A stretch of DNA of 64,000 bases, taken from NCBI GenBank assembly GCA_030695565.1, contig JAUYRZ010000053.1, positions 1 to 64,000 of the forward strand, written 5' to 3'. The notes under the pieces were generated by a model. It had not been told where the DNA came from. It saw only the letters and a list, made by a program, of their open reading frames with translations, and made no database searches. The translations under genes were made by a program, and so were the position numbers. This document shows positions 1-64,000 of the stretch, piece after piece (position 1 is the first letter of the stretch; the number at the start of each line of letters is the position of its first letter). The stretch comes from Archangium sp. (GTDB lineage Bacteria; Myxococcota; Myxococcia; Myxococcales; Myxococcaceae).

Positions 1-142
1 GCCGATGACAGGCCGCCTTCGCTCGCTGCGCTCGCTCCGGCGGAGCAGCAAACGCGATAACGTTCGCGATCACATCGACCGACGGACCCGGGTCTCCGGT
101 GATCCCGGTGAAAGTGGATCTCGATCACGTCGGTGGTGACAC
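1..142. mobile_element. Possible terminal fragment of an insertion sequence
   Basis: No gene was found here. Bases 94-142 carry short repeated GGTGAT/GGTGAA/GGTGGTGA motifs and a GATC-rich stretch ending in TGACA. Clean codons of a truncated lipoprotein gene begin immediately after it. Multiple short end repeats and a terminal CA resemble ends of IS21-type elements, but this is from memory and no transposase lies inside the window. Bases 15-50 also hold a CGCTCGCTGCGCTCGCTCCGG-type palindromic repeat. Confidence 0.3.
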
Positions 143-370
143 AAGGGCTCTCGTGGCTGCACCACCACGAGCACCGGCGCCGACTGCGACACCTCGGGCA
201 ATACACTGGGCGACCACTGCGCACCAACGAGCGAGGGCAAGGCTCGCTGTGACCCGGTCACGCGCGCCAACATTCTGAAGTGCACCAACGGGGTGCTGGT
301 GCTCGTGCACACCTGCACTCCGTCCTCGAAGTGCGGCCTGACTACCGCGGGCGAACTGACGTGCATCTAA
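140..370 (+). pseudogene. 5'-truncated Cys-rich lipoprotein gene remnant
   Basis: The frame ending at TAA 368-370 reads as a Cys-rich exported-protein fragment. It has six Cys in about 76 residues, with Thr/Ser-rich stretches and a terminal TCI. The frame is closed by a TGA at 137-139 and has no plausible start or signal peptide, so the 5' part is missing. The composition matches the many Cys-rich Myxococcota lipoproteins elsewhere in the window (25347-27350, 56441-59056). The break coincides with the possible IS end at 1-142. It may be non-functional; the original family cannot be identified from this fragment. Confidence 0.5.
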
Positions 371-566
371 ATTGAGCGAAGAGGGCCGGGTCCGCCGACG
401 AGATCGCCTTGCGCGCGTATGCCTGGGCCAGCGCATCACCGAGCAAGTCCCCCAGCGCGTGGCTCACACCATTGAGTAGCGGCAGGCTGGAAGTCGGCAC
501 CATCTTCTGCGCCCCAGCGAGGTCGTCGCCGAGCGCCGTGGAGATCGCCAACGTGAACGCGGCCAC
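342..566 (-). CDS. Small hypothetical protein or gene fragment
   Basis: This 74-residue frame has a protein-like central part that is Ala/Leu-rich and probably helical, with segments such as GDDLAGAQKMVP and LAQAYARKAISS. No convincing ribosome binding site precedes the ATG and the family was not recognised. Its 3' end overlaps the lipoprotein remnant on the other strand by 29 bases, which is unusual for an intact gene. It could be a decayed fragment in this degraded patch rather than an expressed gene. Confidence 0.22.
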   Translation of the reverse strand: MAAFTLAISTALGDDLAGAQKMVPTSSLPLLNGVSHALGDLLGDALAQAYARKAISSADPALFAQFRCTSVRPR

Positions 567-620
567 GCGCTTCAGTTACCTGCGTACTGATCGGTTAGCC
601 TCGCCTGTGGAGGGGCACGG

Positions 621-1046
621 ATGACTCCGAGCGATCTATCGAAGCGTCTGGAGCGAGCGAAGAGCGCGACCGACTTCATTGAGGCGCAGCACGAGCTGAC
701 CCAAGACCTCGCCGCCGCCGGCCCGAATGCCGACTCGGTGACGGCAATCCTGCAGTTCATGGAGGCGAACCCAGACCTCGACTTCGGTACACCGGGTCCA
801 TTTGTCCACTTCGTCGAGCGGCTGCCTCGCTCGGAGTACGACCCGTTGGTCGTCGCGTCGGTGTCCCGAACGCCGACGACTCATACCGTGTGGTTGCTGA
901 ACCGAGTGCTCAACGGCACGAAGGCGGCGGGCGCGCGTAACGGGCTCATTCGGGTGCTTCGAACCGTCGCGGAAGATCCCGGCGCGAATGAAGCAGCTCG
1001 AGAACGGGCGAAACAATACCTCGACGTCCAAATCGCTCAGCTTTGA
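621..1046 (+). CDS. Small helical protein, possibly immunity-like
   Basis: The 141-residue protein begins at an ATG preceded by GGAGGGG at 609-615, a good ribosome binding site. It has no signal peptide or membrane segment and is predicted to be all helical. The central block (about residues 50-100) contains GPFVHFVERL and HTVWLLNRVLNG. This pattern reminds me of HEAT-like immunity proteins found beside polymorphic toxins, but no toxin gene is present. The product is expected to be cytoplasmic. The gene stands alone between degraded sequence and a DUF1877 gene, consistent with an accessory region. Function is not established. Confidence 0.7.
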   Translation: MTPSDLSKRLERAKSATDFIEAQHELTQDLAAAGPNADSVTAILQFMEANPDLDFGTPGPFVHFVERLPRSEYDPLVVASVSRTPTTHTVWLLNRVLNGTKAAGARNGLIRVLRTVAEDPGANEAARERAKQYLDVQIAQL

Positions 1047-1055
1047 CTGAGGTCG

Positions 1056-1238
1056 TCAGGTAGTCGCGAGGACCTCGAACTCACGTTCCTCTCGTTTCGC
1101 TCGTCGCTGGTCACCCAGTGCGCGTGCAAGGTCAGGGGACACGACTCGCAATTCGGGCTGCCCCTTCAAGAACGCGCTCAGTGCCCGATCGACGACTGCG
1201 AGATCCAGTGTTGGGTCGACACAGAACTTCCCGCGCAC
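1056..1238 (-). CDS. Short hypothetical protein, doubtful
   Basis: A 60-residue frame has an N-terminal part that could form helix and a very basic/acidic C-terminus (RRAKREEREFEV). No family was recognised and no clear ribosome binding site was found. It ends ten bases from the end of the convergent gene at 621-1046. It may be the tail of a decayed gene. The region 1046-1300 otherwise shows nothing else. Confidence 0.2.
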   Translation of the reverse strand: MRGKFCVDPTLDLAVVDRALSAFLKGQPELRVVSPDLARALGDQRRAKREEREFEVLATT

Positions 1239-1299
1239 GGTTCATCCTTCGTCATCGCGCCCCATCCTCAGTGTGGCCATTTCACCGTGCTTGCCGCAG

Positions 1300-1821
1300 C
1301 TACAGAAAGAACATGAGGATCGATTGATTCTCGGCTGCGGCCCGAGCGAAGAACACCTTCAGCACATCCAGGTAGGAGACGAGGTACTCCTCGAGGATTC
1401 CGGGTTCGTCCCAATCCTGCGGGTACACGTCGTCATCCATCATGGCCGCGGCGTTGAAGAGAGGCTGAAGGGTCGCCAGGTCCACGGGTCGCAACCACGC
1501 CTCGAATTCACGGACGAGGGCAGGGGACAGCGTTCGTCCCGGGCCCATCGGCGATCGAAGTGACGGCTCCTTCTCGCCCCCACCGCCCATCAGCCGGCCT
1601 GCCAGGTTTCCCCGCATCGAGAATCCGACCGCGGCTGTGTCGAGCGCAGGTGCCGGCCTTCGAGACAGCAGCCACTCCAGCCCGAAGACCGCCTTGTCCA
1701 CGTCCACGAGCTGCGCTCGGAGTTCCGGCGACGACTGGAGGATGTCGATCCAGTTGGTCTTGCCTCGCAGGGACTCGAGCGTCGCCTCTGTCGCGCGAAA
1801 GTAGTGGGCGATCGTGCTCAT
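1300..1821 (-). CDS. DUF1877 family protein (YfbM-like)
   Basis: The chosen ATG (1819-1821) gives the N-terminus MSTIAHYFRAT, matching the usual DUF1877 beginning; upstream in-frame codons read like noncoding sequence. Family features are a VDVDKAVFGLEWLLS block near residues 40-55, a variable Gly-rich loop, an LSP...EFEAWLRP segment, and a C-terminal YPQDWDEP...EYLVSYLDVLKVFFARAAAE region. The size (173 residues) is typical. The family is cytoplasmic and small, without an established biochemical activity, and occurs patchily in accessory regions. It sits alone on the minus strand, divergent from the helicase gene. Confidence 0.85.
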   Translation of the reverse strand: MSTIAHYFRATEATLESLRGKTNWIDILQSSPELRAQLVDVDKAVFGLEWLLSRRPAPALDTAAVGFSMRGNLAGRLMGGGGEKEPSLRSPMGPGRTLSPALVREFEAWLRPVDLATLQPLFNAAAMMDDDVYPQDWDEPGILEEYLVSYLDVLKVFFARAAAENQSILMFFL

Positions 1822-1983
1822 CCGGCGATTGAAGCTCGGCGCGGGTGGTTGGTCCACGCCTAAGGGAAGCGTGCCCACGGAGGCGAGGGAGCGCGAATCG
1901 CGGAGGAGGATGGCGTGAGGCGGTGCCTCTGCTCCCTCATCGAGCAGTTGATCTGATGGGTGAACTCCTGTTCAGTTTGGGCG

Positions 1984-6243
<4,260 letters not shown>

Positions 6244-6281
6244 CCGCGCTCGCCAGGCTCTCCCAAGCTCTCCCACGCTCT

Positions 6282-6313
6282 CCCTCTCCCCGAGGGCCCC
6301 GAGGGGGAGAGGG
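6282..6313. repeat. CCCTCTCCCC palindromic element
   Basis: A ten-base stem (6282-6291 with 6304-6313) encloses a GC-rich loop, 38 bases after the helicase stop codon. It may act as a transcription stop, though no T-tract follows. Confidence 0.85.
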
Positions 6314-6350
6314 TGGGGGAGAGGGTTGACGGTCGCCTGAATGCCCCAAG

Positions 6351-6384
6351 ACCCTCACCCCAACCCTCTCCCGAAGGGAGAGGG
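6351..6384. repeat. CCCTCTCCC palindromic element, second copy in the spacer
   Basis: A nine-base stem (6364-6372 with 6376-6384) with loop GAA is preceded by the usual CCCTCACCCCAA lead. Its purine-rich right arm lies 22 bases before the next ATG at 6407. Confidence 0.85.
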
Positions 6385-6406
6385 AGACAAGTATCGTGCG
6401 CGCCTG

Positions 6407-7087
6407 ATGGTGTTCCTTGCGCTCTCATGCCTGCAGGGCCGCCCGATGGATTCGGCGCTCGCCTCACTGGCCGAGCTGAAGCCCGACGGCGTGCAGCTCA
6501 CGCCGGGCAACATGCCCACCCCCGATTTCCAGCGCGCGCTGCGCAAGTCAAAGCTCGCCACCCGCACGCACCACGGATTCTCCTTCACCGCTTTCCGCAC
6601 GCGTGACGTCTGGGCCGATGACGGCCGTTGCCTGACCACGAGCGACTCGGTGCATCCACCCGCCAGCACGTCACCGGCGGCGGCGCGCTACCTCTCTGCG
6701 CAGCGGGTGCTCGAGACCATGTATCCCTCGTACGCGCTGGGCACCGGCGACGAGCTCGAGCAGGCGATGAAGCTCGAGATCCCGCTCGCGGTCGACGTGA
6801 GCCACCTCTTCATCCAGAAGAGCCAGGGCGTGCTCGGCCCCGCCACGTTGCGCAGGCTGTTCGACTACGAGCACGTGCACGAGGTGCATGTCTCGGCCAA
6901 CGACGGCCGCCGCGATCTGCACGCGCCGCTCACCACGAACACCTTCGGCCTCGACTGGGCCCACGAGCGTGAACGCGCCGGCGTGCCGCTGGTGCTCGAG
7001 TGCTACTTTCACCGCCTCACCGTGGATCAGCGCAGCCACCAGCTCGCGCTCGCCCGCGGAGAATCCCTGCGACGGAGAACACGATGA
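6407..7087 (+). CDS. Small TIM-barrel-like protein of unknown function
   Basis: The 226-residue protein resembles sugar-phosphate isomerase/xylose-isomerase-type barrels in size and pattern. It has ELKPDGVQLTPGNMP near the N-terminus, RTHHGFSFT, then PLAVDVSHLFIQ, and a late EVHVSANDG strand. Repeated His, Asp and Glu at strand ends suggest a metal site, but no specific family could be fixed. It lacks a signal peptide. Upstream in-frame codons run through the palindromic repeat, so ATG 6407 was preferred. Its stop overlaps the next ATG (ATGA at 7084-7087), so the two are likely translationally coupled and may act together. Confidence 0.7.
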   Translation: MVFLALSCLQGRPMDSALASLAELKPDGVQLTPGNMPTPDFQRALRKSKLATRTHHGFSFTAFRTRDVWADDGRCLTTSDSVHPPASTSPAAARYLSAQRVLETMYPSYALGTGDELEQAMKLEIPLAVDVSHLFIQKSQGVLGPATLRRLFDYEHVHEVHVSANDGRRDLHAPLTTNTFGLDWAHERERAGVPLVLECYFHRLTVDQRSHQLALARGESLRRRTR

Positions 7088-8547
7088 GCGAGTTCATGAA
7101 GATCGACGTGCGCCAGTTGCGCGCCAGGTTGCTGGCGAACTTCGGGCGCTACGCCGCGCACGTGCTCACCGAGAAGAGCGGGCTCAAGTCGATGCTGCTG
7201 TGCTGCTCGCAGTACTACGCCGACGAAGCCGCCGACGCGGTGCACGACACCCTGACGGTCTCCAGGCAGCTGTTGCCCATCAAAGAGGTGAAGTCGCCCA
7301 CCGACTCCGACGCGCGTTGGAAGTTGATGCAGTGGGACAGCAACGGCGATGCGGTGTTCGCGTTCTCCGCGCACTGCTCCGAAGAGGGCGCGTCGGCGTA
7401 TGCCGAGCCGCTCGACTTCGACGAGACCGACATGGATTCGTGGGAAGGGGCGTCGCCCAGCGAGAGCCCGCTCGCGCTCGCGCAGCTGATCGACGGCGAG
7501 GTTCGGGTGACGTGGATCGGCTTTCCTCACCGGCCGTGGCTCGACTTCGCCAGGGCGCTGAGCAACCGCGACGAGTCCTTCGAAGAGACGCCGCCCCAGT
7601 TCGTGGACGATCCGGCTCCTGCGGCGCTGGTGGGAGACGAGCCGCGGCTCCACGCGCAGGTGCTGGAGGACCCGTCGAGTCAGGCGGCGCGGCAGGTGTT
7701 GTGTGATCTCTGGGCCCAACGCGGTGATCCTCGCGGTGAGTTCGGCGCGTTGTGTTTCTCGGGCAAACGAGACCCCAAGGTGCTCGCGCAGGTGGCGAGG
7801 CTGGTGCTGGAGCATGGCCGCTCGTGGATGGGCCCGCTGGTGAAGGTCATTCCGCTCTCGGGCGCGTTGTTCGGTGAGGGGCCGTTTCTCGAGAAGGCGG
7901 TGGTGCACTTCCCCGACGCGAAGACCTTCAAGGCGCTGGGCGACGATCCGCACTGGGCGACGGTGAAGTCGATCACCTTCGTGGGAGAACACGGCGGGCT
8001 CGCTCCGGCCATGCAGCACGTGCTCGAGGTCGGGCCGCTCAATGGCTCACAGCTCGCGCCGTTGAAGAAGGGCAGCTGGCACGTGCGCCGCCTCGAGGTG
8101 GTGGCCGACAAGCCCCCGGTCATCAAGGAGCTCGCTGCGCTGACCCTGCCGCTCGAGCGGCTGTCGTTGCGAGGGAGCGTCGAGCTCCCGCTCAAGCCGC
8201 TGCTCAAGGCGAAGTGGCTCCCGCAGCTGCGCGAGCTGGAGCTGTGGTTGCCCAGCACCACCCTCGACGTGGCCAGCGGGCTCGCCGCGGCGTTGGTGGC
8301 GCTGGAGGAGCTCGCGCCCGAAGAGATGGTGCTGCGCGCTGGGACCCTGTCCCCTGGTGGACGCACGGGCTGGGCGCTGCAGCGGAACGCAGAGGGCAAA
8401 CGCTCGCTGGTGCTGGTGCACCCCGATGAGCGGCTCGCCAATGGCCCCGCGCTGGCGAAGGCGCTCAAGGTGAAGCTGGATGATCGTTGGGAACCCACCG
8501 ACGACTGGCTCCACTTCGGTCTGGGCTCGCACGCGAAGCTGACCTGA
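7084..8547 (+). CDS. TIGR02996-domain protein
   Basis: This 487-residue cytoplasmic protein contains the short TIGR02996 motif, seen here as VLEDPSSQAARQ...QRGDPRGEFGAL (about residues 195-222). The motif is expanded in Myxococcota and usually precedes leucine-rich-type repeats. After it come irregular leucine-rich segments (residues 300-450, for example LRELELWLPSTTLDV) fitting a degenerate repeat fold. The first 180 residues form an acidic domain with no family I recognise. The gene starts inside the stop of the upstream barrel protein gene. Function is unknown; such proteins are usually assumed to be binding scaffolds. Confidence 0.75.
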   Translation: MSEFMKIDVRQLRARLLANFGRYAAHVLTEKSGLKSMLLCCSQYYADEAADAVHDTLTVSRQLLPIKEVKSPTDSDARWKLMQWDSNGDAVFAFSAHCSEEGASAYAEPLDFDETDMDSWEGASPSESPLALAQLIDGEVRVTWIGFPHRPWLDFARALSNRDESFEETPPQFVDDPAPAALVGDEPRLHAQVLEDPSSQAARQVLCDLWAQRGDPRGEFGALCFSGKRDPKVLAQVARLVLEHGRSWMGPLVKVIPLSGALFGEGPFLEKAVVHFPDAKTFKALGDDPHWATVKSITFVGEHGGLAPAMQHVLEVGPLNGSQLAPLKKGSWHVRRLEVVADKPPVIKELAALTLPLERLSLRGSVELPLKPLLKAKWLPQLRELELWLPSTTLDVASGLAAALVALEELAPEEMVLRAGTLSPGGRTGWALQRNAEGKRSLVLVHPDERLANGPALAKALKVKLDDRWEPTDDWLHFGLGSHAKLT

Positions 8548-8597
8548 TCAGGCAGCGGAACGCTCGCGCTCGGTGAACCGTGTGTTAGCGAGTGGGG

Positions 8598-9602
8598 ATG
8601 GAACTTTTCCAGGAGACGTTGGGCTTCGCGGCGAAGGGTTTCATCGTCTTTCTCACCGCGGTGTTGACCGTCGCGGTGGTGCTCTCGCTCACCCGCAGGC
8701 GGCGCGGGTCGTTTCCTCGGCTCGACGTGAAGAAGCTGAACGCCCGCTTCGAGGCGCTCGGCGACGCGCTTCGTCACGGCATGTGGGAGCGCAAGGAGAT
8801 CAAAGAGCTGCTCAAGGCGCGCAAGAAGGCGAAGGCGGCCGCCTCGCGCCCGCACGTCTACGTGCTCGACTTCGAAGGTGATCTGCTCGCCACCGGCGTC
8901 ACCAGCCTGCGCGAAGAGATCAGCGCCATCAGCGCGGTGGCCAAGCCCGATGACGAGGTGGTGGTGCGGCTGGAGAGCCCGGGCGGCGCGGTCTCGCACT
9001 ACGGCCTGGCGGCGGCGCAGCTCACGAGGTTGCGCGAGAAGAAGGTGAAGCTGACGGTGTGCGTGGATCGGGTGGCGGCGAGTGGCGGGTACATGATGGC
9101 CTGCGTGGCGGATCGCATCGTGGCCGCTCCGTTCGCGATCATCGGGTCGATCGGCGTGGTGGCCCAGGTGCCCAACGTGCACCGGCTGCTCAAGAAGCAC
9201 GACGTCGACTTCGAAGAGATGACCGCTGGTGAGTTCAAACGCACCGTCAGCATCTTCGGGGAGATCACCGAGAAGGGCCGGCAGAAGTTCGTCGACCAGC
9301 TCGACGAGACGCACAACCTGTTCAAGGACTTCGTGAAGACGCAGCGGCCGTCACTCGACGTCGACAAGGTGGCGACCGGTGAATACTGGCTGGCGAAACG
9401 CGGCCTCGAGCTCGGCCTGGTCGACTCGCTCAGCACCAGCGATGAGTACCTGCTCAGCCGGGTGGAGCACGCGAATGTGTACCAGGTGAGCTTCAAGCCC
9501 GAGCAGTCCTGGCGGCGTCGGCTCGGTGGCGCGAGCGCGGAGATCGCCGAGCGGGTGGTGCTCCGGTTGCTGTCGCGCATGCAGGCGATGCAGCTGAGAT
9601 GA
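8598..9602 (+). CDS. sohB: SohB-like membrane-anchored serine protease
   Basis: This is an S49-family signal-peptide-peptidase homologue (334 residues), expected to cut membrane-associated peptides. It has one N-terminal membrane helix (about residues 14-31), a charged linker rich in Lys/Arg, then the ClpP-like core. Ser162 in RVAASGGYMMA is the predicted nucleophile and Lys214 in EFKRT the general base, matching the Ser/Lys dyad of this family. The length agrees with SohB rather than the doubled SppA. A GTG two codons upstream (8592) could also serve as start. A palindromic element follows the stop. Confidence 0.9.
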   Translation: MELFQETLGFAAKGFIVFLTAVLTVAVVLSLTRRRRGSFPRLDVKKLNARFEALGDALRHGMWERKEIKELLKARKKAKAAASRPHVYVLDFEGDLLATGVTSLREEISAISAVAKPDDEVVVRLESPGGAVSHYGLAAAQLTRLREKKVKLTVCVDRVAASGGYMMACVADRIVAAPFAIIGSIGVVAQVPNVHRLLKKHDVDFEEMTAGEFKRTVSIFGEITEKGRQKFVDQLDETHNLFKDFVKTQRPSLDVDKVATGEYWLAKRGLELGLVDSLSTSDEYLLSRVEHANVYQVSFKPEQSWRRRLGGASAEIAERVVLRLLSRMQAMQLR

Positions 9603-9608
9603 AGACCT

Positions 9609-9632
9609 CCCTCTCCCCCGCGGGGGAGAGGG
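9609..9632. repeat. Perfect loopless CCCTCTCC-type palindrome
   Basis: Two twelve-base arms abut without a loop, seven bases after the sohB stop. It probably helps end transcription, although no T-tract follows. Confidence 0.85.
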
Positions 9633-9665
9633 TCGGGGAGAGGGCTGGCCTCACCCACTGAACTT

Positions 9666-9896
9666 CACTTGCCGCGCTCCGGGAGGCACTTGCTGTGCTC
9701 CGGGAGGCACTTGCCGCGCTCCGGCAAGCACTTGCTGTGCTTCCGGGAAGCACTTGCTGCGCTCCGGGAAGCACTTGCTGTACTCCGGGAAGCACTTGCT
9801 GCGCTCCGGGAAGCACTTTGCTGTGCACCGCGACGCACTTGTCGAACTCCGGGCCTCTCTTGCTGCGTTCCCGAGTCTCTTGCGGCGTTGCCCGTT
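9666..9896. repeat. Tandem array of about 11 units of 20-22 bp
   Basis: Eight good units start at 9666, 9687, 9708, 9729, 9751, 9772, 9793 and 9814, and three decayed units follow. The unit is close to CACTTGCTGCGCTCCGGGAA. Units alternate between a GCGCTCC and a TGTGCTCC/TGTACTCC type, giving a second period of about 42 bases. There are no spacers, so this is not CRISPR. The stretch 9603-9979 lies between convergent genes and holds no credible coding sequence. Confidence 0.9.
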
Positions 9897-9904
9897 CGGC
9901 CCCG

Positions 9905-9940
9905 CCCTCTCCCCAACCCTCTCCCCCGCAGGGGAGAGGG
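9905..9940. repeat. CCCTCTCCCC palindromic element
   Basis: A ten-base stem (9917-9926 with 9931-9940) with loop CGCA lies downstream of the minus-strand FG-GAP gene. With the copy at 9609 it brackets the tandem array. Confidence 0.85.
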
Positions 9941-9979
9941 AGCTTGTTGCGTTGAGTTCGCTGAGTTCGTGTCTGGTTT

Positions 9980-12900
9980 TCAGAAGTCCAGGGGCAACAC
10001 GAACGCAGTCCCGTTGGCCGTGCCCGCGCGATAGCTGAGCGGCGCACCGATACCCAACGCCGCCGGCACCGTGCCGCTCGCCGCCGACAATGACAGGTCC
10101 TGACCGAACGCCCCACGCTCGCGATCATCCGCTGCGATGAGCAACGCGGGCAGGTTCGCACCCGGCGTCACCGTCCCGCCCTTGAACACGAACACCGCGC
10201 CGGTCCCGTCACCATTGAGCGTCGCACCCGGAGCCGACACCACCAGGTCCCGCTTCCCATCCCCATCGACGTCGACATTCCCGGCCAGTGATCGCCCGAA
10301 GCTCAGCGCCCGCACCATCGGCACCACCGGCACCGCCACCAACCCATCCCCCAGAATGCTCACCAACGCGCCACCCGACGCCGGCCGCTTCGCGACGATC
10401 TGCGAGACCGGCACCAGCAACACCGTCGGCTGCGCCGCCCCCTGAAACGGATACAGGTCGGCAGTGATCGCCACCGCATCGACGCCGCTGGCCAACACAT
10501 CCCGCGCGCGCGCCATCGACACACCCAGGCGCATGGTGGCCACGCCGGTCTCCGTGTCGCCCGAGATGCGCACCCACGAAGGCACGGTTCTGCCACCGCA
10601 GCGCGTACCACCCGTGTCGAAGCCGAAGGCGATGATCACCCCCTGCCGGTTCGCGTTGTCGGAGTAGCGGAAGCCCAGCTCGTCACAACCGTCCGCATTG
10701 AGATCGCCCAACGCCGTGGGCATCGAAGTCGTCTGGCTGATGAACGGAAACGAGAACAACGGGTCACACACCATCGACGGCTTGTTGAGCTGCATGTCAT
10801 CCGGCGGCCGCCCACCGAAGACCTCGAGCCCGTTGGTGCGGGTCATCGCCAGGTCGCGCACGCCGTCGCCGTCGAAGTCGAAGCCGCCGACCACGCCGTT
10901 GCGAGCGAGCGCCGAGCGCTGACAGATCGCCGCCGCGCCGCCATCGGGCACCACGCACCCGGGAATGTCGCGCACCGCCCACACCCGGAAACCCTCGCGG
11001 TACGTGCCATCGGCCATGCCCATGTGCACCAGCACACCACCGGGGGCCTGCGCGCCCGCGGTGGTGCACTCCGGGCGGGCCAACGCGTACTCCGTGCTGG
11101 AGATGCCGCCGTCACTGAGGCGAGTGGGAATGGAGAAGTTCGGAGCGGCCACCACCAGGTCTGCCCGCATGTCGCCGTCGAAGTCCGTCATCGCCACGTC
11201 GACCGCGATGGTGCGGCCACCGAACGCACGCAGCCCTGCATCCGTCACGTACGAGGTGTTCGCGCCCTCGGCCACCAGGCGTGGCTCCGTGGGAGCAGAC
11301 GCCTTCCAGCTGATGGCCTGGCCCGCGCCGATCTCTCCGCCGGAAAAGTCGATGCCCGGGCCGGCGTAGTTGGGCACGCCCACCAACGCATGCAGCTCGC
11401 CACCTTGCGGACCCACTTCGATGCCCAGGCCGAACTGCTGCCCGCCCGGTTTGTTCGCGATGGGCAACGAGGCGATGGTCCAACTCGAGGTGTCCGCGTT
11501 GCCGCCCGAGAAGATGTCGAGCCGCCCGGTGAAGTCGCCCAGCACCGTCGACGCGCGGCCGTTGTACGCCACCACGCGGCCGTTCCACCCTTCGACGGCG
11601 GTGCCCAGCACGTCGGTGCGATTGAGGCCGTTCTGAAAGAAGTCGGGCCGATTGGCGACCGAGCCCGCGCTCAACCGCGCGAGCGAGAAGAACTCCAGCC
11701 GGCCCACGTTGATGATGGTCGCGCCGCCGACCACCTTGGCCGCGTAGGGCGCGCCGAGCACCAGCTCCTTCGTGCCGTCACCGTCGGCGTCGATGGTGGC
11801 GAAGCTGCGCGCCGCCTGAATGCCCGCCTGGCTGCCGTACACGCGCGACCACGCGTCGAGCCGGCCGACCTGCTTCGGCGTTTGCAGCGAAGGCGTGGCC
11901 GCCGAGAGATCGAACAACAACGCGCCACCGGCGTTGCCGCCACTCTGCACGCCCGCATCACCGGGCCTCAGATCCGGCGAGTCGGCCCGGTCTGCCGCGG
12001 CGATCAACAGGGGAGGGCGGGTACCCGCCACGCCGGGAATGAAGCCGAGCCGCCAGGTGCCTTCATCACCATCGGCCGTGTTCGCGGGCAGCACGTAGAG
12101 ATCGGGCGTGTCTTCGAAACGCCGCGGCCCACCGCTGCGGCCCAGGTGCACCTGCGCTGCGATGAGGTTGCGCGCGAGGTTGCCGCCGTCGGCCTGCGTG
12201 GAGTTGTTCACCGAGCTCAAGATGGCCAGGTCGACCAGGTTGTCGCCGTTGAGGTCCTTCGCGAGCAACGCCCGGCCCGCGCGCAGGTTGGAGAAGCGGC
12301 GCGTGCCTCCGTCGGCGTCGAGATCGTAGCCGCTCAGCCGAATGCTCCCGAGATCCGGAATGGGCTCGTCTTTCTGCAACAGGAAGATGTCGATCACCCC
12401 GCGCGCGCTGAAGGCGCCACCCGGCGCGATGTCCGCGCCCGGCGAGCCGACGATCAGATCCGCGTCACCGTCCGCGTCCACGTCGCCGATGGCCAGGGCC
12501 GCGCCGAAGTTGCCGCGGCCCAATCCCGTCAGCGCAGGCCGCAGCTGACGAGGTCCATTGGGGCCGATGCCATAGAGATAGACGGCGCCCGAGTCGGCCA
12601 CGGTCACGTCGTCACCCGGGGCGGAGATCGCCAGGTCTGCCCGGCCATCGCCATCGAGATCGCCGGCCGCCATCACCGAGCCGAACTGCGCCGTGTCCGA
12701 CTGGCCGGAGATCACCCACGTGGGCGCGTCAGGCAACCCCGTGGCCGTGCCCTTGAAGATGAACACCGCGCCGCCTTGCGGTTTGGTGAGGTCACTCTCG
12801 GGCACCCCCAGCGCGATGTCTTCGATGCCGTCGCCGTCGAAGTCGCCAGCCACCAGCGTGGCCACGTCGGAGCGGCGGCCCTGGGCCACCAGGCCGGGGC

Positions 12901-13732
12901 GGGTGAGCTCGGTGAGCACGCGCGCCGAGACGTCGGTGTCGAGGTTCAGCAGCTCGTCATGCGCGCGCAGCTGCACGGTGCTTCCGCCGGTGCTCGAGGC
13001 GGGGGCCACGTACACGGTGGCGCCCAGGCGCTGCTCGATGGTGCCGGTGCCGCTGACGATGCTCCACTGCACCACGCCCGTGCCGTCGAGCGTCTCCAGG
13101 GGAATGAAGGTGCCGCTGGGCAACGCGAGGCGCCTCGAGCTGGGCCGGAAGCGGGCCGCGGTGGAGACGTTCACCACCACCGCCGCTTGGTCACCGGTCA
13201 ACGAGTCGCGCACCAGGAGGATGTCGGTGGCGCCCGAGTTGGGGCCCGCGGTGTACGTGCCGTCGGCTGCGATGCTGCCTCCCGAAGGAAACGCGCCGCC
13301 CTGGGGGCTGAAGACCGCGGTGCCGCGCAGGCCGGTCACACGCAGCTTGAACGTGGTGGCCGGCGCGACGCTGGCGCGGGTGGGCTGCACCTGAAACGCG
13401 GCCTCCACCTGCACGCTCAAGCGGGTGCTGTTGCCGCAGTCGTCAGACACGGTGAGCGTGTCGGTGCCGATGATCAGCCCCGCGACGTACCGCGTGCCGG
13501 ACAGCGTGCCCGCAGGCGTGGGGCTGGTGACCGCGTAGGAGTAGCGCCCGCTGCCGCCCCTCGCGGTGACGGTGGCTGCGCCGTTGACGCGCACGGTGTC
13601 GGGCACGATGACCGCGCTCAACTCCGGCAGCTCGACGCAGGGATCGACGGGCGGGGGCGGTTTGGGGGGCGCGCTGATGGTCGCGTCACACCCGGCGAGC
13701 CCCAGCATCACCAACAAACCGACTCGCCTCAT
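9980..13732 (-). CDS. Large FG-GAP repeat lipoprotein
   Basis: The 1250-residue protein begins MRRVGLLVMLGLAGC, a lipoprotein signal whose lipobox Cys is residue 15, followed by a Pro-rich spacer. Residues 30-300 look like Ig-like beta domains. After that come at least nine Ca-binding FG-GAP-type motifs such as GDFDGDGIEDIALG, GDLDGDGRADLAIS, FDFDGDGVRDLAM and VDVDGDGKRDLVVS. These should build one or two integrin-alpha-like propellers displayed outside the cell, probably in binding or adhesion. ATG 13730-13732 overlaps the stop of the upstream gene, so this is the last gene of a five-gene operon. Confidence 0.9.
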   Translation of the reverse strand: MRRVGLLVMLGLAGCDATISAPPKPPPPVDPCVELPELSAVIVPDTVRVNGAATVTARGGSGRYSYAVTSPTPAGTLSGTRYVAGLIIGTDTLTVSDDCGNSTRLSVQVEAAFQVQPTRASVAPATTFKLRVTGLRGTAVFSPQGGAFPSGGSIAADGTYTAGPNSGATDILLVRDSLTGDQAAVVVNVSTAARFRPSSRRLALPSGTFIPLETLDGTGVVQWSIVSGTGTIEQRLGATVYVAPASSTGGSTVQLRAHDELLNLDTDVSARVLTELTRPGLVAQGRRSDVATLVAGDFDGDGIEDIALGVPESDLTKPQGGAVFIFKGTATGLPDAPTWVISGQSDTAQFGSVMAAGDLDGDGRADLAISAPGDDVTVADSGAVYLYGIGPNGPRQLRPALTGLGRGNFGAALAIGDVDADGDADLIVGSPGADIAPGGAFSARGVIDIFLLQKDEPIPDLGSIRLSGYDLDADGGTRRFSNLRAGRALLAKDLNGDNLVDLAILSSVNNSTQADGGNLARNLIAAQVHLGRSGGPRRFEDTPDLYVLPANTADGDEGTWRLGFIPGVAGTRPPLLIAAADRADSPDLRPGDAGVQSGGNAGGALLFDLSAATPSLQTPKQVGRLDAWSRVYGSQAGIQAARSFATIDADGDGTKELVLGAPYAAKVVGGATIINVGRLEFFSLARLSAGSVANRPDFFQNGLNRTDVLGTAVEGWNGRVVAYNGRASTVLGDFTGRLDIFSGGNADTSSWTIASLPIANKPGGQQFGLGIEVGPQGGELHALVGVPNYAGPGIDFSGGEIGAGQAISWKASAPTEPRLVAEGANTSYVTDAGLRAFGGRTIAVDVAMTDFDGDMRADLVVAAPNFSIPTRLSDGGISSTEYALARPECTTAGAQAPGGVLVHMGMADGTYREGFRVWAVRDIPGCVVPDGGAAAICQRSALARNGVVGGFDFDGDGVRDLAMTRTNGLEVFGGRPPDDMQLNKPSMVCDPLFSFPFISQTTSMPTALGDLNADGCDELGFRYSDNANRQGVIIAFGFDTGGTRCGGRTVPSWVRISGDTETGVATMRLGVSMARARDVLASGVDAVAITADLYPFQGAAQPTVLLVPVSQIVAKRPASGGALVSILGDGLVAVPVVPMVRALSFGRSLAGNVDVDGDGKRDLVVSAPGATLNGDGTGAVFVFKGGTVTPGANLPALLIAADDRERGAFGQDLSLSAASGTVPAALGIGAPLSYRAGTANGTAFVLPLDF

Positions 13733-15264
13733 GGCTGTGTGCCTCCGTTGACCCACCGAATGATCGCCGCGACGCCCGCCGTATCGAGCGGACCGTCAGC
13801 CGGCATGCGCGAGTCGCGCACGGCCGAGGCGATGAAGGCGGCGTTGGCCTTCCACTGCTCGTAGGTGATCAGCTCCGGCGCGGTGCCGGTGGCGTGGCAC
13901 TTCGAGCAGCGATCGAGCCCCAGCTGCTTGATGTCGGTCTCCCAACTGACGGCCGCCGTGCTCGCCCCGAGGAACTCGAAGTGCACCCGGCGGTACGAGG
14001 TCACCTCGCCCGCCGTGGCCGAAAGGGTCAGCGTGTGCCAGCCATCGGCCAGCGTGGACAAGGAGACGGGCTTGAGCACGCCGCCGAGCTCCGAACCGCC
14101 GAGGCTGTGGAAGGTCTGCCCCGCCGTGGGGCCGCTGCCCACCACGCCGTCGGTCAACACCACCGGGCGCACCGTGACGCCGTCGAGATCCCAGCTGAGC
14201 GAATCGAAGGCCGTCGCGCTGGGCAAGGAGGCTTCGATGATCAGCTGGTTGTCGAACACGCGCGCAGCCTGGAACAGCCCGCGAACCCGGGGCGTCACGC
14301 TGGGCGCGATCGACACGGTGCGGGTGCCCACCCGAACCCACGCACTGCCGCTGGAGTCGACGCCCATCAGCGTGCCCGCCGATTCGAGCCCCTGCACCAG
14401 CGCCCAACCCCGCGTGTCGCCGTCGTAGCGGTAGAGCCCGTCACCTGCCTGCATCCACGCGAAGCGCCCCGCGGCGAGCAGCTTGCGGGGGCTGGGGCCC
14501 AACGAATATTCGCGCCACGAGGTGCCGGTGTAGAGCAGCAGGCCGCGCGAGGTGATGGCCCACAGCTCTCCGCCCGTCTCGCGCGAAGGGCTGATGCCGG
14601 CCAGGCCCAACACGCCACCCGCCAACGTCTCGGCCGAGAGGCCCGAGTCGCGCACGGTGAACTCGGTGCGGGAGGACTGCGCGGCCGCGTACAACTTTCC
14701 CATCCGCGCGAACCAGACGCCCGGCGTTCCATCGAGGGTGGGCGCCACGGCCATCGCGGTCAGCCCGCTGAGGCGCTCGCCCGACAGCTTGAACTCCGTG
14801 AGGACCCCGCGCTCGAGGCGGTAGAGCCCCTGGGTGTGCGCCAGCCAGGCCACGCCGTCGCCGCCCAACGCGGTGCCCAGCAGGCCCTCGGCGGGCAGCA
14901 GCGCCTGCCAGGAGGGCGCGATGAGCCAGCCTTGATCGGCCACGAACAGCCCGCGGCTGGTGGCCACCAACGCGTTCGACGGCCCCAGCGCGAACACGGC
15001 CGAGGCCGGCCCGGGCAGCACGGTGTTGCGGGGGTGCGACTCCAGCACGCCGCGATCGCCGTTGCCGCGCACGCGCACCACGCGCCCCGCGAGATCGATG
15101 AACACGCCACCGCCCCGCTCATCGGCGAAGCCGGGCGAGGCGGCGAGGTCCAACATGGTGGCCTGCGACACGGCGTCGAAGGTGGTGGGCGCGAGAGGCT
15201 CGAGGGTCGTGGCCTCTTCACAGCCCACCAGGAGGAGGGCAGCACACAGCAGCAGTCTGATCAT
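13729..15264 (-). CDS. Lipoprotein with propeller-like repeats and a C-terminal c-type heme motif
   Basis: The N-terminus MIRLLLCAALLLVGC is a lipoprotein signal. Residues 50-320 contain repeated WLAHTQGLYRLE/GLLLYTGTSW-type strands like a sensor-kinase-associated propeller, followed by an Ig-like domain. The last 60 residues form a small cytochrome-like unit: CSKCH at 453-457 with a possible Met ligand in SRMPADG (Met487). Heme attachment is predicted from the motif, not shown. It lies 8 bases after the DUF1501 gene and overlaps the FG-GAP gene, suggesting coupled expression and an envelope complex, perhaps in electron transfer or sensing. Confidence 0.8.
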   Translation of the reverse strand: MIRLLLCAALLLVGCEEATTLEPLAPTTFDAVSQATMLDLAASPGFADERGGGVFIDLAGRVVRVRGNGDRGVLESHPRNTVLPGPASAVFALGPSNALVATSRGLFVADQGWLIAPSWQALLPAEGLLGTALGGDGVAWLAHTQGLYRLERGVLTEFKLSGERLSGLTAMAVAPTLDGTPGVWFARMGKLYAAAQSSRTEFTVRDSGLSAETLAGGVLGLAGISPSRETGGELWAITSRGLLLYTGTSWREYSLGPSPRKLLAAGRFAWMQAGDGLYRYDGDTRGWALVQGLESAGTLMGVDSSGSAWVRVGTRTVSIAPSVTPRVRGLFQAARVFDNQLIIEASLPSATAFDSLSWDLDGVTVRPVVLTDGVVGSGPTAGQTFHSLGGSELGGVLKPVSLSTLADGWHTLTLSATAGEVTSYRRVHFEFLGASTAAVSWETDIKQLGLDRCSKCHATGTAPELITYEQWKANAAFIASAVRDSRMPADGPLDTAGVAAIIRWVNGGTQP

Positions 15265-15272
15265 TTACGCCT

Positions 15273-16673
15273 TCAGGCGAGCAAGCCCGTGAGCGGCTCG
15301 ACGCGGGTGATGGAGTAGTCGATGCCCGCGGCCGCCATCACCGTGGCGATGACGTGGTCGGGGAGAATCTGCTCCCCGCCGGGGTTGGGCAGGCCGGTCG
15401 CGTGATCGATGAGGCCCGCCGACAAGCCGACGTCGCCGCTCTTGCCGAACACGGTGTTGTGCTTGATGCCCTTGCCCAGCAGCATGCAGCTGTTGGTGAT
15501 GTGGTGATCGCGGCCGCCGGAAGCGTTGATGAGCGGGGTGCGCGAGAACTCCGAGAAGACCAGCACGGTGGTGTGGTCCATGAAGTTGCCGCCCGACGGG
15601 TGCGCCGAGGCGCGCAGGTCGGTGACCAGGTCAGCCAGCGCGTTCCAACCGGCTCGCTGGTTCTGTGCGTGGGTCAGCTGGGTGCCGAAGTGCGTGTCGA
15701 GGCCGCCGGTGATGTTCATCGAGACACACTGGCTGACGCCTCGCTTCAACGCCGTGGCCACCAGCGCCGCGCGCGCCGCCGCCGAGCTGCGCGGGTCGTT
15801 CGGGCCTTCGGGGCGCAGCGTGTAGAGCTGGCGCAGGGCCGCCTTCTCGGCGCGCATCGCGGGGGTCTCGGTCGCGCTGTCTTCGAAGCGGAAGTAGCGA
15901 TCGAGCTGCGCATCGAGCACCGTCTGCATCTGCGACTGGCTCTCCCGGTACTGGGTGACCAGGCCGCGGCTGTCGTAGAGGTCGGCCTCGCACGAGATGC
16001 GGCGGCCGTGCATGTCGACCAGCTCACGTTCGATCTCGCTGTCGAGCGCGGTGGGGCTGGGCGCGAGCGTGAGCAGCAGGTCGTTGCTCGACGAGACGCG
16101 CAGCGCGTTCGCGTAGCCTGGGTAGCGATCGTTGTACGTCTCGATGTTGTAAGCGATGTTGGGCACCGGCACGTTGGGCTTCATCTGCCCGACGATCTCG
16201 GTTGCCGTGGTGCTGCCGCGCGCGGCCGAGCCGTTGGGCTCCTTGCCGGTGAGGAAGTAGCGGAAGCCGACCTCGTGCGCGACGGTGGCCATGTTGAGGC
16301 CACGCACCACCGACATCAGGTCGAAGTGATTGGCCATGCGGCCGATGGCAGGGCCGAAGTCGATGTTGCTGCCTGCGGGCCGCACCACGTTGGTGGGGAA
16401 GCTCGCGTCGTTCGACAGCAGGTTGTAGCCGGGGAGAATGCGCGTCTCGCTGATGCGCTCGGCCGTGAAGGTGGCCGGGTCGCGCGGGTCGAGCGAGAGC
16501 AGCACGTCCCAGCCGCCGTTGAAGTAGGCGAAGACGAAGCAGTGATCGGCCGGTGCCAGCCCGCTCGCCTGAGCGAAGGCCTTGAAGGAAAGGCCGCCGA
16601 AGAGGTTGGCGCCCGCGAAACCAGCGGCCGCCTTCATGAAGGTGCGTCGGGGGAGAGCGATGTTTTTCTTCAT
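15273..16673 (-). CDS. Tat-exported DUF1501 protein
   Basis: This 466-residue protein starts with a twin-arginine signal (MKKNIALPRRTFMKAAAG...), so it is probably exported folded. The body is of the DUF1501/sulfatase-like type: FNGGWDVLLSLDPRDP near residue 52, the TTVLVFSEFSRTPLINASGGRDHH block (interrupted here for length) in the C-terminal part, and a final PNPGGEQILPDH region. DUF1501 genes are commonly paired with DUF1549/1553/1588/1800 genes, as here. The biochemical role is not settled; alkaline-phosphatase-like metal binding is an inference from fold relatives. Confidence 0.9.
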   Translation of the reverse strand: MKKNIALPRRTFMKAAAGFAGANLFGGLSFKAFAQASGLAPADHCFVFAYFNGGWDVLLSLDPRDPATFTAERISETRILPGYNLLSNDASFPTNVVRPAGSNIDFGPAIGRMANHFDLMSVVRGLNMATVAHEVGFRYFLTGKEPNGSAARGSTTATEIVGQMKPNVPVPNIAYNIETYNDRYPGYANALRVSSSNDLLLTLAPSPTALDSEIERELVDMHGRRISCEADLYDSRGLVTQYRESQSQMQTVLDAQLDRYFRFEDSATETPAMRAEKAALRQLYTLRPEGPNDPRSSAAARAALVATALKRGVSQCVSMNITGGLDTHFGTQLTHAQNQRAGWNALADLVTDLRASAHPSGGNFMDHTTVLVFSEFSRTPLINASGGRDHHITNSCMLLGKGIKHNTVFGKSGDVGLSAGLIDHATGLPNPGGEQILPDHVIATVMAAAGIDYSITRVEPLTGLLA

Positions 16674-16689
16674 GGGTGGGTGCTCCCCT

Positions 16690-17346
16690 TCAGTAGGTGA
16701 TGAAGCGCGGGTCGGTCATCATCGCCACGCAGATGGAGCCCCAGGCTTGCTCGGGCTTGTTGATTGTCTTGGCGCGGGCCGCGAGCTTCTTGAAGGTCGC
16801 CGTCCAGTCGGTGAGCTCGGTGCTGTCGAGGGGCGAACCCCAGAAACGCACCGACAGGGTGCCGAGGTTCTTCTCGATGGTCGCGTCGTCGAGCACCGTG
16901 AAGTCTCGGCCGGTGCCCGGCACTTCGGGCCACAACACGCGCGCGTCTTGAGCGCGGTTGAGATCGTCGCGGGCCACGCTCAGGCAGACCTCGCGGGCGC
17001 CGTCATCGAGGAACTTGGCGAACACCAGGTTGGGCTCAGTGGCGTCGGACACGGTGACCGCGAAGTCGGCCTGGCCCAGGGAGGAGGCGAGGTTGTCGAT
17101 CTGCGTCCACTGTTTTCCCGTGACCGTCAGGATGCTCTGCTTGAGCTGCGGCACCGAGATGCGGCGAGGCGCGCGGCCGGCGTGACCACCGTTCATCTCG
17201 GGGTCAGGCAGCGGGGTGAGCACGGGGTGATCGGTGGGCAGCTCGACCGGCGCGAGCGAGCCCGGTTGATCGACCGCAGCCGTCGAGCCCTTGCTGCAAC
17301 CAAGCGAGAAGGACAACGCGAGCGTTGCAATGGCGAGCGAGCGCAT
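16690..17346 (-). CDS. Small lipoprotein of the DUF1501 operon
   Basis: The 218-residue protein has signal MRSLAIATLALSFSLGC with the lipobox Cys at residue 17. ATG 17344-17346 overlaps the stop of the upstream gene by one base (TGATG), which is why it is preferred to the TTG just before it. Residues 60-215 contain SVPQLKQSILTVTGKQW and end EQAWGSICVAMMTDPRFITY, like the terminal segments of DUF1588/1800-type proteins that precede DUF1501 genes. It may be a separate chain of what is usually a larger partner protein. Function is unknown. Confidence 0.8.
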   Translation of the reverse strand: MRSLAIATLALSFSLGCSKGSTAAVDQPGSLAPVELPTDHPVLTPLPDPEMNGGHAGRAPRRISVPQLKQSILTVTGKQWTQIDNLASSLGQADFAVTVSDATEPNLVFAKFLDDGAREVCLSVARDDLNRAQDARVLWPEVPGTGRDFTVLDDATIEKNLGTLSVRFWGSPLDSTELTDWTATFKKLAARAKTINKPEQAWGSICVAMMTDPRFITY

Positions 17347-19328
17347 CAATCGACCCTCCGGTACGCGTCAGTGGAAACGATGCGGAGCATGAGGTGCTTG
17401 AAGTTGTGGTTGCTCATCGCGAACTGATCGACGAGCTCGCTCATGTACAGCCGCTCTTCTTCACGGGTCATGTCCCGGCCCAGCAGGTGGTTCCACACGT
17501 TCTTGATGGCGCACTTCTCGAGCTCACCGGTCTGCATGGTGCGTTCGACCAGCAGCCGCGGGCCGCCCACGATGTTCGGCTCTTCATCCCTGGTGCGGTA
17601 GAGGTAGGTGCGCAGCAGGCCCAGCGACTGAGCGCCTTCGCCGTCGAAGGCCTGCATCACGTAGTTGCCGCACTCGTTGTCGCAGGTGGTGTTGCCGGCC
17701 AGCGCGCAGTCGCGGCACTTGGCCGAGACCTTCGGGTACAGGGTCGGGTCGAGGTACTGCGCGTTGCGCTCACCGAAGCGGCCCCAGTGCGCGCCCACGG
17801 GCTCGATGGTGGCGTGGCAGTACGAGCAGCCGCAGCGCGTGGCGAGGTTGTTGTCGCGGTTGCAGCTGTCTTCAGGCGGAGGCACCACGGCGCCCGCGGG
17901 CGGCGAGAAGCTCTTGCAGAGAAAGGCCGACCAGAACTGGCTGACGCGGGAGCGCTGCGTGGGGAAGCGGTAGAGCCAGGCGGCGGTGGTGAGCACGCCG
18001 GCGGCGTGTTCGTCGCGGGTGTACTCGACCCAGGTGTTGGTCTCGGTCAGCGCCACGTTGGGCACCAACGAAGGCTGGGTGGGCGCGGTCGACTGCCAGA
18101 CGGTGGGGCTCTGCGTCTCGCGGTACAGCTGAGAGAGCGTGCCGTTCACCACGCCGCGGCGGGTGGTGAGAATGTTGAAGTAGTCCTCGTCGCGGCGAAG
18201 CACCGTCTCGATCAGCTGGAGCGGCTCTTCGTTGACCGCGGTGACACGGGCGTTGTGAATCGCACCGCTGCCCGACTCGCAGCGCCGGGCGCCCACGCCA
18301 CAACCACACGAGCGGTCGCCCGTGAAGCGGCCCGACTCGCAGCTCTCCATCGTCCACGGGTTGACCGCGCTGGTCTGCGCTTCGATGGCGCACATGGTCA
18401 CGTTGCCGGGGGCGGTTTCCCAGAAGGGCGGGGCGACCGAGACCACGCCTTCTTTCTGCACGCAGCCGGTCTGGGTGGCGTAGCGGCCGCGCACGCCGCC
18501 CGTGAGGATGAGGTCGAGGCCGCAGCGATCGAGGCGCGACAGCTGGCCGGAAGGCGCCGTGGGGTTGCGGAAGGCGATCACCCGGCTGTCACCGTCGAGC
18601 ACTTCTTCGGTGAGCGCCGCGGTGACCGGGTTACCGGCCTGGGGCAGGCAGAGGTGAGGCGCCGGCGTGCCCGCAGTGCCGATGCGCCGCATGTCGCAGA
18701 AGAAGAGGTGTTTGTCGGGGATGGCGCCGAGCGTGACGGCCGCGGTGCAGTCGGTGATGGCGGCGTTGGTCGTGTTGAGGCGCGTGCAGGTGTAGTTGTC
18801 GGTGCTGTAGTCGAACGAGACCGGCATCGGCACGCCCAGCGCGTCACGGCAGGTCTTCACCGCGGGCTCGGCATGCGGGTCTTCGCTCAGCGCGTTGCAG
18901 TTGTCCTGGTTGATGAAGTGGTCGCAGCCCTGGCCATTGCGTCCACGCAGCGGGCGGGCAGGGTTGCCGCGCAGCTCCAGCGGCTTGAGACCGTCGGTCG
19001 CCAACTGGAGCCGGGTGTCGCCGTTGGTGGTGATGGAGGTGCTCACGTTCGCGCGCAGCAGGGCGCGGTGGTAGCCCTTGAGGCGGCCGTAGAACTCGTC
19101 GCGGCCCATCAGCTCCTGGAGATCGTCCTCGAGGATCTCACCCTTGCTCTGGATGAACCGGTACTCGGCCAGGTTGGGCGGGCGGCCGAGGAGGTCGAGG
19201 TACACCTGCCGCAGCCGTCGCTCGAGCGACACCTGCGAACGGGAGACAGAACACGTCGGGCCATCGGCCCAGGCAGCGTTGGCCATCAACAGCACAGCGC
19301 TCGCCCCAAGGATTCGGTTGATCTGCAT
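17346..19328 (-). CDS. Exported DUF1549/DUF1588-like protein with CxxCH
   Basis: ATG 19326-19328 gives a cleavable signal peptide (MQINRILGASAVLLMANAAWA); longer frames upstream lack one. The 660-residue protein opens with ERRLRQVYLDLLGRPPN, the N-terminal helix of DUF1549-type proteins. It is Cys-rich in the middle. Near the C-terminus it has CSYCHATIEPVGAHWGRFG, which resembles the CxxCH...DP.G..FE.FD motif of DUF1588 proteins and may bind heme. It is the first gene of the operon. Its carriage with a DUF1501 partner is reminiscent of Planctomycete gene pairs. Confidence 0.8.
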   Translation of the reverse strand: MQINRILGASAVLLMANAAWADGPTCSVSRSQVSLERRLRQVYLDLLGRPPNLAEYRFIQSKGEILEDDLQELMGRDEFYGRLKGYHRALLRANVSTSITTNGDTRLQLATDGLKPLELRGNPARPLRGRNGQGCDHFINQDNCNALSEDPHAEPAVKTCRDALGVPMPVSFDYSTDNYTCTRLNTTNAAITDCTAAVTLGAIPDKHLFFCDMRRIGTAGTPAPHLCLPQAGNPVTAALTEEVLDGDSRVIAFRNPTAPSGQLSRLDRCGLDLILTGGVRGRYATQTGCVQKEGVVSVAPPFWETAPGNVTMCAIEAQTSAVNPWTMESCESGRFTGDRSCGCGVGARRCESGSGAIHNARVTAVNEEPLQLIETVLRRDEDYFNILTTRRGVVNGTLSQLYRETQSPTVWQSTAPTQPSLVPNVALTETNTWVEYTRDEHAAGVLTTAAWLYRFPTQRSRVSQFWSAFLCKSFSPPAGAVVPPPEDSCNRDNNLATRCGCSYCHATIEPVGAHWGRFGERNAQYLDPTLYPKVSAKCRDCALAGNTTCDNECGNYVMQAFDGEGAQSLGLLRTYLYRTRDEEPNIVGGPRLLVERTMQTGELEKCAIKNVWNHLLGRDMTREEERLYMSELVDQFAMSNHNFKHLMLRIVSTDAYRRVD

Positions 19329-19464
19329 CGGCCACCCCAGCAGGTTGGTCAGGTTCGAAGACGGCAAAGTCTGCGTTGAATGGAAACCTGCCGCAACGGC
19401 GGATCTGACAATCGTCCACCTCGGTGTGTGCAAGCGTCGCAGGTGTCGTAAGGAAGCAGACCTC

Positions 19465-20016
19465 ATGAGTTCCGCCTCGCCTGTACAGGCCAGCGACCGA
19501 TCCTTTTTTCTGTTCAACGCGATCGTCTCCGTCGCTGCGCTCTCATTGCTGAGTTGGCTGTTGCTGTTTCACGGCGGCATGCAGGGCACCGACGTGAACC
19601 TGCGCTTCCTGCCGGGGGTCAACGCGTGCCTCAACGCGAGCGCGGCGGCCCTGCTGGTGGCGGGTTGGGTGGCCATCAAGAAGAAGCGCGCTGACCTGCA
19701 CCGCTACTTCATGGTCGCGGCGTTCGCGGCCTCGGCCTGTTTCCTCGTCGGCTATCTGGCCTACCACGCGGTGCACGGCGACACGAAGTTCGGGGGCGTG
19801 GGCCCGGTGCGCACCGTCTATCTGGTGCTGCTCGCCAGCCACGTGTTGTTGAGCCTGTTCATCGTGCCGCTCTCGTTGACCGCGTTCTGGTTCGCGTGGA
19901 AACGCGAGTTCACCCGGCACACGAAGGTCACCCGCTGGCTGCACCCCATCTGGCTCTACGTGTCGGTGACGGGCGTGGTCGTCTACCTGATGCTCTCTCC
20001 GTATTACCCGGCGTAG
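19465..20016 (+). CDS. DUF420 integral membrane protein
   Basis: This 183-residue protein has about five membrane helices and the DUF420 pattern: FLPGVNACLNASAA, then LHRYFMVAAFAASACFLVGYLAYH, and a final HPIWLYVSVTGVVVYLML (the long segments belong to separate helices). Conserved His residues could be metal or heme ligands. DUF420 proteins such as B. subtilis CtaM help mature heme-copper oxidases; a similar role here is inference, since no oxidase gene is nearby. ATG 19465 follows AAGGAAG at a suitable distance. It is divergent from the five-gene operon and three bases before hutF. Confidence 0.85.
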   Translation: MSSASPVQASDRSFFLFNAIVSVAALSLLSWLLLFHGGMQGTDVNLRFLPGVNACLNASAAALLVAGWVAIKKKRADLHRYFMVAAFAASACFLVGYLAYHAVHGDTKFGGVGPVRTVYLVLLASHVLLSLFIVPLSLTAFWFAWKREFTRHTKVTRWLHPIWLYVSVTGVVVYLMLSPYYPA

Positions 20017-20018
20017 CG

Positions 20019-21389
20019 ATGACCACCACCGTCTATCGGCCCGAGGCGCTCTACGCGCAGGGCACGCTTCACCGGGGCCGCGGGCTGGTGGTCTCGGCGG
20101 AAGGCCGGGTGCTGGAGACGGCCCCTGCCGATGCCGAGCAGATATCGCTGCCGGGAAAGCTGCTGCTGCCGGGGTTCGTCAACGGTCACTCGCACGCGTT
20201 TCAGCGGGCGATCCGCGGGCGCACCGAGTTCCTCGCCGCAGGTCACGAACGCGACGACTTCTGGAGCTGGCGCGAGGCGATGTACGAGGCGGCCACGGCG
20301 CTCGACCCCGAAGCGCTCTACGCGGTCTCGAAGCAGGCGTTCCTGGAGATGGCGCTCGCCGGCATCACCACGGTGGGCGAGTTTCACTACCTGCATCATC
20401 AAGCCGACGGCCGGCCCTACGCCGATGAACACGAGCTGTCGCGGCAAGTGATTCGGGCGGCGCGCGACGTGGGGCTTCGCATCTGTCTTCTCCGCGTCGG
20501 GTACGCGCGCGCGGGGTTTCAGGTCGAGCCCAACCCGCGGCAGCTGCGCTTCATCGATGCCGACGTCGACACGTTCTTGCGGCGTGCCAGTGAGCTGGCG
20601 GTGGCGGTGAAGGGTGATGCGCTGGTGAGCGTGGGCCTCGCTCCACACTCGGTGCGCGCGGTGCCGAAGGCCTGGCTCGAGGTGATCGGCCGCTCGTGGA
20701 AGACGGGCCCGGTGCACATGCACGTCGCCGAGCAGCCCGGAGAGATCCGCGCCTGCGCGGCCGAGTACGGCGTGCGGCCGGTGGAGCTGCTCGAGGGCGC
20801 CGGCCTGCTCAACGCCCGCTTCACGGCGGTGCACGCCATTCATCTGGATCGCGGGGAGATCGAGCGGCTGGGCCGCGCGCGGGCCACGGTGTGCGCCTGC
20901 CCTTCGACCGAACGCAACTTAGGCGACGGCATCGTGGAGGTGGATGCGCTGTTGAGCGCGGGCGCGAGCGTCAGTCTGGGCAGCGACAGCCAGGCGCACG
21001 TGGATCTGCTCCAGGAGGCGCAGCAGGTGGAAGGGCACCTGCGGTTGTTGCGGCTGCGGCGCAATGTGCTGGCGCCGGGTTCGGGTGATCGCAACTCGCT
21101 GGCGGCGCGGCTGCTCGACTTCATGACGGTGCAGGGTGCACGCAGCCTGGGGCTCAGTGGTGGTTCGCTCGCGCCGGGTGATGCGGCCGACTTCGTGGCG
21201 GTCGATCTGAATCATCCCTCCGTGCTCGGCAGTGAAGAGTCGGCGCTGGCGCGGGTGGTGCTGGGAGCGCCTGCCGCGGCGGTCACCGACGTGTTCGTGG
21301 CAGGGCGGCGCATCGTCACCGAGGGCCGTCACGTCGAGGCCGAGACGACCGGCCGGCGGTTCCTCGAGGTCGTGAAGTCGCTTCGTTGA
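20019..21389 (+). CDS. hutF: Formimidoylglutamate deiminase
   Basis: HutF removes ammonia from N-formimidoyl-L-glutamate to give N-formylglutamate in one route of histidine degradation. The 456-residue protein is an amidohydrolase: the metal-binding NGHSHAFQRAIRGRTE lies at residues 55-70, GEFHYLHHQ follows the family pattern, HMHVAEQ occurs at mid-chain, and LGSDSQAHVD provides the late Asp. Length fits the family. The start is two bases after the DUF420 stop, so the two may be co-transcribed. No other hut genes are in the window. A related amidohydrolase (guanine deaminase-like) is a less likely alternative. Confidence 0.9.
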   Translation: MTTTVYRPEALYAQGTLHRGRGLVVSAEGRVLETAPADAEQISLPGKLLLPGFVNGHSHAFQRAIRGRTEFLAAGHERDDFWSWREAMYEAATALDPEALYAVSKQAFLEMALAGITTVGEFHYLHHQADGRPYADEHELSRQVIRAARDVGLRICLLRVGYARAGFQVEPNPRQLRFIDADVDTFLRRASELAVAVKGDALVSVGLAPHSVRAVPKAWLEVIGRSWKTGPVHMHVAEQPGEIRACAAEYGVRPVELLEGAGLLNARFTAVHAIHLDRGEIERLGRARATVCACPSTERNLGDGIVEVDALLSAGASVSLGSDSQAHVDLLQEAQQVEGHLRLLRLRRNVLAPGSGDRNSLAARLLDFMTVQGARSLGLSGGSLAPGDAADFVAVDLNHPSVLGSEESALARVVLGAPAAAVTDVFVAGRRIVTEGRHVEAETTGRRFLEVVKSLR

Positions 21390-21390
21390 G

Positions 21391-21420
21391 CCCCCTCGCC
21401 CTGCGAAGCGGGGAGAGGGG
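21391..21420. repeat. Degenerate CCCTCTCC-type palindrome
   Basis: CCCCCTCGCC and GGGGAGAGGGG arms sit right after the hutF stop with several mismatches. It looks like a decayed member of the same spacer family. Confidence 0.6.
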
Positions 21421-21490
21421 CCGACTTCTCCAGAGAGCCCCAACCGGAAACCGGGTACGCTGCCGGCTCTTTCAGGGAGGGAACACAAAC

Positions 21491-24091
21491 ATGCGTAACT
21501 CGATCTGGCTCCTCGGAGCTGTGCTGCTCACTGCGTGCGGTCCCGCTGGCGTTCTCTCCGGGAAGGTGACCGTCGAAGGCGGATCCGCCGCCGGTATCGC
21601 GGTCATCGTCTACGGCCCCCAGAGCGGCGCGACGGTGACGGGCGAGGACGGTGCGTTCACCATCGGCAGCCTGCCAGACGGGAAGTACGTCGTGCGCGCC
21701 ACGGTGCGCAACGCCGACGTCGAAGAAGTGAACGCCACCACCACCATCACCAACGGCAAGGCTGAGCCTGAACCGATCCTCGCGTTTCGCTCGTCGACCG
21801 CCAAGGTGACGGGCCGCGTGGTGATGGCCGATGGCTCGGGCGCCGAAGAGCTCACCGTCACCGCGACGGGCCCCGAGACCCGCGGCGTGCGCACCACCGC
21901 GGGCGGCGCGTTCGTCTTCGAAGGTCTCAAGACCGGCGCCTACGTGATCAGCGTCGAAGGCAAAGACACCCGCGAAGGCCGGGTCGCGGTGGGCGTGAAC
22001 GCCTCGGGCGCGATCGACGCGGGCGAGCTCCGCCTGACGCCGGTCGGCCGCATCGGCGGGCTGGTGACCTTCAACGCCATGCCGGTCGCCGGCGCGCCGG
22101 TGATCATCACCGGCACCAACACCTCGGCGGTCACCGACGCCATGGGCCGCTACCAGCTGGTCGACGTGCCCACCGGCATGCAAGGCGTGCTGGTGCGCGT
22201 GGGCACCGAGCCGTTCTTCCGCTCGGCCACCGCGATGGTCACCGTGGTTCGCGGCGCCAACCCCGACGTCGATCTCACTCTGACTGACGACGCGCCGCGC
22301 ACCGGCACCGTCGCCGGCGTGGTCACCTTTCACGGCCCCCGCTCGCCGCGTGACATCACCGTCTCTGCACCCGGCACCGGCATCACCGCCACGCCCCAGG
22401 TGAACGGGGCGTACACGATGGCGCTGCCCGTCGGCGTCTGGGACGTGGTGGCCAACGCGCCCCAGCATCCCCCGCTGCTGCTCGGCCGCGTGACGGTCAT
22501 CGAAGGCGGCACGCAGTCGCTGCCTGGCGCTGAAGTCTCGTGGTACCGGCCGATCTGGCGCTCGACGCCGAGCATCAGCCAGCCCCAGGTCGTCACCAGC
22601 AGCGCGGCGCTCAACGACAACGTGCCGTGGTCGCTGGTGCAGTTCAGCGACTCCTTCAATCGGCTCGCGTTGGTCAACTCGACCACCTACGACTTCCGCA
22701 TTCTCGCGGTCGGCAACACCCAGGGGCACCGCATCTCGAAGAACGGCAAGTACGCCGCCTGGTACGTGAACCAGACGGCGTTCGTCTACGAGATCGGCAC
22801 CGCGAACCTGCAGACGTTCACCACCCTCGTCTCGCCGGTCAACCCGGTGGTGCGTGTCGAGTTCTCCTCGGACGAGTCGGCGGTCTTCATTCAGCGTTCG
22901 ACCCCGGCCAACCTGACCCGCATCAAGTTCGCCAGTGCGAACATGCCCGAGACCTTCCCCACCATGGGCGCTGCCACGGCCATCCAGCTCTCGTCGGTCG
23001 ACCGGTGGTTCGTGCGAGACACCTCGAACTCGGTGCGCCTGGTGACCCCTGCCATCGACGTGCCCAACGTCTTCACCAACGTGTCGGCGATGGCCACCAC
23101 GCCGACCGCTTACGCCCTCACCAACTGCGGCGCGACGTGCGAGTTCTGGATTCTGGGCCCCACGAGCACCTCGGTGGCGCTGCGCGTGATGGCCGTCAAT
23201 CCCGCGCCCACCAGCTTGTACAACTTCAGTGACCTCGGCATGGACAACCGGGGCGACTACCCCTGCTTCAGCATCTACAACGGCCTCGCGTTCACCTCTT
23301 CGTTCTGCGTGAACTCGATGACGGCCGCGCAGATCCCGCTCACCGCGCACCCCTCGGTCAACTTCCGCCTCAATGAGGCTGGAGATCGCGTGGTGTGGTC
23401 GTTCAACGTGGGCGCCACCTTCTTCGCGCGCGAAGAGCCGATGCCTCCCACGGTGACCACCACCAACCTCGCCAGCGGTCCCCAGGCGTGGTCGGTGGGT
23501 TGGATCTCGCCCACCCGCGCCTATGCGTTCGACGCCAACTCGGGTTCACCGCGCACCCTGCACTTGATCAAGGCCGGAATGGTCACCACCGACAGCGACA
23601 TTACCGGCTCGATGGTGAACACGTTCATCCGCCCGCCGCTGATCATCTTCCCCCAGCTCTCTTCGACGGGTTGGCGGGCGTACCTGGGCGACGGCGCAGT
23701 GCGCACCATTCCTGTCGCGACGGGCATCCCCGTCGTCAACTTTTCGGTGCGCGGCCTGAGCAGCGGGCCGAACGCGCTCACCCGCTACGCCGCGGTCTCG
23801 TTCGATCAGACCAGCGCGTACATCATCGATGAGACGGCCGGAGCGGTTCGGTACACCACCGCGGGGCAAGCCGGCGGTGCGGGGCTGCGCAGCGGTTCGG
23901 TCGAGTGGTTCGACATGGTGCGGTTCGGTGGTGGGCGCGCCTATTATGTCTACAGCACCAACGCGATCCTGGAGAACAACGAGCAGAGCGTGAGCCAGAC
24001 CAACCAACCCATCGGTGCGCCCGGCGTCTCCTCGTACCTGGGCCTGAGCGAAGATCAGCGCACCATCGTGGCTGCTGGTTTCCTGCCCTGA
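21491..24091 (+). CDS. Lipoprotein with carboxypeptidase-regulatory-like domains
   Basis: ATG 21491 follows AGGGAGGGA at an optimal distance. The 866-residue protein has a lipoprotein signal ending LLTACG and then four or five carboxypeptidase-regulatory-like beta domains in residues 20-330. These carry repeats of the form GKVTVEGGSAAGIAVIVYG, TGEDGAFTIGSLPDGKYVV and GAFVFEGLKTGAYVIS. The remaining 500 residues read like a propeller (DFRILAVGNTQGHRISKNG, FSSDESAVFIQRS). It should be surface or periplasmic, but ligand and function are unknown. It stands six bases before argE. Confidence 0.85.
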   Translation: MRNSIWLLGAVLLTACGPAGVLSGKVTVEGGSAAGIAVIVYGPQSGATVTGEDGAFTIGSLPDGKYVVRATVRNADVEEVNATTTITNGKAEPEPILAFRSSTAKVTGRVVMADGSGAEELTVTATGPETRGVRTTAGGAFVFEGLKTGAYVISVEGKDTREGRVAVGVNASGAIDAGELRLTPVGRIGGLVTFNAMPVAGAPVIITGTNTSAVTDAMGRYQLVDVPTGMQGVLVRVGTEPFFRSATAMVTVVRGANPDVDLTLTDDAPRTGTVAGVVTFHGPRSPRDITVSAPGTGITATPQVNGAYTMALPVGVWDVVANAPQHPPLLLGRVTVIEGGTQSLPGAEVSWYRPIWRSTPSISQPQVVTSSAALNDNVPWSLVQFSDSFNRLALVNSTTYDFRILAVGNTQGHRISKNGKYAAWYVNQTAFVYEIGTANLQTFTTLVSPVNPVVRVEFSSDESAVFIQRSTPANLTRIKFASANMPETFPTMGAATAIQLSSVDRWFVRDTSNSVRLVTPAIDVPNVFTNVSAMATTPTAYALTNCGATCEFWILGPTSTSVALRVMAVNPAPTSLYNFSDLGMDNRGDYPCFSIYNGLAFTSSFCVNSMTAAQIPLTAHPSVNFRLNEAGDRVVWSFNVGATFFAREEPMPPTVTTTNLASGPQAWSVGWISPTRAYAFDANSGSPRTLHLIKAGMVTTDSDITGSMVNTFIRPPLIIFPQLSSTGWRAYLGDGAVRTIPVATGIPVVNFSVRGLSSGPNALTRYAAVSFDQTSAYIIDETAGAVRYTTAGQAGGAGLRSGSVEWFDMVRFGGGRAYYVYSTNAILENNEQSVSQTNQPIGAPGVSSYLGLSEDQRTIVAAGFLP

Positions 24092-24096
24092 AAGCC

Positions 24097-25218
24097 ATGA
24101 ACTCCGGCCTGGTGACGCTGCTTCGAGAATTGGTCGCCGTCGACTCGACGTCGACGCGCACCAACCTGCCCATGGTCGAGGTGCTGCAGCGGCACCTCGT
24201 CTCGCTGGGTTTTGCCTGCGAGGTGCAGCGCTACCGCGACGATGCCGGCGTCGAGAAGGCCAACCTCATCGGTCAGCTCGGCGAAGGGCTGCCCGAGCTG
24301 GCGCTGGTGGGGCACTCCGATTGTGTGCCCTTCGATGCGAGCTGGGCCGAGGCGCTCACGCTCACCGAACGAGACGGCAAGCTGTACGGCCGCGGCTCGT
24401 GCGACACCAAGGCGTTCATCGCCTGCGCGATCACCGCGGCGAAGCAGACGCAGGGGAAATTGAAGAAGCCCTTCATGTTGCTCTTCACCGCCGACGAAGA
24501 GCTCGGCTGCGTGGGCGCCAAGAAGTTGCTCGAGGCAGGCAAGGGCAAGACCCGGCGCGCCATCATCGGCGAGCCGACCTCGTTGCGCCCCATTCGCGCG
24601 AACAAGGGCTACTGCCTGGCGGAGATCGACGTGGTCGGCAAAGAGGGCCACTCGGCCTATCCCGACACCGGGGCCTCGGCGATCTTCCGCGGCGCGCGGT
24701 TGCTCACGAAGTTGGAGCAGTACTCGAAGGGCACGCTGCGCGAGCAGACGCACCCTGACTTCGTGCCCGGCTTCTCCACGCTCAACGTGGGCATGGCCTC
24801 GGGCGGCAAGGCGAAGAACGTCATCCCCGGACACATGCGGTTGACGCTGGAGTGGCGGCCGTTGCCCAACCAGTCGACCGACGTGGTGCTGCACGCGGTG
24901 GAGAAGTTGATCGAAGAGTGCCGCGCTGAAGAGCCGGGCTTCGTGGCCACCGTGCGCCCGCTGCGGATGGATCGCGGTTACGACACTGCGGGCGACGCCG
25001 ACGTGGTGGCGTTTCTCGCGAAGGCTTCGGGCAAGGCGGCCGATACGGTTTCGTTCGGTACCGAGGGCCCGCAGCTGGCGGCGCTGGGCGCGGTGCCGGT
25101 GGTGTTCGGCCCCGGCGACATCACGGTCGCGCATCAGACCGGCGAGTACGTGCCGGTCGACGAGCTGCACCGCGCGGCTGCGATTCTCGAAGCGGCTGTG
25201 CTGCACTTCTGCGGCTAG
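24097..25218 (+). CDS. argE: Acetylornithine deacetylase-type M20 amidohydrolase
   Basis: The 373-residue protein has the M20 metal-binding features: GHSDCVPF (His73, Asp75), GRGSCDTKAF (Asp103), and the catalytic pair in TADEELGCVG (Glu134-Glu135). A dimerisation domain lies at residues 170-280, and a late AHQTGEYVPVDEL supplies the last His. This matches ArgE, which makes ornithine from N-acetylornithine in arginine synthesis, although other M20 peptidases share these residues. Length is as expected. ATG 24097 begins six bases after the lipoprotein gene, suggesting shared transcription. Confidence 0.85.
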   Translation: MNSGLVTLLRELVAVDSTSTRTNLPMVEVLQRHLVSLGFACEVQRYRDDAGVEKANLIGQLGEGLPELALVGHSDCVPFDASWAEALTLTERDGKLYGRGSCDTKAFIACAITAAKQTQGKLKKPFMLLFTADEELGCVGAKKLLEAGKGKTRRAIIGEPTSLRPIRANKGYCLAEIDVVGKEGHSAYPDTGASAIFRGARLLTKLEQYSKGTLREQTHPDFVPGFSTLNVGMASGGKAKNVIPGHMRLTLEWRPLPNQSTDVVLHAVEKLIEECRAEEPGFVATVRPLRMDRGYDTAGDADVVAFLAKASGKAADTVSFGTEGPQLAALGAVPVVFGPGDITVAHQTGEYVPVDELHRAAAILEAAVLHFCG

Positions 25219-25240
25219 GACCCCAGGTCGAAGTCGAGGG

Positions 25241-25261
25241 AGCACTTGCTCGGGAGGACCG
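25241..25261. repeat. 21-bp dispersed repeat, copy 1
   Basis: The pattern AGCAC-N5-CGGGAGGACCG recurs at 41252-41272. Its CACTTGCT...CGGGAGG core resembles the unit of the array at 9666, so it could be a single unit of the same family. Confidence 0.5.
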
Positions 25262-25293
25262 CAGTCGAGATGCCACCTTCTGCGCTCGAACGG

Positions 25294-25333
25294 CCCCTCA
25301 CCCCGACCCTCTCCCCACTTCGTAGGGAGAGGG
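25294..25333. repeat. CCCTCTCCC palindrome overlapping a ribosome binding site
   Basis: Arms at 25307-25315 and 25325-25333 form a nine-base stem. The right arm runs straight into GGGGGAC just before the GTG at 25347, so it supplies the Shine-Dalgarno sequence of the next gene. Confidence 0.85.
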
Positions 25334-25346
25334 GGACGTGTAAGCT

Positions 25347-27350
25347 GTGCGGCCGGTGCGACCCCTCTTTCTCTTCACTGCTGCGGTGGTCTTGTGCGCG
25401 TGCCCCGCTCCCGAGCCGGAGCCCGACGCGGGGGCTGTCGATGCGGGCGTCGAGCCCACGGCCTGCGACTCTGCTGAAGAGTGCGTGACGCTCGGTGGCG
25501 TGTGCCGTCAGCAGGTCTGCGAAATCGACGTGCCCTGCAGCGACGATCTCGAGTGTGGCCTGGGCGAACGTTGCGTGGGCAGCCAGTGCCGTTTCCGCGG
25601 TTGCACCACCAACACCGATTGCCCCACCGGCTTCTGCGACACCGCGACGTTCTCCTGCGCGGAGTGTGGCGCGAACCCCGATTGCCCCGACGAGCGACCG
25701 GTCTGCGACACCGCCCTGCGCCAGTGCGTGCAGTGCACCCGCGACGATCAATGCCAGCCGCCCGGGCCCGCACATTGCTCGAGCAGCGGCCGCTGCGTGG
25801 GCTGCTTGTCCGACGTGCATTGCCCCAACGGGCTCAAGTGCAGCTCGGGGAACTTCTGCGTCGGCGCTCCTTCGAACGCGCCGTGCCCCGAGGGCATCTC
25901 GTGCGGCCAGGATCTGGTGTGCGTGCTGCTCAACACCGATCCGGTGTGTCTGCCCGCCTGCACGCTCTACCAACCGAGCTGCGTCGCAGGTCAGATCTGC
26001 TACGCGCTCAACTACAGCTCGACCTCCTCGTTGGTGTTCGAGTCGATGGGGCCGATCGGCGTGTGCTTCTCGCCCAGCGCCAATCGCGGCCTGCGCGAGC
26101 CGTGCGTGCGCAACCCCGACGGCACCAACAACTGCCAGGCCAACCTTCAGTGCGTACCCGAGAGCGCGTCGTTGTCGCTGTGCCGCGCGTACTGCAACCC
26201 GTTCGCTTCCGGCACCTGCCCCGCAGGTGAGAAGTGCACCGCGTTCTCCGGCGACTACAGCGGCCGCGAGTATGGCCTCTGCCTCGCCGACACCGGCTTC
26301 GGCGCGAAGTGCCAGGGCGACTCGGCGTGCCGGCCCGGACTGACCTGTCAGCCGTACGACGTGCCTTCAGATGTCGATGAAGTGGGCGCGGTCTGCCAGT
26401 TCAACGCGGGCGACGGAGGCGCGTTGGCGCCGTGTCGAGCGGTGCCGCTGGCCGATGGTGGAGCGATCTCCGGCGACCGGCAGTGCAAGAGCGCGAACTG
26501 CGTGAGGGACCCCGTGCTGGCGTCGGGCGACCCGTACTTCTGCTTCTCAGGCTGCGCGGCGGATGGGGACTGTGGCGATGCGGGCGTGTGTGACGCCGAC
26601 TTTCCGCTGAGCACGGCCTACGGCAACCAGGGTTTCGTGCGGGGCTGCCGGCCGCGATGTGAAGCCGAACAGGATTGTGCTGGCTACGACGCGGGCCTCA
26701 CGTGCCGCGTGCGGATCACCGCTTCGACTGCGACTCCGCAGTTCACCACCACCTGCAGCCCGCCTCTGGGGCCGCTGCAGGCCGGAGCGAGCTGCACGTT
26801 CAACGGTCAGTGCCGCAGCCTGCTGTGCATGCTCGACGACTCGCGTGGTGTTCGCCGCGGTGGAACGTGCGCGAGCCCGTGCCGTGATGGCGACACCTGT
26901 GCGGTCGATGGAGGATCGTTGCCGTTGAGCTGCTTGCCCACGGCCTCCTTGCTCAGCCGCGGCGCAGATGCGGTTGCCGGCACGGTGGATGACAAGTTCG
27001 CCACCCGGCGCTTGTGCGCAGGTGCCGCGTGTACGGCCGATGTCGATTGCCGGCCTGATGGTGGCGATGCCGTGTGCGCCGCTGAGCTGAGCCCGGCGGA
27101 TCCGTTCTCGGGGGTGGCGTTGCGGTGCCGTGCTGCGACGACTGGCGTGTTGGGTGGTGGCGAGACGTGCGTGACCGATTCGCAGTGTTCGAGCGGCGCG
27201 TGTGGAACGTTGCAGGCGCCTTCGACGGGGTCTGGGCGTGCTTGTTTTGAGGCGTGTACCGCGGCGACCATGTGTTCGGTGGCGTCGATGACGTGCCGGG
27301 TGGGCGGGTTGTCGGTGAGCAATGCCTCGCTCGACAGCTGCGCTCCGTAG
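25347..27350 (+). CDS. Large Cys-rich disulfide lipoprotein
   Basis: The 667-residue protein starts at GTG 25347 (another GTG at 25356) and has a signal ending VVLCAC. A Pro-Glu/Asp-Ala-Gly spacer follows. More than 80 Cys occur in repeats such as DDLECGLGERCVGSQCRF, NTDCPTGFC and SDVHCPNGLKCSSGNFC, like the Cys-rich repeats common in Myxococcota surface lipoproteins. They should be held by disulfides outside the cell. The Shine-Dalgarno sequence lies in the right arm of a palindromic repeat. Ligand and function are unknown. Confidence 0.85.
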   Translation: MRPVRPLFLFTAAVVLCACPAPEPEPDAGAVDAGVEPTACDSAEECVTLGGVCRQQVCEIDVPCSDDLECGLGERCVGSQCRFRGCTTNTDCPTGFCDTATFSCAECGANPDCPDERPVCDTALRQCVQCTRDDQCQPPGPAHCSSSGRCVGCLSDVHCPNGLKCSSGNFCVGAPSNAPCPEGISCGQDLVCVLLNTDPVCLPACTLYQPSCVAGQICYALNYSSTSSLVFESMGPIGVCFSPSANRGLREPCVRNPDGTNNCQANLQCVPESASLSLCRAYCNPFASGTCPAGEKCTAFSGDYSGREYGLCLADTGFGAKCQGDSACRPGLTCQPYDVPSDVDEVGAVCQFNAGDGGALAPCRAVPLADGGAISGDRQCKSANCVRDPVLASGDPYFCFSGCAADGDCGDAGVCDADFPLSTAYGNQGFVRGCRPRCEAEQDCAGYDAGLTCRVRITASTATPQFTTTCSPPLGPLQAGASCTFNGQCRSLLCMLDDSRGVRRGGTCASPCRDGDTCAVDGGSLPLSCLPTASLLSRGADAVAGTVDDKFATRRLCAGAACTADVDCRPDGGDAVCAAELSPADPFSGVALRCRAATTGVLGGGETCVTDSQCSSGACGTLQAPSTGSGRACFEACTAATMCSVASMTCRVGGLSVSNASLDSCAP

Positions 27351-27354
27351 AAAG

Positions 27355-27388
27355 GCCCTCACCCTGACCCTCTCCGGGAGGGAGAGGG
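27355..27388. repeat. CCCTCTCC palindrome between convergent genes
   Basis: An eight-base stem (27368-27375 with 27381-27388) lies between stops at 27350 and 27392. It probably works as a bidirectional terminator. Confidence 0.85.
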
Positions 27389-27391
27389 GAT

Positions 27392-27919
27392 TTAGATTCT
27401 CACGTCGATGATCAGCAGGCCGTCGAACGTGATGTCTTGATTGGGCTGCGTACCCGTCGCCGTGGCCGAGAGCTCAGCGCCCGCGTTCACGTACGGCAGC
27501 AGGTTCACGCCCGGCACGATGGTGAAGTCGACGCTGGTCACGCCGCGCGGCACCGGCTTGAGCGTGGCGATCTCCACCTTGGGCAACCCCGCGGCGCTCG
27601 ACTCGGCGTAGAGGTGCGCTTCTTCCAGGAAATCGAAGTTCCCTGACGGCGCGCCCGCGGGCGTGATGTTGAACTGCAACTTCTTCAGCAAGATCTGCGT
27701 CGCCGGCCCCGTGCCGCGCTTCTCCTGTTCGGCCTTCAAGTCGACCGTCAACTTCGCGGGGCTGGGGAACAACGCGGGCAACAGCCCACCCAACGCGCTT
27801 CTCTGAATGCGCTGCTCCGGCAGCTTCTGCTCGACGTCGAAACCGACGGCTCCGCAGGCGGAGAGGACGAACGTGGCACAGCACAGGACGATGGAAGAAC
27901 GAGACAAGGGCAGCTCCAA
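27392..27919 (-). CDS. Small lipoprotein
   Basis: This 175-residue protein has a lipoprotein signal ending TFVLSAC. The mature part is probably a single beta-sandwich: residues 60-110 (KLTVDLKAEQ, QILLKKLQFNITPAG) and a C-terminal DITFDGLLIIDVRI strand. It resembles small outer-membrane-associated lipoproteins but I do not recognise the family. It lies 9 bases after the anti-sigma gene on the same strand, so it may belong to the same transcript and could be a target or part of the stress response it controls. Confidence 0.8.
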   Translation of the reverse strand: MELPLSRSSIVLCCATFVLSACGAVGFDVEQKLPEQRIQRSALGGLLPALFPSPAKLTVDLKAEQEKRGTGPATQILLKKLQFNITPAGAPSGNFDFLEEAHLYAESSAAGLPKVEIATLKPVPRGVTSVDFTIVPGVNLLPYVNAGAELSATATGTQPNQDITFDGLLIIDVRI

Positions 27920-27928
27920 CGTGAAGGT

Positions 27929-28618
27929 TCAGCGAGGGGTGACGGTAACGGTGCTCTCGGCGAGCGTCGCACCATGGGCGTCGGTAAAGCGAGCCGTCAC
28001 GCGCTGCGGCCCGGTCAGCCACTCACCGACCGGCGTACTGGTCGGCAACGACACGTCGATGCCTGCCGTCACTTCGGCGCGCGCAGCCTCCGCGGGGAAG
28101 AAGCGTTGATCGGTGCCTTCGAGCGCGATCGACAGCTGCGCGGCTTCAGGCGCGGTGTACGTGAACTGCACCATCGAACCCGCGGGGCAGGTCAACGTTC
28201 CACCAGCGAGCGCTTCACCGGTGACCTTGCCTTCGTTCACGCAGAACGCTCGAACGCCCCAGCTGGTGCCTCCGCCACGCGGCGTGAAGCCGTCGTCGCG
28301 CAACACCCACCAGGAAGGAACCGCCACCACCACCAGCACCGCCGCGGCTGCGAGCAGGGTGATCCAACCCCTGCGCACCGGAGGAAGAGGGGCTGCCGTC
28401 GCCGCTTTCGTGCCCAGAATGCGCGCCTGCAACGCATCCATGCGCTGCTCGGAGAGCCCGCCTTGGGAGAGCACCAGGTCGACGCGCGCGAGCCGGTCGT
28501 AGCGCTCGCGGCACACCTCGCAGGTCTTCAGGTGTTCGCGCAGGTGTTCGGCCTGCGGGGGCGCAATCTCCCCGGCGAACTGATCTTCCATCGCTGCGCG
28601 GGCGGCTTCGCAGGTCAT
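27929..28618 (-). CDS. Zinc-finger anti-sigma factor
   Basis: This 229-residue membrane protein binds and holds the sigma factor encoded just upstream. The N-terminal zf-HC2 domain carries His29, Cys33 and Cys36 (EHLREHLKTCEVCRERY), with Cys3 as the fourth likely ligand. A single membrane helix lies at about residues 85-104. The periplasmic part (130-229) is beta-rich, with paired Cys residues (RAFCVNEGK and GGTLTCPAGS) that may form a sensing disulfide. ATG 28616-28618 overlaps the sigma gene stop (ATGA), typical of such pairs. Confidence 0.9.
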   Translation of the reverse strand: MTCEAARAAMEDQFAGEIAPPQAEHLREHLKTCEVCRERYDRLARVDLVLSQGGLSEQRMDALQARILGTKAATAAPLPPVRRGWITLLAAAAVLVVVAVPSWWVLRDDGFTPRGGGTSWGVRAFCVNEGKVTGEALAGGTLTCPAGSMVQFTYTAPEAAQLSIALEGTDQRFFPAEAARAEVTAGIDVSLPTSTPVGEWLTGPQRVTARFTDAHGATLAESTVTVTPR

Positions 28619-29244
28619 GTGGTCTCCGTCATGAAGGACCAACCCGTCGCGGTGACCGAACCCAGATAGCCATGCGCCTTCAAGTAATCGAGCAGGCGCA
28701 CCCGCAGCTTGTGTTCCCGGCGGCGCAGCTGAATGCGGGTCTGCCCCAGCTTGTCGGCGGCGACGTTCTGGGTGAGCCCTTCGACGTAGCGCAGGTCGAA
28801 CATGCGGCCGTCTTCTTCACCCAGCTCCGCGCGGAAGCGGCGCATCAGCTCGTTCACTTCGCGATCCTCGAGCGCTTCGTGCACGTCGGGGCGCTCGAGA
28901 GAGAGGGCCGCATCGAGCTCTTCGGACACGTCGAGACCCGAGGGGAGCTCGCGGTTGCGCATCAGCTCGAGCAGGTAGTTGCGCGCGATGCCCATCAAGA
29001 AGTGCTCGTAGGGGCGTTGGCCGTCGTAGACCTGCCGCGCCCGCGGCTCGAACGCGCGGCTGAAGACTTCGACGATCGCGTTTTCGAGCTCCATCGCTGA
29101 CCTCAAACTCGCGAACGACTGTCCGCGAAACGCTGCCGCGCGCAACATGCGCGTGAGTACTCCGGCGTGCTGTCGGTACACCTCTCCCAGGGCATCGGTC
29201 TCACCGTCCCTGAACCGCTGCAGGAGTGCACGGTCGAAACCCAT
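28615..29244 (-). CDS. ECF sigma-70 factor
   Basis: The 209-residue protein has region 2 in the first half (LRSAMELENAIVEVFSRAF, YEHFLMGIARNYLLELMRN) and region 4 in the second (FDLRYVEGLTQNVAADKLG and LRRREHKLRVRLLDYL). It should direct RNA polymerase to envelope or stress genes when freed from the anti-sigma factor encoded downstream. The region 4 recognition helix is unusually rich in Arg (QTRIQLRRREHK). It is divergent from the caspase-like gene, so the spacer 29245-29337 could hold its own autoregulated promoter, which I could not fix. Confidence 0.9.
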   Translation of the reverse strand: MGFDRALLQRFRDGETDALGEVYRQHAGVLTRMLRAAAFRGQSFASLRSAMELENAIVEVFSRAFEPRARQVYDGQRPYEHFLMGIARNYLLELMRNRELPSGLDVSEELDAALSLERPDVHEALEDREVNELMRRFRAELGEEDGRMFDLRYVEGLTQNVAADKLGQTRIQLRRREHKLRVRLLDYLKAHGYLGSVTATGWSFMTETT

Positions 29245-29337
29245 GGGAGGGTCCCTAGCGTGTCTCCTCCATCTGACGCCAGCGCTGGCTGCAGAGGTAT
29301 TGCTGGTGAGGGCGACTGTGGCTCGTCGATCGCGATA

Positions 29338-30582
29338 TTGTCGCTGCCCGTGCTCCCCCTCTCTCTCATCGTCGCGACATCACTCGGCGCCAGCGCGCCG
29401 GTGTACGCGCTCATCGTCGCCAACAACTCGAGCAACGATCCCAAGCTCGCCAAGCTGCAGTACGCCGATGACGACGGCGCGCGGTATTTCACCGTCTTCA
29501 AGCCGATGGCGGCCCAGGTCACGCTGCTGACGGTGCTCGATGACGACACGCAGCGCCGCTTCCCCGGGTTGGCCGCCCAGACCCGGCCGCCTTCGCGCCG
29601 CGAGTTGAACGACGCGCTCGAGGGGATCAACGCGGCGATGAAGGCCGATCGTGCCGCCGGCAAGCACCCTGTCTTCTTCTTCGTCTTCACGGGTCACGGT
29701 CAACGCGGCGAAGCAGGGGAGGGCTCGATCGCCCTGCTGGGCGAGCAGTTCACCCGCTCGGAGTTGTTCAGCCAGGTCATCCAGCCGATCCAGGCGAGCA
29801 CCACGCACCTGATCATCGATGCGTGTGACTCGTACTTCTTCGTGAACCAGCGCGGCGGCTCGTTGCCGGTGGCTGCGGGTCAGGCGGTCGCCGTGGCCCA
29901 GTTCCTCGAGGCGCGTTCCCTCGACAAGTACCCCGACGTGGGCGTGGTGCTCTCGACCAGCAGCCAGCAGGAGAGCCACGAGTGGGCGGCGATCAACGCG
30001 GGCGTCTTCTCGCACGAGATCATCTCGGCGCTGCTGGGCGCGGCCGACGTGAACTCGGATGGCAAGGTGGAGTACTCCGAGCTGCGGGCGTTCGTGGCCG
30101 CGGCCAACCAGCAGGTCGACGATCCCCGCGGCCGGGTGAACATGTTCGCCCGCCCTCCGGCGCGGGATCGTTCTGCGGCGCTGGCCGACCTGACCGCGCC
30201 GTCTTCGAGCGCGTACCTGTTGTTGCCCGCGGGCCTGCAGGGCCGGCACTGGGTGGAAGACAGCCGCGGTGTCCGCCTCGCTGACTTCAATAAGGAGGCC
30301 GATCGCCCGCTGGTGCTCGCCTTGCCGCCCGGTCAGACCTTCTTCGTGCGCACGCCTGCACGGGAAGCGCGGCTGGAGACCGGCACCGAAGGCAAGCTCA
30401 TCGACGTCAACCAGCTGGCGTGGAGCCCGACCGGCATCGCCTCTCGAGGTGGCTCGCTCGATGAGAGTTTCCGCGAGCACCTGTTCGAGCGGCCGTACGG
30501 CGCGCGGTTCTACGGCGGCTTCGTTTCCAGCAGCGGGGAGTTGCCGGTGGGGCCTGCTCCCGAGCCCGATCTCGCTCCATGA
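29338..30582 (+). CDS. Secreted caspase-like (C14) protein
   Basis: The catalytic His/Cys pair of the caspase fold is visible: FTGHGQRGE with His120 and LIIDACDSYFF with Cys163. An EF-hand-like loop, DVNSDGKVEYSE, lies near residue 238, and a beta-rich tail follows. The likely start is TTG 29338 (or GTG 29350). Either gives an Ala/Leu-rich signal peptide, so the protease would act outside the cytoplasm. The upstream extension to 29167 would overlap the divergent sigma gene and was rejected. It sits before a membrane protein and an Ig-like lipoprotein, suggesting an envelope module. Total length is 414 residues. Confidence 0.8.
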   Translation: MSLPVLPLSLIVATSLGASAPVYALIVANNSSNDPKLAKLQYADDDGARYFTVFKPMAAQVTLLTVLDDDTQRRFPGLAAQTRPPSRRELNDALEGINAAMKADRAAGKHPVFFFVFTGHGQRGEAGEGSIALLGEQFTRSELFSQVIQPIQASTTHLIIDACDSYFFVNQRGGSLPVAAGQAVAVAQFLEARSLDKYPDVGVVLSTSSQQESHEWAAINAGVFSHEIISALLGAADVNSDGKVEYSELRAFVAAANQQVDDPRGRVNMFARPPARDRSAALADLTAPSSSAYLLLPAGLQGRHWVEDSRGVRLADFNKEADRPLVLALPPGQTFFVRTPAREARLETGTEGKLIDVNQLAWSPTGIASRGGSLDESFREHLFERPYGARFYGGFVSSSGELPVGPAPEPDLAP

Positions 30583-30601
30583 GAACGGTGGTTCTTTCCT
30601 G

Positions 30602-31297
30602 ATGACCACGCTGTTGATGTCGCTGCTCCTGACGGCCAGCCCGTGCACGCGCGTGGTGGTCACGCCGTTCGAGCCGCTCGCCACGTCCCCCGCCGCGGCG
30701 CGGGCGATCGAACAGCAGGTGCGTGAGGGCCTCGCGCTCCGGCCGGGCCTCTGCGTCGAAGAACGCAAGGTCACCATCGAGAAGCTCGCGAAGTTCGAAC
30801 GTCACCGCCTGCCTCCCTGCGGCGAGCTCGCGTGTGTGGCCGCTCAACTCGAGGCGCTCGAAGGCGACGAGCTGATCAGCGGCGTGGTGGTGGGCGCGGG
30901 CGCGAGAATGAACGTCGATCTCCTGCGCAGCACCGCCGCGCGCACCGCTCGCACCACCGCCTCCGAAGCCGAGCTCGCGGCCGCGGTGGGCGTGCTCTAC
31001 CAGTGGGGTTCGACGGAACGTGCCGGGCCGCGCCGCTGGCCTGCCCTCGTGGCCGCCTCTGCCGCGGTGGCCAGTGCGGGCGCAGGTCTCGCGCTCGGCC
31101 TCGAGTCACGGCGCCACGAGCAGGTGCTCTCCAGCGGCATGACGGGTTGCCCTGCTGGCGGCACCCGCTTCCGCGACTGCGTCGATGGCCAGGTGAAGAC
31201 CGGGCGCGACGAAGCCACCGCGGCGAACGTGTTGTTCGGCGTGGCCGGCGCCCTCGCGATCGGAGCGGTCGTGCTCTGGGTGGTCGAGCTGCCATGA
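30602..31297 (+). CDS. Membrane protein with C-terminal helices
   Basis: This 231-residue protein has a short N-terminal hydrophobic segment and a charged domain (PFEPLATSPAAARAIEQQV, ERKVTIEKLAKFERH). Near the C-terminus are two membrane helices (PALVAASAAVASAGAGLALGL interrupted here; NVLFGVAGALAIGAVVLWVV). It is arranged like the product of 36716-37696: an alpha/beta N-terminal domain of similar size and two helices at the end. In both loci the gene lies between a signalling/effector gene and a large lipoprotein gene. It overlaps the next gene by ATGA. Confidence 0.75.
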   Translation: MTTLLMSLLLTASPCTRVVVTPFEPLATSPAAARAIEQQVREGLALRPGLCVEERKVTIEKLAKFERHRLPPCGELACVAAQLEALEGDELISGVVVGAGARMNVDLLRSTAARTARTTASEAELAAAVGVLYQWGSTERAGPRRWPALVAASAAVASAGAGLALGLESRRHEQVLSSGMTGCPAGGTRFRDCVDGQVKTGRDEATAANVLFGVAGALAIGAVVLWVVELP

Positions 31298-32346
31298 GAC
31301 GCGTCGCGCTGCTGCTGCTGGCCACCGGGTGCTCGTTCACCCCCGACCTCTCGCGGTTTCCCCCCTGTGAAGCAGGCGCTTGCCCCACCGGCGCGTACTG
31401 CCTGACCGAGGCGCAACGCTGCGTGCCGGAGTGTGGCGAAGACTGTGCCGGTGAAGTCGACGCGGGAACACCCGACGCGGGCTTCGATGCCGGCTTCGAC
31501 GGGGGAGAAGACGCAGGCTTGGAAGTCGACGCAGGCCCGCTGCTCGCACTGGCCGGGCAGACCCTCGCGCCGGCGATCGAAACGAAGGCCTACTCGCACA
31601 CCTTCAGGCCCACGGGTGGAGAGGGCATGTACCTGTTCTCCATCGACGGCGGCGTGCCGGGCTTCTCCTTGAGCGTGGGAGGCGAGCTCTCCACGGGCGC
31701 GGCGCCGACCCCCGGCTCGTTTCCGTTCAGCATCACCGTGCGCGACGATCGCGATCGCGTCACCGCGCCGTTCGTCCTCGAGGTGCGCCCCTTCTTGCGG
31801 GTCGCCCACGCGCGGCTCGTCGATGGCCGTCAGGGGCAGGCCTATTCGCAGCAGCTCTCCGCGACCGGGGGCCAGCCGCCGTACACGTGGGTGGTGGACG
31901 GCGGCATGCCACCTGGAGGCGTTTCGCTCAGCGACGGTGGTTTGCTCTCGGGCGCGCCCAGCGCGAGCGGCACGGTGAGCTTCGGCGTCTCCGTCAGCGA
32001 CTCCGCCACGCCTCCGCAGCAGGCCAGCCGGATGGTGAGCGTGCAGACCAGTCCGCTCGATCTGGTCGTGATCACGGTCGCCACCAGGAGCGCCGCCGAT
32101 GGCCGCGTGGGTACGCCGTACAGCCAACCGCTCAAGGCCTACGGTGGCTCCGGCACCTACTCGTGGTCGGTGGAGACGGGGACCCCCAGCCTGCCTCCGG
32201 GCATCGCCCTGGAGAACTCACCGCCGGGCACCTGGTCGTTGAGCGGCACCCCGACGATGAAGGGCACCTCGACCTTCACCCTCGGGTGTCGAGACACCGG
32301 CGTCCTCACCTGCACCGATCAGCCGCTGAGCATCACCATCTACTGA
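31294..32346 (+). CDS. Lipoprotein with putative Ig domains
   Basis: The 350-residue protein starts MRRVALLLLATGC, a lipoprotein signal. An Asp-Ala-Gly spacer (DAGTPDAGFDAGFDGGEDAG) follows a short Cys-rich section. The remainder has three Ig-like domains with the putative-Ig signature: YSHTFRPTGGEGMYLFSI, YSQQLSATGGQPPYTWVV and YSQPLKAYGGSGTYSWSV, each followed by GLLSGAP/LSGTPT-type turns. It should be displayed on the surface or in the periplasm and may bind sugars or proteins. The start overlaps the stop of the upstream membrane protein gene. Confidence 0.85.
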   Translation: MRRVALLLLATGCSFTPDLSRFPPCEAGACPTGAYCLTEAQRCVPECGEDCAGEVDAGTPDAGFDAGFDGGEDAGLEVDAGPLLALAGQTLAPAIETKAYSHTFRPTGGEGMYLFSIDGGVPGFSLSVGGELSTGAAPTPGSFPFSITVRDDRDRVTAPFVLEVRPFLRVAHARLVDGRQGQAYSQQLSATGGQPPYTWVVDGGMPPGGVSLSDGGLLSGAPSASGTVSFGVSVSDSATPPQQASRMVSVQTSPLDLVVITVATRSAADGRVGTPYSQPLKAYGGSGTYSWSVETGTPSLPPGIALENSPPGTWSLSGTPTMKGTSTFTLGCRDTGVLTCTDQPLSITIY

Positions 32347-32475
32347 GCTGACGACTGCCAGTTGGGATTCGGCGCCTGGGGCGATCCACGCCGGGAGCGT
32401 CACGCAATACCCGGGCGACGTGGCCGAGTTGGCCTGGCTCACAGGCCGTTGAACCCCATCCCCTGGAGATCCCCC

Positions 32476-35193
32476 GTGATTGTTCGCCCGCTGACGTTTT
32501 CTGCAGTGCTCCTGGCCTTGAGCGCGTGTCCCGCTCCGGTCGTTCCCGTGGTGGACTCTGGCGTTCCAGGCGTTCCCGTGGCGGCCGTCACACCGGCTGC
32601 GATCGACTTCGATGACTCGTTCTGCGGGGCCGCGAGCACGAAAGCGCTCACCGTCACCAACTCGGGCACCGGGCCGCTCTCGGTGAGCGCCTCGACCGGC
32701 ACCTCCAGCACCTTCAGCGTCACCCCGGCCAACACCACCATCGCCGCGGGTGCGAGCGTGACGTTCACCGTCACCGCCACCGTGGCGGCCACCGCGGCAG
32801 CTGGCACCGACTACGCGGGCCTGCTCACGCTCACCACCAACGCCGCGACCGCGAAGGTCGAAGTGCCGCTCACCGCGAAGGCGAAGGGCGTGACGCTCAC
32901 CCTCACGCCGACGGTCGCTTCCTTCGGCGTGCTGCCCGTAGCCACCGTCGCCCCGGCGCTGCCGCTGACGTTGACCAACACCGGCAACGTGCCGGCCACC
33001 ATCAGCTTCACCCAGCCGGTCGACACGCAGTTCTCGCTGCAGTGGTTGGTGGGTTCTCCTTCTGGCTTCATGCTGGCGCCCGGTGCGAGCGTCACGGGCC
33101 TGCAGGCTGGGTTCACCGCCGCGCGCATCACCCCGTCTTCGGGCAGCGCAGAGATCGAGGTCTCGGAGGCGATCTGCGGCAGCTCGATCTCCGCCATCCC
33201 CATGACGGGGCAGGGCACCAACGGCAGCGTCAGCCTCTCCACCACCGACGTGTTCTTCGGCACCAACGGCCGGGTGAACTGCGGCACCACCGCGGGCAGC
33301 AAGACGCTGGTGCTCAGCAACACCGGCAACCAGGCCTTCTCGTGGACGGCGACTTTGGTGAAGGGCGCCGCTTCTCCGTTCACCTTCTCGCCGATGAGCG
33401 GCACCGTGCCCGCGAACACCGGCACCGTGACCATCACCCTCACCACCACGGGCATCCCCGCTGAAGCGCCCACCGCCGACGACGCGTTCGGCGACGTGCT
33501 CAACATCGTCACCGACGTGGCCAACGACGAGCCGCACCCGGTCAATCTGCACCAGACGGCCAATGGCGCCGTGCTCAGCTTCGCTCCCAACGCGGTCGAC
33601 TTCGGGCTGGTGCCGGTCAACACCACCACCACCGCGCCGCTTGCCGTCGTCAACGCGGGCAATACCAGCCCGATGGTGACCCTGACCTCGAGCAACGCCA
33701 AGTTCACGCTCGACCCGATGAGCCCGCTGGCCGCCGCTTCGGGCTCCAGCACGGTGCTCACCGGCACCTACGCGCCCGGCACCGCCGTGCTGCCTGAGAC
33801 CGCCGCGGTGACGCTCACCCTCGATGCCGCAGAGCCGCTCTGCGCGCCGTTGCCCGCGGCGCTCCCGCTGACCGGTCAAGGCACCAGCGGCTCGGTGAGC
33901 TTCTCGCCCGTGGCCGTCGACTTCGGCGCGGTCAACTGCGGCACCACCGCTGCGCCCCGCACCGTCACGTTCCGCAACGACGGCAACCAGGCGTACACCG
34001 TGACCCCCGTGCTGGGCCGCGACGCCGGCTCGCCTTTCGTGGTCACCATGGCGCCGGCCACGGGCGTGGTGGGGACCGACGGCGGCACGGTGGTGATCAC
34101 CGTCGCGCCCAACGGCATTCCCCAGACCTCGGCCGTCACCCCGGATCTCTACGGCGACACCCTCACCGTGAGCACGGACGTCTCGGGTGATCTGCCCCGC
34201 GCCATTCCGCTTCGGCTCACCGCGCGCGGCAGCATCTTTGCGATCTCCACCACGGCCATCAACTTCGGCTCGGTGGCGGTGGGCGCGACGGCCAGCTCGC
34301 AGTTCACCGTGAGCAACAGCGGCAACGCCGTGGGTGGCCTGGTCTTCACCCCCGGCCAGCCCAACATCTTCGGCCTGCCTTCGAACGCCCAGGTCAACCC
34401 GAACAGCTCGACGGGTCAGACGGGCACGCTCACGCCGATGGGCACGATGTCCTACAGCGACACGGCCAGCATCGCCGCGGCGCCGGGTACGGTGCTCTGC
34501 CAGCCGCTGCCTTTCACCACCATGTCGCTCGCCGGTGCAGGCTCTGCGGGCAACGTGATGGCGCTCTCCACCTCGAGCCTCACGTTCGGCAACGGCGGCA
34601 TGGTCCCCTGCGGTACGACGGCGACCGCTCGCACGGTGACGGTCACCAACAACTCGGCGCAGGCGCTCACCCTCGCGCTCGAGCTCGCGCGCGGCACGAG
34701 CTCGCCCTACAACGTGACTGGCCCCACCACGGTGGCGGCGGGTGCGACGGTGACGGTGACGGTCTCTCCCAAGATGGTGCCCGCCACGTCGTCGACCGCG
34801 CCGGATGCGTTCGGCGACACCTTGTCCATCACGGGCACGGGTGGGCCGGTCAACGAGGTGCAGATCGTCGCGTTGCACGAGACGGCTGAAGGCGCGGTGC
34901 TCACCCTGAACCCGGCGTCGTTGAGCCTGACCGACGGGCAGACCAAGAACTTCACGGTCAACAACACCGGCAACCTCAGCGCTCCGTACACCATCGCCGT
35001 CGGTGGGGCGAACCCGGGCAGCTTCGCTGTCACCCCCACCTCCGGCACCGCCGGGGCCGGCGGCAGCGTCATGGAGTCGGCCCGCTACAACAAGCCGCTG
35101 CTCAGTGGCCCCCAGTCGGCCACCGTCTCGGTCGGCACCGCCGTGGTTCGTTGCGCTCCGCTGCCCACCGCCCTCACTCTGTCGGGCAACTGA
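32476..35193 (+). CDS. Choice-of-anchor D lipoprotein, paralogue 1
   Basis: The 905-residue protein begins at GTG 32476, preceded by GGAG, and has a signal ending LLALSAC. It is made of repeated Ig-like units of about 100 residues with the motif VTNSGTGPLSVS, LSNTGNQAFSWT and VSNSGNAVGGLVF, each led by an IDFG/VDFGAVNCGTT-type strand. These are the choice-of-anchor D/ASH-like repeats. It resembles the protein at 37693-40527 along nearly its whole length, for example the shared LSTTDVFFG.NGRVNCG and NLHQTANGA segments. It is expected to be surface-exposed. Confidence 0.85.
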   Translation: MIVRPLTFSAVLLALSACPAPVVPVVDSGVPGVPVAAVTPAAIDFDDSFCGAASTKALTVTNSGTGPLSVSASTGTSSTFSVTPANTTIAAGASVTFTVTATVAATAAAGTDYAGLLTLTTNAATAKVEVPLTAKAKGVTLTLTPTVASFGVLPVATVAPALPLTLTNTGNVPATISFTQPVDTQFSLQWLVGSPSGFMLAPGASVTGLQAGFTAARITPSSGSAEIEVSEAICGSSISAIPMTGQGTNGSVSLSTTDVFFGTNGRVNCGTTAGSKTLVLSNTGNQAFSWTATLVKGAASPFTFSPMSGTVPANTGTVTITLTTTGIPAEAPTADDAFGDVLNIVTDVANDEPHPVNLHQTANGAVLSFAPNAVDFGLVPVNTTTTAPLAVVNAGNTSPMVTLTSSNAKFTLDPMSPLAAASGSSTVLTGTYAPGTAVLPETAAVTLTLDAAEPLCAPLPAALPLTGQGTSGSVSFSPVAVDFGAVNCGTTAAPRTVTFRNDGNQAYTVTPVLGRDAGSPFVVTMAPATGVVGTDGGTVVITVAPNGIPQTSAVTPDLYGDTLTVSTDVSGDLPRAIPLRLTARGSIFAISTTAINFGSVAVGATASSQFTVSNSGNAVGGLVFTPGQPNIFGLPSNAQVNPNSSTGQTGTLTPMGTMSYSDTASIAAAPGTVLCQPLPFTTMSLAGAGSAGNVMALSTSSLTFGNGGMVPCGTTATARTVTVTNNSAQALTLALELARGTSSPYNVTGPTTVAAGATVTVTVSPKMVPATSSTAPDAFGDTLSITGTGGPVNEVQIVALHETAEGAVLTLNPASLSLTDGQTKNFTVNNTGNLSAPYTIAVGGANPGSFAVTPTSGTAGAGGSVMESARYNKPLLSGPQSATVSVGTAVVRCAPLPTALTLSGN

Positions 35194-35210
35194 AGCGGGA
35201 CAGGGGTTAA

Positions 35211-36719
35211 ATGAGCGCCCGCATGTCCGACCGTGGAGAATCACAAGGCCCCCAGCAGCTCGTGGTGTTGGGGCCAGACCCTCTGGTCGGGCGTGAGGTG
35301 GGTGGCTACGTCATCGAGGTGCCGCTGGGCGAAGGCGGCATGGGCCTGGTGTACCAGGCCCGTCACCCCTTCCTCGGCCGGCGTTTCGCCATCAAGGTCT
35401 TGAGGCCGGAGCTGGCGACCGACAAGCAGCTCTCGGCCAACTTCGTGCGCGAGGCGCAGACGCTGTCGGGGCTCAAACACCCCCACATCATCGACATCGT
35501 GGGGTTCGGCCCGCTCGACGACCAGCGCCAGTTCATGGTGATGGAGTTCCTCGACGGCCGCACGCTCGAGGCCGAGCTGCACGAGTACGGAGCCTTGCCG
35601 CTGCACCGCGCGCTGTCGTTGGCAGAAGAGATCCTCGATGGCCTGGAGGCCGCGCACTCCATCGACGTGATCCACCGAGATCTCAAACCCTCCAACGTGT
35701 TCCTGGCGAAGGTGTCGGGCGGCAAGCAGGTGGTCAAGCTGCTCGACTTCGGCCTCGCCAAGCTGGCCCCGGCGGCGCTGGCCGGTGACAAGAACTCCGC
35801 GGCCTCGGCGCGTTCGGCGATCGCCGGTACGCCCGACTACATCGCCCCGGAGCAGGCGATCGGCGAGGGCGTGAGCAAGCTGAGCGACCTCTATTCTTTC
35901 GGCGTGATGTTCTACGAGGTGCTCACCGGCAAGAAGTTGTTCGCGGCCGACGAGGCGTCGCTCGACCCGATTCACGAGCTGCTGCAGCAGCACCTTCACA
36001 AACGCGCGCCTCGGCTGGGTGAAGCGTTTCCTGCCGATCTCGATCTGCTGGTCTCGGAGTTGTTGGAGAAAGATCCGAAGAACCGGCCGCAGGGCGTGCA
36101 GTACGTCAGGCAGCGCCTTCGCAGGCTCACCCGCGACATGCAGCGCGAGCTGACGCAGCAGCGCCCGAACCCGATGCTGCTTCAGACGGCGGAGATTCTC
36201 CCCAGGCTCGCCAGCCCGCCTCGCGCGATGAGGTGGCCGGTGGTGGTGGCTGCGCTCGTGCTCCTCGCTGGCGCAGCGACGGCGTGGTGGGCCGCGGGCG
36301 AACCGGAGCAGCCGGTGGTGGTTGCTGCTGCTCCTCCCGTGGTCGTTGCGCCGAAGCCTGAGGAGCTGGAGCCTCTGGCCCGGTTGCCTCCGGTTCCGAA
36401 GATTGAGGTTCCGAAGATCGAGGTTCAGAAGATCGAGGTCGAGAAGCGTGACCCTCTCCCCGAGCCTGCTCCTGCTCCGAAGAAGGTCAGTGCCGCGCTG
36501 CCGGAGTGTGAGGTGAACGATCGGTGGCGTACGGCGGTCCGCGGGCACCTTCAGGAGCTGCAGCAAAGAGCCGCCAGCAAGGGCACCGCTGCTGCGTGGA
36601 CCCGCTTCGAAGATGCCGAGGGCCCGCTGACCGCCTCCATCGCCTCTGCGGAAAGCGGTGTGGACTGCGCCGCGGTCGAGCGCCGCATTCAGCAACTCGC
36701 AAAGGAACTCGCCCGATGA
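35211..36719 (+). CDS. Membrane-spanning Ser/Thr protein kinase
   Basis: This 502-residue kinase has a cytoplasmic catalytic domain: the Gly loop GEGGMG (residues 40-45), Lys62, HRDLKPSN with Asp157, and DFG at 179-181. All key residues are present, so it should be active. One membrane helix (about 340-362) leads to a periplasmic Pro/Val-rich region with PKIEVPKIEVQKIEVEK repeats, then a small helical domain with one Cys near each end. It is the first gene of a three-gene set; its stop overlaps the following start. Ligand and substrate are unknown. Confidence 0.93.
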   Translation: MSARMSDRGESQGPQQLVVLGPDPLVGREVGGYVIEVPLGEGGMGLVYQARHPFLGRRFAIKVLRPELATDKQLSANFVREAQTLSGLKHPHIIDIVGFGPLDDQRQFMVMEFLDGRTLEAELHEYGALPLHRALSLAEEILDGLEAAHSIDVIHRDLKPSNVFLAKVSGGKQVVKLLDFGLAKLAPAALAGDKNSAASARSAIAGTPDYIAPEQAIGEGVSKLSDLYSFGVMFYEVLTGKKLFAADEASLDPIHELLQQHLHKRAPRLGEAFPADLDLLVSELLEKDPKNRPQGVQYVRQRLRRLTRDMQRELTQQRPNPMLLQTAEILPRLASPPRAMRWPVVVAALVLLAGAATAWWAAGEPEQPVVVAAAPPVVVAPKPEELEPLARLPPVPKIEVPKIEVQKIEVEKRDPLPEPAPAPKKVSAALPECEVNDRWRTAVRGHLQELQQRAASKGTAAAWTRFEDAEGPLTASIASAESGVDCAAVERRIQQLAKELAR

Positions 36720-37696
36720 AGACTCGCTGTCGTGAAGTGGTGGTGCTGGTGCTGGTGCTCTCGGCGTCGGCCTTCGGGCAGGGCAAGCCCACGTTGGTCG
36801 ACTTTCCGCTCGACGTGAAGGCGCCGTTGCCTGCGGCGCAGCAGACCGAGCTGCAGAACGATTTCCGCATGCTGCTGGCCAGGAACCCCGCGGTGCTGCT
36901 GTCGACGAAGAGCCAGTGGAAGGCCGCGCTCGCTGCACACAAGCGGCAAGACTGCGACGTGCGCGATGAGTGCTTGCAGCAGCTGGCCACCACGGCCGGC
37001 ACGCTTTACGCGGTCTACGCCTCGGTGGAGCAGAACGCCGAGGGCACCGAAGTGACCGCGACCGGCCGCGTGGTGAATCAGGATCGCCTGTTGGTGCGCC
37101 CCCGGTTGTCCTTCGCGGTCTCCCGAAAGGGCAAGTTCAACGAGGCCGCGCACAGCGCCCTGGCGCAGCTGATCACCGCGCTCGAACTCGACAAGCTCTC
37201 CGCCACGCTCACGACGCCCGTGGCCCCCGTGGCCCCCGTGGCTCCCGTGGCCCCCGTGGTGGTCACCCCACCCGTCGCGAACGACGCGCCGCTCGAACGC
37301 CCGCCGGCCGAAGACATGGTGCTCATCGTGCCCGCGCTCCCGCCTGAGCAGAAGGCCGAGAGCGGCACGAACGGCGCGCGGGTCGGTGCGTGGGTGGTGG
37401 GCGGGCTGGGCATCGCGGCCGCGGGGGTCGCCGGTGGGTTCGGCATCTCCGCCATCACCGCGCGCACCACCTTGCCGCTCGATGGTCAGTTGGTCGACGC
37501 GTCGCAGGCGCGCACCCAGGCGGGCGTCAATCGCGACGCCACCATCTCGCTGATCAGCTCCATCGGCGCCGCTGCCCTGTTGGGCACGTCGGTGGTGCTC
37601 CTCATCACCTCGGCGCCGCCGGCCACGCCGGTCATCAGCCTGGTGCCTGCTCCGGGCGGAGCACAGCTGACCCTCACTGGGGAGTTTGCACCATGA
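36716..37696 (+). CDS. Membrane protein linked to the kinase
   Basis: This 326-residue protein has a signal segment (VVVLVLVLSASAFGQ), then an N-terminal domain with Asp/Cys motifs (KRQDCDVRDECLQQLA). A VAPVAPVAPVAP linker follows, then two C-terminal membrane helices (GAWVVGGLGIAAAGVAGG and LISSIGAAALLGTSVVLL). The layout matches the 30602-31297 protein, so the two are probably diverged paralogues. Start and stop overlap neighbouring genes (ATGA on both sides), implying coupled translation with the kinase and the lipoprotein. Confidence 0.8.
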   Translation: MKTRCREVVVLVLVLSASAFGQGKPTLVDFPLDVKAPLPAAQQTELQNDFRMLLARNPAVLLSTKSQWKAALAAHKRQDCDVRDECLQQLATTAGTLYAVYASVEQNAEGTEVTATGRVVNQDRLLVRPRLSFAVSRKGKFNEAAHSALAQLITALELDKLSATLTTPVAPVAPVAPVAPVVVTPPVANDAPLERPPAEDMVLIVPALPPEQKAESGTNGARVGAWVVGGLGIAAAGVAGGFGISAITARTTLPLDGQLVDASQARTQAGVNRDATISLISSIGAAALLGTSVVLLITSAPPATPVISLVPAPGGAQLTLTGEFAP

Positions 37697-40527
37697 AGCG
37701 AGTCGTCTTGTTGGTGTCGATGATGGTTGCTGTGGGCTGCGAGTGCGGCCCCGCGGTCGCGTGCAGCGAAGACACCGATTGTCCGTCGTGGGGCCGCTGC
37801 GTGAAGGAGGCCGGCGCGTCGCGCGGCTCGTGCGTGCTCGCGACTGTCGCGGCCGACGCGGGTGTCGATGCAGGCACCGACGCAGGCACCGATGCAGGCG
37901 TCGATGCCGGGGCGGCGTTCGCTTCCATCTCACCCCTGAGCCTCGAGCTCGCACAGGCCGGCTGCGGCGTGGCCACCACCGACGTGGTGACCGTCTCCAA
38001 TACCGGCACCGCAGCGCTGAGCGTCAGCGCTTCCACCGGCACTTCGCCCCTCTTCAGCGTGTCGCCTTCGAGCGGCGCCGTGGCCCCGGGCCAGTCGCTC
38101 ACCTTCACGGTGTCTGCCACCGTGCCCGCCACCACGATGGCTGGGACTGAATTCCAGGGGCGCCTGACCTTCACCACCAACGACGCGATGGGCGCTCATG
38201 AACTCGCGCTGACCGCGCGTGCTTCGGGCGTCACCCTCACCCTCACGCCTTCGGTGGCGTCCTTCGGCGTGCTCCCGGTGAACACCACCGCTTCGCGTTT
38301 GCCGCTCACCCTCACCAATGCGGGCAATGTCACGGCCACCCTCACGGTGGTCGACCCGGCCGATGCTCAGTTCTCCGTGCAGTGGCCTGGCAGGCCCGCG
38401 ACCGTGACCCTCGCACCTGGCGCCAGCCTGACCGGCCTCGAGGCGGGTTTCTCCCCCACGAAGACCACGCCTTCGAGCAGCAGCGCTGAGCTCCGCGTCA
38501 CCCAGCCCCTCTGCGGCGCGTCGGTGGCGAACATTCCGATGACGGGGCAGGGCACCAACGGCGGCGTGGGGCTGTCGACCACCGACGTGTTCTTCGGCGC
38601 CAACGGCCGGGTCAACTGCGGCGCCGTGGCGGCCAGCCAGACCTTCACCCTGAGCAACACCGGCAACCAGGCCTTCGCGTGGGCCGGCACGCTCTCGAAG
38701 GGCACCAACTCGCCCTTCAGCTTCTCGCCCACCAGCGGCACGGTGCCCGCGAGCAACGGCTCGGTCGTCATCACGGTCTCGACGACGGCCATCCCCGCGC
38801 AGGCGCTCACCTCACTCGACGCGTTCGGCGACATCCTCACCATCGTCACCGACGTGGCGAACGACGTGAGTCACCCCATCAATCTCCACCAGACCGCGAA
38901 CGGAGCCATCTTGAGCTTCGCCCCCGGTACGGTGGAGTTCGGCCAGGTGCCGGTCAACAACACGGCCACGGCGCCCTTCGCGGTGATCAACGAGGGCAAC
39001 ACCAGCCCGGCCATCACCCTCACCACCGACAACGCCGCCTTCACCTTGAACCCTGCGGGCGCGTTGGTGGCGCCGGGTTCTTCCAGCACGGCGTTGACCG
39101 GCACGTTCGCGCCCGGCACCTCGGTCGCAGCGGAGTCGGCCCTGGTCGCGCTTTCACTCGATGCGGGAGAGCCGCTGTGTGCGCCGCTGCCTGCCCCGCT
39201 GACGATGACCGGGCAGGGCACCATGGGCTCGGTGAGCTACTCGCCCGTCGCGCTCGACTTCGGAGCGGTCAATTGTGGAGCGACGCCGGTGGCCAAGACG
39301 GTGACCTTCCGCAACAACGGCAACCAGGCCTACACCGTGACGCCTTCTCTGGGCCGCGACGCGGGCTCGCCGTACGTGGTCACCATGACGCCCGCCTCGG
39401 GCGTGGTCGTCACCGACGGCGGCACGCTGGTCATCACCGTGGCGCCGAACCCGATTCCTCAGACCTCGGCGGTGACCCCCAATCTCTACGGAGACACCCT
39501 CACCGTCACCACCGACGTGCAGTCCGACAGCCCGCGCAACATCCCCCTGCGGCTCACCGCGCGCGGCAGCGTGTTCGCCATCTCGTCGTCGAGCATCAAC
39601 TTCGGCTCGGTCACCGTCGGCGCCACGGCGAACGGCCAGTTCACCGTGAGCAACTCAGGCAACGCACCGGGTGCGTTGGTGTTCTCGCCCATCGCGCCTC
39701 AGGTGTTCGGCCTGCCGGCCAACGCGCTGGTGAACGCAGGCAGCTCGAGCATCGAGAGCGCTACCTTCAGCCCCGCCATGCAGACCACCTACAGCGACAT
39801 GGCCACGGTCGCGAAGACGGCTGCGACGGTGTTGTGCCAGCCGCTGCCCTTCACCTCGCTCGCGCTCGCGGGCATCGGCACGGGCGGCAATGTGGTGGCG
39901 GTCTCGGCCACCAGCCTCAACTTCGGGCTGGTGCCGTGCGGCACCACGGCGGCCGCCCGCACCGTCACGGTCACCAACAACTCGAGCAACCAGCTGGCGT
40001 TGGCCTACGCGCTCGCAGGCGGTGCGGCCTCTGCGTACCTGGTGAGTGGCCCGGCCTCGATCGCAGCGCAGACGATGGGCACGGTGACCATCACGCCCAA
40101 ACAGGTGCCTGCCACGTCATCGACCGTGGCCGATGCGTTCGCCGACACGCTGACCATCACCGCCAGTGGCGGGCCGGTCAACGAGACGCACACCGTGGCG
40201 CTGCACGAGACGGCACAGGGCGCGGTGTTGACGCTCAACCCCGGCTCGTTGAGCTTCAGCGGCAACGGCTCGAAGAACTTCACGGTGAACAACGCGGGCA
40301 ACCTGGCCGCGGCCTACACCCTGACGTTGGGCGGGACGGACCCGGAGCGTTTCTCGGTCAGCCCCACCTCGGCCACGGCGACCGGCGGCTCGAGCGTCGC
40401 CGAGGCGGTCACCTACACCCGCCCGGTGGTCTGGCTGGGGGCAACGTACACCGCGGGGGTCACGCTCAGCAGCAGCGCGGGGCTCTGCGCGCCGTTGCCC
40501 GGCACGCTCCCCTTGTCGGGGACCTGA
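37693..40527 (+). CDS. Choice-of-anchor D lipoprotein, paralogue 2
   Basis: The 944-residue protein starts MKRVVLLVSMMVAVGC, with a Cys-rich head (CSEDTDCPSWGRCVKE) and a DAGVDAGTDAG spacer. The rest is choice-of-anchor D repeats like those of 32476-35193, with shared segments such as TDVFFGANGRVNCG, FRNNGNQAYTVTPSLGRDAG and SGGPVNETHTVALHETA. It is the third gene of the kinase set. The long array of Ig-like repeats suggests a stalk or a surface ligand-binding layer; the function is inference. Confidence 0.85.
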   Translation: MKRVVLLVSMMVAVGCECGPAVACSEDTDCPSWGRCVKEAGASRGSCVLATVAADAGVDAGTDAGTDAGVDAGAAFASISPLSLELAQAGCGVATTDVVTVSNTGTAALSVSASTGTSPLFSVSPSSGAVAPGQSLTFTVSATVPATTMAGTEFQGRLTFTTNDAMGAHELALTARASGVTLTLTPSVASFGVLPVNTTASRLPLTLTNAGNVTATLTVVDPADAQFSVQWPGRPATVTLAPGASLTGLEAGFSPTKTTPSSSSAELRVTQPLCGASVANIPMTGQGTNGGVGLSTTDVFFGANGRVNCGAVAASQTFTLSNTGNQAFAWAGTLSKGTNSPFSFSPTSGTVPASNGSVVITVSTTAIPAQALTSLDAFGDILTIVTDVANDVSHPINLHQTANGAILSFAPGTVEFGQVPVNNTATAPFAVINEGNTSPAITLTTDNAAFTLNPAGALVAPGSSSTALTGTFAPGTSVAAESALVALSLDAGEPLCAPLPAPLTMTGQGTMGSVSYSPVALDFGAVNCGATPVAKTVTFRNNGNQAYTVTPSLGRDAGSPYVVTMTPASGVVVTDGGTLVITVAPNPIPQTSAVTPNLYGDTLTVTTDVQSDSPRNIPLRLTARGSVFAISSSSINFGSVTVGATANGQFTVSNSGNAPGALVFSPIAPQVFGLPANALVNAGSSSIESATFSPAMQTTYSDMATVAKTAATVLCQPLPFTSLALAGIGTGGNVVAVSATSLNFGLVPCGTTAAARTVTVTNNSSNQLALAYALAGGAASAYLVSGPASIAAQTMGTVTITPKQVPATSSTVADAFADTLTITASGGPVNETHTVALHETAQGAVLTLNPGSLSFSGNGSKNFTVNNAGNLAAAYTLTLGGTDPERFSVSPTSATATGGSSVAEAVTYTRPVVWLGATYTAGVTLSSSAGLCAPLPGTLPLSGT

Positions 40528-40582
40528 GCATCCCGCGCAATTCGTTTCCGGGCGGGGCCCGTTTCGGCCTATCTCCACGTCC

Positions 40583-41233
40583 GTGGCGACGAAAAAGAAG
40601 AAGACCGCAGCGCCTGCAAAGCCCAGCCGGCCCACCCGGGCGAAGCCTGAAGCGCCGGTCGACGTGTTCTCCGCGGCCGGAGGCATGCCCAGCTTCCCGC
40701 AGGGGTTCGTCGGCAGGGAGGGCAGCAGCGCCCGCCAGACGGTGCGTGAGCTGACCTGGGGCGACTTCGATCGCCAGGTGCAGGCCCTCGCGCGTGAGGT
40801 GCGCAGCTTCAAGGCCGAAGCGGTGGTGGGCCTGGCGCACGGCGGCGTGTTCGTCGGCGGGGCGCTGGCCAGCGCGCTCAAGGCGGAGTTCTACCCGGTG
40901 CGCGTGACGCATCGCAGCCGCGACACCGGGCGCTCGTCACGCGTGACCGATGACATGCCCAAAGAGATCTCGGGCCGCCGTGTGTTGATCGTCGACGACG
41001 TGGCCAGCTCGGGCGACAGCATCGAGTTCGCTACCCGGCTCGCGCGCAGCCAGGGTGCGAAGGCGATCAAGAGCGCCGCGTTGATCGCGCGGCCCGGCAA
41101 GTTCGAGCCTGACTTCGTGGGCGTGACGTCGGCCGACTTCTTCGTCTTCCCCTGGGACTACCAGGACGTGGTCGAGGATCAACGGTTCGAGCCTGAAGAC
41201 GGCAAGCCCGCGCGGGCAGCCCGGCGCTCGTGA
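40583..41233 (+). CDS. Phosphoribosyltransferase-family protein
   Basis: The 216-residue protein contains the PRPP-binding loop VLIVDDVASSGDS (about residues 134-146), with paired Asp and a small loop, and a preceding AHGGVFVGGALASAL helix. This fits purine/xanthine phosphoribosyltransferases, which transfer phosphoribose from PRPP to a base in nucleotide salvage. The first 30 residues are Lys/Pro-rich and unlike the family, so either the start is further in or there is a tail. The start is GTG 40583. The exact base substrate cannot be told. Confidence 0.8.
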   Translation: MATKKKKTAAPAKPSRPTRAKPEAPVDVFSAAGGMPSFPQGFVGREGSSARQTVRELTWGDFDRQVQALAREVRSFKAEAVVGLAHGGVFVGGALASALKAEFYPVRVTHRSRDTGRSSRVTDDMPKEISGRRVLIVDDVASSGDSIEFATRLARSQGAKAIKSAALIARPGKFEPDFVGVTSADFFVFPWDYQDVVEDQRFEPEDGKPARAARRS

Positions 41234-41251
41234 CGCGGTCGGTGGGAGAGA

Positions 41252-41272
41252 AGCACGCACCCGGGAGGACCG
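41252..41272. repeat. 21-bp dispersed repeat, copy 2
   Basis: AGCAC-N5-CGGGAGGACCG matches the copy at 25241. Here it lies in a weak hairpin (ACGCAC with GTGCGT) just before the selB start. Confidence 0.5.
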
Positions 41273-41303
41273 GTGTGCGTTGCTCGCAGCGGGACAGCGC
41301 TGA

Positions 41304-43409
41304 ATGATCGTCGGCACTGCGGGACACGTCGATCACGGCAAGACCTCGCTGGTGAAGGCGCTGACCGGCATCGACACCGATCGACTGCCTGAAGAAAAGC
41401 GCCGCGGCATCACCCTCGAGCTCGGTTTCGCGCACCTGGAGTTGCCATCGGGCGCGACGGTGGGCGTCATCGATGTGCCCGGCCACGAACGGTTCGTGAA
41501 GGCGATGGCCGCGGGCGCAGGCGGCGTCGACGTCGCGCTGCTGGTGATCGCCGCCGATGAAGGCGTGATGCCGCAGACGCGCGAGCACGTCGACATCTGC
41601 TCCTTGCTCGGGGTGCGGAAGGGCGTGTTGGTGGTGACCAAGGCGGATCTCCTGCCGGGCCTGGGCGAGGGCTGGCTCGAGCTGCTCGAGGCCGACCTGC
41701 GTTCGTTGGTCGAAGGCACACCCTTCGAAGGCGCAGCGCTGGTGCAGGTGAGCGCGAAGTCGGGCGAAGGGCTCGACCCGTTGCGCGTGGAGATCGATCG
41801 CCTGGTCGCCCAGCTCGCAGCCGAACCCGACGCCGCGCGGGGCCCCGAGGCGCCGGTGTTCTTGCCCATCGATCGCGCCTTCAGCGCCAAGGGCTTCGGC
41901 CTGGTGGTGACCGGTACGCTCTGGTCGGGGCGGCTGACGCCGGAAGACGAAGTGAGCCTGCTGCCGGGTCTGGCGGGGCCGATGCGCGTGCGCGGGCTGC
42001 AGGTGCACGGCGCGAGCGTGACCGCGGCGGTGGCGGGAAATCGGGTGGCGGTGAATCTGCCCGAGCTCGAGGTGGCGCAGGTGCGGCGGGGCCTCGTGCT
42101 CACGCGGGCCGGGGAGTTGCCCGAAACGAAGGTGCTCGACGTCGAGCTCTCGTTGTTGCCTTCGGTCGAGACGCCGCTGGGCAGGCGCAGCCGGCAGCAG
42201 GTGACGTTGGGTACGGATCAGGTCGAGGCGGTCATTCGGCTGGTCGACGTCGATTCACTCCGGCCCGGCGAGCGCTGCTTCGCGCAGCTTCGGTTCTCCG
42301 CTCCGGTGGCGGCCATTCCCGGTCAGCGGTTCATTCTGCGCGGCACTCAGGTGATCGAAGGGCGGGGGGCCACGTTGGCGGGCGGCCGGGTGCTGTTGGT
42401 CAATCCACCCCGGCGGCGCGCAGGGGCCGCGGCGCGGCTGCAGCGTTTTGCCGAAGCGCCGCTGGAAGAGCGGCTGCGCTTGTTGCTCACCGAAGCGGGC
42501 TACGGCGGGCTCGACGAAGCAGGCCTCTTCGCGCGCGCGCAGTCGACGCAGAAGGAAGTCGCCAAAGCCCTGGAGCGCGCCTCCGCTCGCGGGGCGGTGG
42601 TGCTGGTCGATCGCGGAGCGGAGCCGGTCCACCGAGACGGTGGACCCGCCAGGCTCGGAGCGGAGCGGAGAACTGGCCAAGGCGAAGCGACCCGGGAAAG
42701 CGGAGCGGAGCCGGTCCACCGGGACGGTGGACCCGCCAGGCTCGGAGCGGAGCGGAGAACTGGCCAGGGCGAAGCGACCCGGAAACGAGAAAATCGCCGC
42801 TTCATCGCCAGCGAGGTGCTCAAGGCGCTGGAGGCGCGCGCGTTGGCCCGGCTGGAGGCGTTTCACGTGGCCAGCCCCGAGCGGGCGGGCATGCCGCGCG
42901 AAGAACTCCGTCAACGGCTGGGTGAACCACCGGAGCGGGTCTTCGCGCGCGTGGTGTTGGTGCTGCTGGAGAGCAGGAAGGTCGAGCGGGTCGATGAGCT
43001 GCTCCGTCTTCCCGGGCGGGGCCGCGCGTTCACCGAGGCCGCGGCCGCGCACCAGACGCAGCTGGCGGCGTTGCTCGAGGCCAGACAGCTCTCCCCGCCC
43101 ACGCTGCTCGAGCTGGAGTCGGCCCTCCGCCTTCCCCCTGCACGCGTCATCGAGCTTGGCCAGTCGCTCGTTTCCCAGGGCCAGGCCGTTCGTGCAGGCG
43201 AGCTCTTCTTCGCGAAGAGCGCCATCACCGCGCTGCACGGCAAGCTGCTGACCCACTTCGCCACGCACGAGAAGCTCAGCACGCAGACCTTCAAGGAGCT
43301 GACCGGTCTCTCCCGGAAATTCCTCATCCCGCTCGCCGAATATTTCGATCGCGAGAAGGTGACCCTGCGCGTGGGCGATGAGCGGTTGCTCCGGCGCAGC
43401 AAGGGCTGA
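41304..43409 (+). CDS. selB: Selenocysteine-specific elongation factor SelB
   Basis: SelB carries selenocysteyl-tRNA to UGA codons marked by a SECIS hairpin. The GTPase domain shows GHVDHGKT (residues 7-14), DVPGHE (57-62) and the TKAD base-recognition motif (112-115). Domains 2 and 3 and the C-terminal winged helices follow. At residues 437-495 a 29-residue segment is repeated twice in tandem; it is encoded by repeat DNA and looks foreign to the winged-helix region. It keeps frame, and downstream sequence remains family-like, so the gene is probably functional. No selenoprotein gene or tRNA-Sec was seen in the window. Confidence 0.92.
42614..42787. repeat. Two 87-bp tandem palindromic elements inside selB
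   Basis: Copies at 42614-42700 and 42701-42787 differ by only a few bases. Each has a perfect nine-base stem, GGTCCACCG with CGGTGGACC, around a three-base loop. At 87 bases (29 codons) each insertion keeps the frame. A related solo element occurs at 45463-45537. Confidence 0.9.
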
Positions 43410-43410
43410 A

Positions 43411-43427
43411 CCTGCCGCGAACGGCAG
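43411..43427 (+). terminator. Hairpin after selB
   Basis: CCTGCCG-CGA-A-CGGCAGG forms a strong seven-base stem two bases after the selB stop. There is no T-tract, so termination is only probable. Confidence 0.5.
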
Positions 43428-43466
43428 GCAGGGCGGGAATCTGAAGCCGGCTGGCCGCAGGCAGCT

Positions 43467-44909
43467 GTGCTAGTCGTTCCCTTCGTGACTCCTGCTCCTC
43501 CGACGCAGCGCAAGGGCCGCATCCTCGTCGTCGACGATCAGCGCAACATGCGCGCCACCACGGCGCTGCTGCTCCGCGCTGAGGGGTACGTGGTCGACGA
43601 GGCTGGCGGTGGTGAAGAAGCGCTCGCCTGGCTGGCGGATCACCAGGTCGATCTGCTCCTGACCGACTTGAAGATGGAGCCGATGGATGGCCTCCAACTG
43701 CTCAAACGTGCGGTGGAGATCGCCCCGCGCCTCTCGGTCATCGTGATGACCGCCTACGGCAGCATCGAGACCGCCGTCGAGGCCATGCGCCGGGGCGCCT
43801 ACGACTACATCACCAAGCCCTTCAAAGACGGCGAGCTGATCCACCGCGTCGACAAGGGCCTCGAGCACGCCGGCCTCATCTCGGCGGTCGATCTCTTCGC
43901 CGGTGAGTTCAAGGCGCGCCACGGGCTCTCGTCGCTGGTCGGCCGCAGCCAGGCGATGCGCGACCTCACCACCCGCATTTCCCGGGTGGCGGCCAGCGAA
44001 GCCACCGTGCTGGTGCAGGGTGAATCAGGCACTGGCAAAGAGCTGGTCGCTCGCGCCATTCATGCGCTCTCGGGGCGTTCGCGCGCGCCGTTCGTGCCCG
44101 TCAACTGCGCAGCCATCACCGAGTCGCTGCTCGAGTCAGAGCTCTTCGGCCATGCCCGCGGCGCGTTCACCGGCGCCGTGAAGGCCCGCCGGGGCCTGTT
44201 CGAAGAAGCGCACGGTGGCACCATCTTCATCGACGAAGTGACCGAGACCGCGCCCGCCTTCCAGTCGAAGCTGCTGCGCGTGCTGCAGGAGGGCGAAGTG
44301 CGCCGCGTGGGCGAGAGCGTGTCGATCAAGGTCGATGCCCGCACCGTGGCCGCCACCAACCGCGACATCGAGCTGGAGGTGAACGACAAACGGTTCCGCC
44401 AGGACCTGTTCTACCGCCTGGCGGTGGTGACCCTGGTGGTGCCGCCCCTGCGCGAGCGCCTCGAAGACGTGCCCATCCTGGCGCAGCACTTTCTCGACCG
44501 GGCCAACGCGCGCAGCCGCAAGCCGCACCGGTTTCACCCCACCGCCCTCGACCACCTCGGCACCTACGGCTTCCCCGGCAACGTGCGCGAGCTGGAGAAC
44601 CTGGTGGAGCAGGCCGCGGCCCTGGCCGAAGGTGAAGAGCTGCTGCCCGACGACTTCCCGCTGCGCCGGAAGTCGGGCGACATGGTGCAGGTGCCGGCCG
44701 CCGCGCAGCCCGCTTCGGGGGGCCCCGTGCAGTCGTTGGCCGACGCGGTGACCGACGCCGAACGCCGGGCCATCACCAGCGCCCTGGAGCAGTCGCCCCA
44801 CGATCTGTCCCGCGTCGCCGAAGTGCTGGGCGTGTCGGCCACCACCTTGTGGCGCAAGATGAAGCGGCTCGGGCTCAAGACCACCGGAGAAGAACCCCAG
44901 TTGTCGTGA
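43467..44909 (+). CDS. NtrC-type sigma54 response regulator
   Basis: This 480-residue activator has a receiver domain with phosphorylation site Asp67 (LLLTDLKM). It also has an AAA+ domain with Walker A GESGTGKE (185-192) and the sigma54-contacting GAFTGA loop (232-237), and a Fis-like C-terminal HTH (ATTLWRKMKRLGL). It should switch on sigma54 promoters when phosphorylated by a histidine kinase, none of which is encoded nearby. The start is GTG 43467, or GTG 43485 as an alternative. It lies directly upstream of two sRNA genes with -24/-12-like promoters, so those are obvious candidate targets. Confidence 0.95.
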   Translation: MLVVPFVTPAPPTQRKGRILVVDDQRNMRATTALLLRAEGYVVDEAGGGEEALAWLADHQVDLLLTDLKMEPMDGLQLLKRAVEIAPRLSVIVMTAYGSIETAVEAMRRGAYDYITKPFKDGELIHRVDKGLEHAGLISAVDLFAGEFKARHGLSSLVGRSQAMRDLTTRISRVAASEATVLVQGESGTGKELVARAIHALSGRSRAPFVPVNCAAITESLLESELFGHARGAFTGAVKARRGLFEEAHGGTIFIDEVTETAPAFQSKLLRVLQEGEVRRVGESVSIKVDARTVAATNRDIELEVNDKRFRQDLFYRLAVVTLVVPPLRERLEDVPILAQHFLDRANARSRKPHRFHPTALDHLGTYGFPGNVRELENLVEQAAALAEGEELLPDDFPLRRKSGDMVQVPAAAQPASGGPVQSLADAVTDAERRAITSALEQSPHDLSRVAEVLGVSATTLWRKMKRLGLKTTGEEPQLS

Positions 44910-44922
44910 GCCGCCCGCTGTC

Positions 44923-44946
44923 CTGAAACAGGGCTGCCGGTTTCAG
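44923..44946 (+). terminator. Hairpin after the response regulator gene, overlapping possible activator half-sites
   Basis: CTGAAAC (44923-44929) and GTTTCAG (44940-44946) form a seven-base stem around a ten-base loop. The right arm is also the left half of the dyad at 44941, so a regulator-binding role is equally possible. Confidence 0.45.
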
Positions 44947-44954
44947 ATCTGAAA
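44941..44954. promoter_or_regulatory. Possible activator site (TTTC-N6-GAAA) for sRNA gene 1
   Basis: TTTCAGATCTGAAA is a perfect palindrome centred about 84 bases before the -24 box at 45030. A second TTTC-N6-GAAA dyad lies about 94 bases before the other -24 box, one helical turn different. Binding by the sigma54 regulator is inference. Confidence 0.4.
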
Positions 44955-45029
44955 TGGCTTCCGTTGCAGTTGTGCAAGGTCACTGTCTCTTCCCGCCTTC
45001 AACCGATTGAATTCGTTTCATCGGAGCGC

Positions 45030-45045
45030 TGGCACACGATTCGCT
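45030..45045 (+). promoter_or_regulatory. Sigma54-like -24/-12 promoter of sRNA gene 1
   Basis: TGGCACACGATTCGCT matches TGGCAC-N5-TTGCT with one mismatch and has the exact GG-N10-GC spacing. It predicts a transcript start near 45056. Confidence 0.6.
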
Positions 45046-45055
45046 GATGACCCGC

Positions 45056-45172
45056 GCATCGGGCAGACGATGGCTGAAGGAGGTTCCCCCCCACCACTTC
45101 AGCAGCCTCGCCCGAGATGAGGCCAAGAAGACCCGCGGCTCGACGCGAACCTGCGCCGAGTCGCCTTTTTTT
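45056..45172 (+). ncRNA. Pxr-like small RNA, copy 1
   Basis: The predicted RNA of about 117 bases starts 12 bases after the -12 box and ends in an intrinsic terminator. Bases 45069-45111 match 45331-45373 of the second copy closely. This shared core forms TGAAG/CTTCA pairing around a loop of TTCCCCCCC, followed by AGCAGCCTCG; both copies also share AAGAAGACCCGCGG before the terminator. The position between a sigma54 regulator gene and nuoN is, as I remember it, that of M. xanthus Pxr, an sRNA that blocks fruiting-body development when food is present. The C-rich loop could pair with G-rich ribosome binding sites. The identification as Pxr is inference. Confidence 0.7.
45135..45172 (+). terminator. 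Intrinsic terminator of sRNA gene 1
   Basis: A stem pairs 45135-45142 with 45157-45164, plus three more pairs above one mismatch, and is followed by seven Ts at 45166-45172. Confidence 0.85.
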
Positions 45173-45191
45173 GTCCGGTGGCCTGGCGGCG

Positions 45192-45205
45192 TTTCGATCC
45201 CGAAA
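45192..45205. promoter_or_regulatory. Possible activator site (TTTC-N6-GAAA) for sRNA gene 2
   Basis: TTTCGATCCCGAAA carries the same half-sites as 44941-44954. It is centred about 94 bases before the second -24 box. A run of five Ts at 45210-45214 follows, so it might instead be a weak terminator. Confidence 0.35.
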
Positions 45206-45290
45206 CCCGTTTTTCATCGCTGCAATTCAGGGCTGAAGCGAAACGTCCCCCAGCCCACGCCAACACACTGAAAAAACTCAAAGAAGCACG

Positions 45291-45306
45291 TGGCATGCGC
45301 CTCGCA
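45291..45306 (+). promoter_or_regulatory. Sigma54-like -24/-12 promoter of sRNA gene 2
   Basis: TGGCATGCGCCTCGCA keeps the GG-N10-GC spacing and the TCGC of copy 1. It predicts a start near 45317, which puts the shared core 14 bases in, against 13 in copy 1. Confidence 0.55.
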
Positions 45307-45316
45307 GAGCATTCCT

Positions 45317-45440
45317 CCGACGCAGCAGTCGATGTGTTGAAGGGGTTCCCCCCCACCGCTTCAGCAGCCTCGCTGTGTTGGCAGTGCAAGAAGACCCGCG
45401 GCCCGGTGCTCCATCACGGAACACCGGGCCGCCTTCTTTT
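45317..45440 (+). ncRNA. Pxr-like small RNA, copy 2
   Basis: About 124 bases long, it has the same plan as copy 1: a short leader, the conserved hairpin with C-rich loop (45337-45366), a variable stretch, AAGAAGACCCGCGG and a terminator. The variable stretch (45374-45385) differs from copy 1, while the core differs at only a few places. This suggests an old duplication with selection on the hairpin. It has its own promoter-like sequence, so the two could respond differently. No open reading frame with a ribosome binding site fits the region. Confidence 0.7.
45398..45440 (+). terminator. Intrinsic terminator of sRNA gene 2
   Basis: A perfect eleven-base stem (45398-45408 with 45422-45432) is followed by CTTCTTTT. 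It is one of the strongest terminator signals in the window. Confidence 0.9.
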
Positions 45441-45462
45441 GGGCCTGGGAAACCGGAGCAGA

Positions 45463-45537
45463 GCCGGTCCAGCGGAACGCTGGGCGATCGCAGCGGAAGA
45501 TGCGCCGAGGCGGAGCGACCAGCAAAACGGCCCCTCC
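45463..45537. repeat. Solo copy related to the selB insert
   Basis: GAGCCGGTCCAGCG-GAA-CGCTGG keeps the layout of the selB element (palindrome around a three-base loop, then a GGCGGAGCGACC tail) but has diverged. It lies between sRNA gene 2 and the nuoN stop. Confidence 0.65.
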
Positions 45538-45587
45538 ACCGCGTGAGCAGGGAGAGGCCGGGAGCATTTCAACAACTCGGAGAAACT

Positions 45588-47150
45588 TCAGTGACCGAAG
45601 ATCATGCCCAGGCGGCCGAACCACTCGGTGATCGGCCCCGGCACGATGCCCAGACCCACCACGGCGACCGCTGAGGTGATCAACGCCAACTCGGTGGTCC
45701 AGTGGCGAACCGGCGTCGTGGCGTCTGCCGGAGCCGGGCGCATGAACATGTACACCACCACCCGCAGGTAGAAATACACGCCCACCACGCTGGAGAGGAT
45801 GCCGACCGCCGCCAACCCGAGCAGGCCCGCATCGACCGCCGCGCTGAAGAGGAACAGCTTGCCCAGGAAGCCCACCGTGGGGGGCACGCCGCCCAGCGAC
45901 AACATGAACGCGGCCATCGCCAGCGCCCAACCCGGCCGGCGCTGCGCCAGACCCGCGAACCGCTCGAGGTCCCAGGTGTTGCCGCGGGTCTCGTCTTCCC
46001 GGCGCTCGAGCGCGGAGATGGTGCCGAACGCGCCCAACGAGGTGACGGTGTAACCCAGCAGGTAGAAGAGGATGCCCTTGTAGACGCCCGACGACACGTT
46101 GGGCACCAGGCCCATCAGCGGCGTGGCGCTGAACACGCCCACGTCGGTGGTGGTCGCCGCACCCTGAGGCGCGAACAGCGCCGCCACGCCCAGCAGCAGG
46201 TAGCCCGCGTGCGCGATGGAGGAGTACGCCAGCATGCGCTTGACGTTGCGTTGGGGCAGGGCGAGCAGGTTGCCGCCGATCATGGTGAGCAGGGCCATGC
46301 CGCTGAAGAGATAGAACGGCATCTCCGGGGGAATGCCCTTCACCAGGAACAACGAGGTGCGCACCAGCGCGATGAACGCCGCCGCCTTCACGCCCGCGCT
46401 CATCAGCGCGGTGACCGGAGTGGGCGCGCCTTCGTAGACGTCGGGCGTCCACATGTGGAACGGCACCGCCGCCACCTTGAAGGCAAAGCCGGCCAGCACC
46501 AGGCCCAGGCCCGCGTACACCAGGCCCGGCGAGGCGATGAAGGCCGCGGGCAACGCTGCGCTCACTTCGATGAGCTTGGTCGCGCCCGTCGCTCCGTAGA
46601 GCAGCGCCGCGCCGTAGAGCAGCAGGGCCGCCGAGAAGGCACCGAGGATGAAGTACTTGAAGCCGGCCTCCGAAGGACGCGGGCCGCGGCGCAGGAAGGC
46701 CGTGAGCGCGTAGGTGGCGATCGACATCACCTCGAGGTTGATGAACAGGGTGATGAACTCGGCCGACAACGCCAGCAGGCTCATGCCGGCCGCCGCGAAC
46801 AGCATCAGCGCGTAGAACTCACCACGCTCGGCGTTGCGGTGCTTCAAGAACCCCGACGAGAGCAACACCGCCAGCCCCGTGCCCAGGCAGACCATCGCCG
46901 TCATCCAGCTCGAGAACGGGTCGAGCACCGCGTAGCCCTGCAGCGCCGCGCGCGCGGGCTCGAAGGCGTTGTGCACCGCGACGCCGCCGGCGACCACGGT
47001 CGCGAGGGTGGCCAGCATCGCCTGGTACGTGCGGGTGGCCGAGACGAGGAACACCTCGGAGAGCATCAGCACGATGGCCGCGACGACCAACACCGCCGCG
47101 GGCATCACGGGGAGGAAGTCGTTGAGCGTAAAGACAGGGGTGACAATCAC
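45588..47150 (-). CDS. nuoN: NADH-quinone oxidoreductase subunit N
   Basis: NuoN is one of three antiporter-like membrane subunits that pump protons in respiratory complex I. The 520-residue protein has about 14 membrane helices and conserved stretches such as FFYALMLFAAAGM-like ARGEFYALMLF, FKVAAVPFHMWTPDVYEGAPTPV (parts of one loop) and AYSSIAHAGY. These contain the Lys and His residues of the pump path. GTG 47148-47150 overlaps the nuoM stop (GTGA). It is the last gene of the operon and faces the two sRNA genes. Confidence 0.96.
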   Translation of the reverse strand: MIVTPVFTLNDFLPVMPAAVLVVAAIVLMLSEVFLVSATRTYQAMLATLATVVAGGVAVHNAFEPARAALQGYAVLDPFSSWMTAMVCLGTGLAVLLSSGFLKHRNAERGEFYALMLFAAAGMSLLALSAEFITLFINLEVMSIATYALTAFLRRGPRPSEAGFKYFILGAFSAALLLYGAALLYGATGATKLIEVSAALPAAFIASPGLVYAGLGLVLAGFAFKVAAVPFHMWTPDVYEGAPTPVTALMSAGVKAAAFIALVRTSLFLVKGIPPEMPFYLFSGMALLTMIGGNLLALPQRNVKRMLAYSSIAHAGYLLLGVAALFAPQGAATTTDVGVFSATPLMGLVPNVSSGVYKGILFYLLGYTVTSLGAFGTISALERREDETRGNTWDLERFAGLAQRRPGWALAMAAFMLSLGGVPPTVGFLGKLFLFSAAVDAGLLGLAAVGILSSVVGVYFYLRVVVYMFMRPAPADATTPVRHWTTELALITSAVAVVGLGIVPGPITEWFGRLGMIFGH

Positions 47151-48918
47151 GGCAGCACCTTCGCGTCTCCGGGCTGAAGCGCGGGCTTCACCGGTTGCAA
47201 TTGCTGAAGCATCATCGGCCGGGCCGGCCGCACCATGCCTTCAGGCATCGGGGTGGGCGCAGGGGCCTGGGCCACCGCGACCCTGGGCAGCTGGCGCACG
47301 TTCACGCGCACCAGGCGCTCGTCGGAGGTGCCGTCACCGGCCGCGAACTTCGCGCGGGCGATGTAGCGCTCGGTGCTGGTGTTCAGCACGTCGAGGAACG
47401 GCTGCGGGCGCAGGCCCATCACCGCGATGAGCACGATGAAGGGCAGGGCGGCGGCGAGCTCACGCTTGTCCATGTCCTTGAGCGCCAGGTTCTCCTGGTG
47501 CGTCACCTGGCCGAAGAACACCTTCTGCACCATCCACAACATGTAGGCCGCGCCGAGAATGACGCCGGTCGAGGCGATGACGCCGAACGCCAGCGGCAGG
47601 TTCGACTTGAAGGTCCCCAGCAGCACCAGGAACTCACCGACGAAGCCGTTGGTGCCGGGCACCGCGATGCTCGAGAAGGTGACGATGAGGAAGAAGGCCG
47701 CGAACACCGGCATCACCCGCGCGATGCCGCCGTAGTCGCTCATCAAGCGGGCGTGGCGGCGCTCGTAGAGCATGCCGAAGAGGAGGAAGAGCGCTCCGGT
47801 CGACACGCCGTGGTTGAGCATCTGGTACGCGCTGCCGGTGGCGCCCTCGGCCGTGAAGGCGAAGATGCCCAGCATGCAGAAGCCCAGGTGGCTGACCGAC
47901 GAGTAGGCGATCAGCTTCTTGATGTCGCGCTGCGCGAGGCACATCAACGCGCCGTAGACGATGCCGATGACCGACAAGGCGGCGAAGAAGTTCTGGTACT
48001 GCCGCGCGGCCACGGGGAAGAACGGCACCGCGAACCGCCAGAAGCCATAGGTGCCCAGCTTCAGCATCACGCCGGCCAGCACGATGGAGCCGGCCACCGG
48101 CGCCTGCACGTGCGCGTCAGGCAACCAGGTGTGCAGCGGGAACATCGGCACCTTGATGGCGAACGCGAGCGCGAAGGCCAGGAACAACCAGGGGCCGTAC
48201 TTGAAGAGCGCGAACGCCACCGGGGTCAGGCCCACGCCGTTCCCGTCGGGGTTGGCCTTCAGGTAGGTCGCCAGCTCGCGGCTGCCGCCCATCATGCCGT
48301 TGTACATCGTGGAGTAGTCGAAGCTGCGCGCGCCCGACGGAGCCGAGAGGAAGTACACGGCGAAGAGGGCCAGCAGCATCAAGACCGAGCCGACCATCGT
48401 GTAGAGGAAGAACTTCACGGCCGCCTTCTGCCGTTCTTCTGAGCCCCACACGCCGATGAGCAGGTACATCGGCACCAGCACGGCCTCGAAGAACATGAAG
48501 AACAACATCGTGTCGATCGAGGTGAAGGCGCCGAACATCGCGGTCTGCAGCACGAGCAGCGCGACGTGGAACTCCTTCACGCGTTCAGCCACGAAGTTCC
48601 ACGACGAGAGCACCACCATCGGGCCGAGCACGCCGGTCAGCAGCACCAGCGCCACCGAGAGGCCGTCGACGCCCACGTGGTAGCTGATGCCCACGTCGGA
48701 GAGCCACTCGAGGCGGTACTCCAGCTGAAACTCGACGGGCGAGCGCGTCTCGAAGCGCATCCACGCCCACAGCGTGGTGAGGAAGCTGCCGATCATGCCG
48801 GCGAAGGTGACCGCGCGAATCTGGCCCTTCTCATCCTTGGGAAGGAAGGCGACCAGCGCCGCCACGGCCAGGGGGAAGAAGATGACCAGGTTCAGGATGC
48901 GGGAGTCGAAGATGGAGT

Positions 48919-48922
<4 letters not shown>
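47147..48922 (-). CDS. nuoM: NADH-quinone oxidoreductase subunit M
   Basis: This 591-residue proton-pumping subunit has about 14 helices. Family signatures are WNFVAERVKEFH, FFEAVLVPMYLLIGVWG with its conserved Glu, FPLHTWLPDAHVQAP and AYSSVSHLGFCMLGIF. The C-terminal 90 residues carry a cytoplasmic/periplasmic extension rich in Pro, Gln and Met after the last helix (VRPARPMMLQQLQPV), longer than in E. coli. GTG 48920-48922 overlaps the nuoL stop; the ORF extends further upstream but the family start fits this GTG. Confidence 0.96.
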
Positions 48923-51096
<2,174 letters not shown>

Positions 51097-51106
51097 GATG
51101 GATCCC

Positions 51107-51418
51107 TCAGTGCTTCATCGACTGAATTTCCTCGATGTTGACCGTGCCTCGGGCACGGAACACCGAGATGACGATGGCCAGGCCCACTGCGGCTTCAGCC
51201 GCGGCCACGGCGATGATGAAGAAGGCGCTCAGGTGCCCCAGGTCGTCGCCGCGAGCGCGGGCGAAGGCGAGGAACGTGAGGTTCGCGGCATTGAGCATCA
51301 GCTCGATGCACATGAAGACCACGAGCGCGTTGCGGCGAATGAGCACGCCGAACATGCCGAGGCAGAACAGCGCCGCGGCGAGAATCAGGTAGTGCGACGT
51401 CGAGATGGTCTGAATCAC
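51107..51418 (-). CDS. nuoK: NADH-quinone oxidoreductase subunit K
   Basis: This small 103-residue membrane subunit has three helices and the conserved sequence MFGVLIRRNALVVFMCIELM with a buried Glu, then a second Glu in AAAEAAVGLAIV. Both are used in proton transfer. GTG 51416-51418 gives the expected length; the longer frame upstream overlaps nuoJ and reads as noncoding. It lies 8 bases after the nuoJ stop. Confidence 0.95.
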   Translation of the reverse strand: MIQTISTSHYLILAAALFCLGMFGVLIRRNALVVFMCIELMLNAANLTFLAFARARGDDLGHLSAFFIIAVAAAEAAVGLAIVISVFRARGTVNIEEIQSMKH

Positions 51419-51426
51419 AAGTCCCC

Positions 51427-51948
51427 TCAGATGCGCGGCTTGGCGACGACGACGGCGCCGAGGATGGCTACCAGCAGAAGCAGAGACACCGCTTCGAACG
51501 GGAAGAGCCACTGGGTGTACATGATCTCGCCCAGGTGCTTGATGCTCCCGAAGTCCTTCATCTTGGCGGCGTCGGTCGTCCACGCGAGCTCGGTCACCGG
51601 CAGGCGGCGGAACACGGCGACCAGCGCGACGAACAGCCCCACCACCGCCGCACCACCCGCGATGCGCGTGGGTGAGAACGTCATCACCGGCCCGTGATCA
51701 GACAGTGAGAGCAGCATGATCACGAACAGGAAGAGCACCATGATGGCGCCCGCGTAGACCAGCACCTGCAGCGCCGCGATGGTGTGCGCCCAGAGCAGAA
51801 TGTAGATGCCGGCGAGGAAGAAGAAGGTCGCCACCAGCGACATGGCCGAGGCGATGGGGTTGCGCGCGAAGATGACGCCGCACGCAGCGCCGATGGTGGA
51901 GATCGCGAAGACCCAGAAGAGAACCTGCTCGACGATCGCGCTGGTCAC
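51427..51948 (-). CDS. nuoJ: NADH-quinone oxidoreductase subunit J
   Basis: The 173-residue protein has five membrane helices and the typical NuoJ segments ARNPIASAMSLVATFFFLAG and LQVLVYAGAIMVLFLFVIML. The latter carries the pi-bulge helix that takes part in coupling. GTG 51946-51948 overlaps the nuoF stop (GTGA). NuoJ normally follows NuoI; here it directly follows NuoF, because nuoG, nuoH and nuoI are missing from this operon. Confidence 0.95.
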   Translation of the reverse strand: MTSAIVEQVLFWVFAISTIGAACGVIFARNPIASAMSLVATFFFLAGIYILLWAHTIAALQVLVYAGAIMVLFLFVIMLLSLSDHGPVMTFSPTRIAGGAAVVGLFVALVAVFRRLPVTELAWTTDAAKMKDFGSIKHLGEIMYTQWLFPFEAVSLLLLVAILGAVVVAKPRI

Positions 51949-53282
51949 TTGAACTCTCCGAACACGCCCCAGGGCTGATCACCGTGCGGGCAGCGCTTCT
52001 GCGCGATGTGGTCTTCGAACTCTTTGCGGAACTTCTGCACGAAGCTCTGCACCGGCAACGCGCCTGCATCACCGAGCGCGCAGATGGTGTTGCCCAGGCC
52101 AATCGGAGGCCAGGGCGCGATCGCCTGGGCCACGTTGATCAGCGTGTCGAGGTCGGCAGACTCGCCGCGGCCCTCTTCGATCTTGCGGATGATGCGGGCC
52201 ATCCACGGCTGGCCTTCACGGCAGGGCGTGCACTGACCGCACGACTCTTCTGCGTAGAAGCGGGCCACGCGCCACAGGCAGCGCACCATGCAGGCGGTGT
52301 CGTCCATCACCATCACGCCGCCCGAGCCGGCCATCGACTGCAGCGGCTTGAACGCGTCGAACTCGAGCTTCACGTCGAGCTCGTCGGCGTTGAGCACCGG
52401 CGCCGAGCTGCCGCCGGGAATGCAGGCCTTCACGGTGCGCCCTTCGGGCAGCCCCTGGCCGTATTCCTTCGCGTAGATGAGCTCGCGCAGCGAGGTGTCC
52501 ATGCCCACTTCGTAGGTGCCGGGGCGGATCACGGCGCCCGACACGGTCACCAGTCGCGTACCGCCCGACTTGCCCGTGCCCAGCTTCATGAACCACTCGG
52601 AGCCCTTCTCGAAGATGCGGGGCAACGAGGCGATGGTCTCGACGTTGTTCACCACGGTGGGGCAGCCGAAGAGGCCGACCACTGCGGGGAACGGGGGCTT
52701 CAGACGAGGCCAGCCCTTCTTGCCTTCGAGCGACTCGAGCAGCGCCGTCTCTTCGCCGCAGATGTACGCGCCTGCGCCGCGCACCTGGTAGACGTTGAGC
52801 TCGTAGTCGGTGCCCATCAGCTTCTTGCCGAAGATGCCGTCGGCGTACGCCTCTTCGATCGCCTTATCGAGCACGGCCGAGGGGTGTTTGAACTCACCGC
52901 GCGAGTAGATGTAGCAAGTGTGCGCGCCCAGGGCGAAGCAGGCGATGCCGATGCCCTCGAGCATCAGGTGCGGATCGTTCTCGAGGATGAAGCGGTCTTT
53001 CGCGGTGCCAGGCTCAGACTCGTCGGCGTTGATCGCGAGGTAGCGGGGCTTGCTGTTCTTCTCGAGCGACGGCACGAAGCTCCACTTGAGCCCCGTGGGG
53101 AAGCCGGCGCCGCCACGACCGCGCAGGCCCGACTTCTTCACCTCGTCGGTGATCGCCGCGGGCGCCATGGTGAGCGCCTTCTTCAGCTGCGCGTAGCCGC
53201 CGTTCTTCTTGTAGCCGGCCAGCGTGTGGTTGGGACCCTTGGCCCAGTCGCGGGTGATGACCTTCTCAGCGAGCACGCTCAT
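51945..53282 (-). CDS. nuoF: NADH-quinone oxidoreductase subunit F
   Basis: NuoF holds the NADH-binding site, FMN and one 4Fe-4S cluster. The 445-residue protein shows GLRGRGGAGFPTGLKWSF (nucleotide/FMN loop), ESEPGTAKDR, AYICGEETALLESLEG, and the cluster ligands Cys348, Cys351 and Cys354 (CGQCTPC) with Cys394 in GNTICALG. ATG 53280-53282 overlaps the nuoE stop (ATGA), and the N-terminus MSVLAEKVITRDW fits the family. The upstream in-frame extension lies within nuoE and is not real. Confidence 0.97.
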   Translation of the reverse strand: MSVLAEKVITRDWAKGPNHTLAGYKKNGGYAQLKKALTMAPAAITDEVKKSGLRGRGGAGFPTGLKWSFVPSLEKNSKPRYLAINADESEPGTAKDRFILENDPHLMLEGIGIACFALGAHTCYIYSRGEFKHPSAVLDKAIEEAYADGIFGKKLMGTDYELNVYQVRGAGAYICGEETALLESLEGKKGWPRLKPPFPAVVGLFGCPTVVNNVETIASLPRIFEKGSEWFMKLGTGKSGGTRLVTVSGAVIRPGTYEVGMDTSLRELIYAKEYGQGLPEGRTVKACIPGGSSAPVLNADELDVKLEFDAFKPLQSMAGSGGVMVMDDTACMVRCLWRVARFYAEESCGQCTPCREGQPWMARIIRKIEEGRGESADLDTLINVAQAIAPWPPIGLGNTICALGDAGALPVQSFVQKFRKEFEDHIAQKRCPHGDQPWGVFGEFK

Positions 53283-53767
53283 GACAGCTTCTCCAGGAGG
53301 GCGTCGACCTTCACCTTGGTGAGGTTCTCGTGGTGGTCCTCGTTGATCTGAAGACAGGGCGCGGTGCCGCACGACGCGAGGCACTCGGTCTCACGCAGGA
53401 AGTATTTCTCGCCGTTTTCGCCGGCCTTCGTGCCGAGCTTCTGCTCGAGGTACGCGAGCATGCCCTCCGCGCCGCGCAGGGCGCAGGCGAGGTTGGTGCA
53501 CACGTCGATGACGTAGGTGCCGGGCTTCTTCGTGTGGAACATCACGTAGAAGGTGGCCACCTCGTAGGCGGCCTCCACGGTGCTCTCGAGTCGCTGAGCG
53601 ACCAGCTGCATGCCCTCGGGCGGCAACCAGGTTTTCAGTGACTGAAGGAGGCGCAACGCCGGCAACATCGCCGCGCTCTTTCGATCAGGGGGGTAGTGCG
53701 AGAGCAACTCGGCGATACCCGCATCGAACTTCTTCTGCTCGTCTGCGGTGAACAGGGGCTCCGACAT
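53279..53767 (-). CDS. nuoE: NADH-quinone oxidoreductase subunit E
   Basis: This 162-residue thioredoxin-like subunit binds the peripheral 2Fe-2S cluster through Cys90, Cys95, Cys129 and Cys133 (CTNLAC and CLASC). Other family features are a helical N-terminus (MLPALRLLQSLKTWLP) and VATFYVMFHTKKPG. It is the first gene of the nuo operon here. The promoter should lie in 53768-53875, between it and the end of the ceramidase-family gene upstream on the same strand; I see no clear box. Confidence 0.96.
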   Translation of the reverse strand: MSEPLFTADEQKKFDAGIAELLSHYPPDRKSAAMLPALRLLQSLKTWLPPEGMQLVAQRLESTVEAAYEVATFYVMFHTKKPGTYVIDVCTNLACALRGAEGMLAYLEQKLGTKAGENGEKYFLRETECLASCGTAPCLQINEDHHENLTKVKVDALLEKLS

Positions 53768-53875
53768 GGCGGGCGGTACGTAGAAGCATCCCCTCGAATC
53801 GTCAACGAAATCCTTGGATTGCCGGTTCGGCCAGAAGCCCCCGTTGGATCAGCGGAACAGATGGCCGAATGGCTT

Positions 53876-54607
53876 TCAGCGGAACAACGACTTGAACTGC
53901 CGGTAGTGCAGGTGAGCAAACGCGATGCTCACCGAGCCGAACACGTGCCAGATCGCGTGACCTGGGAAGAGATGGTCTTGTGGATCACAGCGGGCGCCGG
54001 TCGCGTCAGACGCCGAGAAGCCGAAGGCGATGGCGATGAAGACCAGCGCGATGCCCAGGAAGCGGTGGGAGACCGGGGTCACCGCCGAGCGGCTGGCCAG
54101 CACCTCGGTAGTGAGGGTGGCCACCAGTAAAAACGCCACGATGCCCTGCACCGGCAGGTGGAGCTTGGCGATCACCACGGTGAACACGGTCAGCGCGGCG
54201 ATCGAGATGTAGAGGGTGGTGAACAGCTTGTCGGCCGACAGCTTGCCCATGCGCAGCAGGTTGAGCAGGAGCACGAGGCCAAAGAAAAAGTACATGCCCC
54301 AGAAGTCGAAGACCTGCGTGAGGAAGGAAACGGTCGCGTGGTAGGCGAACGAGGTCACCCCCACCCAGAAGGCCACCGGGGCGAAGAAACGCAAGGTGCG
54401 GCTCTCGTCTTTGCGGGTGAACCACCACAACCAGCCGGCCACCACGAGGTAGGCGAGGTTGCTCCAGGTGTTGGCGGGCTCGGCGATGATCGAGCAGAGC
54501 GTCTCTTCGCACCACTTCACGTTGGGCAACCCGCCGAACTCGCGCAGGGGCGTCCACACGCACTCGGGGTTGCTGATGTTCGGGTAGTCGGTGAAGGACT
54601 GAGCCAT
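53876..54607 (-). CDS. Ceramidase-family integral membrane protein
   Basis: This 243-residue protein has about seven helices and the pattern of alkaline ceramidases (CREST superfamily): CEE near residue 33, NTWSNLAYL, SFAYHAT (His90), Asp101 in QVFDFWGMY, and HAIWH (His217, His221). The three His and the Asp would hold the catalytic zinc. If active it would cut ceramide-like sphingolipids, which Myxobacteria make; substrate and direction are inference. It may also act on ether lipids. ATG 54605-54607 fits the family start. It is separate from the nuo operon. Confidence 0.85.
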   Translation of the reverse strand: MAQSFTDYPNISNPECVWTPLREFGGLPNVKWCEETLCSIIAEPANTWSNLAYLVVAGWLWWFTRKDESRTLRFFAPVAFWVGVTSFAYHATVSFLTQVFDFWGMYFFFGLVLLLNLLRMGKLSADKLFTTLYISIAALTVFTVVIAKLHLPVQGIVAFLLVATLTTEVLASRSAVTPVSHRFLGIALVFIAIAFGFSASDATGARCDPQDHLFPGHAIWHVFGSVSIAFAHLHYRQFKSLFR

Positions 54608-54794
54608 GGGTCGGGGTGAAACAACGCGGCGCCCCGCAGGTCAATCAAAGCACCGCCGACATTTCCGAAAGGTTGTGAAGGTTCTTGCTGCCGGGTGGTG
54701 CGGCCATGGCGTGTTCGGTTTGTCGTCGCGCTCGGTGGGCTCGAACGGTTCATCTGTGTTGCACTCGCACCGACGTTGGAGGTTGAGTGGCAGC

Positions 54795-55838
54795 ATGGCC
54801 ACCAAGAAGCCAAAGCAAAACAGAGCGACACTCGAGCCAGCGGTCGAGGTCGAGGGCCGTGGTTGGTCGGCCGCACCGGTGGGTGACCGACTCTTCTGGG
54901 CGAGCACGACCGAGCTCAGAGGCTTCTCCCTGCATGACGGCTCAGCCCTCGGCGGCTGGCCATGCGGTTCTGGATTCACGATGGATTGCCGCACGGTCGC
55001 CTCCGACGACGCGGTGATGGTCGTGCATGCGGTGGGCACGCCCCCGGAGGTCGTCGTCACCCGCTTCTCTCCAGAGGGTCAGCCACTGGGGGCGCCGGTG
55101 AACGTCGGCGTGAGTGGCCTGATGGGCGTGACGAAGGCGTTCGGCGCGGGTTGCGTGCTCCCCTACAACGAGGCGCCCTACTCCAGGCTCCTGTGCTTCA
55201 CCTCGGCAGGGGTCACCGAGCGGGCGCTCGACGCCGATGGCTTGAGCTTCGACAACGAGCTGGTCGGATCGAAAGACCGGGTGATCATCGGAGGGCACAA
55301 GTGGGTCGAGGCGACACAGCAACTCGAGCGCGCGATTCGCGCCTTCGACGAGCGGGGTCTGGTGTGGACTCGCCCGCTGAGGTTGATGTCCACCCGCTCG
55401 GCAGACGGCTGCGTCCTCGCCACGAACCCCGAGACCCTCCGGTCGTTCCTGCTCGATGGAAGCACCGGCGCGACGCTGCTCGAGTTCGACCGGGTGAGCG
55501 CGGGAGAAGTGACTGCCGACTGGCTCTTTGTCACCAGGGAGGAACCAGAGGGCGGTGTGCTGACCTGCCTCTCCCGAGAAGATGGTTCGGTGCGCTGGTC
55601 GACCTCGTTCAAGGGAAGGCGGTTCTTCGCACGCCCCCCGCTGGTGAACGGAGATCGCGTGCTGTCCTTCGACGCGAAGGGCGCGCTGGTGGCCTGCTCG
55701 GTCGAGACGGGTGACGTGTTGGCGCAGGCTGCAGCGACCGACCTCACTGCCCTGTTCGGCGTCGATGGCTTGCCCTTCGTCGGGGTGACCACGGTGCGAC
55801 CCAAGGAATACCGGTTTCGCCTCTACGCCGTCCGCTGA
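54795..55838 (+). CDS. PQQ-like beta-propeller protein
   Basis: The 347-residue protein from ATG 54795 has repeated W-motif strands such as LFWASTTELRGFSLHDGSAL, VRWSTSFKGRRFFARPPLV and VLSFDAKGALVACSVETGDVLAQ (different blades), typical of a PQQ-like propeller. There is no signal peptide; the first 12 residues are Lys-rich. The longer frame starting at 54606 overlaps the divergent ceramidase-family gene start and was not used. Propellers of this type bind proteins or small ligands; no specific role is evident. The gene is alone on its strand. Confidence 0.75.
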   Translation: MATKKPKQNRATLEPAVEVEGRGWSAAPVGDRLFWASTTELRGFSLHDGSALGGWPCGSGFTMDCRTVASDDAVMVVHAVGTPPEVVVTRFSPEGQPLGAPVNVGVSGLMGVTKAFGAGCVLPYNEAPYSRLLCFTSAGVTERALDADGLSFDNELVGSKDRVIIGGHKWVEATQQLERAIRAFDERGLVWTRPLRLMSTRSADGCVLATNPETLRSFLLDGSTGATLLEFDRVSAGEVTADWLFVTREEPEGGVLTCLSREDGSVRWSTSFKGRRFFARPPLVNGDRVLSFDAKGALVACSVETGDVLAQAAATDLTALFGVDGLPFVGVTTVRPKEYRFRLYAVR

Positions 55839-55943
55839 GCCTGCGCGCTGAGGGGCGCACCGCCATCGGTCGGCTGGCGCCCTGCACCCGCTGGTGGCGG
55901 GCGAAGCACAAGCCCCACGTCGTCGCGGAGATCAGCAGGGGAC

Positions 55944-56441
55944 CTACTTGAGCGGCACTGACGGGCCGAACTTCTTGTCGCCCTTGCGCGGCTCGACACC
56001 CGTCGCGCTCGGCCCCGTCTCATCAGGTGCAGGCCGGCCAAACCGGTACGGCACCTTGTAGTGAAAGCCCATCGCGCCCGAATCGCCATCGAGCTTGAGC
56101 TGCGCATCACCCTCGACCGGCGCCGTGAACGAGAACGTCAACCGCTCGCTCACCGTGACCGCCTCGGTGTTCGGCAGCAGCGTCAGCTGCGTACGCCCTT
56201 CGACCAGCTTCACGCCCGCCGGCAGCTCGACCGACATCGAGAACGACATGTCGAGCTTGTTCACCCGCTCCACCTTCGCCAGCACCACCGCCTCGGTGTC
56301 GGTGCGGGAGACCTCCTCCCACGTCACGCGAAGGGGCGACTGCATGCGCACCGTCGTGTTCAGCGCCTTCGGCGACTCCTGCGCCGGCGTCGAGTTGGCA
56401 CACGCCGACATGAACACCATCACTGCCAGAACACGCTTCAT
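55944..56441 (-). CDS. Lipoprotein partner of the metalloprotease
   Basis: This 165-residue protein has a lipoprotein signal ending VMVFMSAC. The mature part is a single Ig-like beta-sandwich: strands VRMQSPLRVTWEEV, VVLAKVERVNKLDMSFSMSVELP and VTVSERLTFSFTAPVEGDAQLKL are predicted. A Pro/Glu/Lys-rich tail follows. ATG 56439-56441 overlaps the stop of the metalloprotease gene, so the two are co-translated and the products may be partners on the envelope. The frame upstream of this start is a shadow of the protease gene. Confidence 0.8.
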   Translation of the reverse strand: MKRVLAVMVFMSACANSTPAQESPKALNTTVRMQSPLRVTWEEVSRTDTEAVVLAKVERVNKLDMSFSMSVELPAGVKLVEGRTQLTLLPNTEAVTVSERLTFSFTAPVEGDAQLKLDGDSGAMGFHYKVPYRFGRPAPDETGPSATGVEPRKGDKKFGPSVPLK

Positions 56442-59056
56442 CACAGGCACACTCCGTTGACGCACGATTGACCGCTGCCGCACTGCACGCACGAAACGCC
56501 GCCGGTACCGCACGCGCTGGCCACGTTGCCCGGGGTGCAGGTGCTGCCACTCAAACAGCCGTAACAGAACCCCGAGCGGCAGACCGGCGAGGTGCTGGGG
56601 TAGGGGTAGTACTGGCCGTTGCCCGACGAGGTGGGCGAGCTGCAGGTCTGCAGAATCGTCGCGGCCGGCATGCGGTTGCTCTGCGCCGGGCTGCCGCCGC
56701 AGCTCAAGGCGTCGAGCGCATCGGCCAGGTGCAGCGAAGGCTGGTTGGTGTTCACCACGTTGACCTTCGCGCAGTTGGCCCCCACGTCCCAGGTGCGCCG
56801 GGTGTAACTGCGCGGCCAGGGCGTGGTGTTCATGTGCCGGCTGGCCACCGCGTTGAAGATCTCCCGCGAGCCGGTCTGCCGCGAGTTGGAGATGTACCAG
56901 AGCATCGACGCCACTGCGTTCTCGTCGACCTGGGCCAGCAGGTTGGTGCCGCCGGGGCCGGTGATGCTCGACTCCCCGTTCGGCGACTGGGGGAAATAGA
57001 GGCGCGAGCTGATGTCGAACCAGAAGAAGCCACCACCTTGTTTGTCTTCCAGGAACGGCTCGTTGCGCACGGCCGCCGAGTGCCACGTGGCGTAGCCCTC
57101 GCTCCACGCCTGCCCGGGGAAGGTGGGGCAGGTCAGCGTGTGCGAACCACCTTCGTTGGGCGAGGTGCCGTAGCTCGCCATCTGCCAGTGACCCAGCTCG
57201 TGACCGATCGTGTAGTCGCTCCAGTAGCCTTGATCCTGCGAGCCACCCGGCATCCAGATCGACGAGTCGAAATCACCGCCGGTCTCCGAGAAGCAGGCGC
57301 CGCAGCTCCACTCGGTGCCGATCCCCATCCACATCGAGATGGTCAGCCCCTGCCGGCCCTGATTGTTCACGACCGAGGTGGCGTAGATGCTCTGCAGCAG
57401 ATCGAAGATGTTGAGCGCGCCCGAGCCTTCGGTGGTGGTGATGGTGGTGACGCCGCCGTTGGCCAACGAGGTGACGGCCTTCGACCAGCTCCAGTAGCGC
57501 GCGTTCTGGCCCTGCTGACCGGGTGAGAAGGTGCCGGTACCCAGGCCGGGGTCCCCGACCACGTAGCGCATGCCCAACCCGTCACCGCCGAACGCGGCGA
57601 AGAGCACGACGTCGGAGCTGCCGGGCGCGCTGGGCACCTTGATCACGTACTGGCCGTTGGCGTCGGTCACTGTCGCGTCGATCCAGCTCTGGCCGCGCAT
57701 CGAGATGACCAGCACGTTGCGCGCGGGGACCGCGGTCGGCGTGCCCCAGTCGCTCAGGTTGGGCAGGGGGCTTCGCGTCTGGTACCGCAAGGTCGCGGTG
57801 ACCGTCGTGGTCGCCACGGCGATGGCGCAGTTGGCGCCGACGGAGCTGCCCACGCACCCCGCGCCGCCGCAGTTCTGCGCCGCACCCCAGGTGCCGCTCG
57901 AGCTGCACTGCTGAATGGTGGTGGCGCTGGCGCAGCGGCTGTCGTACTGGCGGCAGCTGCCGGTCTGCACGCAGGCCGCGCCCGCGCCGGTGGCCTGGCA
58001 GGTGCTGCCGCCGGGGCATTGATAGGTCTGCACGGTGGGGTTGCCCGTGCCCGTGGGCACCGAGCAGAAACGCACCAACGAGCTCGAGACACATTGACCA
58101 CCCACGGGCACGCCCTGGCAGGGATCGGCAGCACCGCCGCCGCCTGTGCCACCGCCCGTCGCGCCGCCGCCACCGCCGGTGTTGGGCGGGTTGCAGGTGA
58201 AGGTCTGCGCGCTGCACACCAGGCCGAAGCGGCCACAGTCGTTGCACGCCGCGCCGTTGGTGCCGCAGAAGTTGGTGGTCGTGTTGAGCGGTGCGGTGAA
58301 GCACTGACCGTTGGAGCAACAGCCCGTCGCGCAGGTGGTGGGGTTGCACGAGGTGCTCGCCACGCAGACGAAGCTGTTGCTGTCACAACGGCGGCCCGTC
58401 GCGCCGCAGTCGACGCAGGCCGCGCCGTTGTTTCCGCAGAAGTTCGTCGAGCCGTTGAGGGGGTTGGTGAAACACTGCCCGTTGCTGCAGCACCCCGCGC
58501 AGTTGCCGGGGCCACACGCCGCCGCTCCGCCGCCCGTTCCTCCGCCTGCACCGCCACCCACAGAGCCGCCGCCCGCTCCACCACCGACCACCGCGCCGCC
58601 GCCCGTGCCACCGCCGACCGAGCCGCCGCCGGTGCCTCCGCCCGATCCACCTCCGGTACCGCCACCCGAACCACCACCGGTGCCGCCCTGCTGACAATCA
58701 GGCGCGCCGGTGGCGACCGAACAGCTCGTGCAGGGGCTGGTCTGCTGCCATTTGCCACCAAAACAGCTCACCAGCGCAGGGGGCACGCTCTGACAGGCCG
58801 AGCGGCCTTCCGCCCAGGGAGGGCAGGCCGTGCCCGTCGTGGCCTGAGTCAAATCGCAGTTGAACGCCGCCCCATCCGAGCAGCCTTTGGGCCCGTTGCA
58901 GGGCGCGGCGGCCCATTTCCCCGCGATGCAGGCCCAGGTCTCCGTGCCTGACTTACAGGTGACGGTGTCCATCTGGGTACAAGGGGCACCGGCGGAGGGG
59001 CTTCCACAGCCCGCTGCCACCACGACGAAGAAGAGACTCCACAGCGACTGACGCAT
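56441..59056 (-). CDS. Exported zinc metalloprotease lipoprotein with Gly-rich spacer
   Basis: This 871-residue protein starts MRQSLWSLFFVVVAAGC (lipoprotein signal). A Cys-rich head leads to a long spacer of GGGTGGGSGGG/GGGAGGG repeats, then two near-identical Cys-rich units (CCSNGQCFTNPLN and CCSNGQCFTAPLN) and a beta-rich section. HELGH at residues 619-623 (in YTIGHELGHWQMASYG) is the zinc-binding/catalytic motif of metallopeptidases. The C-terminus ends in two more Cys-rich units. The peptidase family was not determined. It is expected on the cell surface. Confidence 0.85.
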   Translation of the reverse strand: MRQSLWSLFFVVVAAGCGSPSAGAPCTQMDTVTCKSGTETWACIAGKWAAAPCNGPKGCSDGAAFNCDLTQATTGTACPPWAEGRSACQSVPPALVSCFGGKWQQTSPCTSCSVATGAPDCQQGGTGGGSGGGTGGGSGGGTGGGSVGGGTGGGAVVGGGAGGGSVGGGAGGGTGGGAAACGPGNCAGCCSNGQCFTNPLNGSTNFCGNNGAACVDCGATGRRCDSNSFVCVASTSCNPTTCATGCCSNGQCFTAPLNTTTNFCGTNGAACNDCGRFGLVCSAQTFTCNPPNTGGGGGATGGGTGGGGAADPCQGVPVGGQCVSSSLVRFCSVPTGTGNPTVQTYQCPGGSTCQATGAGAACVQTGSCRQYDSRCASATTIQQCSSSGTWGAAQNCGGAGCVGSSVGANCAIAVATTTVTATLRYQTRSPLPNLSDWGTPTAVPARNVLVISMRGQSWIDATVTDANGQYVIKVPSAPGSSDVVLFAAFGGDGLGMRYVVGDPGLGTGTFSPGQQGQNARYWSWSKAVTSLANGGVTTITTTEGSGALNIFDLLQSIYATSVVNNQGRQGLTISMWMGIGTEWSCGACFSETGGDFDSSIWMPGGSQDQGYWSDYTIGHELGHWQMASYGTSPNEGGSHTLTCPTFPGQAWSEGYATWHSAAVRNEPFLEDKQGGGFFWFDISSRLYFPQSPNGESSITGPGGTNLLAQVDENAVASMLWYISNSRQTGSREIFNAVASRHMNTTPWPRSYTRRTWDVGANCAKVNVVNTNQPSLHLADALDALSCGGSPAQSNRMPAATILQTCSSPTSSGNGQYYPYPSTSPVCRSGFCYGCLSGSTCTPGNVASACGTGGVSCVQCGSGQSCVNGVCL

Positions 59057-59164
59057 GCGCACCTCGGCAGGGGGCCCGAGATGTAGCACGGCGTCGCTTA
59101 CCTGCTCGAAGGTGGATCAAACTTTCCCTGCCCCGCCACAATCGAATAAACCCTCGACACTTCG

Positions 59165-59608
59165 ATGAGCACTGAGCAGACCCAACCCGCCGGGCCAAGC
59201 ACCACCGCCCCGCTGGGAGTCCGGGTGCTGATCGTCGAGGACAACCCTCACATCATCGAGATGTACAGCTACGTGCTCAAGAAGCTGGCGGCCAACGAGT
59301 TCAAGGGCACCACGCCGCTCGAGGTGCACTTCGCCGCTGATGGGCACGCCGCGATGGCGATGTTGATCGAGTCGTCGTTCCAGCTGGTGATGACCGACCT
59401 GTACATGCCCGTGATGGACGGCTTTCAGTTGCTCGAGAAGATGCGAGCCACGCCGGCCCTTTCCCAGATTCCCGTGGTGGCGATCTCCGCGGGTGGGCTC
59501 GACGCGCGCGACAAGGCGATGAAGCTGGGCGTGAACGTCTTCCTGAAGAAGCCGGTTCGTTTTGCTGAAGTGATGGACACTGTGAAGCAGCTCCTGCGCC
59601 TCAAGTAA
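59165..59608 (+). CDS. Single-domain response regulator
   Basis: This 147-residue receiver protein has a flexible N-terminus, then the paired acidic residues in VLIVEDN, the phosphorylation Asp in LVMTDLYMPVMDG, Ser in AISAGG, and the Lys of FLKKPVRFAEV. There is no output domain, so it must act by protein contact, as CheY-type proteins do. It lies 35 bases before the kinase-fold gene and shares its direction, suggesting a functional link, but the histidine kinase that would phosphorylate it is not in the window. Confidence 0.9.
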   Translation: MSTEQTQPAGPSTTAPLGVRVLIVEDNPHIIEMYSYVLKKLAANEFKGTTPLEVHFAADGHAAMAMLIESSFQLVMTDLYMPVMDGFQLLEKMRATPALSQIPVVAISAGGLDARDKAMKLGVNVFLKKPVRFAEVMDTVKQLLRLK

Positions 59609-59615
59609 AAGGACA

Positions 59616-59635
59616 GCCCGCTCCCCTCGGCGGGC
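59616..59635 (+). terminator. Weak hairpin between the receiver and kinase-fold genes
   Basis: GCCCGC pairs with GCGGGC around a short loop. There is no T-tract, so it may only reduce read-through. Confidence 0.35.
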
Positions 59636-59643
59636 ACCACCAC

Positions 59644-61101
59644 ATGTCAGAGACGACACGCGACAAAGTGAGCGGAGATGCGCTCTTCATCTTGAAGAGC
59701 CTCAAGGAGAACGTGCGGCTCGGGCGTTCCAACAAGCTCGCTGACGTGAAGATGGGCCTGGAGAACTCGGTCTCGCTCGAGTTCGACAGCTACTTCTTCT
59801 TCTTGCGAAAATTTCACTACATCGCGATGGATCGCGAAGCCCAGCTCAAGCTGACGGATCAGGGCGACCGCGTGACCTCGGGTGAAGAGGTGGAGCGGTT
59901 CGGCGGAGAGATCGCCGACTTCTTCGCCGAGCAGATCACCGACGGGCAGCCGCCGCCCCCGCCGCTCGAAGACGAGCCGGCCTATCAGTCGAGCCCTCCG
60001 GCGCCTCCCATCGCGCCGCCTCCCCCGCTGCCTGCCACCGACATCTCCATGGAGTCGAACCCGATGCCCCAGCCTCCCAACCGTGGTGGTCGCAAGAACC
60101 AGGACGACGGCTTTCCCCAGGTCACCGCGCCCGAAGTGCGCTCGAGCGGTGGGTACGGCAATCCGCCCCCGCCGCCGCCCGCGCCGATGCAGCTGACCGC
60201 GGCCGTGCAGGTCTCCAGCCCGTCGGGCATGAGCTCGCCCGGCACAAAGGGGCAGGATCTCGATCTTCGCTACCAGAAGAATGATCAGCTGGGCTCGGGC
60301 CCGCTGGGCACCGTCTACAAGGGCAAGCACAACGCGCTGGGCCTCGACGTGTGCGTGAAGGAGCTCAAGGACATCTTCGGCTACTTCTCGTTCTTGCAGC
60401 GCGGCGAGGTGATCAAACGCCTCAAGAAAGAACTCTGCGCGCAGGCGCAGGTGCGTCACCCCGGCATCGTGCAGGTGCTCGATCAGAACACCGACGTGGC
60501 GCGGCCGTACTTCGTGATGGAGCTGCTCAAGGGCAGCCTGCGCGAGAAGCTCGACGCGGCCGGCGGCAAGGGCATCCCGGTGCCGCACGCGATGCGCTAC
60601 TTCCTGCAGATCGCCTACGCGATGCGCGCGGCGCACCAGCAGGGCCTGACGCACCACAACGTGAAGCCCGAGAACGTGCTGTTCGACGCCTGGGGTAACG
60701 CGAAGATCGGCGACTTCGGCCTGGGCCGGGTGATCGAGGTCGATCAGAGCAAGGGCATGCCCCAGGTGTTCGTGGGCACCGGCGGCATGGGCTACATGAG
60801 CCCCGAGCTGATCAGCCGCTCGAAAGAAGCAGGCCCGTCGAGCGACGTGTACGGCCTGGGCATTCTCCTCTACGAAATGCTCACCGGTCAGATCCCCGGC
60901 CGCCGCAGCCCGCTGCCGTCCGAGATCAACTCCGACGTGCCCAGCAAGATGGATCCCATCTTCGACAAGATGACGCAGGACCGGAAAGACTCGCGCTACC
61001 CCGACTTCGAGGCGGTGTTCGAGGACTTCTATTCTGCGTTCGCCGACAAGACGTACCTGGCGCGTGGTGACCTGCTGATGTGGAGCGAGCTGGCTTCGTA
61101 A
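59644..61101 (+). CDS. Kinase-fold protein with Asn in place of the catalytic Asp
   Basis: The 485-residue protein has an N-terminal domain of about 95 residues that looks like a small winged helix (ALFILKSLKENVRLGRSNKL), a Pro-rich linker with PPPPP runs, and a C-terminal Ser/Thr-kinase domain. Gly loop LGSGPLG, Lys239 and DFG (357-359) are present. The catalytic loop reads HHNVKPEN, so the HRD Asp is Asn339 (codon AAC at 60658-60660). Phosphotransfer is therefore expected to be weak or absent and the protein may act as a scaffold or regulator. It lies behind a receiver protein gene. No membrane helix was seen. Confidence 0.9.
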   Translation: MSETTRDKVSGDALFILKSLKENVRLGRSNKLADVKMGLENSVSLEFDSYFFFLRKFHYIAMDREAQLKLTDQGDRVTSGEEVERFGGEIADFFAEQITDGQPPPPPLEDEPAYQSSPPAPPIAPPPPLPATDISMESNPMPQPPNRGGRKNQDDGFPQVTAPEVRSSGGYGNPPPPPPAPMQLTAAVQVSSPSGMSSPGTKGQDLDLRYQKNDQLGSGPLGTVYKGKHNALGLDVCVKELKDIFGYFSFLQRGEVIKRLKKELCAQAQVRHPGIVQVLDQNTDVARPYFVMELLKGSLREKLDAAGGKGIPVPHAMRYFLQIAYAMRAAHQQGLTHHNVKPENVLFDAWGNAKIGDFGLGRVIEVDQSKGMPQVFVGTGGMGYMSPELISRSKEAGPSSDVYGLGILLYEMLTGQIPGRRSPLPSEINSDVPSKMDPIFDKMTQDRKDSRYPDFEAVFEDFYSAFADKTYLARGDLLMWSELAS

Positions 61102-61127
61102 GCGCGCACGACGGAGGCGGGCGAGTA

Positions 61128-61730
61128 TCAGCTCGCCTGCTGCTCGCGCGCTGCGGTCAGCACGGAGTCGAGCCTTGAGGCGAGGTTTTCGCCGCGGTCG
61201 AACCCTCTGGCCACGATCAACCCCAGGTTCGCTCGAACCACCTCGAGGTCGAGGGCTGGGTTCACCAAGACCAGATTCACTGCATCCATCCGATCCTGTG
61301 GGCGCCGCTCACTCATCGAAAGAACTTTCATCGCCAGCAATTCCTCGGCGCGCGCGACGGGAAGATCGCCAGCGGCGGCGATGCGTACCGGTTGCGCGCG
61401 CTCCACGATCTCCTGCTCGATGCCGCAGGTGGCTGCGATGAGATCGACGATCAGACCAGCAGGCGTCGCGAGTCGAGCGGTGGACAGCCGAAGCCTCGAT
61501 TCGTGCTCGACGAGCGCAACAGTTCGGTAGCCGAGCGCGCCGAGGTCAAACACCAGCGTCTCCATGTCTCGATCGTTCAGCACCACGACGACGACATCGA
61601 CATCGCGAGTGAAGCGCGGCTCACCGCGAACTGAGACCGCCAAGCCACCGACCACGGCGAAAGCCCGTTTGGCGGCTCGGAGCGCGTCCGCTATCGAGCG
61701 CAAGCCTGTGAAAATTGAATCGTTAGTCAC
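61128..61730 (-). CDS. AbiEii/MenA-type nucleotidyltransferase toxin-like protein
   Basis: GTG 61728-61730 gives a 200-residue protein with the nucleotidyltransferase signature: AVVGGLAVSVRGEPRFTRDVDVVV, in which Gly-Gly and the DVD pair bind nucleotide and metal. A later Asp (LIVDLIAAT) and a helical C-terminus with AEELLAMKVLSMSERRPQDRMD complete the pattern. Proteins of this group include toxins that modify tRNA or other targets, as well as harmless relatives. The start overlaps the stop of the small gene upstream by 8 bases, the arrangement expected of a toxin-antitoxin pair. Confidence 0.8.
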   Translation of the reverse strand: MTNDSIFTGLRSIADALRAAKRAFAVVGGLAVSVRGEPRFTRDVDVVVVVLNDRDMETLVFDLGALGYRTVALVEHESRLRLSTARLATPAGLIVDLIAATCGIEQEIVERAQPVRIAAAGDLPVARAEELLAMKVLSMSERRPQDRMDAVNLVLVNPALDLEVVRANLGLIVARGFDRGENLASRLDSVLTAAREQQAS

Positions 61731-61914
61731 GCTTGTCCAGCCACCGGCGAAGTTCTTCCTCGATCGCGGCGTCTGTTGCGTTGGGCTTCCGGGCGCGAAG
61801 TCCTGCACGCCGCAGCTCGATGCCCAGACTCATGAGCTCCACCGTTTGGACGAGCTTGTCCGAGGGCGATGTGCGCCGCGCCCGTTCGATATCGTCGCGT
61901 CGAAGTGAGTCCAC
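61723..61914 (-). CDS. Small antitoxin-like partner protein
   Basis: This 63-residue, charged, helical protein (VDSLRRDDIERARRTSPSDK...DAAIEEELRRWLDKRD) begins at GTG 61912-61914 and overlaps the following nucleotidyltransferase gene. Small helical genes in this position often encode antitoxins; the sequence resembles the upstream partner seen with many DUF-type nucleotidyltransferases, but I cannot name the family. It is too short for fold prediction beyond two or three helices. Confidence 0.65.
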   Translation of the reverse strand: MDSLRRDDIERARRTSPSDKLVQTVELMSLGIELRRAGLRARKPNATDAAIEEELRRWLDKRD

Positions 61915-62052
61915 GTGGAAACGGTAGGCCTCTGCCCTGCCTGGAGCAAGCCCTGCGCCTGCACGAACATCTGAGCCGCTCGAAGTCGCGGTACTGTGTG
62001 CTTCGTTTTCGCTGAGAAGTTGCAGACGTACCTGCCTACTCTCGCGCGACGG

Positions 62053-63003
62053 ATGGTCACCTACACGCTCGTCACCTGTCCGCAGTGCAACGCGCCGCTG
62101 CCGAAGCTGGCCCCGACGGGTGTGATGCATTGCGACTACTGCGGCGTCGCGCTCGTGCCCACCGCTGGTGGCGTGCGGTTGATGCAACCGCCGGAGATGG
62201 ACCTGCCCGAACCCGGCCGCACGCGCCTGTGGGCTGGTGGGCGGCGGTACATTCTCGACGGGCGCATCGCGAAGGGCAGCTCCAGTGACGTCTTTCTGGC
62301 GCGCTTCGATCACCGGCTCTCCGAGCGCGTGGTGGTGAAGATGCTGCGCGCGGCCGATGATCTCGATGTCTTCACCCACGAGTGGGAGGTGCTCTCGGCG
62401 CTTCAACGCGCCACGCGCGATGGCACTGCGCATTTCTCCCGCTTGATGCCCTCACCGGTCGCGTTCGGAGAAGCACGCCTCGGAATCCACGGCACCGAAG
62501 GCACGCGTCAGGTGATGGTGCTCGGGCTCGCGTCGGGCTTCGTGCACACCTTCGATGACGTGCGCGCGGAGTACCCGGGTGGAGTTCCCGCCGGCGCGTC
62601 GATCTGGTTGTGGAAGCGCGTGCTCGAGTCGTTGGCGTGGCTGCATGGCGCGGGCTGGGTGCACGCCGCGGTGTTGCCGGATCACCTGCTGGTGCACGCG
62701 CGTGATCACGGAGTTCGTCTGATTGGCTTCTCCTGCGCGACCCGCATCGGCGAAACGGTGAAGGTGACCGCGGGTGGCCTCTCGCCCGGCGTGGAGGCGC
62801 TGCCCGCCCTCGATTTCTCCATGAGTGCGCGCGCGGTGCAGGCGCTCCTCGGCCCCTCAGTGCCCGCACCTCTGCAGCACCTGCTGGATCGCGCCGCGAG
62901 CTTCTCCGACGGATGGGCGCTCATCGCCGAAGTCGATCGGGTGGCCCGGGAAGTCTTCGGCCCACCGAAGTACGTGCCGTTTTCGATGCCTGGTTGGAAC
63001 TAA
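62053..63003 (+). CDS. Zinc-ribbon pseudokinase
   Basis: The 316-residue protein has an N-terminal zinc ribbon with Cys9, Cys12, Cys27 and Cys30 (CPQC...CDYC), then a kinase fold: AKGSSSDVFLARF as the degenerate Gly loop, Lys96, and ...GAGWVHAAVLPDHLLV. The HRD motif is HAA (204-206) and DFG is GFS (225-227), so the catalytic and metal-binding Asp are both missing. It should bind rather than phosphorylate. The VWA gene follows after 24 bases, so the two may form a regulatory complex. The ATG at 62053 avoids a longer frame that begins inside the upstream spacer. Confidence 0.85.
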   Translation: MVTYTLVTCPQCNAPLPKLAPTGVMHCDYCGVALVPTAGGVRLMQPPEMDLPEPGRTRLWAGGRRYILDGRIAKGSSSDVFLARFDHRLSERVVVKMLRAADDLDVFTHEWEVLSALQRATRDGTAHFSRLMPSPVAFGEARLGIHGTEGTRQVMVLGLASGFVHTFDDVRAEYPGGVPAGASIWLWKRVLESLAWLHGAGWVHAAVLPDHLLVHARDHGVRLIGFSCATRIGETVKVTAGGLSPGVEALPALDFSMSARAVQALLGPSVPAPLQHLLDRAASFSDGWALIAEVDRVAREVFGPPKYVPFSMPGWN

Positions 63004-63027
63004 CGCCGCACCGCAAGGAGCTTTCCC

Positions 63028-63909
63028 ATGGGTTACGGGTCGTACAGCTACGAAGCGCATCAGGCGATCACCACCAGCCGCGCGGGCCAGTCGGCCGCCG
63101 CGGTCTTCAAGGGCACGGTGGTCGACCCGAAGATGGATCCGAAGGGCGTGAAGTACCGCGAGTCGCGCGACAGCAAGGACAACCCCGACTCCCTGGGCAT
63201 CGTCTTCGCGCTCGACATCAGCGGCTCGATGGCCAGCATTCCCGTCGACATCGCCACCAAGCAGCTGCCTGGCTTCATGAAGTTGCTCACCGACGCGAAG
63301 GTGGCGAGCCCGCAAGTGCTCTTCGCGGCGTTGACCGACGTGTCGGGCGATGGACGGCCGCTGCAGGTCGGCCAGTTCGAGACCACCGCCGAGCTGATGG
63401 ATCGTTGGCTCACCAAGTGTTCGCTCAAGGGCGGCGGCGACGAGCTCTACGAGCTGGCGTTCCACTTCTTCGCGCGCCACGTCGCGATGGACTGCTGGGA
63501 GAAGCGTCAGCGCAAGGGCTACCTCTTCATGACGGGCGACGAGCCCTCCAACACCACGCTCACCGGTGCGTTGGTGAAGAAGTGGATCGGCACCGACGTG
63601 CAAGACATGGCGCTCGACGCGGTGATCACCGACGTGCGGCGCACGTTCCACCCGTTCTTCATCGCGCCTGATCGCAAGCGTGGTGCGGGCGTCTCTGCTT
63701 TCTGGACGCCCTACCTTCGCGAGTCGTTCATCGTGCTCGATGATCCCGCCGACACCTGCGCGGCCGCGGCCGGCCTGGTCGCGCTGGGGGAAGGCGCCGT
63801 GTCGGGGCTCGCTCAGCTCGAAGCCAGCCTCACCAAGTCAGGCAATACGCGCGCGAAGCAGGTGACCGAAGCGCTGCGGCCCTGGGCCACGGCCAACGGG
63901 AAGGCGTGA
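63028..63909 (+). CDS. VWA domain protein with intact MIDAS motif
   Basis: The 293-residue protein, preceded by AAGGAG, has the metal-ion-dependent adhesion site DISGSM (residues 63-68), later supporting residues in ALTDVSGDG, and FMTGDEPSN. Bases before the VWA encode a conserved N-terminus, MGYGSYSYEAHQAITTSRAG. This head recurs in the partial gene that follows. It lacks a signal peptide, so the protein is cytoplasmic. VWA proteins of this sort often assemble with ATPases or kinases; here the upstream pseudokinase is the obvious partner. Ligand unknown. Confidence 0.9.
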   Translation: MGYGSYSYEAHQAITTSRAGQSAAAVFKGTVVDPKMDPKGVKYRESRDSKDNPDSLGIVFALDISGSMASIPVDIATKQLPGFMKLLTDAKVASPQVLFAALTDVSGDGRPLQVGQFETTAELMDRWLTKCSLKGGGDELYELAFHFFARHVAMDCWEKRQRKGYLFMTGDEPSNTTLTGALVKKWIGTDVQDMALDAVITDVRRTFHPFFIAPDRKRGAGVSAFWTPYLRESFIVLDDPADTCAAAAGLVALGEGAVSGLAQLEASLTKSGNTRAKQVTEALRPWATANGKA

Positions 63910-63910
63910 C

Positions 63911-64000
63911 GTGGGGTACGGCGCGTACAGCTACGAAGCCCACGCGGCGCTCACCTCGGTGCGAGCGACGAAGCCCACGCAGCAGCTCTTCGCGCAGCGC
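63911..64000 (+). CDS. Tandem paralogue of the VWA protein (cut by window end)
   Basis: GTG 63911 opens a frame reading MGYGAYSYEAHAALTSVRAT, very close to the head of the previous VWA protein (MGYGSYSYEAHQAITTSRAG). It begins one base after the upstream stop and runs to the end of the window, so only 30 residues are seen. A tandem duplication of the VWA gene is likely; the MIDAS part lies beyond the window. Confidence 0.8.
   Translation, partial: MGYGAYSYEAHAALTSVRATKPTQQLFAQR

Follow-up and report, generated by a model that had tools for sequence, protein, structure and literature searches.

An in-frame repeat array in selB

The window, a 64,000-nucleotide stretch of an Archangium sp. genome (GCA_030695565.1, contig JAUYRZ010000053.1; genome G000), carries on its forward strand an intact open reading frame at 41304..43409 that encodes a 701-residue SelB, the selenocysteine-specific elongation factor. 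The identity of the protein is backed by Pfam, which returns GTP_EFTU, SelB-wing_2 and SelB-wing_3, and by PDB comparison; the GTPase domain and the C-terminal winged helices are both present. Within this frame lie two tandem units on the plus strand, each of 87 nt and 29 codons and each belonging to subfamily W of the family described below: unit 1 at 42613..42699 (covariance-model match 42615-42694, 82.0 bits) and unit 2 at 42700..42786 (42702-42781, 79.2 bits). The units repeat with a period of 87, are 97% identical across 86 bases, differ mostly by synonymous changes and together code for 58 additional SelB residues (29 + 29). The in-frame duplication reported in a preliminary description of this DNA is thus real; its coordinates, given there as 42614-42787, are one base off, and the array occupies 42613-42786.

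In unit 1, helix P1 (42618..42688, +) closes the element by pairing GC-GGA-GCC (42618-42625) with GGC-GAA-GC (42681-42688) around a GNA/GNA internal loop. Hairpin P2 (42626..42646, +) reads GGTCCACCG-AGA-CGGTGGACC, with arms at 42626-42634 and 42638-42646, and helix P3 (42648..42677, +) pairs GCCAG (42648-42652) with CTGGC (42673-42677) below the tip GC-GGA-GC (42660-42666). The P2 hairpin of unit 2, GGTCCACCG-GGA-CGGTGGACC, is found at 42713..42733 (+). As had been claimed, the nine-base inverted repeat, here with a three-base loop, is perfect, and it is so in both units.

A structure model of SelB (mean pLDDT 80.9) places the insert, residues 438-496, between wing strands 432-435 and 499-502, with a pLDDT of about 32. 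By this model the insert lies in the wing loop of winged helix 1 and is predicted to be disordered, which agrees with the winged-helix placement first suggested. SelB containing the insert presumably still works.

How is this site occupied in relatives? In an alignment of some two dozen SelB relatives, G005, a family-free genome of the same genus, has a clean empty site (..VVLVDR|EARRF..), and G003, also of the genus, has three 29-residue units at the identical codon, 261 nt compared with 174 nt in the window. No insert was found in the other aligned SelBs, so the segment is not a conserved part of the protein; in G004 the search gave no match of SelB strength. Despite the shared codon, the G000 and G003 units belong to different subfamilies, and the G000 units have their nearest counterparts among W copies at other places in G003 (90%), not among the G003 selB units. 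Because of this difference, simple vertical descent does not account for the selB arrays, and we reject it as their sole source; conversion between copies, replacement, or repeated insertion at one place could lie behind the switch.

A repeat family in part of one genus

The unit is dispersed well beyond selB. A DNA search of G000 returned about 25 clear further copies, and covariance model R1 found 68 mostly strong family matches there (E<=0.1), which disposes of the possibility that the genome holds no other copies. At least 49 matches were obtained in each of the congeners G003 and G004, and none in the 93 other genomes of the Myxococcaceae family set; likewise, in a class-level set of 147 genomes the matches came from G000, G003 and G004, with none in the 144 others. 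Among 84,980 species genomes, from which the window's own may be missing, a strict pattern matched only Archangium sp. C12_metabat.bin.17_sub and Myxococcales Bin_62_4. The assemblies are drafts, for the most part MAGs. Within the genomes tested, the family is limited to part of one genus. These dispersed copies, together with the empty G005 and three-copy G003 selB sites, bear out the earlier suggestion of mobile repeat DNA.

The related solo element that had been noticed near 45463 is a copy at 45455..45522 (+; 63.7 bits, E 4e-9), intergenic between convergent genes and with part of P3 deleted; it belongs to a different subfamily, A. The long intergenic region upstream of it holds two similar stretches, 45066-45150 and 45335-45415 (about 83% over 83 nt), with GGTTCCCCCCCACC...TTCAGCAGCCTCG.

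A three-helix fold with strand polarity

Three helices form on the strand read here: P1, which joins the ends, P2 and P3. Over 55 copies, standard pairs fill 91.6% of pair cells, and 147 cells have changed on both sides. The covariation score of 0.352 compares with 0.156 in shuffled controls and with no more than 0.053 when the partners are slid. P2 occurs in about 19 stem sequences with pairing kept, and its loop is GNA in 127 of 134 cases. The tip of P3 is GC-GNA-GC, and the 3x3 internal loop of P1 mostly has GNA facing GNA. P1 is fully Watson-Crick in two variants, CCT/AGG (array L218) and TGC/GCA (L222); nearly all copies have G.A mismatches at the P1 ends, full complementarity being confined to the L218 and L222 types. 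Folded one at a time, the sequences have unremarkable energies (z -0.1 to -3.1). The palindrome of the preliminary description stands, but the element is more than nine palindromic bases: it is a three-helix single-strand structure.

Which strand folds, and as which nucleic acid? The P2 cells comprise 924 Watson-Crick pairs, 52 G.T and 2 A.C, and the excess of G.T over A.C identifies the folded strand as the one read here and not its complement. Selection thus acts on one polarity of a single strand, either single-stranded DNA or RNA. GNA mini-hairpins of the d(GCGAAGC) type are exceptionally stable in DNA (PMC4686876), and the invariant GC-GNA-GC tip and the GNA/GNA loops are motifs of this kind, which favours folded single-stranded DNA over RNA. 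The alternative, that the folded strand is a small structured or retro-copied (SINE-like) RNA and that the selB units are mRNA elements, is possible and in our view the less probable of the two: the wobble polarity and the three-helix junction would also suit an RNA, genic copies carry the folded strand as the sense strand, and there are 5'-truncated copies with intact 3' ends. Besides the DNA-type motifs, it is opposed by subfamily D, in which the folded strand is antisense to the adjoining gene, and by the window itself, where Rfam 15 gives no match at gathering score.

Subfamilies and their coding niches

Subfamily A (83-85 nt) is mainly intergenic, often at the centre of CCCTCTCCC...GGGAGAGGG repeats. 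Copies inside a CCCTCTCCC...GGGAGAGGGTCGGGGTGAGGG repeat were seen at L193, L194, L196, L201, L232, L234, L237, L241, L244 and L246-L248, and a copy at L206:6908-6986 is inside a CCCTCTCCC repeat, close to the N-terminal end of a miaA-like gene. Subfamilies B/W and C have 87 nt per unit and include in-frame genic copies: in selB (two species), in a TadE-like gene (three species) and in further genes. Seven of 27 B/W sites are in frame with coding flanks on both sides, compared with one of 65 A sites (p 6e-4). The B/W/C consensus has no stop codon in any of the six frames, where about three would be expected at such GC, an only mildly unusual property. In the TadE-like gene, so named from the reading QATVELALGSIVFV alone, the units follow just after the start codon (L208:3057-3416, L249:2966-3136 and L141:5315-5394); they are of subfamily C in G000 and G004 and of W in G003, a switch of subfamily like that at selB.

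Subfamily D (86 nt) occupies another position. With gene starts taken from a home-made caller, D adjoins the start codon of an opposite-strand gene at 26 of 38 sites, versus three of 94 for the others (p 3e-15). On the gene strand, the start codon is repeated beyond the element, and at about 17 sites a 29-codon frame runs through the element to a TGA that overlaps the ATG of the gene; in D arrays the ATGA or GTGA overlap recurs at every unit. The base after the ATG or GTG is A at 23 of 27 sites, against a background of 0.37 (p 4e-7). Start-codon loci with 29-codon leaders that end in ATGA or GTGA are L192, L207, L212-L222, L226-L229, L235 and L254-L271. The D leaders may be translated and coupled to the genes that follow. 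We know of no described equivalent of this subfamily, and limited literature searches of open-licence papers gave nothing matching start-codon-targeting repeats.

It is about an even chance, in our judgement, that the subfamilies are fitted to different reading constraints, one by stop-free 87-nt read-through and the other by 86-nt entry at start codons with a coupled 29-codon leader, unit by unit.

Insertion, target duplication and the search for a mobiliser

For 14 D sites the two flanks were joined and looked for in five congeners; in most cases the alignment runs without a break over the junction in one relative or more. Seven sites were then examined at the level of single bases. At L219, for example, where the orthologous site is empty, the relative reads GGCTCATGAGTCTC and the window's genome GCTCATG-TTC[element]ATGAGTCTC; L220, a sense-oriented D copy, has a clean empty site in G003. 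These empty sites confirm insertion. They also bear on whether selection keeps the D copies as regulatory leaders (translational-coupling devices) or whether they are neutral insertions in places that tolerate them. Such a role would fit the start-codon abutment and ATGA overlap, both far above background, and the relay of ATGA or GTGA from unit to unit in arrays; we nonetheless consider it unlikely, since the empty sites show that the genes manage without D units, and the genes struck by D are unrelated.

A 3-nt match between the 5' flank and the tail of the element is present at 13 of 36 D sites and eight of 65 others (p 0.002 each against shuffling); the numbers are small, and the offset is the best among several that were tried. 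TCAT is the preferred short target on the 5' side in subfamily D, present at 20 of 36 sites. An IS605 reading of the D sites, in which the tail is part of the element and no duplication exists, is weakened by CAC on both sides at the GTG-start loci L218 and L227 and by TTA on both sides at L253.

Short target duplications above chance are what an ordinary MITE of a DDE transposon would leave, with double-stranded terminal inverted repeats and a 3-bp duplication, and P1 does join the two ends, with full complementarity in two variants. The main subfamilies nevertheless do not end in inverted repeats (GGAGCGGAGCC vs GGTCGCTTCGCC; by eye, about 7 of 12 positions). Recognition of the ends by a DDE enzyme would not call for the internal covariation of the P2 and P3 stems, and no autonomous parent transposon was noticed in the flanks of the copies. 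We regard a MITE origin as improbable.

A Y1 transposase (PF01797) of the IS200/RAYT type is missing from G000 and G004. The sole Y1/RAYT-type transposase found in the carrier genomes is at L148:190-855 in G003, in a 2-kb stretch that carries no copy of the element, and we reject it as the mobiliser on both counts. In IS200/IS605-type single-stranded DNA transposition a short target duplication is not expected; the indicated duplication and the lack of an IS200/RAYT transposase in G000 and G004 count against the explanation proposed below, as do the unremarkable folding energies, the different subfamilies at the shared selB codon, the draft state of the genomes and the home-made calling of gene starts.

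Relation to known repeats

The closest parallels are with short repeats that are tolerated inside genes. Rickettsia palindromic elements (RPEs) are likewise short palindromic selfish DNA, found in frame in unrelated genes, where they encode a peptide of some tens of residues, and also between genes. In-frame insertion into unrelated genes is seen in the present family at selB, at further genic sites and at the N-terminus of the TadE-like gene. It differs from RPEs in its lineage, in having a three-helix fold in place of a simple palindrome, in its exact 87-nt in-frame tandem arrays and in its start-codon subfamily. RPE-4 and RPE-6 carry a CGTC tag at one end (PMC3733652); the family has none, and ends GGAGC...GACCCAGA. 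CGTC-tagged REPs also lack a dedicated transposase and also occur inside genes (PMC3733652), but the present elements are untagged, larger and folded into three helices.

REPs and REPINs mobilised with RAYT (the GTAG family) resemble the family in being high-copy, structured, single-strand-polar and mostly extragenic with some genic copies. They differ in that the present element is about 83 nt long, with three helices and a short target duplication; moreover, no GTAG foot tag appears in the family alignments, RAYT is absent from two of the three carrier genomes, and no cognate repeat-flanked Y1 transposase was found. MITEs are also non-autonomous, short and dispersed, with probable target duplications, and in-frame MITE fusions have been reviewed or reported (PMC10969869), but the main subfamilies here have no clear terminal inverted repeats, and no parent transposon was noticed in the flanks. 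Finally, IS200/IS605-type elements share the folded single strand of one polarity and the preferred short 5' target (TCAT in subfamily D); the family differs from them in having no transposase gene, an indicated short target duplication and a full three-helix element. We do not assign the family to RPEs, REPs or MITEs: end tags, transposase and inverted termini were looked for and not found.

The preliminary description held that in-frame palindromic insertions are known mainly from Rickettsia. This is too narrow, as Di Nocera et al. describe REPs inside genes of several species (PMC3733652). Among them is recB of two Xanthomonas species, with different REPs at about one site (PMC3733652), a case that resembles selB. 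By analogy, the family appears to work as RPEs and intragenic REPs do, as short structured selfish DNA tolerated by proteins. The selB insert alone is thus of an already known type; what is new is the three-helix fold, the frame-matched subfamilies and, above all, the start-codon subfamily.

A proposed mobile element compatible with translation

We propose, with a probability of about 0.75, that the insert in selB consists of two tandem units of a non-autonomous mobile element, restricted to this lineage, that is folded, copied in trans and kept where translation remains intact. A plain, immobile tandem duplication kept as a SelB-specific adaptation, with which the mostly synonymous differences and the G003 in-frame array at the identical codon would agree, is already refuted by the dozens of related copies in and out of genes and by the insert-free SelBs of G005 and other family members.

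The proposed element would consist of about 83 nt plus a short target duplication of about 3 nt, and the family is most likely a non-autonomous selfish element. One strand folds into a junction of three helices with GNA motifs at its core, and a separate enzyme, most likely acting on this folded single strand, would copy it to new sites in trans. Insertions would then persist where translation stays intact, the readability of the element being what makes it tolerable. In its B/W form (87 nt, stop-free consensus) it reads through in frame, in SelB as a predicted disordered loop of the wing. The D form (86 nt) inserts at start codons and copies the start codon, and would be read as a 29-codon leader whose stop overlaps the gene start.

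DNA that spreads by copying has here been repeatedly accommodated by the protein-coding code, and the family is a clear example from nature of selfish DNA with which translation can coexist. If its leader is translated, the start-codon subfamily would represent mobile DNA that maintains the expression of its host through an inserted, coupled reading frame. At selB, a single site is found in empty, two-copy and three-copy states across three species of one genus, with 58 to 87 additional residues in the winged-helix wing. Finally, we note that SelB of another congener, G002 (locus L052), has unrelated insertions of 68 and 11 residues; the 68-residue insertion has the look of a translated REP (PHPRPQGRE, PHPDPLAQ) and lies at a position different from that of the window's insert.

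Follow-up and report, generated by a model that had tools for sequence, protein, structure and literature searches.

A 64,000-nt stretch of an Archangium sp. genome (the window) is best explained as carrying two paralogous Pxr sRNA genes, each a self-contained module driven by PxrR and sigma54, and we consider this explanation as a whole very likely. It is based on homology, position, conservation, covariation, and the genome-wide specificity of a palindrome-plus-box pattern. Transcription of both units is predicted from sequence. Pxr is an sRNA that stops Myxococcus fruiting-body building while food lasts. Its direct targets, the control of its synthesis, and its processing are open questions in bacterial multicellularity.

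Two Pxr units between pxrR and nuoN

The gene order in the window is a selB-like gene, pxrR, unit 1, unit 2, and, on the opposite strand, nuoN. The selB-like gene (41304–43409, forward strand; Pfam SelB-wing_2/3 and GTP_EFTU, and synteny) lies directly 5′ of pxrR. The latter, an ortholog of nla19 (43467–44909, forward strand), encodes 480 aa with a receiver, a sigma54-activation domain, and a Fis-type HTH in Pfam, and PxrR matches its ortholog in the Myxococcus-type genome G103 at 73%. The downstream border of the pxr interval is nuoN (45588–47150, reverse strand; Pfam Proton_antipo_M). Pfam and synteny confirm the location given in the initial annotation, between an NtrC-type sigma54 regulator and nuoN. 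The selB-like gene has an insertion with an internal repeat (27 residues, twice) at 42615–42785, approximately residues 438–494, and the SelB of locus L135 aligns on both sides of it.

Positions 43500–46500 were scanned against Rfam release 15, and Pxr (RF01812) was the sole family matched at E ≤ 1. Unit 2 matched at 45329–45440 (61.3 bits, E 1.9e-9) and unit 1 at 45066–45172 (48.3 bits, E 1.3e-6); each match covers model positions 1–109. The proposed identity as Pxr is thereby upheld, though neither unit reaches the curated gathering score of 80 bits. The two Pxr copies listed for G046 also score below it (75.8 and 72.3 bits). Across the whole 8.5-Mb genome (134 contigs), the two units are the top Rfam matches. 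No extra copy elsewhere exceeds 23.1 bits with Rfam, the score of the third best match, or 24.0 bits with R1, our own search model. R1 was trained on the window units among others, so it matches them by construction, and its E-values are rough.

Unit 1 spans 45056–45172 and unit 2 spans 45317–45440, both on the forward strand and delimited by Rfam, footprint, and folding, with predicted lengths to the T-run of 117 and 124 nt; positions and lengths are as first annotated. Each follows a forward-strand sigma54-type −24/−12 box identified by sequence and unit survey, TGGCACACGATTCGC for unit 1 (45030–45044) and TGGCATGCGCCTCGC for unit 2 (45291–45305), both with GG-N10-GC spacing. The predicted starts, 45056 and 45317, lie 12 bases after the boxes. 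Common to both units are a core, GGTTCCCCCCCACC-N-CTTCAGCAGCCTCGC, and a block, AAGAAGACCCGCGG; these, the boxes, and the starts were found just as the initial annotation had described them.

Both units contain the SL1 hairpin with a C-rich loop (GGUU-CCCCCCC-ACC). Among 53 aligned units, most columns of the SL1 loop and stem top are invariant or at least 90% alike. SL3 has a conserved 8-bp segment followed by a T-run, formed by GCGGCCCG/CGGGCCGC in unit 2 and by GCGGCTCG/CGAGTCGC, with one G-U pair, in unit 1. Compensatory changes were found in 8 of 16 SL3 pairs. When tested for the SL1-SL2-SL3 arrangement, unit 1 folds as three stem-loops: SL1 (45073–45103), an SL2-like hairpin (45105–45123), and the SL3 terminator (45135–45163 plus T-run). 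Once its predicted leader is included, unit 2 folds as a helix, P0 (45317–45328 with 45369–45381), around SL1 (45335–45366), then the SL3 terminator. Folding had been suggested as a check, and both units proved more stable than all 200 dinucleotide shuffles (z −3.76 for unit 1, with an input 8 bases too long, and −5.33 for unit 2, with input 5 bases short).

Conservation was scored as the columns invariant in the window genome (G000) and its relatives G051 and G052. Invariant columns number 80/107 in unit 1 and 100/112 in unit 2, 13/15 and 10/15 in their boxes, 32/118 in the spacer, 39/120 upstream, and 25/147 downstream, where the sequence is not homologous in G051, whose nuoN is not beside pxr. 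Conservation in related genomes is thus borne out, with both units kept in G051 and G052 against a drifting spacer. The initial annotation also described divergence outside the hairpin; this holds for unit 1 and fails for unit 2, which is more strongly conserved than any other part of the interval.

A candidate PxrR enhancer at a locus without pxrK

Two palindromes precede each box: 1a (TTTCAGATCTGAAA, 44941–44954) and 1b (TTGCAGTTGTGCAA, 44964–44977) for unit 1, and 2a (TTTCGATCCCGAAA, 45192–45205) and 2b (TTTCATCGCTGCAA, 45212–45225) for unit 2. Palindromes 1a and 2a are the candidate PxrR enhancers of their units, and 1a is invariant in G000, G051, and G052. Of 95 surveyed units, 55 have an exact TTTCR-N4-YGAAA 5′ of the box (shuffle mean 0.05), and 87 have this pattern with at most one mismatch (shuffle mean 0.9); the two window units are not independent in these counts, the pattern having been derived from them. 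With the same tolerance it occurs in 87/87 assessable units of PxrR-bearing genomes versus 0/5 in genomes without PxrR. The PxrR orthologs match at 69–95%, and the best match in the PxrR-less genomes is at most 47%. The eight units without it are those five (G122, G123, and G125–G127), one cut by a contig end (L072), and the Rfam matches L120 (G075) and L121 (G054). These last two have no proper sigma54-like box and no palindrome; they were judged false and dropped from the tree and structure counts. The wider form TTKCR-N4-YGMAA occurs twice in 67 of the 95 units, once in 12, three times in 7, and in 9 not at all. Palindromes are most commonly spaced 19 bases apart (45/81).

A palindrome-plus-box search of the 8.5-Mb window genome gave two matches, both at pxr. 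Over 12 genomes it gave 12 matches, 11 of them at pxr, and the reversed control gave none. The remaining match, L127 in G053, has no pxr behind it by eye and was set aside as chance or another gene. Four of the 12 genomes (G103, G056, G083, and G042) gave no match; their exact palindromes lie at −111 or −112, just beyond the permitted distance. Among loci with record titles, which overlap with the surveyed genomes, at least one palindrome precedes 28 of 30 boxed units, and a 31st is cut by a contig end.

This co-occurrence points to PxrR as the probable binder and to the palindrome as its candidate enhancer. M. xanthus cannot make Pxr without PxrR, according to sections of PMC10217877, and PMC5684412 mentions an "upstream enhancer binding region", with no motif given in the portions available. 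The palindrome upstream of the sigma54 box is new here and is a concrete site at which PxrR binding can be tested. PxrR orthologs are more widely distributed than pxr. Of 20 further regulator loci, three of the 20 being only paralog-like (49–52%), 15 lack a palindrome in the 700 bases that follow the regulator gene.

Pxr units also occur where PxrR does not. L106 (G122) and L107 (G123) have a Pxr unit with no palindrome, GG-N10-GC box, or genomic PxrR ortholog; upstream is TTGTCA-N17-TATYTG, sigma70-type by eye, a possible promoter switch after PxrR loss. In the 2.1–2.7 Mb genomes G125–G127 (L109–L111), Pxr adjoins nuoN, the box is kept, the palindrome is gone, and there is no PxrR ortholog.

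Myxococcus-type loci have the order selB, pxrK, pxrR, pxr, (pxrA), nuoN. In the window, pxrK is absent between selB and pxrR. The best pxrK match in the window genome is 51% over residues 584–829 of 830 only, the kinase core, and five other genomes of the genus (G049–G053) are similar, versus 65% over the full length in the Myxococcus-type G103. No kinase was found beside pxrR in G084, G087, G089, G128, and six g26 loci examined, absences that are soft because most relatives are draft or metagenome assemblies. A PxrK-like kinase (41–47%, approximately residues 387–830) stands 5′ of pxrR in 10 of 11 loci of a short Pxr form, mini-Pxr, described below, and the absence in the window therefore looks like loss. 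The pxrK neighborhood is a property of the published loci and not of the Pxr RNA. Since pxrK is gone, PxrR here would have to take its input from a different kinase or work with none, and kinase-less loci raise the question of what PxrR senses. pxrA, proposed as a Pxr target in the available text of PMC11928866, has no match in the window genome at E ≤ 1e-5; distant matches lie elsewhere in the genomes of G051 (36%) and G052 (33%).

A predicted leader helix, P0, and duplication history

The Rfam Pxr model begins approximately 12 nt after the box-predicted start. The 5′ leader is predicted to pair with the segment after SL1 in a helix, P0; of 91 units (93 units, less 2 without a box), 89 have a minimum-energy fold with at least five such pairs. 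Only window unit 1 (0 pairs) and the unit of G091 (4 pairs) fall short. Pairing probability is 0.999 in unit 2 and at most 0.07 in unit 1, which disfavors P0 by only 2.4 kcal/mol and whose orthologs in G051 and G052 retain it. P0 is also predicted in the M. xanthus AM003 record (L048).

Native leader duplexes average −13.7 kcal/mol versus −9.0 (sd 0.53) when leaders are shuffled among 24 genera, with 0 of 20,000 shuffles as good. A cruder leader swap that kept part of SL1 was weaker, the native leader exceeding both swaps in 15 of 24 genera. P0 was aligned in 35 sequences from eight genera (34 of 42 distinct sequences, plus L101), and 88.5% of its cells are paired. Both-side changes (G-C/A-U exchanges) occur at two of ten pairs, in 9 and 13 sequences, and one pair (columns 9–65) is mismatched in 26 of the 35. 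For this alignment, the covariation score and paired cells exceed all 500 shuffles; pairs altered on both sides number 4, a count that 184 of the 500 shuffles reach.

P0 would be a helix outside the published three-stem-loop model and is new here; it adds a leader which that model omits. P0 and the published SL2 would be mutually exclusive because P0 uses SL2 bases. The leader model would place transcript starts 26–30 nt 5′ of GGTTCCCC. All alleles tested in PMC5568312 had the M. xanthus upstream region, as far as its available sections describe them, and because they were built behind that region they carried the M. xanthus leader. P0 could be a reason why chimeric alleles might misbehave.

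In the family survey, R1 matched 95 of 96 genomes; G134 had no match, the G049 match is only a piece cut by the contig start, and that in G086 is weak (46.6 bits). This last locus (L135) has an SL1-like C-loop core and terminator beside selB, no sigma54 box by eye, and no PxrR ortholog in its genome. Weak second R1 matches (e.g., 32.9–34.4 bits in G129, G135, and G109) were not counted as copies, and model match L139 (G139) is by eye a terminator only. Of the 96 genomes, 15 carry tandem units (G000, G051–G053, G043–G048, G072–G075, and G121); those of G046 are located at two contig ends. Copies that lie outside the interval were found in G087, G092, and G121, and all of them have a box and a palindrome. 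The unit or units of G050 and G053 are inverted relative to pxrR and nuoN, and because the inversion carries palindromes and boxes along, the module appears self-contained. A record titled Comamonas sp. KCTC 72670 (L040, BNCN01000002.1) has a Myxococcus-type pxr core and looks like a mislabelled myxobacterial genome.

A tree was built from 77 units, 16 long or odd rows of 93 having been left out beforehand; the rows are short. Each window unit groups with its position-mates from G051 and G052, the unit-1 trio at 100/96 and the unit-2 trio at 95/82. With all 93 rows, the unit-2 trio remains (97/87), and unit 1 of G052 is unresolved beside the other two (96/94). A recent duplication in the window genome, with the two units as nearest kin, was rejected (p 0.0038). 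In AU tests, whose groups were named after the first tree was seen, grouping the later Archangium/Cystobacter-type copies with window-type unit 2 in one clade was rejected (p 0.0114), and a clade of window-type unit 1 with the first copies of that type was not (p 0.064); nor was a single clade uniting the six window-type units (p 0.128). Sequence comparison thus suggests that the window pair is probably an old duplication, separate from the Cystobacter type. In Archangium/Cystobacter-type arrays (e.g., L068, L069, L073, L081, and L082), the first copies of 8 of 10 genomes form one clade. Later copies are often near-identical within a genome, which suggests homogenization or recent expansion behind a fixed first copy.

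Mini-Pxr, alternative explanations, and known systems

Weak R1 matches outside the family (33–35 bits) led to a short form of approximately 75 nt, mini-Pxr. Its elements are one or more palindromes, a box, a leader, a GGWCCCCCCCCRCCAC core, and a leader-complementary terminator strand. By box and core, it was found in 14 genomes (G013–G019, G021, G024, G034, G035, and G039–G041). A PxrR ortholog lies 5′ in all 14, within approximately 300 bases in 13 and at 1.7 kb in G016. On the other strand 3′, nuoN is found in 10 (G013–G019, G021, G034, and G035), and it had no match at the cut-off used in the examined pieces of G024 and G039–G041. Thirteen copies (11 distinct, without G041) were aligned, and 94.8% of cells are paired. 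Both-side changes occur at 8 of 26 pairs, versus a shuffle mean of 3.4, with 0 of 500 shuffles as high; further pair types are not raised (489 of 500 as high). Rfam found no Pxr in four mini-Pxr loci even at E ≤ 1. G041 (L178) has three tandem copies with boxes, at oriented positions 4294, 4552, and 4839, and in the stretch viewed a clear palindrome was seen by eye only before the first. G143 and G144 were not counted, since their palindromes, box, and C-run come with no clear SL1 core; the very long C-run of G144 may be an assembly fault.

Genus g31 of the mini-Pxr genomes, which includes G014, is very probably Anaeromyxobacter, whose members form no multicellular fruits (PMC8538405, relevant passages). 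Mini-Pxr, which has its switch, box, C-loop, and regulator in common with Pxr, is new here. Pxr may predate its developmental role, and mini-Pxr lets the ancestral function be sought in culturable non-fruiting bacteria.

Each Pxr gene would be a module of a palindrome pair, a sigma54 promoter, an RNA of approximately 120 nt, and an intrinsic terminator. PxrR, encoded just 5′, would be the enhancer-binding protein that recognizes the palindromes and activates sigma54 RNA polymerase. The RNA would then expose the C-rich loop on SL1, which in nearly all relatives examined is predicted to sit atop the longer P0 hairpin, followed by the SL3 terminator. The loop may pair with G-rich stretches of target mRNAs and restrain development genes in growth, as M. 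xanthus Pxr does. Unit 2 appears to have kept P0 under strong constraint; unit 1 would favor the fold with three hairpins, and its processing or dosage may differ.

That only one copy is functional, the other being a decaying relic of duplication, is unlikely. Unit 1 has the lower score, is less conserved, and has lost P0 by prediction, and two of four Cystobacter paralogs tested did not block M. xanthus development (PMC5568312, in the part available). However, unit 1 is far more conserved than the spacer, its box and palindrome 1a are largely or fully invariant in three genomes, and its orthologs in G051 and G052 keep P0. It is scarcely credible that the region instead codes for a small protein with incidental hairpins: the 122-aa open frame over unit 2 (45178–45546) was rejected for its stops in G051 and G052, where the RNA is conserved, and compensatory changes occur in SL3 and P0.

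A stronger case, with a little under an even chance, can be made that Pxr in the window is a metabolic or respiratory regulator and not a developmental gatekeeper, the fruiting role being a later co-option in the fruiting line. Mini-Pxr stands behind a PxrR ortholog in probable Anaeromyxobacter, Pxr is retained in the three 2.1–2.7 Mb genomes without a PxrR ortholog, pxrA went unmatched in the window genome, and excerpts of PMC11928866 report that Pxr also supports metabolism genes in M. xanthus. The common nuoN neighborhood counts for it as well, but this adjacency may be passive, and single-copy Pxr homologs from other species block M. xanthus development, as reported in accessible sections of PMC5568312. 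With the two-module explanation of the window preferred, we hold a wider history to be evenly balanced, in which Pxr was non-developmental at its root. The PxrR/sigma54 C-loop hairpin would predate the fruiting Myxococcaceae and survive as mini-Pxr in non-fruiting Anaeromyxobacter and kin. It would later have gained its own terminator, undergone several independent duplications (the window genus, Archangium/Cystobacter, and the G041 mini triple), and been recruited to guard fruiting. P0 would be the shared backbone, and P0 versus SL2 could be a switch between long and short Pxr processing, split in the window between unit 2 (P0) and unit 1 (SL2-type).

Published work on M. xanthus Pxr has shown that it blocks development and that PxrR, SL1, and SL3 are required. 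The window shares with it (RF01812) SL1 with the C-loop, the SL3 terminator, the sigma54 box, and the place between pxrR (nla19) and nuoN; available text of PMC5568312 likewise puts pxr between nla19 and an NADH dehydrogenase gene. In contrast to M. xanthus, the window has two copies instead of one, no pxrK beside pxrR, no pxrA found in its genome, and scores of 48–61 bits versus 129 in M. xanthus-type genomes. The initial annotation had called the duplication notable. The tandem pair is real, but it is less new than supposed: according to portions of PMC5568312, which cites Chen et al. 2014, two Cystobacter species carry Pxr paralogs in tandem in this interval, each behind a sigma54 promoter of its own, and Cb.1 and Cb.3 are also without SL2. 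Archangium/Cystobacter-type arrays reach five copies, some identical within a genome (G047 and G074), unlike the old, diverged pair of the window.

Qrr sRNAs are under sigma54 and LuxO control. In Vibrio they exist in several copies (PMC5568312, in part) and resemble the window pair in that one response regulator controls a single sRNA encoded in multiple sigma54-driven copies, a likeness of regulation with no sequence relation claimed. Mini-Pxr shares with the window the palindrome, box, C-loop core, PxrR ortholog 5′, and, in 10 of 14, nuoN 3′; it differs in its length of approximately 75 nt, its one hairpin, its leader paired with the terminator strand, and having no separate SL3. The pair alone is of a kind already known, and the kinase-less locus with a split fold and the mini form found through it are new.
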